Source of the DNA: a virus
Length of the DNA stretch: 26,186 bases
Direction: 5' to 3' (one strand)
IMG/VR virus record: IMGVR_UViG_3300047175_000267
Span: 1-26,186 of that record
Position 1 is the stretch's first letter, and every line of letters starts with the position of its first letter. A program made the position numbers and the translations under genes. This document shows, one piece after another, positions 1 through 26,186 of this stretch. The notes under the pieces were generated by a model. The model was not told where the DNA came from and searched no databases. It worked only from the letters and a program-made list of their open reading frames with translations.

Positions 1-273
1 ATGGTAGATCAAGCGCTCGGCACGATTGGGCATTGGATTGCTTGGTTGCTGGCTTTTGTGTTTGGGCTGTTCGCGGTGGTTGAGGATGCCGTGCGGCGGC
101 TGATGGATCAGTTGCACATTGCCGCTGGCATGCAGACGGTGATTTTGGTGTTGCTGACGGTGGCGCTGATCATTCTGGCGATCCGCGTGTTCGGCGGGAT
201 TTTCCGAATCTTGCTGATGGCGTTTCTGGTGCTGTTGCTGATCCACGTGGTGCTGCACCAGGGGCGCATTTAG
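1..273 (+). CDS. small multi-pass membrane protein, unknown function
   Basis: This 90-residue protein is almost entirely hydrophobic. One helix lies at about residues 8-28 and a long hydrophobic stretch, probably two helices, at about 44-86. A charged linker (VEDAVRRLMDQ) separates them and the tail is short and basic. It is the only credible + strand gene here. Its TAG stop overlaps the TAA stop of the minus-strand late block (270-273), so the two are convergent. The ATG is at base 1, so the ribosome binding site and any longer start cannot be judged. It could be a host gene flanking a prophage, or a phage membrane or lysis accessory protein. The opposite orientation favours a gene outside the late operon. 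No family is recognised. Confidence 0.55.
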   Translation: MVDQALGTIGHWIAWLLAFVFGLFAVVEDAVRRLMDQLHIAAGMQTVILVLLTVALIILAIRVFGGIFRILLMAFLVLLLIHVVLHQGRI

Positions 274-704
274 GGCAGCACGTCCACGGCGAGCGGGGGA
301 AGCGTGCGGGTGCTGGGCGCGGCTCCTGGCGGGGTGAGTAATAAATAGCGTTGCAGCTGGTAGTGGCCGGGCGGCGTATCGGCTGGCAGCACGATATCCC
401 AACTGGCGCTGCCGCAGCCCCGCGCATCGGCCGGCACGTCGCGCTCGCGGTAGAGCAGCACCCGGTTGTCGGCCAGGTTGACCAGGCGCGCTTGCAGCAG
501 CATGGCGGTTTGCGGGGTCACGCAGAAGCTGCCGGCCCAGCCGAACGCCTCGCCGCGGTGAAATGCACGCACCGGCGGGCCGAGTTGCAGCGCGCCATCC
601 GAGCCGAGGCTGGCGCGATAGGGTCCGTCGCTCATGTCGGGGTCCGCGGGGGCCAATCGTTGTTGCAGCGTGAGGCAGGTGGCGACGACGCCGAGAGCGA
701 TCAT
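270..704 (-). CDS. single-pass membrane protein with extracytoplasmic domain, unknown function
   Basis: This is the last gene of the minus-strand block. From the ATG at 704 it encodes 144 residues: a hydrophobic segment (MIALGVVATCLTL) followed by a roughly 120-residue soluble domain with two cysteines (in GSFCVTP and RGCGSAS), which suggests an extracytoplasmic disulphide-bonded fold. The frame stays open upstream. Starting at a CTG at 770, which overlaps the stop of the preceding gene as CTGA, would add an arginine-rich cytoplasmic stretch (ERNRRR) before the helix and give a classic type II topology in 166 residues. Neither start has a clear Shine-Dalgarno sequence, and the next ATG upstream (860) would overlap the previous gene deeply. 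Its place after an XhlA-like protein suggests a lysis or envelope accessory role; that is inference only. Confidence 0.5.
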   Translation of the reverse strand: MIALGVVATCLTLQQRLAPADPDMSDGPYRASLGSDGALQLGPPVRAFHRGEAFGWAGSFCVTPQTAMLLQARLVNLADNRVLLYRERDVPADARGCGSASWDIVLPADTPPGHYQLQRYLLLTPPGAAPSTRTLPPLAVDVLP

Positions 705-766
705 GGCCGCGGCGCCGGCGCGGCGGCGGTTGCGCTCGGTCTGACGCGGCGGAGCTGCCGGACGGA

Positions 767-1090
767 TCAGTTGAGGTGCGGCCAACGGCCGGTCGCGATC
801 GTGAACAAGCCGAGGCCGACCAGCCACAACAGGCCGCGGGTGAGCAAGGACGTCCACCATGTAAGTGTTTCTCGTGATGCGAATTGATCGGAGGCTTTTT
901 CAAACGCGGCGACGATCGCGTTGCCGAGTTTCTCGGCCAGCGCGTCCATGCCGTCGTCGAGCTTGTCGAGGCGGGTGTTCAGCTCGGTGATGGCGCGATC
1001 GTTGGATTGGCGCAGATCGCGCAGGATGTCGTCGCGCGCCTCGGCACGCGCTTCCACGCGGGCCAGGCGGGTTTCGATGGTTTCGGGCAC
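767..1090 (-). CDS. XhlA-like coiled-coil membrane protein (possible lysis accessory)
   Basis: The protein has 107 residues. Residues about 5-55 form a charged heptad-rich helix (ETRLARVEARAEARDD, then ELNTRLDKLDDGMDALAEKL). A single C-terminal membrane helix at about 80-100 follows (LLTRGLLWLVGLGLFTIA). This coil-then-anchor layout resembles the XhlA/haemolysin family of phage membrane proteins that work with holins in lysis; the assignment rests on architecture, not on a diagnostic motif. The start is GTG, 3 nt after the stop of the 110-residue gene, with only a weak Shine-Dalgarno, so expression is probably coupled. Another possibility is a fibre-associated or superinfection-exclusion membrane protein. 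Confidence 0.6.
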   Translation of the reverse strand: MPETIETRLARVEARAEARDDILRDLRQSNDRAITELNTRLDKLDDGMDALAEKLGNAIVAAFEKASDQFASRETLTWWTSLLTRGLLWLVGLGLFTIATGRWPHLN

Positions 1091-1093
1091 GGT

Positions 1094-1426
1094 TCAGCAA
1101 TCCGTCGCGCCGGCGAAAATGGCGGGGCCGATGGGCGCCGCGGCGGGCAGCAAGGGTTCGGCGGCGGCGGCGGCGCGGGCTTTGAGCGCGGTATAAAGGG
1201 CCGCGGTGGTGGCTTCGTGCAGATCGCCGTTCAGATCGCAGGCATGCAGGATCAGTGACAATCCGCTGGCGGGCGTGCGGCCCTGCTGGCGGGCGCATTG
1301 GTCGCGCCAGCCGTGCAGCCAGAGGGTGGCCAGGCCTTGCAAATGATCCAGATGGATCTGGGTGATGCGCCAGTAGCTTGCCGCAACGCCGACGCCGTGC
1401 AGATCGAGCGCGAGTTCGAGAGCCAT
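1094..1426 (-). CDS. small phage protein downstream of tail fibres, unknown
   Basis: This 110-residue protein is not recognised. It looks predominantly helical and rich in leucine, alanine and histidine. It has two short segments that could be amphipathic helices (ITQIHLDHLQGLATLWLHGW and DLHEATTAALYTALKARAAA) and three cysteines, one at the C-terminus. There is no signal peptide or membrane helix. The ATG at 1426 is preceded by AAAGGAA about six bases upstream, which supports the start. It lies directly after the giant fibre gene, where many phages keep a fibre-assembly chaperone, so that role is possible, but no chaperone motif is seen. Confidence 0.65.
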   Translation of the reverse strand: MALELALDLHGVGVAASYWRITQIHLDHLQGLATLWLHGWRDQCARQQGRTPASGLSLILHACDLNGDLHEATTAALYTALKARAAAAAEPLLPAAAPIGPAIFAGATDC

Positions 1427-1460
1427 GGAAATTCCTTTGTCTGGAGCAAGAGCGGGCGCG

Positions 1461-4400
1461 CTACATCACCTCGACCGAAACGACACGGGCGACCCATTTG
1501 ATGGTGGTGCTGGCGGCGTAGCCGGAATTGATGGTCAAACCGCCATTGGTGGTGTCGGCGGCGAGCGTGGGCGCGGTCCAGCCGCTGACCGTGCCGGTGC
1601 TGCCGCCGGCGGTCAGCGTGGTGGACGACAGCGACGTGGCCGAGGCGCTGGCGCCGCGCGCGAGTAGCACGTCGCGCAGCACCCAGGTGGCGGCGGCGTT
1701 GTTGGCGGCGCTGAAGCCGACGATTTCGATGTTGAGCTTCGCCACCTGGTTGTTTTGCAAATCGACCACGTTGGCCGCGCCGGCGGCGTTGCCATCGGCG
1801 GTGAGGCGTACCGCGGTGCCGGTGGTGCTGGTGGCGCGCAGCACGGTTTCGTAGCGCTGCGCGTCGCCGGCGGTGGTGTTGTAGCCGCTGGCCAGCACGC
1901 CGCCGCCGTAGCGGCCCCAATCGCGCGCCTGGGTGCCGAAAGCGTGCGAACCGGACCCTGACAGGGTGTTGGAAATGCCGGCGGCGAATGCGGCCGATCC
2001 GCTGACGGTGTTGCCGCTGCCGAACGCCACGGAATACTGGCCGCTGGCCACCTGGGCGGCGCCGCTGCGGTATTGCTGCGCATCGAACGCGCCCAGGCCG
2101 CGGCTGTTGCCGGGTGTGGCGGAGCCGCCCTGGATCACGATCGGCGCGTAACTGCCGGTGGTAAGCGTGCCGAGGAAGGTGATGGCGCCGCTGGCGCGCG
2201 CGATAGACAGCGGCGTGTTGAGCAGATTGCCGCCATCGTCGTACGCGCGCACCGAAAAGGTGCTGCCGGCGTTTGGATAGAACGAGATCGTCTCGCCCAG
2301 CGTGACCGATGCGGCCGCCGAGATGGTGACGGTGGTGGCGGTGACGTTGGTGACCAGCGTGCCGGCGGCAACGCCCGCGCCGCCGACCGAATTGCCGTTG
2401 CTGACCCCGGTGGTGGCGGCGAAGGTGAGCGTGGTGCCGCTACTGGCCGCGGTGGTGGGCAGATTGACGGTGGTGCCCTCGGCGTCGCCCTGGGTCATCA
2501 GGTTCCAGCGCGAGACCCCGGCGGTTTGATAGACTATCTGGCGCGGCGTGGCGGCGGCGGCATTCAGCGCGGCGGTGACGGTGCCGCCAGCAGAGCTGCC
2601 GGCTGTGAACGCGGTGAGGCCCGAAATGGTGCCGCCTGTAACGGCGACCGCGCTTGCCGCCTGCGTGGCCATGCTGCCCAGGCCGGAAATGGCGGTGCTG
2701 GGAATGGTCGAACTAGCCGTGGCTGCGCTGCCGCCATTGGCAATCATGTAGCCGATGAGACCCTGAACGGTGAGCGAGGTGGCGGAGACCATGGTTCCGC
2801 CGATCGCGCCGCCGGTGACCGCGACACTGGCAGCATTCTGGCTCGCCATGCTGCCGAGGCTGGCAAGCGCGGTGGCGACGTAGGCGGTGGAGGCGGCTTT
2901 GGCGCTGTTATCGCCGGCGATGGCTGTGCCCACCAGTGGCGGTGCAGCGAAACTGACCGTGCCGGTGGCGCGAGTGATGGTGACCGGCGTGGAGAGCAGC
3001 ACGCCGCTATCGCTATAGGCGGCGACGATGAAATCCGAGCCAGCGTTGGAGCCCGATTCCGCGGTGGCGTTGGCGGCCAGGTTCCAGCGCGTGGTGCTGG
3101 CGGTTTGATAAACCAGTTGGCGCGCGCTGCCGGCGGCCGCATCGATAAAGCTGCTGACGGCGCCGCCGCTGTCAGTGCCCACCTTGAGCAGGCTGAGCCC
3201 CTGCGCGGTGCCGCCGGTGATGGCCACCGCGCTGGCGGATTGGCTCGCCATGCTGCCGAGGCCGGAAATATCCGTGGTGCTCAGGGTAACCGCACCGGTG
3301 CGGCCGGCCACGCTGATCACCTCGCTGGCGAGCCCATCGAGTTTTTCCCAACTGGCGCCGTTAAAGGCGGCGTGGTCGCCCGCGTTCCACTGGCTGATGC
3401 CGTCGAGCGTGGTGCCGCCGGCGGTGCTGACGGTGTAATAGAAACCTTTGGTGCCGGTGCCGCTGGCCAGCGTGGGTGTATTGGTGGCGGCGTTCCAGGC
3501 ACCTTGGTAATTCAACGCGCCTTGTACCGTGGCGGGCAATTGCGCGGTGGGCACATGGCCGGTGCTATCCAGCGAAGCAACGCCGTTGGCGGCGCCGACC
3601 GCGCTTTGTGGCACGCCGCCGCCGCTGCCGATCGCCGCGGCGACGAACGCGGTGGTGGCCACATTGGTGGAGTTATCGCCGGAGGGCGGCGTGGGCGCGG
3701 TGGCGCTGTTGGAAACCGCGAGCGTGGTGATGTTGACCTGGCCGGTGGCGCGGGTGATCAGGAATGGCTGGCCGAGTGTGGGGGCGAGCGGCGCGCCGGT
3801 ATCGTCGTAGGGCAGCAGCGCGAAATCCGAACCGGCATTAGTATAGAGCAGCACTGAGGCGCCGGAATTGATGAACTGCGTCGCCGGCTGCGACACATGC
3901 ACGCCGGTGGTGCCATTGAATGCGGCCACCGTGGTGCCGCTGGGGAATCCGTTGACGCTGACGAACATGCCCAGCGAAATACCGGCTATGCTCGTCAGCG
4001 GAATATCGCTGCCTCCGGCTGGAACGTTTCCGGAGGTGGTGACGCTGACCGCGTTTTCCGGCGTGCCCTCCACCCCCTCCACCCAGCGCGGCGAGCTCGC
4101 GCTTTCATAGACGATCTGGCGCGCGTAGCCGGCGGCGGCGTCGATCACCAGGCTGGCGCTGACCGAGGTATCCGTGCCGACCTCAAGCGCCGACAATCCG
4201 GTGATCGACCCACCGGTGATGGTGACATCGTTGGAGTTCTGCGAGGAGATGGTGCCGTTGGCGGTGCCGCTGCCGAGCTGCTGGAACCAGGTGGCGTTGG
4301 CGGCATTCCAGAAGAACTCCACCGACGCGTTGGCCGTCAACTGGAACGCCACGCCGTTGTTGACGACGGTGCCGGATGCCCCTGTGACGGTCAGCGCGGT

Positions 4401-7229
4401 GATGGTCTTGCTAGTCCAGACGGAGATTTTTTCGCCATCGGCCAGGGCCGCTGGCAAGGTGATGCTGCCGGTTGCCAGCGCTCCGGCCGGGCGCAGCAGC
4501 AACGTTGAGCAATTGGCCGGAATGGTGATGGAAAAGCCGTTGCCAGGGGCGCTGGTGACGTAGCTTTGATCGGCCGTGGCGCCATAACTCACCACCGGGC
4601 TGCCGGCGGCGCCGGGGCTGCCCAGATACGTCGCGCCGCTGGCCTGCCCGGTGAGTTGGATGGCGCCGTTGGCATCTGCGCCGCCGGCGGTGACGGAAAC
4701 CGGGCTGCCGGACAGCGATCCCTTCACGGCGACGTAGTTTACCGCCGAGACCTGGCGGTTGGCGCGCAGTTGCTCCTCGTTGAATGCGTTGGTCAGCAAC
4801 GAGACCGGGCTAGTGCCCACCGCGGTAACGCCGAACCTGGTGCCGCCGCCGCTGCCGGTGGCCGAGGGCTGCACGCCAACATAACCGGCCGAGGCGCTGC
4901 ACGCCACGGGCATGATGCCAATGGTAGCGCCGGCGCGGTAATTGGCCGGGGCGAAGCCGTTATAGGTAAAATCCGTCTTATCCCAGTTGTTGTTCAGATC
5001 GTGCACGTTGGTGGTGCCGGTGCCGATAATCGGCGCCGAGCCTTGGGTGGATTGGCTGGTGTTGCCGATCAGCACGACGTTGCCGGAGGTGGTTTCCACA
5101 TCGATCGGCGCACTGAGGCTGCGGAAGGTGCAGTTGCTGATGGTGGCGCCGGTGCAGGCGGTGATCTGAATCCCGGTGTTGCTGATGCCGGCGTTGGAAG
5201 ACTGGAAATCCACCGATTCTAGACGGATGTTGGCGTTAGGCGTGTTGAACTGGAAGCCGTAATAGGGACCGACGCCGCCGGTGGTGTGGCCGAGCGCGAG
5301 GCAGCGGATATCATCGAATGACAGGTTGGAGATATTGCTGCCGGTGATGGCGGCCAGCGAGCCGTTGACGAAAGGGATGGTGATGTTGGCGAAGCTGGCG
5401 TTGAAATTCACGCCGGCGGGCGCCGGATTGTTGATCAGGATTGCCGTGGTGTCCGGCTCTCCGGTCTGGTTGAAATAGATCGGGTACCAGGTGCCGCCGG
5501 TGAAGCGGGTGCTGAACATCGCGCAACCCGGGTCGCCCTGCAGCACGGTGGGTACGGTATCGAAGCCGGTGTTGGCGAACGCCGAGACATCCATGGTGCC
5601 GGCGGCGAGCCAGATGCCGCGCGAGCTGCCATACACATAATTGTTCGACGACAGGATGCCGCCCACGGTGGTAGTGGAGGCGGTGGTGGCGGTGCCGTTG
5701 CCCACCACCTTCAGCCAGGTGCCCTGGGTGTTGGTGAAATTGCGCAGATTGTAGGTGGGGCCCACGCTGACCACGCTGCCAAACACGCCCCAGGTGAACA
5801 GGCAGTTGGAGATGAACACCACCTCCGGGACGTTGGAGAGAGTAAAGCAGTTATGGATGGCGTAGATCGTACAGCGCTCAAAAATGCAGTTGCCGACGAC
5901 GGCGACAGTGCTCAGCGCGGTGAAGAAATCGTAGCAATTGGTCACTTGGCAATCGACGAAGTTGAAATAGACGATATTCTGGGCCGGGGATTGCTGGGCG
6001 AATAACGGCGGATAGACGATCGGCAGGTTGCCGTTCCCAGCGGTGGCGGCCTCGGTCTGGTTGGGCCAAAAGAAGTTGATGCCCTGGAACTGCACGTTGG
6101 GGCCGATCAGGAACGGCGTGTTGGTGGTGCCGGTGAACCAGAGCTGGCTGCCTTCATGGCCGTAGCCGGAGGGGCTATCGTAATCGCGGATGCCGTCGCC
6201 GTAGATGCAGATGTTCTGCAAGTTCTGCTGGGCAGCGTCGGTGAGCAGGATGGGGCCACCGGAGGGAATATACAGCTTCAGTTGCTGCGCGATCGCGGTC
6301 TGACAGGCGGCGACGAACCTTGCGCTGTCGTCGGTGGTGCCGTTGCGGGCGAGGCCGAAATCGTTGATGTTCAGCGTATCGGCAAAATGGGCCGCCAGCG
6401 TACGCGGCACCGCGCCGCTGAAATTGGTGGTGGCTTCGGCGGTGCTGACCGAGGCGCCGGAGATGGTGCCGCCGGTGAGATTGACCGCGCTCGCCGATTG
6501 GGTGGCGATGGAGCCCAGACCGCCGATATCCGCCGTGGTGAGCACCACGTTGCCGGTGCGGCCCGCCACGCTGAGCACCGGCGAGGAGCCGCCGCCGCCA
6601 TTTGGCAACAAGGCGGTTGGCACCAGGCCATTGCTATCCAGACCGGCGTAGCCGTTCGGCTGGTCCTTGTTGGCGGTTTGCTCGGCGCCGGTGATCCGGC
6701 TGTCATTGCCGGCGGCAACGGTGCCGCTGACGGTACCGACATTCACCGAGAGCTGCCCCGAGGCGTTGATGACCAGCGCGTTGCCCACCGCAACCGCACC
6801 GATGCTGTTCCCGGTGGCGGCCACGGGGGTGGAGGTGATCGTGCCGTTGGCATCGATGCTAATGTTCTCGCCGGCGGAATACAGGCCGCGCAGCAGCGAA
6901 ATCGGCATGAGCTGGGCTTCGCCGGTCGTGTCGTTGAGCAGCAAGGTGTTGTTCAGATCGAGCGTCTCGGCCTGCGGGAACGAGGTGCTATCCACGTACA
7001 GCACGTCGTTCTGCAGGATCAGGCCGGTGCCGAGCGCAATCGATTCCGGGCCGCCAGGGCCGGGGCTGACGCGGCCGAGCAGCGATCCGGTGGCAATGGT
7101 GATCTCCTGCTGGGTGCCGGCGAGCAGCGTGCCGACCTGCACCGAGCGCGATACGCCGCCCTGGCTGAGCGCCAGTTCATCGGTATCGTTAACCTCGGTG
7201 GCGGGCGGAAGTTGAGCGATCGTGGGCAT
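1461..7229 (-). CDS. giant tail fibre / tailspike with beta-helix, repeated modules and YadA-like repeats
   Basis: At 1922 residues this is the largest gene in the window. Residues 1-80 form an anchor shared with the neighbouring 847-residue tailspike (MPTIxQLPxAT, SQGGV, LLGR, IALGxGL). Residues about 225-260 hold a SVAGRTG module. A pectate-lyase-3-type right-handed beta-helix opens near 288 (NDFGLARNGTTDDSARF) and runs to about 745. After it comes a chain of duplicated modules: five GS(M/I)A(S/T)Q...TGG motifs, two GDNS...ATTAFVA motifs and three copies of a RQ(I/L)VY...RW domain. YadA-head-like repeats (SVAFGSGNTVSGSAAFAAG) lie at about 1719-1774. The last 130 residues form a beta-rich domain ending in WVARVVSVEV, of a type I recall from phage tail proteins. 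I see no S74 peptidase chaperone. AAGGGGA precedes the ATG. It probably makes a trimeric adhesin with a possible polysaccharide-cleaving helix; the substrate is unknown. Confidence 0.9.
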   Translation of the reverse strand: MPTIAQLPPATEVNDTDELALSQGGVSRSVQVGTLLAGTQQEITIATGSLLGRVSPGPGGPESIALGTGLILQNDVLYVDSTSFPQAETLDLNNTLLLNDTTGEAQLMPISLLRGLYSAGENISIDANGTITSTPVAATGNSIGAVAVGNALVINASGQLSVNVGTVSGTVAAGNDSRITGAEQTANKDQPNGYAGLDSNGLVPTALLPNGGGGSSPVLSVAGRTGNVVLTTADIGGLGSIATQSASAVNLTGGTISGASVSTAEATTNFSGAVPRTLAAHFADTLNINDFGLARNGTTDDSARFVAACQTAIAQQLKLYIPSGGPILLTDAAQQNLQNICIYGDGIRDYDSPSGYGHEGSQLWFTGTTNTPFLIGPNVQFQGINFFWPNQTEAATAGNGNLPIVYPPLFAQQSPAQNIVYFNFVDCQVTNCYDFFTALSTVAVVGNCIFERCTIYAIHNCFTLSNVPEVVFISNCLFTWGVFGSVVSVGPTYNLRNFTNTQGTWLKVVGNGTATTASTTTVGGILSSNNYVYGSSRGIWLAAGTMDVSAFANTGFDTVPTVLQGDPGCAMFSTRFTGGTWYPIYFNQTGEPDTTAILINNPAPAGVNFNASFANITIPFVNGSLAAITGSNISNLSFDDIRCLALGHTTGGVGPYYGFQFNTPNANIRLESVDFQSSNAGISNTGIQITACTGATISNCTFRSLSAPIDVETTSGNVVLIGNTSQSTQGSAPIIGTGTTNVHDLNNNWDKTDFTYNGFAPANYRAGATIGIMPVACSASAGYVGVQPSATGSGGGTRFGVTAVGTSPVSLLTNAFNEEQLRANRQVSAVNYVAVKGSLSGSPVSVTAGGADANGAIQLTGQASGATYLGSPGAAGSPVVSYGATADQSYVTSAPGNGFSITIPANCSTLLLRPAGALATGSITLPAALADGEKISVWTSKTITALTVTGASGTVVNNGVAFQLTANASVEFFWNAANATWFQQLGSGTANGTISSQNSNDVTITGGSITGLSALEVGTDTSVSASLVIDAAAGYARQIVYESASSPRWVEGVEGTPENAVSVTTSGNVPAGGSDIPLTSIAGISLGMFVSVNGFPSGTTVAAFNGTTGVHVSQPATQFINSGASVLLYTNAGSDFALLPYDDTGAPLAPTLGQPFLITRATGQVNITTLAVSNSATAPTPPSGDNSTNVATTAFVAAAIGSGGGVPQSAVGAANGVASLDSTGHVPTAQLPATVQGALNYQGAWNAATNTPTLASGTGTKGFYYTVSTAGGTTLDGISQWNAGDHAAFNGASWEKLDGLASEVISVAGRTGAVTLSTTDISGLGSMASQSASAVAITGGTAQGLSLLKVGTDSGGAVSSFIDAAAGSARQLVYQTASTTRWNLAANATAESGSNAGSDFIVAAYSDSGVLLSTPVTITRATGTVSFAAPPLVGTAIAGDNSAKAASTAYVATALASLGSMASQNAASVAVTGGAIGGTMVSATSLTVQGLIGYMIANGGSAATASSTIPSTAISGLGSMATQAASAVAVTGGTISGLTAFTAGSSAGGTVTAALNAAAATPRQIVYQTAGVSRWNLMTQGDAEGTTVNLPTTAASSGTTLTFAATTGVSNGNSVGGAGVAAGTLVTNVTATTVTISAAASVTLGETISFYPNAGSTFSVRAYDDGGNLLNTPLSIARASGAITFLGTLTTGSYAPIVIQGGSATPGNSRGLGAFDAQQYRSGAAQVASGQYSVAFGSGNTVSGSAAFAAGISNTLSGSGSHAFGTQARDWGRYGGGVLASGYNTTAGDAQRYETVLRATSTTGTAVRLTADGNAAGAANVVDLQNNQVAKLNIEIVGFSAANNAAATWVLRDVLLARGASASATSLSSTTLTAGGSTGTVSGWTAPTLAADTTNGGLTINSGYAASTTIKWVARVVSVEVM
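2170..2580 (-). repeat. fibre internal module, copy 3 (with inserted subdomain)
   Basis: This part of the giant fibre (about residues 1550-1686) begins with AAAATPRQIVYQTAGVSRWN and ends with NAGSTFSVRAYDDGGNLLNT followed by SIARASGAITF. Between the RW motif and NAGS sits an extra subdomain of about 60 residues that is rich in threonine, serine, valine and alanine. Bounds are approximate, from reading the translation. Confidence 0.8.
2945..3160 (-). repeat. fibre internal module, copy 2 (short form)
   Basis: This part of the giant fibre (about residues 1357-1428) runs from IDAAAGSARQLVYQTASTTRW through NAGSDFIVAAYSDSGVLLST to ITRATGTVSF. It has only a few residues between RW and NAGS, so it lacks the subdomain inserted in copies 1 and 3. 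Confidence 0.8.
3730..4160 (-). repeat. fibre internal module, copy 1 (with inserted subdomain)
   Basis: This part of the giant fibre (about residues 1024-1167) runs from IDAAAGYARQIVYESASSPRW through NAGSDFALLPYDDTGAPL to LITRATGQVNI. An insertion of about 60 residues (SVTTSGNVPAGGSDIPLTS onward) lies between RW and NAGS, at the same site as in copy 3. Confidence 0.8.
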
Positions 7230-7257
7230 GAAATCCCCTTGTGCCTGGAGTGCAGTT

Positions 7258-9801
7258 TCAGGCGACGGCGAACCAGCCGGTGCTGCCGGTGCCGGTTTGT
7301 TTGATCCAGTAGGTCTGCCCGGCGCCGCCGTTCAGGTTGCGGTAATCCGAGCCAGGCGGCGCGGAGACCACGCCGGCGGGCGAGCCGCGGCCGATACTGG
7401 TGGTGGCGCCGGTGGTTTCCGTGGCGGTGGCAAGACGCAGATGGCCGGCGCCGCCGGGGGCGAGCACCAGATCGCCGGAATTCTGCGTGGTGAGCCGGGC
7501 GCCGCCGGCGCCATCCGGCACGATGTAGTCCGCCAGCGGGACGTCGGCAGCGCACCAGGCGCCGCCATGGGCGTTGAAGGTGACGCTGGCGTTGGCCGGC
7601 ACGGTGAAATCGTAGCCGCTCCAGTTCTGCTGCGGCGGGTTGGAGGTGGCTGGGCGGGAGAACACCACCGGGGCGGCGCAACGGAGTGTAAGCGTGCGCT
7701 GTTCCAGCACCGGCAGGCCGATCTGCGCGCTCGCGGCCGCACCGGCGCCATTGCCAACGATGCTGACGCTGGCGTGGCTGTAGCCGCTGCCGGCATTGTT
7801 GAGCGCGATGCCGATCACTGCGCCGTTGCTGACATAGGCGATCGCGCTCGCGCCCGCCCCGTCGCCGCTGATGTTCACCGTAGCGCTGGTGTATCCGGCG
7901 CCGCCGGCGGTGACGGCGATAAAGCCAAGCTGCCCGGACAACGCCTGCTGACGCAGCGATTGCAGCGTGGAGACCGGGTTGGTGGCGGCAGTGACCAGCA
8001 CCTCATCGAGCAGATCGGGATAGACGATCTGGTTGCCGCCACCGGCCGAAATGCTGCTGGCCACCGGCACGTGGGGGGAGAAGTTCCAAATATTGCCTTG
8101 GATGATCACCGCGTTGGAATTGGCCCACAATGCTTGGCCGATGCTGGCCGCACCGCTGCCCACCAGCGTGTTGCGGGCCACCAGCACATCCTGCGGATTA
8201 TCCAGCAGCAGAATGCCGCCGCCGCCGGCGCTGATGGAAAAGCCGATCCAGTTATCGATAACTGCGAGATCCGTGCATGCAAGCCCGAAATTGTTGCCCT
8301 GCCCATCGGTCTCCACATTGTTCACCAGCACGCCCCAGCCGGTGCAATTAAGAATGATGTTGGCGACCACGCGCATGTTCTGGCTGCCGCCCGGCGTAAT
8401 GCCGTGAACCGCGCCGGTGATGTGGTTGCCGGAAATATCGCTGCAAATCGAGCCGCCGGCGTCGATGCCGTATTGCGAGGCGCCGGTGATCACGTTGCCG
8501 CAAACCCGGCTGTAGGAGACGTTGGCCAGAATGCCGCCGCCGCCGGGTGCGCCGTTGCCTGCAAGCTGGTTGCCGGTAATCGCGAGCGCCTGGCCTGCGG
8601 CGGCGATGCCGTAGATGCTATTATTGTAACATACATTGCCCGCGGCCACCATGTAGATGGCATCGGGATTGGCGTTGCCCCACACCGGTGGCGTGGTGTT
8701 GGTGGCGTTGAAGTTGCCGATGGAGATGCCGCGCTGGTTGTTCCAGGCCGCGCAGTTGACCACCTGGCAATATTCAAGCTTCTGCACCAGCGCCGGATCG
8801 GTGTAATCTATGCAGATGCCATAGGCGCCGTTGTCGTGAGCGTGGCAGCCATCCACCCGCAGCGTCAGCAGCGCCTGCGCCCAAATGCCGTGCATCGCGT
8901 TGTTGGTAAACTCGCAGGCCCGCACGGCATGCTGCGTGACCAGCGGATAGGCGGCTTGAAAAGTCAGTCCGCAGCCCATGGTGGGGCCGCGCGCGTTGAG
9001 GAAGCTGCAGCGGTGCAGATCAGCGGCCAAGCAGCCGGGCGTGATCAGCACGCCCCAACTATCGATGGCGATGGTGCTGTTGGCGTCGAACGCGATGCCG
9101 TCGGCGTGGAAGCTGGACGCTTGCACGCTGATCCAGGCGCCGTTGCCCGTTTGGGCCCGGCGCCGCAGCGTGGTCTGGCCGGGCACGCCCAGCAGCGTGG
9201 CGGCGGTGCCAGCGATCGTCCATTGGCCGCTGACGCAATAGGTTTTCGCGCCAAGCCGCACCGGTTGGCCGGAGGCGAGCGCGGCGGAAAGTGCCGCGGT
9301 GTCGTCCGTCACGCCGTCGCCCGCGGCGCCGTAATCCTCCGCCGCCACCGCGTTGGCGAACAGCGCGGCAAGCGTGCGCGTGGCGCTGGCGCCGGCCGGC
9401 TGCGCCACCAGTGCGCCGCCATTCACGTCGCTCACATTCGGCAGGCCGGACATGAACTGCGCGTAGGTGGCGGCGGCGTTCGCGCCCCCCTGCGCCAATG
9501 GCACGATATTGGCGGCGGTGGGGATGGTTGCAGACGCGAGGCCGGCGATCGCAAACGGCGCTGCGCCGGTCAACGTGCCGTTGTTGATCGCCAGACCCGC
9601 GCCGAGTGCAATCGGCGCCGGCGGTCCAGGCGTTGCACCGGCGCGCCCCAGCAACTGTCCCGGAGCCAGCGCGATCACTGGTTGGCAGGTGGCCAGCATC
9701 TGCGCCAGGCTCGCCTGCCGCGCCACCCCACCTTGGCTGCACATGAAGGCGTCGGTGGCGGCGGAGGCAGTGGCGGCGGGCAGCTGATTGATCGTGGGCA
9801 T
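7258..9801 (-). CDS. beta-helix tailspike / tail fibre, paralogue of the giant fibre N-terminus
   Basis: The protein has 847 residues. The first 74 align without gaps to the giant fibre, about half of them identical by hand count, so both probably attach through the same kind of anchor. Near 155 a pectate-lyase-3-type start appears (EDYGAAGDGVTDDTAALSAA, then LGAKTYCVSGQW). A right-handed parallel beta-helix follows to about 620, with the repetitive asparagine- and glycine-rich turns of that fold (GNVITGASQYGIDAGGS, ARNTLVGSG). Residues about 627-695 hold two repeats of the GGAGYTSATVNISGDGAGA type. The C-terminus (NLNGGAGQTYWIKQTGTGS) looks like a common phage fibre tip. It stops 28 nt before the giant fibre ATG. 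It may be a surface-glycan depolymerase; catalytic residues cannot be assigned by eye. Confidence 0.88.
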   Translation of the reverse strand: MPTINQLPAATASAATDAFMCSQGGVARQASLAQMLATCQPVIALAPGQLLGRAGATPGPPAPIALGAGLAINNGTLTGAAPFAIAGLASATIPTAANIVPLAQGGANAAATYAQFMSGLPNVSDVNGGALVAQPAGASATRTLAALFANAVAAEDYGAAGDGVTDDTAALSAALASGQPVRLGAKTYCVSGQWTIAGTAATLLGVPGQTTLRRRAQTGNGAWISVQASSFHADGIAFDANSTIAIDSWGVLITPGCLAADLHRCSFLNARGPTMGCGLTFQAAYPLVTQHAVRACEFTNNAMHGIWAQALLTLRVDGCHAHDNGAYGICIDYTDPALVQKLEYCQVVNCAAWNNQRGISIGNFNATNTTPPVWGNANPDAIYMVAAGNVCYNNSIYGIAAAGQALAITGNQLAGNGAPGGGGILANVSYSRVCGNVITGASQYGIDAGGSICSDISGNHITGAVHGITPGGSQNMRVVANIILNCTGWGVLVNNVETDGQGNNFGLACTDLAVIDNWIGFSISAGGGGILLLDNPQDVLVARNTLVGSGAASIGQALWANSNAVIIQGNIWNFSPHVPVASSISAGGGNQIVYPDLLDEVLVTAATNPVSTLQSLRQQALSGQLGFIAVTAGGAGYTSATVNISGDGAGASAIAYVSNGAVIGIALNNAGSGYSHASVSIVGNGAGAAASAQIGLPVLEQRTLTLRCAAPVVFSRPATSNPPQQNWSGYDFTVPANASVTFNAHGGAWCAADVPLADYIVPDGAGGARLTTQNSGDLVLAPGGAGHLRLATATETTGATTSIGRGSPAGVVSAPPGSDYRNLNGGAGQTYWIKQTGTGSTGWFAVA

Positions 9802-9804
9802 TTT

Positions 9805-10296
9805 TCAGCTCCCCACCACGATTGGGTTGCCGCCCTGATCGGTGAGTTCCTGCCCGGTATCGGTGACCAGCACGGCGGAGGTTGGGGATGGGCCGCTGAG
9901 GCTGTAGACCGGCAGGGCGATGCTGCGCGACACCACGCGGCCGGAGGCGAGAGTGATGGCCAGCGTGACGGTGTAAATGGTGCCGCTGTTGCCGGCGGCG
10001 CACCAGACGATCACCTGGGTGCCGTCCATCGCCACGCTGTTCAGCACCAGATCGCCAGTGGCATCAGGGCTGCTGGTGGCGGTGACGGCCACCACCGAGT
10101 CGCCATCGTCGCCCGCCACCGCGGCGGAAATATCAACGGCGTAATCCAGCACGTCGTTGGGGTCCTTGGCCGGCCAGCTCGGCATGACCGGCGGCGCGGC
10201 CACCGCTCCGCGCGGCACCGGCACGAAGCCATCGACCAGCACCAGGCGCGCGGTGCTGGGGCGGTAGACATGGGTGGACGATGCCGTGCCGGACAT
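9805..10296 (-). CDS. fibre-tail adaptor-like protein with Ig-like domain
   Basis: The ATG at 10296 is preceded by CGGAG six bases upstream, which favours 163 residues over the longer open frame reaching 10503. The N-terminus (VYRPSTARLVLVDGFVPVP) is followed by WPAKDPNDVLDYAVDISAAV and a beta-rich segment (GNSGTIYTVTLAITLASGRVVS) ending in ALPVYSL. This KDP-D-LDY plus YTVT-I-T--GR pattern resembles the family usually named phage fibre-tail adaptor: short Ig-like proteins that link receptor-binding proteins to the baseplate. It lies between the glycine-rich fibre and the two anchor-sharing fibres, and it stops 3 nt before the ATG of the 847-residue tailspike, which fits translational coupling. 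Confidence 0.72.
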   Translation of the reverse strand: MSGTASSTHVYRPSTARLVLVDGFVPVPRGAVAAPPVMPSWPAKDPNDVLDYAVDISAAVAGDDGDSVVAVTATSSPDATGDLVLNSVAMDGTQVIVWCAAGNSGTIYTVTLAITLASGRVVSRSIALPVYSLSGPSPTSAVLVTDTGQELTDQGGNPIVVGS

Positions 10297-10354
10297 GACG
10301 TCTCCGAAGATGCTGGATGGAACTGGAAGAGCCGGGGCGACGCAGGTCGCCGCC

Positions 10355-11575
10355 TCACCACTCCAGAATGATGATGCCGCCGGCGCCGTTGCCGCCCGCT
10401 CCGGTGCCCAGGCCACCAGCGCCGCCGGCGCCGGGGAAACTGCCGTTGGCCCCGGATTTGTTAGTTCCGGCGGCCGCGAAGACGCCGGGCGCGCCGCTAC
10501 CATAGGCGTTGCCGCCGCCGGCCCCGCCGATCAGCAGGCTGCTGCTGGCGTAGCCGCTTTGACCGATCTGGCCGGTTGTCAGCCAGCCGGTACCCGAGCC
10601 GGCGCCGCCGGTTGCGCCGCCAGCAGACCCGCTGGCGCCCGCGCCACCGCTTGCCACCGCCGCGGTGCCGAAGCTGCTGCTGACGCCGGCAATGCCAGCC
10701 GTGCCACCGGCACCCACGGTGCAGACCACCGCCGTGCCGGGAACGACCGGGTAATAGCCTTCAACCGTTCCGCCGCCTGCTCCGCCGCCCCCGGCGGCGC
10801 CGCCGCCCGCCGCGCCGCCCCCGCCGCCTCCGGCCATGCGCAGCTTCACCTGGGTTACGCCAAACGGCGGGATCCAGTTCTGGGTGCTGGCGATCACCTG
10901 CATCGTGTTATAGCCGGGTGACAACTGCGGCAATTTATAGGGCAGAAACGGCGCAGCGGGATAGGTGGCAATGGTGCCGCCGCCGATTGAAGTCTGCGTG
11001 TTGAACACGGTAATCACATACAACCCCACCCAGCCGGTATCCGGGGTGGGGGTAACCTGAAATCCGGTCGTTGCCGCCGCGCCAGCCACCAAGCGTAACG
11101 CCACCTGCGCGCTGCGCAGCGTGTTCTGGCCGGTGCCAGCGTTGTTGGGCCCGCTATACGGTTGTGAAGGATTGGCGGCGTTATAGTAGGGCAGCACGAC
11201 AGGATCGAGGTCGCTTTCCTGGAAACTTGCTTCGATCAGATAATTGATCGCGGTGTCGGTGCCGGTAGGGGCGGTAAGGGTAAAGCTGGTGCTGTTCAGA
11301 TTGATGCCCATTTTCACCACGTTCTGGGTGGTGTCAGCGGGCAGCGAGCCATATGGCGTGCTATCCACCGGGCCGAAACTCGTGATGCTGCCAGGACCGA
11401 TGAGGACCGACATGCTGGCCGGCGCCGTGGGCGTGCAGGCCAGACCATCGGCCACCACGGCGGTTCCCAGCGCCATCTGCGCCAGATACCCAACCGCCAG
11501 CATGGCGTTGCGGTTCACGGAGAGAATATCGGTATCCTGCGGAATGCTGCCCGGATAAACAATGGTGCGATCCAT
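10355..11575 (-). CDS. tail fibre with C-terminal glycine-rich adhesin domain
   Basis: From the ATG at 11575 (AGGA about eight bases upstream) this encodes 406 residues. Residues 1-244 form a mixed beta region starting MDRTIVYPGSIPQDTDIL. From about 245 to the end comes a dense glycine-rich domain (AGGGGGGAAGGGAAGGGG, and later GGAGGLGTGAGGNGAGG) that closes with IIILEW. Glycine-rich domains ending in a short hydrophobic strand are known from phage adhesins, for example the gp38-type distal tip of T-even-like phages, where polyglycine helices pack together and loops choose the receptor. Here the domain is fused to the baseplate-proximal part. A longer start at 11626 exists but lacks a matching ribosome site. 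It is the first gene after baseplate gpI, the usual place for a main fibre. Confidence 0.85.
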   Translation of the reverse strand: MDRTIVYPGSIPQDTDILSVNRNAMLAVGYLAQMALGTAVVADGLACTPTAPASMSVLIGPGSITSFGPVDSTPYGSLPADTTQNVVKMGINLNSTSFTLTAPTGTDTAINYLIEASFQESDLDPVVLPYYNAANPSQPYSGPNNAGTGQNTLRSAQVALRLVAGAAATTGFQVTPTPDTGWVGLYVITVFNTQTSIGGGTIATYPAAPFLPYKLPQLSPGYNTMQVIASTQNWIPPFGVTQVKLRMAGGGGGGAAGGGAAGGGGAGGGTVEGYYPVVPGTAVVCTVGAGGTAGIAGVSSSFGTAAVASGGAGASGSAGGATGGAGSGTGWLTTGQIGQSGYASSSLLIGGAGGGNAYGSGAPGVFAAAGTNKSGANGSFPGAGGAGGLGTGAGGNGAGGIIILEW

Positions 11576-11701
11576 GTGTGGGTCCTGTGAGGAAGGAGCG
11601 TGGTGGTGGTTGCAGCAAGCGAGCAAGACCGGCCAGAGGCTCCGCGGCTTGTCCCCGGTCAGGGGTGCGCGGGTAAAACCCCGGCGTTTCGTCCTGACTG
11701 C
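11576..11701 (-). other. intergenic spacer between baseplate and fibre genes
   Basis: This 126-nt stretch is the longest gap in the window. On the minus strand it holds two small GC hairpins, CGGG with CCCG around an AT-rich loop and CCCC-TGACC-GGGG, then the AGGA ribosome site of the glycine-rich fibre. No T-tract follows the hairpins, so a classical intrinsic terminator is not supported. A promoter for the fibre genes is possible, but I cannot point to convincing -35/-10 boxes. Confidence 0.4.
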
Positions 11702-12388
11702 TCAGTTCGTCACAATCACCCAGGCCGTGGTTGCCACCGGCATGATGGCGGCGATGGCGGCGGTGATGTCGGAGTCTCGAATGGTGCTCGCGGCCATGGC
11801 TGGGGTGGTGTATTGCGCCTGGCCCACGCCATAGCCGCTCGCGCCGCCGCCATAACCGTTGGTGTTAGAAACTCCCGCGCCAAACGGGCGGTAGGCGTGC
11901 ACGAAACACTGGAATGGCAAGGCGAAGCTGCCGTATCCGCCAGCCGTGTTATAGGCGAGCGCGCTGGCAATGGTGTAGGCGCCGGTATCCTGTAGTCGCG
12001 CTGGTTCGAAAATATCCGCCGGGCGGCTGGTGAGTTCCACCAGCTTGGTGGTGAGTGCGTTGCGGGTGGCGCGCGGCGCCAGCAGGCTCGCCTGAATGCG
12101 GGCGCGCAGGCTGCTGTCGGGCTCGCTTGCACCGCGCACCATGCCGCCGGCGAAAAAATCCTGCGCCACCAGATCGAGAAATATATCGGTCGCGGTGGCG
12201 ATCCGGGTTTGCAACTGGGTGTAGCCGAGCAGGCTGACCAAATTGGTCCAGGCGGACGCCAGACCGTTCAGCAGGCCATCGAGCACCGGCGTGCTGTCGG
12301 GAAACCAGCCGTTCGGGAGCACCGATTTCAGGCGCGCGACAATATCCGATTGCGTGCCGGCGGTGGGGGAGAGCGAGAGCAGCGCCAT
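11702..12388 (-). CDS. baseplate wedge protein, gpI / Mu gp48-like
   Basis: The protein has 228 residues. The N-terminal half (LKSVLPNGWFPDSTPVLDGL, SAWTNLVSLLGYTQLQTRIA, TDIFLDLVAQDFFAGG) matches the helical pattern of the P2 gpI / Mu gp48 family, which closes the baseplate wedge beside gpJ. Family members contain such a DxFLDxxAxDFFG segment followed by SLRxRI (here SSLRARIQASLL). The C-terminal part is rich in glycine and tyrosine (NTNGYGGGASGYGVGQ) and is probably the arm that meets fibres. It starts 3 nt after the gpJ stop and is the last baseplate gene before the fibre module, as in Mu and P2. Confidence 0.82.
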   Translation of the reverse strand: MALLSLSPTAGTQSDIVARLKSVLPNGWFPDSTPVLDGLLNGLASAWTNLVSLLGYTQLQTRIATATDIFLDLVAQDFFAGGMVRGASEPDSSLRARIQASLLAPRATRNALTTKLVELTSRPADIFEPARLQDTGAYTIASALAYNTAGGYGSFALPFQCFVHAYRPFGAGVSNTNGYGGGASGYGVGQAQYTTPAMAASTIRDSDITAAIAAIMPVATTAWVIVTN

Positions 12389-12391
12389 GGC

Positions 12392-13522
12392 TCAGGCGAT
12401 CCCCAAGGTGCCGGCCATGATCACGCCGTTGCCCGGAATGATCAGGTCGGCGGTGGCGCCGTTCAAGGTTACGCCGGTCACGTTGGTAACCAGCGGCGAG
12501 GCGTCGTAGGCGATTTGCGCGAGCCGGCTCCACGGCAGCGGCGCGCCGATCGGCAGCGCGTTCAGCGTGGCGGTCAGCGCGGCGGTAACGGCGGCGATGG
12601 CGGCTGGTAGCGTGGAGGGATTGGCCACCGTCAGCGTCATCGAAACGGCGGCTGGATAGATCGTCGGCGGCAACACCGCGAACACCGAGCCGATCGGCCG
12701 CACCGCCTCCACCGCGGCGGTGGCGGCGCTCAGCAGCGAGGTGGGCGGATTACCGCTGCCGTCGTTCAACGTAATCAGGAAGCTGCCTGGCTGGGTGGTG
12801 CCGCCGGCGGCGGTGTTCTCGACAATAGTGTAGGTCAGACCTTGCTGCACGCCTTGCAGCGCGGTCGCCACCGCGAGCGGCGTGGCCAGCGAAAGGCTTT
12901 GGATATAATTGGCGAAACGCGCGCGGAACGCCGGATCGGTCTCGGCGTCGGCGCCGCCGGCGAACGGCAGCGCGTTGGTCACGGTATCGATCCCGGCGAT
13001 GGCGCTGCCCAGCACGGTTGCCGTGCCAGGCTGCAAGTTGCCAGCCGCGCCGGGCGTATTGGCGGCCACCGGCACGATCAGCGAGGCCACGCCGGCGGCG
13101 AGCGTGTAGCCGTTGGCGGTGGCGCTGTAGGCCGGGTTGGCAGGGCTGCCGGTAACGCTAAGGCTCTGGCTGCCATCGGCGCTGCGGATCTGCGTACCCA
13201 CCGGAATGAACGCGGTCAGCGTGGTGGTGTAGCGCGCGAGCGTAACCGCGCCGGCCGCCGCGGTGGCGGGCAGGCGGGCGAGCGAATAATCCGCCATCCA
13301 GCTATCCAGATCTGGCCCGGTGCTGGTGGCTGCGCGGGTAACGCCGAGCACTTGCACGATCAGCCACTGCACCCACAGCGCCACCGCCGCGTTGGCTTCC
13401 AGGATCGCGCGCAGCACCGAGCCCACCGAAAGATCGATCAACTGGCTCGCCGAACCCTGCACCGCCGCGGCCATGGTTTGCATCAGCGCGGCGAATGTTT
13501 GAAGCAGACGCTGCATGTTCAC
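12392..13522 (-). CDS. J: baseplate J-like protein (Mu gp47 / P2 gpJ family)
   Basis: The protein has 376 residues and the features of Baseplate_J: an N-terminal helical segment with DLSVGSVLRAILEANAAVAL, then DLDSWMADYSLARLPATAAAGAVTLAR, a beta-rich region with IPVGTQIRSADG, and the conserved GGADAETDPAFRARF motif near the middle. Baseplate J proteins form the wedge ring that triggers sheath contraction. The start is a GTG at 13522 that overlaps the gpW stop as GTGA; an ATG two codons inside (13516) is an equally reasonable start. It lies between gpW and gpI as expected. The length is in the normal range of about 300-390 residues. Confidence 0.92.
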   Translation of the reverse strand: MNMQRLLQTFAALMQTMAAAVQGSASQLIDLSVGSVLRAILEANAAVALWVQWLIVQVLGVTRAATSTGPDLDSWMADYSLARLPATAAAGAVTLARYTTTLTAFIPVGTQIRSADGSQSLSVTGSPANPAYSATANGYTLAAGVASLIVPVAANTPGAAGNLQPGTATVLGSAIAGIDTVTNALPFAGGADAETDPAFRARFANYIQSLSLATPLAVATALQGVQQGLTYTIVENTAAGGTTQPGSFLITLNDGSGNPPTSLLSAATAAVEAVRPIGSVFAVLPPTIYPAAVSMTLTVANPSTLPAAIAAVTAALTATLNALPIGAPLPWSRLAQIAYDASPLVTNVTGVTLNGATADLIIPGNGVIMAGTLGIA

Positions 13523-13884
13523 GCATCCACGCTGAAACTGAGAACCTGGGTCTGGGCGCTTGCGGCATCGGTGTAGCGCAGTTGCACCAGCACCTGGCTT
13601 GCATTGGTGGCGGTCACATCGATGGTGGGCTCGGGGGTGTTGGCCACCGCCGCCTCGCCGAAGATCTGGCTGCGGATTACCGCGCGGATTTGCAGCGCGT
13701 TGCCCGGTTGACCGACGAATTGCGGCAGACCGGCGCCGTAGCCGAGTTGCCAGATATAGTCGCCGGCGTTGGTCAGCAACCGCCGCAGCACGCGTTGCTG
13801 GGTCAGTGCCGGCACATCCGCCAGCGCCAGATCGCCGGTGGGGCTGAGCGCGAGATCGTTGCCGAAATCATGTGAAAGGTCCAA
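13519..13884 (-). CDS. W: baseplate wedge protein, gpW / T4 gp25-like
   Basis: The protein has 121 residues. DLALSPTGDLALADVPALTQQRVLRRLLTN and GDYIWQLGYGAGLPQFVG match the gp25/gpW family. In this family the protein bridges wedge and central hub, with a lysozyme-like fold that is not enzymatic. The frame opens with TTG, not ATG. GAGGGA sits about seven bases upstream, and no in-frame ATG lies near the expected N-terminus, so the TTG start is supported. The stop overlaps the GTG of the gpJ gene by four bases. A mixed beta segment (LVQLRYTDAASAQTQVLSF) makes the C-terminus. Confidence 0.9.
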   Translation of the reverse strand: MDLSHDFGNDLALSPTGDLALADVPALTQQRVLRRLLTNAGDYIWQLGYGAGLPQFVGQPGNALQIRAVIRSQIFGEAAVANTPEPTIDVTATNASQVLVQLRYTDAASAQTQVLSFSVDA

Positions 13885-13894
13885 GCGCTTTCCC

Positions 13895-14404
13895 TCATCC
13901 GCCGGAGTTCATGCCCACCGAGCCGGAAGCGTCGGTGATGGCGCCGTTGACCGAAAGGTTGCCGGTGATGCTGGCGTTGCCGGTTAGAGCCAAATTGCCG
14001 GTAAGGGTGAACTGGGTGGCGTTGCCGGCGATGCTGCCATCGGCGAGCAGCTTCAGAAACGTGCCATTCGCGTGCACCAGCCAGAATTCCCCTGCCGGCG
14101 CAGGCGGCGGCTGGTTGGTCTGGCTGAACGCGGCACCCAGAATAATGCCGTGCTCGGCCTCGCCTTCCTGCGCGATCACCAGCACCTGTTGGCCCGGTGT
14201 GGGCGGGCAGACCAGGCCCCATCCGCTGCCGCCCCAGGCGGTCAGGATCGGCAGCCAGCCGCTCAGCACGCCTTCCGGCTGGAACAGCACGCGCGCCGTA
14301 TAGGTGCTGGGATCGACCGAACTGACCAGGCCGAAACGCGGCTGCGCAAACGCCGCGTCCAACCCGGCGGCGTGCGCCTTCAAAGCGTTCAGCAGGCGTT
14401 GCAT
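13895..14404 (-). CDS. V: baseplate central spike protein, gpV / Mu gp45-like
   Basis: The protein has 169 residues. An N-terminal helix leads into an OB-fold (about 22-95, RFGLVSSVDPSTYTARVLF through GQQVLVIAQEGEAEHGIILG), then a linker (QTNQPPPAPAGEF) and a repetitive beta-prism (LTGNLALTGNASITGNLSVN). That is the layout of the P2 gpV / Mu gp45 membrane-piercing spike that sits under the hub. The C-terminus (DASGSVGMNSGG) lacks the HxH iron-binding motif found at the tip of several family spikes. The ATG overlaps the gpD stop by one base (TAATG), so the two hub proteins are translationally coupled. Confidence 0.9.
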   Translation of the reverse strand: MQRLLNALKAHAAGLDAAFAQPRFGLVSSVDPSTYTARVLFQPEGVLSGWLPILTAWGGSGWGLVCPPTPGQQVLVIAQEGEAEHGIILGAAFSQTNQPPPAPAGEFWLVHANGTFLKLLADGSIAGNATQFTLTGNLALTGNASITGNLSVNGAITDASGSVGMNSGG

Positions 14405-15444
14405 TACAGGGTTGCCTGGTTGGCGGTGCGGCCGCGCACGGTTTGCGCAAACCCGCCGCGCAGATCGAAGCGGCGGATGATTTCGTCGATTACATACGTC
14501 TGATCGAATACGCTGTTGGTGCCGGCCAGGGACACCGCGGTGCGCGGCGCAAGCGTCAGTTCGCCGGGCATGGTGGCGGTCAACACCAGTTCATGCGCGG
14601 TCAGCGCGGCCAGCCGTTGCTGCGCCATGGTCTGCGCCGCCTGGGGACTAAGGTTGGGCCGCATGTAGATGTAGCTGCGCGCGGCGCCGCTGCCGGCGGT
14701 GCGTTGGGCGGTTTCGGAAAACGCCGTCTGTTGCTGGCTGTTCCAGCTTTTCACCGTCACCGATAAGTTGCCCGCCAGCGTCATCGCGCGCTGCACCCGC
14801 AAGGCGGTGATGTTCGGTGCCAGCGCGCCGTTGGCGGAAGCCTGCAGCACCATTGCCGGCGTTGGGTCGGTTACCATCGGTTGAAAGAACAGCGTCGTGC
14901 CGCTCACGAACAGATCGAAATTCTCCTGTTGCGCGAGCCATGCCAGCAGATCCCATTCGGTGCTGGCGCGGGCGAACCGGTCCAGCGTCAGGCGGTCGTG
15001 GCCGGCGCTGTAATAGCGGCCCACCGGCGTGCTGGTGGGGCTAACCTGGGCAGCGAGGCCTTGGCGGCCGGCGAGCAGTATGGCGATGTCGCTGGCGGTC
15101 TGGTTGGCGAAGGCTTCCTGCGTGCGCGCCTCGATCAGCCCGGCGGAAAGATCGCGGCCCTCGATGGTCAGCACGCCATCGATCGGATCGGCGGCCAGGC
15201 TATCGACCGCGCCGGTGATCAAACTGGTCCAGCCGGTGTTGGCGAACCCGATCTGCACCTCGATTAGCGCCGCGGTGCGGGTATCCCAGGCGGATAGGCC
15301 CTGCGGATCGGCGCTGATCGCCAGGCGCGCGGAAAACCGGTCGGCGGCGACATGGTTGGTGCTGGTAATTTCGGCCGCCAGCGCACCGGGCAGCACGACG
15401 CCATCTGCCAGCACCTGCAGGCAGGGTTGGCGAAACTGGGTCAT
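14404..15444 (-). CDS. D: baseplate hub protein, gpD / Mu gp44-like
   Basis: The protein has 346 residues of the P2 gpD / Mu gp44 / T4 gp27 hub fold. Evidence includes the N-terminal barrel with TGAVDSLAADPIDGVLTIEGRDLSAGLIEAR, the middle segment LDRFARASTEWDLLAWLAQQENFDLFVSGTTLFF, and the C-terminal barrel that repeats the start (LAPRTAVSLAG, YVIDEIIRRFDLRGGF). The hub trimer adapts the sixfold tube to the threefold spike. Length and order (after LysM-like gpX, before gpV) match the family. The ATG lies 27 nt beyond the gpX stop. Confidence 0.9.
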   Translation of the reverse strand: MTQFRQPCLQVLADGVVLPGALAAEITSTNHVAADRFSARLAISADPQGLSAWDTRTAALIEVQIGFANTGWTSLITGAVDSLAADPIDGVLTIEGRDLSAGLIEARTQEAFANQTASDIAILLAGRQGLAAQVSPTSTPVGRYYSAGHDRLTLDRFARASTEWDLLAWLAQQENFDLFVSGTTLFFQPMVTDPTPAMVLQASANGALAPNITALRVQRAMTLAGNLSVTVKSWNSQQQTAFSETAQRTAGSGAARSYIYMRPNLSPQAAQTMAQQRLAALTAHELVLTATMPGELTLAPRTAVSLAGTNSVFDQTYVIDEIIRRFDLRGGFAQTVRGRTANQATL

Positions 15445-15471
15445 TGGATGGGTTCGCCCGTCAGCTCTGGT

Positions 15472-15657
15472 TTATTGCGTGGCGATGCCGCCGCCGGCGC
15501 TGGGGTTGATATCGGGGATCAGCAGCGTGGTGACGCCGGAAAGCTGCGGATCATCGAGGTTGTTGAGCGCCGCGATACGGTTCCATTGGGTGGCGTCGTT
15601 CAGATAGGCGGCGGCGATGGCGAACAGAGTGCCGCCGGCCACGGTGATGGTCTGCAT
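15472..15657 (-). CDS. X: LysM-like tail protein, gpX-like
   Basis: This 61-residue protein resembles a single LysM-type repeat. TLFAIAAAYLNDATQWNRIAALNNL matches the helix-loop-helix of gpX proteins (usually L..IA...YGD...W..I...N), and TTLLIPDI matches the closing strand. In P2-type and other contractile injection systems a small LysM protein sits at the tube-baseplate junction and clamps the hub. The ATG overlaps the stop of the gpU-like gene as TGATG. The length of about 60-70 residues is normal for gpX. Confidence 0.88.
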   Translation of the reverse strand: MQTITVAGGTLFAIAAAYLNDATQWNRIAALNNLDDPQLSGVTTLLIPDINPSAGGGIATQ

Positions 15658-16388
15658 CAGGTCCCCGCGTTGGCAAGATTGGAGGAAATACGGCCCAGAT
15701 AGGCGTTGGCGCTGGCGCAGGCAGCCGCGTTGCCGGCCGCGGCGATCATGCCGGCCACGCCCGCAGCGGAGGTGGGGCCCCCGGCGTAACCGGCGAGCGA
15801 CGTGTTGGCGCTAGTCAGCCCGGTCCGCACCGTGGTCTGGGCGCCCGCCAGCGACGCGCCGGCGGCCACGTAGGCGCTGCTTTGCCGCACCGTGGCGTTG
15901 GGCGCGGCCAGCGCGGTTTGCAGCGTGGCGAGCCCCAGCCCGGCCAGCGACGCAAACCCCGCCGCCGCGGCGGCATCGCCCAAAGCGTCGCCGAGCAGAT
16001 CGCCTACCAGCGCCGGCGCCTGCTGATCCGCGTCGATCAGCACGCTGACGCGGATATCATAGGGCACCCAAGCGGAGTTGTGAAAGCTGGCCTGGAAACT
16101 GCTGATCACCACGCTGTAGAAAAATACATCCCAGCTCAGCGTCAGCACCGCGCCCTGCACGCGCAGCGCATCCAACGTGCGGGCGCGCAAGGTGGCGCTG
16201 GGTCCGCCAAAAATCCCCGACCAGGCAATATCGGTGGGCGTGGGGCCCAGCGTGTCGATCACCCGCTGGCCGCCCGGCATATCGTGCACCGCCAGGCGCT
16301 GCTGGCCGCCGAAGCCAATGCGCTCGGGAATTTCGAAGCCCTGGAACTGCACCGGGCCCAGCACCAGGGCCACATCGCTCAGCGGCAT
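15657..16388 (-). CDS. gpU-like tail protein with long helical extension (Mu gpN position)
   Basis: The protein has 243 residues. Residues 1-122 resemble P2 gpU: ALVLGPVQFQGFEIPERIGF, RVIDTLGPTPTDIAWSGIF, TLDALRVQGAVLTLSWDVFF and a final strand DIRVSVLIDA. This is the diaphragm/initiator-type protein next to the hub. Residues 123-243 are an alanine-, serine- and glycine-rich tail, largely helical in appearance, absent from short gpU proteins of about 160 residues. The gene sits where Mu encodes gpN (between tape measure and hub), so it may combine the gpU fold with a gpN-like extension. It follows the tape-measure stop by 31 nt. The extension could pair with the very short tape measure or serve as a chaperone-binding tail; that is inference. 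Confidence 0.75.
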   Translation of the reverse strand: MPLSDVALVLGPVQFQGFEIPERIGFGGQQRLAVHDMPGGQRVIDTLGPTPTDIAWSGIFGGPSATLRARTLDALRVQGAVLTLSWDVFFYSVVISSFQASFHNSAWVPYDIRVSVLIDADQQAPALVGDLLGDALGDAAAAAGFASLAGLGLATLQTALAAPNATVRQSSAYVAAGASLAGAQTTVRTGLTSANTSLAGYAGGPTSAAGVAGMIAAAGNAAACASANAYLGRISSNLANAGT

Positions 16389-16419
16389 CGGGCGAACTCC
16401 AACGTTGCAGACGGGCGCA

Positions 16420-17283
16420 TCAGCCGTAACCGACCATGCCGGCGAACACCGGGGTCAGCCGGTCATCCAGGCCGGATAGCCCGCTGGGTGGCCGGCTGGC
16501 CGCCTCGGTGAGCTGATCGGTAATCCATCGGCCGATCTGCGCGCCATCCAGTTGCACCGCGCCGGCCCAAGGCGCTGCGGGGGCGGGCAGGGCGTGCCTC
16601 GGCGGGGTTGGCGCCGCTGCGCTTTCCACCGGCGCCACCGGGCGGCGGCCCAAAACGCTGGCGGCGGGCGCGGCCGGCACGCTGGCGGTGGGCGCGGCAT
16701 AGGGCTTGGCCAGACGCGGGATGCGCCGGATCAGCGGCGCGCCGGCGGGCAGGCGGGTGGCCGCCAAGGCCACGCCCGGCGGCGGCGGGGCGGCGGCGCG
16801 GGCGGCGGTCAGCGGGACCAAGGACGTGGTTGCGCGCTTGCGGCCTGGCGCCGCCGGCACCGGCAGCCGCAGCACGGCGGTGGCCGCGTCTGACCGCGCG
16901 CCGGGCGGCCGGCCAAGGGCGGGTGCCGGCCCGCGCGGCGCGGCGCCTGGCTGCTTCGGGCGAGTCTGCGGCAACCACGGAGGTGGCGTTGGGCGGCTGG
17001 CGACGACCAGCGTCAGGGCGGCGCGCGGGCCTGGCCGCCGTAATGCCGGCGTGGCATCCCGCAGCGCCGGACGCAGCGCCAGCGCGGCCCGCCGCAGCGC
17101 CACGGGTGCGATGGCGGCGCCACGCGCGGCCAGCAGCGCCGCCTGGCGGGTTTGCGCCATTGCCCGTGCGTGCCCCGCCACCCGCGCCACGCCCTGCCGC
17201 AGCCGGGCCAGCGCTGGCGCCATTGCGGCCAGCGCGCGCGCCGCACCCAAGCGTTCGGCGCGGCTTCGGTCTGCCTCGTTCAT
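16420..17283 (-). CDS. candidate tail tape measure protein, unusually short (287 aa)
   Basis: Placement between the frameshifted chaperone and the gpU/gpX/gpD genes is the standard tape-measure slot. Sequence features are odd for one. Residues 1-80 are a basic alanine-rich helix (RAERLGAARALAAMAPALAR). Residues about 80-240 are arginine- and proline-rich low-complexity sequence (RRPGPRAAL, PTPPPWLPQTRPKQPG). Only the last 45 residues look ordered (DGAQIGRWITDQLTEAASRP, then LDDRLTPVFAGMVGYG). There is no membrane segment, peptidase or lytic domain. The family is normally 500-1500 residues or more. The ATG overlaps the frameshift-product stop as ATGA. If it is the ruler, the tail would be very short; it could also be a remnant left by internal deletion. 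Confidence 0.6.
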   Translation of the reverse strand: MNEADRSRAERLGAARALAAMAPALARLRQGVARVAGHARAMAQTRQAALLAARGAAIAPVALRRAALALRPALRDATPALRRPGPRAALTLVVASRPTPPPWLPQTRPKQPGAAPRGPAPALGRPPGARSDAATAVLRLPVPAAPGRKRATTSLVPLTAARAAAPPPPGVALAATRLPAGAPLIRRIPRLAKPYAAPTASVPAAPAASVLGRRPVAPVESAAAPTPPRHALPAPAAPWAGAVQLDGAQIGRWITDQLTEAASRPPSGLSGLDDRLTPVFAGMVGYG

Positions 17284-17794
17284 GCGCCATCCTCATCCCA
17301 ACAGCGGGTCGACCAATCGAAGCGGCGGCCAGATAGGGTGCCGAGCGCGACCACCCATGCGGTCCGGTCGGCGGCCGGCAGGCTGAACGCCACATCGAAG
17401 GGCACCCCGTTCCGCACCAGATACAGCGCGTCGACCAGATCGGGGTGCCGGCTCAGTTTCCCACCGGAATATCCGGCCGGGCGGCTTCCTGGGCGGCGAA
17501 CGCATCGGCGATGGCGGCAATCCCCGCATCGCCAAGTTTGCCCACCAGCGCTTCGAGTTGCTGTTCGTTGGCGGGCATCGGCACCGGCACGCCATCGATC
17601 GCGCTGACCGCGAAGGCCAGATAGGCGATGCCCAGATAGGCCTCGTTGTTCGCCAGCTCCGTGCCCACCGCCTTGAACAGCCGCAGCCGATCCAGCACGT
17701 TCATGCTGCGCAGGGTGTAGCGGCGGCCGTCGGCGCCGGTGGCCTCGAACCAGGCGGTGTCGCGCAGTATCTGGACGGTGGGGCTGGCGCTCAC
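17280..17794 (-). CDS. tail assembly chaperone, -1 frameshift fusion product (G-T type)
   Basis: Reading frame 0 from GTG at 17794 to the heptamer GGGAAAC (17462-17456), then slipping back one base, gives a 171-residue fusion: 113 residues in frame 0 plus 58 in the -1 frame. The extension reads as sensible protein (HPDLVDALYLVRNGVPFDVAF, then ADRTAWVVALGTLSG, FDWSTRCWDEDGA) and ends in a TGA that overlaps the tape-measure ATG by four bases. This is the arrangement of lambda G/GT and P2 E/E+E', in which the short and long chaperones coat the tape measure during tail assembly. A 9-bp stem sits six bases past the slip site. Slippage efficiency cannot be read from sequence. Confidence 0.85.
17401..17462 (-). 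promoter_or_regulatory. programmed -1 ribosomal frameshift element
   Basis: On the minus strand the heptamer G GGA AAC (17462-17456) fits X XXY YYZ in the chaperone frame and is followed at once by the frame-0 TGA. After a six-base spacer (TGAGCC), GGCACCCCG at 17449-17441 pairs perfectly with CGGGGTGCC at 17409-17401: nine base pairs, six of them G-C in a row of mostly G-C pairs, closing a 31-nt loop. Heptamer type, spacer length and downstream stem all match known stimulatory signals. Confidence 0.85.
17453..17794 (-). CDS. tail assembly chaperone, frame-0 product (G type)
   Basis: The unshifted product has 113 residues. It opens with SPTVQILRDTAWFEATGADGRRYTLRSMNVLDRLRLFKAVG and continues with a helical region and a charged tail (GDAGIAAIADAFAAQEAARP) ending PVGN-stop. 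Small acidic helical proteins directly after the tube gene are tail assembly chaperones in Mu, P2 and T4-like phages. The GTG start overlaps the tube gene stop as GTGA, so translation is coupled to the abundant tube protein. The last two sense codons, GGA AAC, are part of the slippery heptamer, so termination and frameshifting compete at this point. Confidence 0.85.
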   Translation of the reverse strand: MSASPTVQILRDTAWFEATGADGRRYTLRSMNVLDRLRLFKAVGTELANNEAYLGIAYLAFAVSAIDGVPVPMPANEQQLEALVGKLGDAGIAAIADAFAAQEAARPDIPVGN

Positions 17795-18219
17795 AGGCGC
17801 ACCCGCGCGGCGGCGAAGAATTCCAGCTTCTGCTTCACCGCCCCGTCGCCGCGCCATATGCCGGCGTTGACCAGGCGGAACACCACGCCGGTGTATTGAT
17901 AGGTGCTGGTGGAGCCATCGGGTTCGTTGACGTATTGATACACCTGGCCATAGGGCAACGAACCGCTGGTGCGATAGGCCACCTCGGCGGCGGCGATGAA
18001 GTCGTCCACCGCGCTCGATCCGCGCTCCACTTCGAAGCTGCCTTCCCAGCCCTTCGGCAGTTCGGTGGCCATCTGGATGCCATCGAGCCGGTCCACCCGC
18101 ACCGGCTGGGTCACCTGGTTGCTCTGGAACGCGGTGACGTAGCTGAGGTCGACGCGCCCCTGCGGTCCGATCACCACAAGCTGGCAATCGCGCCCGATCG
18201 AAAACTGTGTAGCCGCCAT
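17791..18219 (-). CDS. tail tube protein
   Basis: The protein has 142 residues and looks mostly beta-stranded. Pieces include GRDCQLVVIGPQGRVDLSYVTAF, DRLDGIQMATELPKGWEGSFEVERGSS and YTGVVFRLVNAGIWRGDGAVKQKLEFFAARV. The length and placement right after the sheath, together with the start of the chaperone gene inside its stop, identify the hexamer-forming inner tube (P2 FII / Mu gpM type). It ends in the strand pattern KLEFFAARV typical of tube proteins. GGAG stands about ten bases before the ATG, just past a structured spacer. It should be one of the two most abundant tail products. Confidence 0.85.
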   Translation of the reverse strand: MAATQFSIGRDCQLVVIGPQGRVDLSYVTAFQSNQVTQPVRVDRLDGIQMATELPKGWEGSFEVERGSSAVDDFIAAAEVAYRTSGSLPYGQVYQYVNEPDGSTSTYQYTGVVFRLVNAGIWRGDGAVKQKLEFFAAARVRL

Positions 18220-18245
18220 CTATATGACTCCAATGAACGGGGTCG

Positions 18246-18299
18246 GGGGTCTATGCCCCGGCGGGGCCCCCTGCTTATGCTCGGCGCGGGCGGAGACCC
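18246..18299 (-). promoter_or_regulatory. structured spacer between sheath and tube genes
   Basis: In the 92-nt gap on the minus strand, GGGTCT (18299-18294) can pair with AGACCC (18252-18247), enclosing a tight GCCCC-GCC-GGGGC hairpin (18267-18255) and G/C runs that offer alternative pairings. No T-run follows, so it is unlikely to be a strong terminator. RNA processing, mRNA protection, or control of the sheath to tube ratio are possible roles. Confidence 0.45.
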
Positions 18300-18311
18300 A
18301 AGCCTGTTTTT

Positions 18312-19883
18312 CTACTGGCCGGTCGGCAGGGTTTGGCGCTGCACCGTCACCGTCTGCCCGCCCTCGATATTGACGATGAACACCTCGTTGATCGCCTGAT
18401 ACTGCACCTGCGCGTCGGACTGCACATAGCCCAGCGCGGTGCGGCTGGAGGGATTGTTGGTGGTGTCGCAGATCACCGAATAGGGTGTGGATCCATCGGT
18501 GCTGCCCAGCATGCCTTGCAACTGCATGTTGGCTAGGAACTGCAACTGGGTCGCCCGGATCTGGTTGAACAGCGTGCTGTTGATCACCTGGCCTACGTAT
18601 TGGCCCATGCCGGCATTCAGCGTGGCGGCGATGTAGTTGGTCATGCGGGTGTAGTTGTCGCCGTTGATGGCCGCGTTGCTGCTGGAATTATGTCCGCAGC
18701 GCACGCCCCAATAAGCGCCGCCGGGCTGCGGATTGCTGATCACGTCGATGCCGGCGGAGAACAGGGTTTGCAAATCGGCGCTGGCGTAGGCGGTGGACTG
18801 CGCGCTGCCCGGCTGGCCGGATTTCTGCGTGCCGATGATGCTGAAGAGCTGCTTGTTCAGCGCGGATTGCTCGGGCGACACGTTGGCCAGCCGGCCAGCC
18901 ACGAAGCCTTGCGGGCTGACCAGGCGGATCACCTGGTTCACCGCGTCGTTCCACCACACCCAATCGCCGAACATCAGCTTGAACGCATAGCTGTCGATGC
19001 CGGCGTTCTGCTTCACCGTCACCGCGTCTGCGATGGTGTCTCCGGCCGGTCCCACGCCGATCATATACACGCCTTCGCTCAGCCCGAACGCCACCTGGTT
19101 GGTCCATTGCGTGCTGTCATCGGCATCCGCCAGCAGACCGATGCTGCAGCCTTGGCTGCGCAGCGCGTACATGCCGGTGCGCGGCAACGTATCCACGCCC
19201 ACCAAGGTTGCGGCGGTGACGCCGGCGGCGCCATCGGTGCCGGCCGAGCCGTAGCTGAACGGATAGCTGCCGGCGGTGGGGTTGATGCTGAAGCTGTTGC
19301 CCAGGGCGGCGGTAACGATCTGGCTGGGCCCGCGCAGCACGCCGTTGCCGTTGTTCACCGCGGCCACCAGGTTCTGGTAGAACGCCTCGCCGGTGCCGGG
19401 AATATTGTTGAACAGCTCCGGCGGCGTGCCGGGCAGGCTGACGGCCATGCTCCAGGTATTGGCGGCCGATCCGGCGCTGAAGGTCACCACGATCTGGTTG
19501 CCGAGCGAGCCGGTATAGCGCGCCGTCAATACCAGTGGACCGCTCGATCCGGTGTAGAATACACCGAGCTGAGCGGCGGTATCGGTGCCGTCGGTGGCGC
19601 GCACGCAACAGAAATTAGCCGCGCCCTGCTGCACCGCGGTGGCGATCTGGGTGCCCATATCGTATTTGCGGGCAATCAGCGGGCCGAAATTGGCCGCATA
19701 CTCGGCCATGCTGCCCACACTGGTGGGCTGGCCCACCGGGCCCCAGCTCGCGCTGCCCACCACGCCGACCAGATCGGTCGGCACGCCGTTCAGCACAAGG
19801 TTCTGCGGCGCCACGATCTGCACATACAGATCCGGCACGATCAGCGCGGTGGTGTTCAGCGCGCCTTGCTGCACGATGGGCAT
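18312..19883 (-). CDS. contractile tail sheath protein
   Basis: The protein has 523 residues. The N-terminus (VPDLYVQIVAPQNLVLNGVPTDLVGVVGSASWGPVGQPTSV) matches contractile sheaths, where this arm links neighbouring subunits. The C-terminal domain has the family signature: GAYWGVRCGHNSS, NYTRMTNYIAATLNAGM with VGQVINSTLFNQIR, then a strand set SVICDTTNNPSSRT and the closing INEVFIVNIEGGQTV. The variable middle (roughly residues 110-340) is the surface domain. The tail is therefore contractile. The ATG at 19883 has only a weak GAGAG upstream. Length is normal (about 390-520 or longer for sheaths). Confidence 0.93.
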   Translation of the reverse strand: MPIVQQGALNTTALIVPDLYVQIVAPQNLVLNGVPTDLVGVVGSASWGPVGQPTSVGSMAEYAANFGPLIARKYDMGTQIATAVQQGAANFCCVRATDGTDTAAQLGVFYTGSSGPLVLTARYTGSLGNQIVVTFSAGSAANTWSMAVSLPGTPPELFNNIPGTGEAFYQNLVAAVNNGNGVLRGPSQIVTAALGNSFSINPTAGSYPFSYGSAGTDGAAGVTAATLVGVDTLPRTGMYALRSQGCSIGLLADADDSTQWTNQVAFGLSEGVYMIGVGPAGDTIADAVTVKQNAGIDSYAFKLMFGDWVWWNDAVNQVIRLVSPQGFVAGRLANVSPEQSALNKQLFSIIGTQKSGQPGSAQSTAYASADLQTLFSAGIDVISNPQPGGAYWGVRCGHNSSSNAAINGDNYTRMTNYIAATLNAGMGQYVGQVINSTLFNQIRATQLQFLANMQLQGMLGSTDGSTPYSVICDTTNNPSSRTALGYVQSDAQVQYQAINEVFIVNIEGGQTVTVQRQTLPTGQ

Positions 19884-19923
19884 GTGTGTGGGTCTCTCGT
19901 TCTATGTCGCGGTGAAGGGCGGA

Positions 19924-20751
19924 TCAGGACAAATGCAGAATGGGCGCGCCCGCCACGGCATCGTTGGCGAAAATGCCGATCAGCATGCTGGGCTGCACCT
20001 GCACCAGGGTGGTGGTGTATTCCACGCTGTAGGTCAGCTCGCGGCGGAACAGCGGTAGCGGAGAAAGATCGTCACTGGCCTGGCTCGCGGCGTAGATCAT
20101 GCGTCCGGCGCTGCCATCGGCCAGCGTGAGCCACGGCGCCTGGGCGAACGCCGCGTCCAGCGCGCCGGCGCTGGCGTCGCGGCTGATCGGATCGGCGCAC
20201 CACAGGGTTAGCCGGAAATCGCAGCGCTGGCGCCTGGTGGGCAGTAGCGCGGTCTGATCGGCCTGCACGCGGCCGATCAGCCGGCTGACGCCCGGCACTG
20301 TCACCGCCGCGCCGTTCACCGTGGCCGCGAGCTGCTGATTGATCAGCGCAGCAAGATTGGCGGCAACCGAAGCCGGCGTGTCGCCGGCCCGGGTGCGATA
20401 GGCAAATCCGCTATCGCCGGCCAGAATCCCGGCGAGCTGACCCAGCGCAGCGGCGCCGCCGAACGTCACGGTATCGTTCGCGGTCGTAACCGTGAGGCTG
20501 GGGACGGCCGGGGCGGGAATTTCCCACGCCGCCGGAAACTGCTCCACCGGCGCGTGCGAGCCCGCCACCGCGGCGACCGAAACATGCTGAATTCCCTGGG
20601 CCAGATCGGCTTCCAGAGCGGCGTTGGCCGGCCAGCCGCGATACAGCCGGAACACCGCGCCGGTACTACTGGCGTTGGCGGTGCCGAGCGGATAAAGCGC
20701 CGCGGCAGCCAGCGCGACCAGCGCGCTTTCAACATCCGACTGATCGGCCAT
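19924..20751 (-). CDS. tail completion/terminator candidate with inserted domain
   Basis: The protein has 275 residues. Residues 1-80 and 163-275 read as a helix-plus-beta protein with RCDFRLTLWCADPISRDASAGALDAAF and RRELTYSVEYTTTLVQVQPSM, resembling tail-completion proteins placed just before the sheath. Residues about 80-162 look like a separate module (TVTTANDTVTFGGAA, FAYRTRAGDTPASVAANLAALINQQL, VNGAAVTVPG) of the AGDT-helix-beta type seen inserted in many phage structural proteins. The ATG overlaps the stop of the 213-residue gene as TGATG, so the longer frame that extends to 21531 is not used. Confidence 0.6.
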   Translation of the reverse strand: MADQSDVESALVALAAAALYPLGTANASSTGAVFRLYRGWPANAALEADLAQGIQHVSVAAVAGSHAPVEQFPAAWEIPAPAVPSLTVTTANDTVTFGGAAALGQLAGILAGDSGFAYRTRAGDTPASVAANLAALINQQLAATVNGAAVTVPGVSRLIGRVQADQTALLPTRRQRCDFRLTLWCADPISRDASAGALDAAFAQAPWLTLADGSAGRMIYAASQASDDLSPLPLFRRELTYSVEYTTTLVQVQPSMLIGIFANDAVAGAPILHLS

Positions 20752-21392
20752 CAGCTTGCCGCCTGGCGCAAATCCAGCCGCCAGCCCAGATCGTTCAGCT
20801 CGGCCTGGCCCACCACGAAATTGCGTCCCAGATCGTCGGTCATGGCGTCGCCGCGCGCGAACACCGTATTGGCAATCACCGGAAGCAACGCCACCGCATC
20901 GGCCACGCGCGGGTCGGCGGGGATCACCCCCGCGCTGTGACCGCTGCCGCCGTGCAGCAGATTGGCGGGAAAGCCGGCCACAACGCTGGTTGCCGCGCTG
21001 CCGCCGCCATACGCGTTCACGCCGGCCAGCGCGTAGGTGGCGGGGCGGCTGACCCCGATCACCCGATTGGTCAACACGCAAGTGGCGGGCAACAGGTTCT
21101 GTAGCGCGGCGACAAACCAGGTTCGCCCGCCGACCTGCTCCACCAGATAATCTCCCGGCAACAGATAGGCGGAATCGAACACGCCATACCACACCGCGTT
21201 GGCCGGCAGCCCGGCGGCGCCGAAGCCCGGGTCGCGCGGGTTGAACGCCGCCGACAATTGCAGGAAGCGGTTGCCGGGCGCCAGCGGATCGGCGCTGCCG
21301 GCGGGACGATAGGCGTTGCACACCACGCCGATGGCGCGCGCCGCGGTGCCCATGCCGCGGGCGATCAAATCCTGCAAGATGGTGCCGTCCAT
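20751..21392 (-). CDS. head-tail connector region protein, unknown
   Basis: The protein has 213 residues. It begins MDGTILQDLIARGMGTAARA and continues with GVVCNAYRPAGSADPLAPGN, a beta-rich part (NAVWYGVFDSAYLLPGDYLVEQ, RTWFVAALQNLLPATCVLTNRVIGVSRP) and a C-terminal strand set (RNFVVGQAELNDLGWRLDL). No family is recognised with confidence. The DYLVEQVGGRTWFVAALQNLLPATCV portion resembles small head-closure or virion proteins that replace a ring after packaging. It lies 3 nt past the previous gene and overlaps the next start, so it belongs to the neck operon. Confidence 0.6.
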   Translation of the reverse strand: MDGTILQDLIARGMGTAARAIGVVCNAYRPAGSADPLAPGNRFLQLSAAFNPRDPGFGAAGLPANAVWYGVFDSAYLLPGDYLVEQVGGRTWFVAALQNLLPATCVLTNRVIGVSRPATYALAGVNAYGGGSAATSVVAGFPANLLHGGSGHSAGVIPADPRVADAVALLPVIANTVFARGDAMTDDLGRNFVVGQAELNDLGWRLDLRQAAS

Positions 21393-21395
21393 GGG

Positions 21396-21773
21396 CTACA
21401 CCACGAGCGTGATGTTGCCGCCGGAGGCCAAGCCCGGCCCCGGCGGCACGCCCAGGAACGCGCACAGCCGGCGCCGCCAATCGTCGAACAACGCGCCGCG
21501 GTCTGCCACTTCGCGCGCGTTGCGGGTCCATACCGCCGCCTGCGCGGTATCCAGATTACCGCCGGCGTTCGGCACCGCCGCCTCCAGCGTATACAGAAAG
21601 GCAAGCTGATTCAGCACCACCTGCTGCTCGGCCGGGGAGAGGTTCTGCAGCCGGTATTCCAGTAAGCCATAGGCCTGGAAAAACCGCCACGACTGAAACC
21701 CCGAAGGGCCGCCGCCATAGGCCGGATAGCCGCAGAACCGGCGGATGTCGGTAAGCTGGGCATCGGTGAACAT
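21396..21773 (-). CDS. head-tail connector protein candidate
   Basis: The protein has 125 residues and appears mainly helical: MFTDAQLTDIRRFCGYPAYG, FQSWRFFQAYGLLEYRLQNLSPAEQQVVLNQLAFLYTLEAAV, then AAVWTRNAREVADRGALFDDWRRRLCAFLGV. A small helical protein after the capsid gene is the usual place for the gp6/gp15-like adaptor that docks on the portal after DNA packaging. No diagnostic motif was found, so the assignment rests on position, size and fold type. It lies 26 nt past the 102-residue gene. Confidence 0.55.
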   Translation of the reverse strand: MFTDAQLTDIRRFCGYPAYGGGPSGFQSWRFFQAYGLLEYRLQNLSPAEQQVVLNQLAFLYTLEAAVPNAGGNLDTAQAAVWTRNAREVADRGALFDDWRRRLCAFLGVPPGPGLASGGNITLVV

Positions 21774-21798
21774 GCAAGCCCCATCTGGGTTGATTGCG

Positions 21799-22107
21799 TC
21801 AGTAAACCGTGCCGTCGCCGCGGCTGACGTACACGGTGCCGGTTCCCAACGCCAACACCACCGAAGCGGTGCTGGCGATGTTGCCGCAGTGCATCAGCAT
21901 CCGCGCATTTGCGGGTATCGGCATGTCGGCCGCGCTCGCGGTCACCGTGCTGTCGGTACCGAAGCGGATGAACGCCACCGACGCACTGGTGTTGGTCACC
22001 AGCACCGCCTCGCCGTGCCCGGCGATGGAGGTGTAAGCGGCGGTGGTGCTGGCAGCGATGGTGGCCGTCAGGGCTGGCCGGAACGGCTGGGTTGAACCCG
22101 TGGACAT
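21799..22107 (-). CDS. small beta-rich virion protein, unknown (possible capsid decoration)
   Basis: The protein has 102 residues, nearly all predicted strand: TATIAASTTAAYTSIAGHGEAVLVTNTSASVAFIRFG, DMPIPANARMLMHCGNIASTASVVLALGTGTVYVSRGDGTVY. Such short sandwich proteins of the VLVTNTS-VAFIRFG type are frequent near phage capsid genes. A decoration or head-fibre role fits, as the gene lies just 16 nt after the major capsid protein and no other decoration gene is present. No signal peptide or membrane segment is seen. Confidence 0.6.
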   Translation of the reverse strand: MSTGSTQPFRPALTATIAASTTAAYTSIAGHGEAVLVTNTSASVAFIRFGTDSTVTASAADMPIPANARMLMHCGNIASTASVVLALGTGTVYVSRGDGTVY

Positions 22108-22123
22108 GCTGTGATTTCCCCGC

Positions 22124-23446
22124 TCAGCCCGCGTGCTCGATCATCACCGCCCGCTTGAAGGCGGCGTTGGTGGCGGTGGGAATGGTGGTGGGGTTGGTGG
22201 TGGTGTCGGAAGGCGTGCAGAAGCCGCCGATCCAATACCAGCTCTGCGCGATGATCTGCTGCAACCGGTCGATCGGCTCGCGCGTCACCATCGCCACGCT
22301 ATCGATCACCTGCACGATCGCGTCGCTGGGGGCCACGTCGCTGGCCGCCATGCCGGCGTAGTCGCCTTCGATCAGCGCGCCCTGCCCGGTCACGATCGGC
22401 CGGCGTACAAAGACGTTGGCAAGCGTGGGGTGCGCCTGCACGAAAGCCTCCGTGGTGGGGCAGAAACGCAGGCCGAGGAAATCGTTGGTCATGCCCTGGC
22501 GGAACACCTGGTTCGCGCTGGTCGCGCCCTGGAACAACTGCTTGAAATCAGGATCGGCGAACAATTGCCGCGCCGATACCGGGTCGAGGTAGCAATTATA
22601 AGCGCCCTCGATCATCGGCACCGCGTTGAGCCGCAGTTTGGAGACGGCGTCGAGCAGGTTGCTCATGGTCAAGGTGTCCGAGGCCGTCAACGCGGCGGTG
22701 GTGGTGCGGCTCGATGGCCGCACGATCACGCTGGCGGTGGCGGCCTGCACCGCGTTACCGGCGGTCGCGTCACTCACCAGCACGTTGCCGCTGAAGGTCA
22801 GCACGCCGGAAATGCCGTTCGGCGCGGTGGAGACGTTGGTCAGATCGGGCGTGGCGCCCACCAGCGTGTAGGCGGTCGCCCCAACCGTCACCGTCAGCGT
22901 GGTGGTCGATCCCACGGGGGTCTGCACGCCGTTGACGAAGGCGTATTGAAAGCCGCGGATATCGTCCACGCTCACCGTCGGTCCGGCCGAGCCGGCCGTT
23001 ACCCGCACCCGCGTGTTGCCGCCGAAATAGGCGTTGAACAGCGCGTTGCGGGCAATCTCGTCCAGGCTGCGCGCGGCCTGTTCGCCATTGATCGCCGCGT
23101 TCAGCAGGAACTGGCTGGCGATACCCACGCGTGAGGTCACCATGTTCAGATCGGTGGTGGCGGCGTAGGAGTTGATGCTGATGGTGTATTGCTCGATGTT
23201 GAAGCTGGCCGGCGTCAACCCGTTATCCAGGTTGGTGTTGGTGGCGGGCGCCAGCGGCGTGGTGATGGAGGGTTTCAGCCCCGCGCGCGTCTTGGTCAGC
23301 GTCTCGCCGATGCCAACGGCGAATTCTTCGCGGTCGGCGCAGGCGCGATAGCCGAGTTTGGAGTGCAACGCTGCCTCGAACTCGCGTTCCAGAAAGCCGA
23401 GCTGGATGATCGGCTGTAACGCCGCCGGAAAATTTTGAATGCCCAT
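22124..23446 (-). CDS. major capsid protein (HK97-type fold, apparent inserted beta-rich region)
   Basis: The protein has 440 residues. The N-arm (QLGFLEREFEAALHSKLGY), the helix-rich spine (SRVGIASQFLLNAAINGEQAARSLDEIARNALFNAYFGG, about 105-143) and the C-terminal region (CYLDPVSARQLFADPDFKQLF, then NDFLGLRFCPTTEAF, IIAQSWYWIGGFC) read as an HK97-like capsid close to the N4 gp56 family. Residues about 164-245 (GFQYAFVNGVQTPVGSTTTL through NAVQAATASVIVRPSSRT) are a beta-rich stretch that looks inserted between spine and P-domain. No cleavable prohead segment or protease gene accompanies it. A 61-nt leader separates it from the upstream gene. Confidence 0.88.
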   Translation of the reverse strand: MGIQNFPAALQPIIQLGFLEREFEAALHSKLGYRACADREEFAVGIGETLTKTRAGLKPSITTPLAPATNTNLDNGLTPASFNIEQYTISINSYAATTDLNMVTSRVGIASQFLLNAAINGEQAARSLDEIARNALFNAYFGGNTRVRVTAGSAGPTVSVDDIRGFQYAFVNGVQTPVGSTTTLTVTVGATAYTLVGATPDLTNVSTAPNGISGVLTFSGNVLVSDATAGNAVQAATASVIVRPSSRTTTAALTASDTLTMSNLLDAVSKLRLNAVPMIEGAYNCYLDPVSARQLFADPDFKQLFQGATSANQVFRQGMTNDFLGLRFCPTTEAFVQAHPTLANVFVRRPIVTGQGALIEGDYAGMAASDVAPSDAIVQVIDSVAMVTREPIDRLQQIIAQSWYWIGGFCTPSDTTTNPTTIPTATNAAFKRAVMIEHAG

Positions 23447-23507
23447 GGGGGACTGCCCTTGATTGATGGAGGTGATGGGGGATCATAGGAGAAACGTTGC
23501 AGCCGGA

Positions 23508-23696
23508 TCAGGCCGATTGCACCGCCGCGTGATCGGTGGCGAGCTGCGTGGTTAGCGCCGCCCATTGCTCTGCGGTGGGCTCGGCGCCGCTGGCCAGCAT
23601 GGCCTTGATGCTGGCGAACAACGCCATCGCCTGCGGCGTATCCTGCACCACGGTCTCGATCATGCCGAGCAAGGCCAGGATGGTTGCAAGGCTCAT
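23508..23696 (-). CDS. 62-residue helical protein, unknown
   Basis: This small protein looks like two helices: SLATILALLGMIETVVQDTP followed by QAMALFASIKAMLASGAEP and TAEQWAALTTQLATDHAAV. The first half is amphipathic or hydrophobic without being a clear membrane helix. The start at 23696 is chosen because a GGGGG run lies about eight bases upstream and the stop of the lipoprotein gene is immediately before; an open frame to 23720 would overlap it. No function is proposed. It may act with the adjacent membrane protein and lipoprotein, whose genes form a unit with it between scaffold and capsid. Confidence 0.65.
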   Translation of the reverse strand: MSLATILALLGMIETVVQDTPQAMALFASIKAMLASGAEPTAEQWAALTTQLATDHAAVQSA

Positions 23697-23697
23697 G

Positions 23698-24015
23698 TTA
23701 TTTTCCCCCATGCTGGACAAGGTATTGGCTGAATGCTTTCATCGCCGCCTGGGCGGCAGCCAGCTCGTCGGCGGTGGCGCTGTCGCCATTGGCGGCCAGC
23801 GGCTGAATGGCGGTATAGGCGCGCGCATCCAGCGTCTTGATCTGCGCGATCACGGCGGCGTCGGCGGCGGGCGATTGTTCATAGGCCGCCGCCAGCTTTT
23901 CCGCCGTGTCCAGAGTTGCCGTCAGCGCATAGGCGCCCTGGCTGAGGCCGGTGGCGCCGCCGGTGCAACCGGCAAGAGCGAGGCAAACCGCGGCGATGGG
24001 TGCGTGGCGTGTCAT
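23698..24015 (-). CDS. lipoprotein encoded inside head module (possible o-spanin or moron)
   Basis: The protein has 105 residues. The N-terminus TRHAPIAAVCLALAGCTGGA is a lipoprotein signal with the lipobox L-A-G-C at residues 14-17. Threonine at +2 suggests outer-membrane sorting. The mature part is helical (YALTATLDTAEKLAAAYEQSP, AADAAVIAQIKTLDARAYTAI, ADELAAAQAAMKAFSQYLVQH) and lacks membrane segments. Its 17-residue signal is short but canonical. Outer-membrane spanins are small lipoproteins, but those are usually proline-rich and overlap an inner-membrane partner, which is not clearly so here. Superinfection exclusion is another possibility. Confidence 0.7.
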   Translation of the reverse strand: MTRHAPIAAVCLALAGCTGGATGLSQGAYALTATLDTAEKLAAAYEQSPAADAAVIAQIKTLDARAYTAIQPLAANGDSATADELAAAQAAMKAFSQYLVQHGGK

Positions 24016-24037
24016 AGGTCCCTCTATGTTCGTAGCG

Positions 24038-24262
24038 TTATGCGCTGGGTTTGACTGGTGCAGCGTTGGCGTAGTTGCCGGCCACCAGGCGCAGCACCGC
24101 GTAGGCCGTGCGGTACCAACCTGGGCTGGCCGCGCCCGCCACCGGCAGCCACGGCATCAGGCCGTGCGCGATCAGCGCGATCAGCACCGCGCCGGCGCCG
24201 ATGGCGCTTGCCGCGCGCACGCCGAACACGGCGGTCAGCGCCGCCATGGCATTGGCATCCAT
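24038..24262 (-). CDS. small membrane protein (holin-like)
   Basis: The protein has 74 residues: MDANAMAALTAVFGVRAASAIGAGAV gives one hydrophobic stretch, LIALIAHGLMPWLPVAGAA continues it, and the tail GWYRTAYAVLRLVAGNYANA is amphipathic with a basic face. The WYRTAYAVLR-VAGNYANA ending is reminiscent of short phage holin-type proteins from HP1-like or related elements, though the match is weak. AGGAG lies about eight bases before the ATG at 24262; the longer frame to 24328 is less likely. It stands next to the lipoprotein gene, so a small lysis or membrane unit is possible. Confidence 0.55.
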   Translation of the reverse strand: MDANAMAALTAVFGVRAASAIGAGAVLIALIAHGLMPWLPVAGAASPGWYRTAYAVLRLVAGNYANAAPVKPSA

Positions 24263-24281
24263 CTTGGTTTCTCCTCTGGGT

Positions 24282-24674
24282 TTAGCGGCGCTTGAGCAAA
24301 TCGGCGCGCGCGCTACGCCATTCCTCATGGCTCATTTCGGTCGCCAGTTTCTGTTGCGGCGCCTGGGCCGCCGGCGCGCGCGCGCCGGAGCTGGTGGAAA
24401 CGCCGCCGAACAACCAGGGCTTGGCGCGTTTAAGCTGCTGCATCAGCGCCGCGGCTCCTGGAACCTCGCCCTTGTCGTCGATGCTGAGCGTGTCGATCTC
24501 GGCGAGCTTAATGCCGTCCAGATCCACCATGCCCGCCCGCAACGCCTCGGCTTTCAGCTCGGCGCGGATCAACCGTTGTTCGGCCGCGCGCACCGTTTCG
24601 GCCAGATCGCGTTCGGCCGCCTGCGCCCGCGCGCGCCAATCCTCCGCATCGGAGTTCAGGTCGTCGTTGCTCAT
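24282..24674 (-). CDS. capsid scaffold protein, GP20-like
   Basis: The protein has 130 residues. A long charged helix (EDWRARAQAAERDLAETVRAAEQRLIRAELKAEALRAG) is followed by GMVDLDGIKLAEIDTLSIDD and KGEVPGAAALMQQLKRAKPWLFGG, the sequence pattern of GP20-like minor structural/scaffold proteins (AELKA-A--AG--D-D--KLLD ... G-V-G----LEELKK-KPYLF). The C-terminus is low-complexity then LATEMSHEEWRSARADLLKRR, a basic tail expected to bind capsid protein. The ATG overlaps the portal stop as ATGA. Lengths of about 120-200 are usual. Portal followed directly by scaffold is a common head layout. Confidence 0.78.
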   Translation of the reverse strand: MSNDDLNSDAEDWRARAQAAERDLAETVRAAEQRLIRAELKAEALRAGMVDLDGIKLAEIDTLSIDDKGEVPGAAALMQQLKRAKPWLFGGVSTSSGARAPAAQAPQQKLATEMSHEEWRSARADLLKRR

Positions 24675-26071
24675 GCTGTCTCCCGGTCCTGCGCGATGCG
24701 CGTCAGTTCGGCGTTCACGTCGGCGATGTCGTAGGTGTCGGCGAGCGATTGCACCGCGGTTTGCCGGCTAATCTGCCCTGCGGCCGCCAGCGTCGCCAGC
24801 GATTGCGCATCCTTGGCGCGGTCGTCGGCGGTCGAGGGCGTCCAGCGCGGCCAGTTCAGGGTCAGCCGTGCGGCCTCATCCAAACGCCCCACCGGGTGGC
24901 CGGCGATCACCAGTTTGTACCGCGCGGAGGCGCGCAGCACCATCCGTAGCAGCGGCAGCAGGCCGCCCTCGCCGTAGGAAATCCGCAAATTGTCAGCCAG
25001 CCACACCAAGCCTTGCTGCATCAATTCCAGCGCCCGGCCCGATGCGGCGGCCGACAGGCGCGAGGCGTCGGCGCGATTGCCATGCACGCTCTCCAGCGCG
25101 AATTCCCGCAACGTGCGCACGTAATCGATCACCGCGGCCGAGGCGGTGCCGCCGATCTCCAGCAGCTTGGCGTCGCCTTTTTCCGAAACCACCAACGCGT
25201 TGCCCGCGCCCTTGACAATCTCGGTGTCGGACGCCGCCGGTTCCTTGATCAGCAAGGTGGGATCGGAGGAATATTTCAGCCCCCGTCCAGCCTGACTCAA
25301 CTGATAATCGATCTCGATCGAGGTCGGAATGGCGGCGCGGAACGTGCACGCGCCATCGATCTCGTCGCCGCCGGGCAGATTGCGGATCCACACCAGCGGC
25401 ACGAAGCCCAGGCGATGCTGCGTGGTGCGCAGGCTATCCACCACCGGATCGGCCGGCGGCGCGTCCGCGCGCACCGGATCGAACCAGGTTTCCGCGCCGT
25501 CGTCCCAGCAACGCTGGAACCAGTACAGCGCCGCCGGATCGGCGATGTCATAGCCCTGCTCAAGCAGGTCCGCACCGGCTACCTTGTAGCGCTCCACCAC
25601 GCGCAGCAGCGTGTCGGGCGCCTGCGGGTCCCAGTGCGGCGTCAAATAGGTGGTGTCGTGGACGGAGAAGAACACCCGCCCGCGCAGCACCCGCATCAGC
25701 ACGGCGACCGAGCCCACCGCGCCGCGCAGCGCCGCGTCGATCATTACCGCGTTCAGCCGCGTCTCGCGCATCAGATCGGCGATCGCTTCGGCCACCGCCT
25801 GGTCCGGGCAGGTCACGGTGGGGAAATGGCCCTCGCTGAACAGCAGCGCCACCGCGTCTTCCACCACCACGCGGCACAGCCCATAGCGCACCGAGGGCTT
25901 GCGCGCCCGCAACGGCACGTAATCGCCACTGGCCGAGCGCTCATCGTGAAATTCATAGGGCAGCACATCGTACAACGTGCCGTCCAGCATGCGGCGCAGA
26001 ATATCCAGCCGCCGCACGCGCGCGGAGTAATCCGCGTCGCGCGGGATCATGGTGCAGATGGTGTCGAACAT
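24671..26071 (-). CDS. portal protein (Gp6-like)
   Basis: The protein has 466 residues. The segments ARVRRLDILRRMLDGTLYD, VRYGLCRVVVEDAVALLFSEGHFP, LGFVPLVWIRNLPGG, KYSSDPTLLIKEP, and VVSEKGDAKLLEIGGTASAA with YVRTLREFALESVHG match the SPP1 gp6-like portal family. The C-terminus (NWPRWTPSTADDRAKDAQSLATLAAAG, then SRQTAVQSLADTYDIADVNAEL) is the usual helical wing of that family. The portal is the dodecameric ring through which DNA is packaged and ejected. GGGA lies five bases before the ATG. The gene overlaps the scaffold start by four bases and follows the cut-off gene by 40 nt. Confidence 0.85.
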   Translation of the reverse strand: MFDTICTMIPRDADYSARVRRLDILRRMLDGTLYDVLPYEFHDERSASGDYVPLRARKPSVRYGLCRVVVEDAVALLFSEGHFPTVTCPDQAVAEAIADLMRETRLNAVMIDAALRGAVGSVAVLMRVLRGRVFFSVHDTTYLTPHWDPQAPDTLLRVVERYKVAGADLLEQGYDIADPAALYWFQRCWDDGAETWFDPVRADAPPADPVVDSLRTTQHRLGFVPLVWIRNLPGGDEIDGACTFRAAIPTSIEIDYQLSQAGRGLKYSSDPTLLIKEPAASDTEIVKGAGNALVVSEKGDAKLLEIGGTASAAVIDYVRTLREFALESVHGNRADASRLSAAASGRALELMQQGLVWLADNLRISYGEGGLLPLLRMVLRASARYKLVIAGHPVGRLDEAARLTLNWPRWTPSTADDRAKDAQSLATLAAAGQISRQTAVQSLADTYDIADVNAELTRIAQDRETA

Positions 26072-26088
26072 GAAAATCCCAAACTCCG

Positions 26089-26110
26089 CCGCCGGCGGCA
26101 GCGCCGGCGG
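26089..26110 (-). other. GC hairpin upstream of portal gene
   Basis: A perfect 9-bp stem with the arms CCGCCGGCG and CGCCGGCGG around a four-base loop lies just before the portal ribosome site, after the upstream stop at 26112. No T-tract follows on the minus strand, so it is not a standard terminator. An mRNA-protection or translational-control role is possible. Confidence 0.5.
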
Positions 26111-26111
26111 G

Positions 26112-26186
26112 CTATCGGGCCATCAATTCCAGCGTCAGCCGGCGTGCCGGGGCGCCGGTGTCGCACAGCGCGGACAGCGCGCGACT
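26112..26186 (-). CDS. C-terminus of a cut-off gene (probably terminase large subunit)
   Basis: The window ends inside a minus-strand frame that reads SRALSALCDTGAPARRLTLE, then LMAR and TAG. Only 24 residues are visible, so the identity cannot be shown. The position directly upstream of a portal gene is where the terminase large subunit usually lies, but a different packaging or structural gene is equally allowed by the sequence. Confidence 0.5.
   Translation of the reverse strand, partial: SRALSALCDTGAPARRLTLELMAR

Follow-up and report, generated by a model that had tools for sequence, protein, structure and literature searches.

A transmembrane protein, lipoprotein and helical protein trio between phage scaffold and capsid genes: a candidate displaced accessory lysis module

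Three small genes at the scaffold-capsid junction

The window, by which we mean the whole stretch of DNA analysed here, is a virus record of 26,186 bp with a GC content of 67%. Its late genes are arranged on the minus strand in the order portal, scaffold, a trio of small genes, capsid, and then tail sheath, baseplate and fibre-type genes. The trio begins with a gene for a transmembrane (TM) protein of 74 amino acids (positions 24038-24262, minus strand), continues with a gene for a lipoprotein of 105 amino acids (23698-24015, minus strand), and closes with a gene for a small helical protein of 62 amino acids counted from its ATG (23508-23696, minus strand). The upstream neighbour is a head scaffold gene (24282-24674, minus strand) that matches PF06810 above its cut-off (E 1.2e-9), and the downstream neighbour is the major capsid gene (22124-23446, minus strand; phrog_1357, E 1.7e-34). 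A first-pass annotation had called the three genes between these neighbours, and our analysis confirms its coordinates.

Successive genes are closely spaced (19 bases from scaffold to TM gene, then 22 to the lipoprotein gene, 1 to the helix gene and 61 to the capsid gene), and the starts of the TM and lipoprotein genes are preceded by AGGAG and GAGG, respectively. A consensus scan of the surroundings of the trio, which covers some promoter types only, gave no promoter-like or terminator-like site. From this spacing and the site-free scan, we infer that the trio would be co-transcribed with the head genes and expressed late, together with the capsid.

The TM protein carries one hydrophobic segment (approximately residues 13-36; best 19-residue hydropathy 1.93), followed by a Pro/Trp stretch and a C-terminal helix. 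The roughly 35 residues beyond the segment have a net charge of +3 and are predicted to be cytoplasmic. The C-terminal side is also the more positive one in ten TM rows, which predicts an N-out/C-in topology. An AlphaFold2 model of modest confidence (pLDDT 66) contains two helices. The lipoprotein has a signal peptide with the lipobox LAGC, whose cysteine (C17) is invariant across the four rows of alignment A1, and the model of its body (pLDDT 66) has three helices. By hydropathy it lacks a C-terminal hydrophobic stretch, and thus does not have the architecture of a unimolecular spanin. Beyond the lipobox, cysteine is found in none of the nine lipoproteins of alignment A8, and the TM and helix proteins of the window are cysteine-free. 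The family is not uniformly so, as three lipoprotein relatives outside this alignment (L313, L316 and L318) have cysteines near the C-terminus. In the helical protein, P21 and P40-T41 are conserved.

Relative to two further trio-bearing contigs (L008 and L009), substitutions in the trio are in excess at third codon positions, the same pattern as in the capsid and portal genes. For example, the lipoprotein genes of the window and L009 differ by 18, 13 and 43 substitutions at codon positions 1, 2 and 3. Because the substitutions cluster at third positions, we judge the trio to be under purifying selection, and hence to consist of real genes. These genes evolve faster than the head genes: the amino acid identity of the window to the two contigs is 72-80% for the trio and 97% for the capsid.

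The first-pass annotation took the junction to be the usual site of a head protease or decoration gene. This is wrong for the group, in which scaffold and capsid genes are normally adjacent. Among the 80 best of 597 viral capsid relatives, the gap between them could be measured in 77 and is shorter than 200 bp in 66. It is likewise below 200 bp in 70 of 80 loci from GTDB genomes, which are the 80 best of 232 relatives there. Displacement of a protease or decoration gene by the trio was rejected, given that the junction is normally empty in viral and genome loci alike. Among the best 80 of the 597 viral relatives, three contigs (L007, L008 and L009) carry the trio and 77 lack it, and these three are among the 11 viral loci with a larger gap. 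None of the 80 GTDB capsid loci (best 80 of 232) has a trio match in the flanking DNA covered, which extends up to 10 kb on either side of the capsid gene. When viral contigs were searched with single trio proteins and with two four-row profiles, the same three contigs, or one of them, were all that came back. Where the record titles of the 80 GTDB relatives give a group, they mostly name Acetobacteraceae, Rhodospirillales or genera such as Acidocella, Rhodopila, Acidisoma and Acidiphilium; many read just Proteobacteria, and one names Nitrosovibrio.

In a capsid tree of 81 rows, the four trio carriers, including the window, form one clade with support of 100/99. The sister of this clade, L010, is the nearest capsid relative; it lacks the trio and has a scaffold-capsid gap of 68 bp. 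Because the carriers form a single clade with a trio-less sister, and one label change on the tree is enough to explain the distribution, the simplest reading is that the trio was acquired once, by the ancestor of a single small clade of phages.

Other genes occupy the junction in some relatives. In one locus from an Acetobacteraceae MAG (L118), the junction holds 3.5 kb, including an ORF (3289-4314, plus strand) that matches solved endolysins and lytic enzymes (9eoi, E 1e-39) and is followed by several similar-looking secreted ORFs that reach position 5937. Unrelated junction genes were seen by eye at L025:2740-3120 (minus strand), L029:3002-3373 (minus strand), L117:2214-2903 (plus strand) and L152:9291-9968 (plus strand), and two of these four appear to be a similar antisense gene. 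Insertion at this junction seems to be a recurrent event.

Relatives of the trio and their genomic neighbours

Searches of Pfam, PHROGs and NCBIfam with the trio proteins gave no significant match, the PHROG matches of the lipoprotein reaching just E 0.17-0.37. With tblastn against 50,697 phage records, two of the proteins had no match and one had a single chance match at E 4. A lipoprotein profile found nothing significant among solved structures (best E 0.77), and a BFVD fold search gave a best E of 0.018, with zero matches at 0.001. Literature searches for this module turned up no description of it. The protein families of the trio are unnamed in the libraries searched, and their displacement into the head module is the unusual part of the arrangement.

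Genome searches were centred on Acidiphilium iwatense (genome G026, with locus L162), which we take to belong to the Acetobacteraceae. In 299 genomes of its family, four-row profiles gave weak to moderate matches (best E 3.3e-11), some of which adjoin each other. With a nine-row lipoprotein profile, 36 of 397 genomes had matches at E <= 1e-4, in 47 places; among 289 genomes sampled from the class, 2 had a match to a nine-row helix profile. The resulting census of 53 loci comprises all 47 lipoprotein places, the 2 class matches and some further matches of the four-row profiles. Four loci (L260, L261, L262 and L264) were taken in for their TM matches and have no match to the lipoprotein model. 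Several loci are cut by contig ends (e.g. L245, L321, L323 and L325), and the endolysin models used in the census were made from genes of the same loci.

Sequence profile comparisons firmly support homology between the lipoprotein and helix families of the window and those outside it. With hhalign, the two lipoprotein families align at a probability of 99.4 (E 3.5e-21) and the helix protein aligns with its outside counterparts at 98.3 (E 1.4e-14), whereas mismatched controls (window lipoprotein with helix family; window helix with TM family) gave probabilities of 1.5 and 0.8. Homology between the TM protein and the outside TM genes is likely, not proven. The hhalign comparison of the window family with four outside TM rows found nothing (probability 0.3). 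The window TM HMM detects TM domains in L251, L260, L261 and L264 (E 1e-5 to 4e-5), and these domains have in common with the window protein an MPWLPV stretch and, further on, S, Y, L, A-N and N positions. The TM domain of L260 and L261 is followed in frame by a lipobox-like AC segment, and the sequence beyond that segment is unrecognised by the lipoprotein model.

By HMM, the lipoprotein is present in 49 of the 53 loci, and in 36 of these the helix gene comes next on the same strand. These 36 pair loci (34 from the family draws and 2 from the class draw) represent 27 genomes by hand count, 18 of them with an endolysin-linked pair, and hence are not all independent. A TM-model match lies just upstream of the lipoprotein in 19 of the 36 and is missing from the other 17. 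The recurrent order agrees with the earlier suggestion that the three genes form one unit. No more than 2 kb upstream and in the same orientation, 25 of the 36 pair loci have a muralytic or lysozyme-like gene, compared with none of the 13 lipoprotein-only loci (Fisher p 9.5e-6), a contrast that is partly one of distance, as the lipoprotein-only loci are mostly weaker, remoter matches and some lie at contig ends. In L250, the genes for a GH24 endolysin, TM protein and lipoprotein overlap by 4 bases each, as do the SLT-like, TM, lipoprotein and helix genes of L249. In L251, the TM part and the lipoprotein-model match occupy one reading frame.

The upstream enzymes in the 25 loci are assigned to the GH24 (10), SLT-like (8), SleB-type (6) and GH108 (1) classes. 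Pfam backs the tested examples of GH24, GH108 and SleB-type genes (PF00959, PF05838 and PF07486, respectively). For the SLT-like class, it gave a single weak match below the cut-off (SLT_3, E 6.5e-4, in L249) and nothing in three further examples, and the L261 representative has no meaningful match among solved structures. Counting the Pfam-supported classes alone gives a conservative 17 of 36. Among the remaining pair loci, L304 and L305 have a GH24 gene within 3 kb downstream, L301 has a SleB-type match 2.8 kb upstream, and the upstream gene of L300, L313 and L316 contains the stretch RGIRNNNPGNL; Pfam gave nothing for the two such genes tested. Four others hold the pair among baseplate genes, with neither a TM match nor an endolysin-model match within 2 kb; this context is supported by PHROGs for L245 and L306 and was assigned by eye for L252 and L309. 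The last, L318, has no recognised phage context.

Related lipoproteins without a helix partner were also seen in L253, L254, L256 and L259, beside genes that look chromosomal by eye (ABC-transporter-like and response-regulator-like).

A candidate accessory lysis module and its alternatives

The explanation that we favour, and hold to be rather probable, is that the trio forms a previously undescribed accessory lysis module in phages with Acetobacteraceae-type hosts, displaced once into the head module. Its function is read from synteny: lysis is proposed because the lipoprotein-helix relatives follow a muralytic or lysozyme-like gene in most of the pair loci, and this synteny lends support to lysis as one of the roles first suggested for the genes. 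That the trio would act as one unit with an endolysin is proposed because of the same synteny, the conserved gene order, the genes that overlap by 4 bases in L249 and L250, and the ORF that joins TM and lipoprotein parts in frame. Scaffold and portal genes precede the trio in the window, with no muralytic or lysozyme-like gene within 2 kb upstream. The TM gene has no endolysin neighbour here, and an endolysin was not found among the window genes scanned.

Each component can be given a provisional role. The TM protein, described initially as holin-like, has the size and the one clear TM segment expected of a holin. It is a candidate holin or lysis regulator, and its link to the outside genes is the weakest of the three. 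The lipoprotein is probably an envelope-directed factor anchored in the outer membrane, and the 62-residue protein is possibly a regulator. Late in infection, the TM protein would accumulate in the inner membrane and either permeabilise it or gate the endolysin. Disruption or detachment of the outer envelope would be aided by the lipoprotein, a three-helix bundle in its model with a putative outer-membrane anchor, and the small protein made along with it might tune the timing. Position before the capsid gene would tie the dose of the trio to capsid expression, while the endolysin would stay distal, as in the relatives. Counting against a lysis module are the TM homology, which is its weakest link, the poorly supported SLT-like class, and the 4 of 36 pairs found among baseplate genes.

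Known lysis systems offer partial parallels. As in the canonical Gram-negative cassette of holin, endolysin and Rz/Rz1, the relatives of the trio are small membrane protein and lipoprotein genes set tightly behind an endolysin-type gene. Unlike that cassette, the trio lacks an i-spanin, the proteins tested match no family of Pfam, PHROGs or NCBIfam significantly, and in the window the genes are located in the head module. The PseT.3/PseT.2 spanins of T4, which according to passages of PMC6139136 lie apart from the holin and endolysin genes, provide a precedent for a displaced trio. The T4 o-spanin family is described there as having conserved cysteines and a beta-alpha-beta stretch, whereas the lipoprotein of the window is all-helical in a model of modest confidence and has no cysteine in its mature part. 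Passages of PMC9239132 describe a phage Mu lysis region with the SAR endolysin gp22, the spanins gp23/23.1 and the releasin gp25, and, as in the relatives of the trio, a small N-out/C-in TM protein is encoded a few genes downstream of the endolysin. In contrast to the SAR endolysin of Mu, the GH24 proteins of L248 and L250 have no obvious N-terminal TM segment by eye, and the trio itself matches no named family. Finally, a coiled-coil gene with a hydrophobic C-terminus precedes the endolysin-type gene of L249 and weakly matches XhlA (PF10779, E 0.0027, below the curated cut-off). This gene lies outside the trio, and the other scanned proteins of its kind are unmatched.

An alternative that we regard as unlikely is a superinfection-exclusion or lysogenic-conversion (moron) cassette, in which the lipoprotein would coat the outer membrane or mask a receptor, the TM protein would block DNA entry, and the genes would be carried along in late operons, frequently downstream of lysis genes. 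Small exclusion lipoproteins such as T5 Llp and phi80 Cor are similar in size to the trio lipoprotein, and a gene that follows a lysis cassette may serve lysogenic conversion, as lambda bor does. The faster change of the trio relative to the head genes and the four baseplate loci without a TM match or nearby endolysin would fit such a cassette. The preference for positions behind muralytic or lysozyme-like genes and the 4-base overlaps in L249 and L250 argue against it, as does the limited scan around the trio, in which a promoter-like site was not found. A distant relative points both ways, with a sub-threshold match of residues 1-30 of L255 to the Cor family (E 0.013) set against a sub-threshold match of the same protein to an Rz-like spanin family (E 0.042). 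Proteins of the virion or of head assembly, such as a decoration protein or scaffold helper gained at the head module, would fit the position of the trio between scaffold and capsid genes and its close spacing. We consider this very improbable, given a lipoprotein signal, relatives elsewhere that adjoin endolysin-type or baseplate genes, and the lack of the trio in 77 of the best 80 viral relatives and in the 80 genome loci.

A standard holin with a two-component spanin, in which the TM protein would be a holin or i-spanin and the lipoprotein an o-spanin, draws on much of the evidence for the lysis module: endolysin synteny in relatives, a lipoprotein signal, and a TM gene that adjoins the lipoprotein gene or is in frame with it. 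The C-terminal cysteines of L313, L316 and L318 also fit. However, the short, positively charged tail of the TM protein is predicted to be cytoplasmic rather than a periplasmic coiled coil, and a spanin family match was not significant in any library searched. PMC6139136 counts one or more cysteines in 507 of 528 two-component spanins, whereas the A8 lipoproteins have none beyond the lipobox and the TM and helix proteins of the window have none at all. With the i-spanin partner and, in A8, mature cysteines missing, this arrangement was rejected on its hallmarks and is quite improbable. The description of the lipoprotein as an outer-membrane spanin is unsupported in the two-component sense; the lipobox expected of such a protein is present.

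The preferred reading, an accessory lysis module, can be taken a step further, although we advance this extension tentatively and with some doubt. The trio might be an undescribed kind of outer-envelope disruption system in alphaproteobacterial phages, in which a TM protein, a helical-bundle lipoprotein and a small helical regulator would perform the work of a spanin without an i-spanin, and which would be portable among lysis, baseplate and head modules. A table in PMC6139136 includes 91 of 677 phages of Gram-negative hosts without a recognisable spanin. A conserved, endolysin-linked lipoprotein module that lacks spanin hallmarks is a concrete candidate for outer-envelope opening in spanin-less phages. 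Moreover, the displaced copy of the trio suggests that lysis-type genes can settle within a head operon.

The left end of the window and the distal lysis region

The window ends ahead of its own distal lysis region. Close to its left end, a gene at 767-1090 (minus strand) encodes a coiled-coil-like protein of 107 amino acids with a hydrophobic C-terminus. A 67% relative of this gene in L178 is followed by two genes and then by a GH108 endolysin gene, and a second window gene (270-860) has a 36% match to an L178 gene shortly before the same endolysin. By this comparison, the gene at 767-1090 is judged to mark the approach to the usual lysis region. Two membrane-looking genes, identified by eye, follow the GH108 endolysin of L178. 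GH108 endolysins were found in 3 of 25 records of relatives, none of which are trio contigs. In L335, a relative with the capsid type of the window, the tail genes are followed, by eye, by a GH24 gene (E 2.7e-33), another TM gene and another lipoprotein gene. At the extreme left of the window, a convergent TM-rich ORF (1-273, plus strand) stands in place of the genes that lead on to the endolysin in L178; it is possibly a host gene or prophage edge, and the end of the window may lie near a junction because this ORF has relatives in 14 of 60 family genomes.

Two further observations concern genes near these regions in related contigs. Directly before the GH108 endolysin of L178, a gene at 2533-3015 (minus strand) encodes a membrane protein that matches the ethylene receptor N-terminal domain model PF25487 (E 6.1e-21). 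The trio contig G003 carries, in L180, an EAL-domain gene (3226-4365, minus strand; PF00563, E 1.2e-49) and a DPBB_1 lytic transglycosylase-like gene (2375-2920, minus strand; PF03330, E 3.6e-19), both of which lie upstream of a terminase-like gene, on the opposite strand to the late genes.
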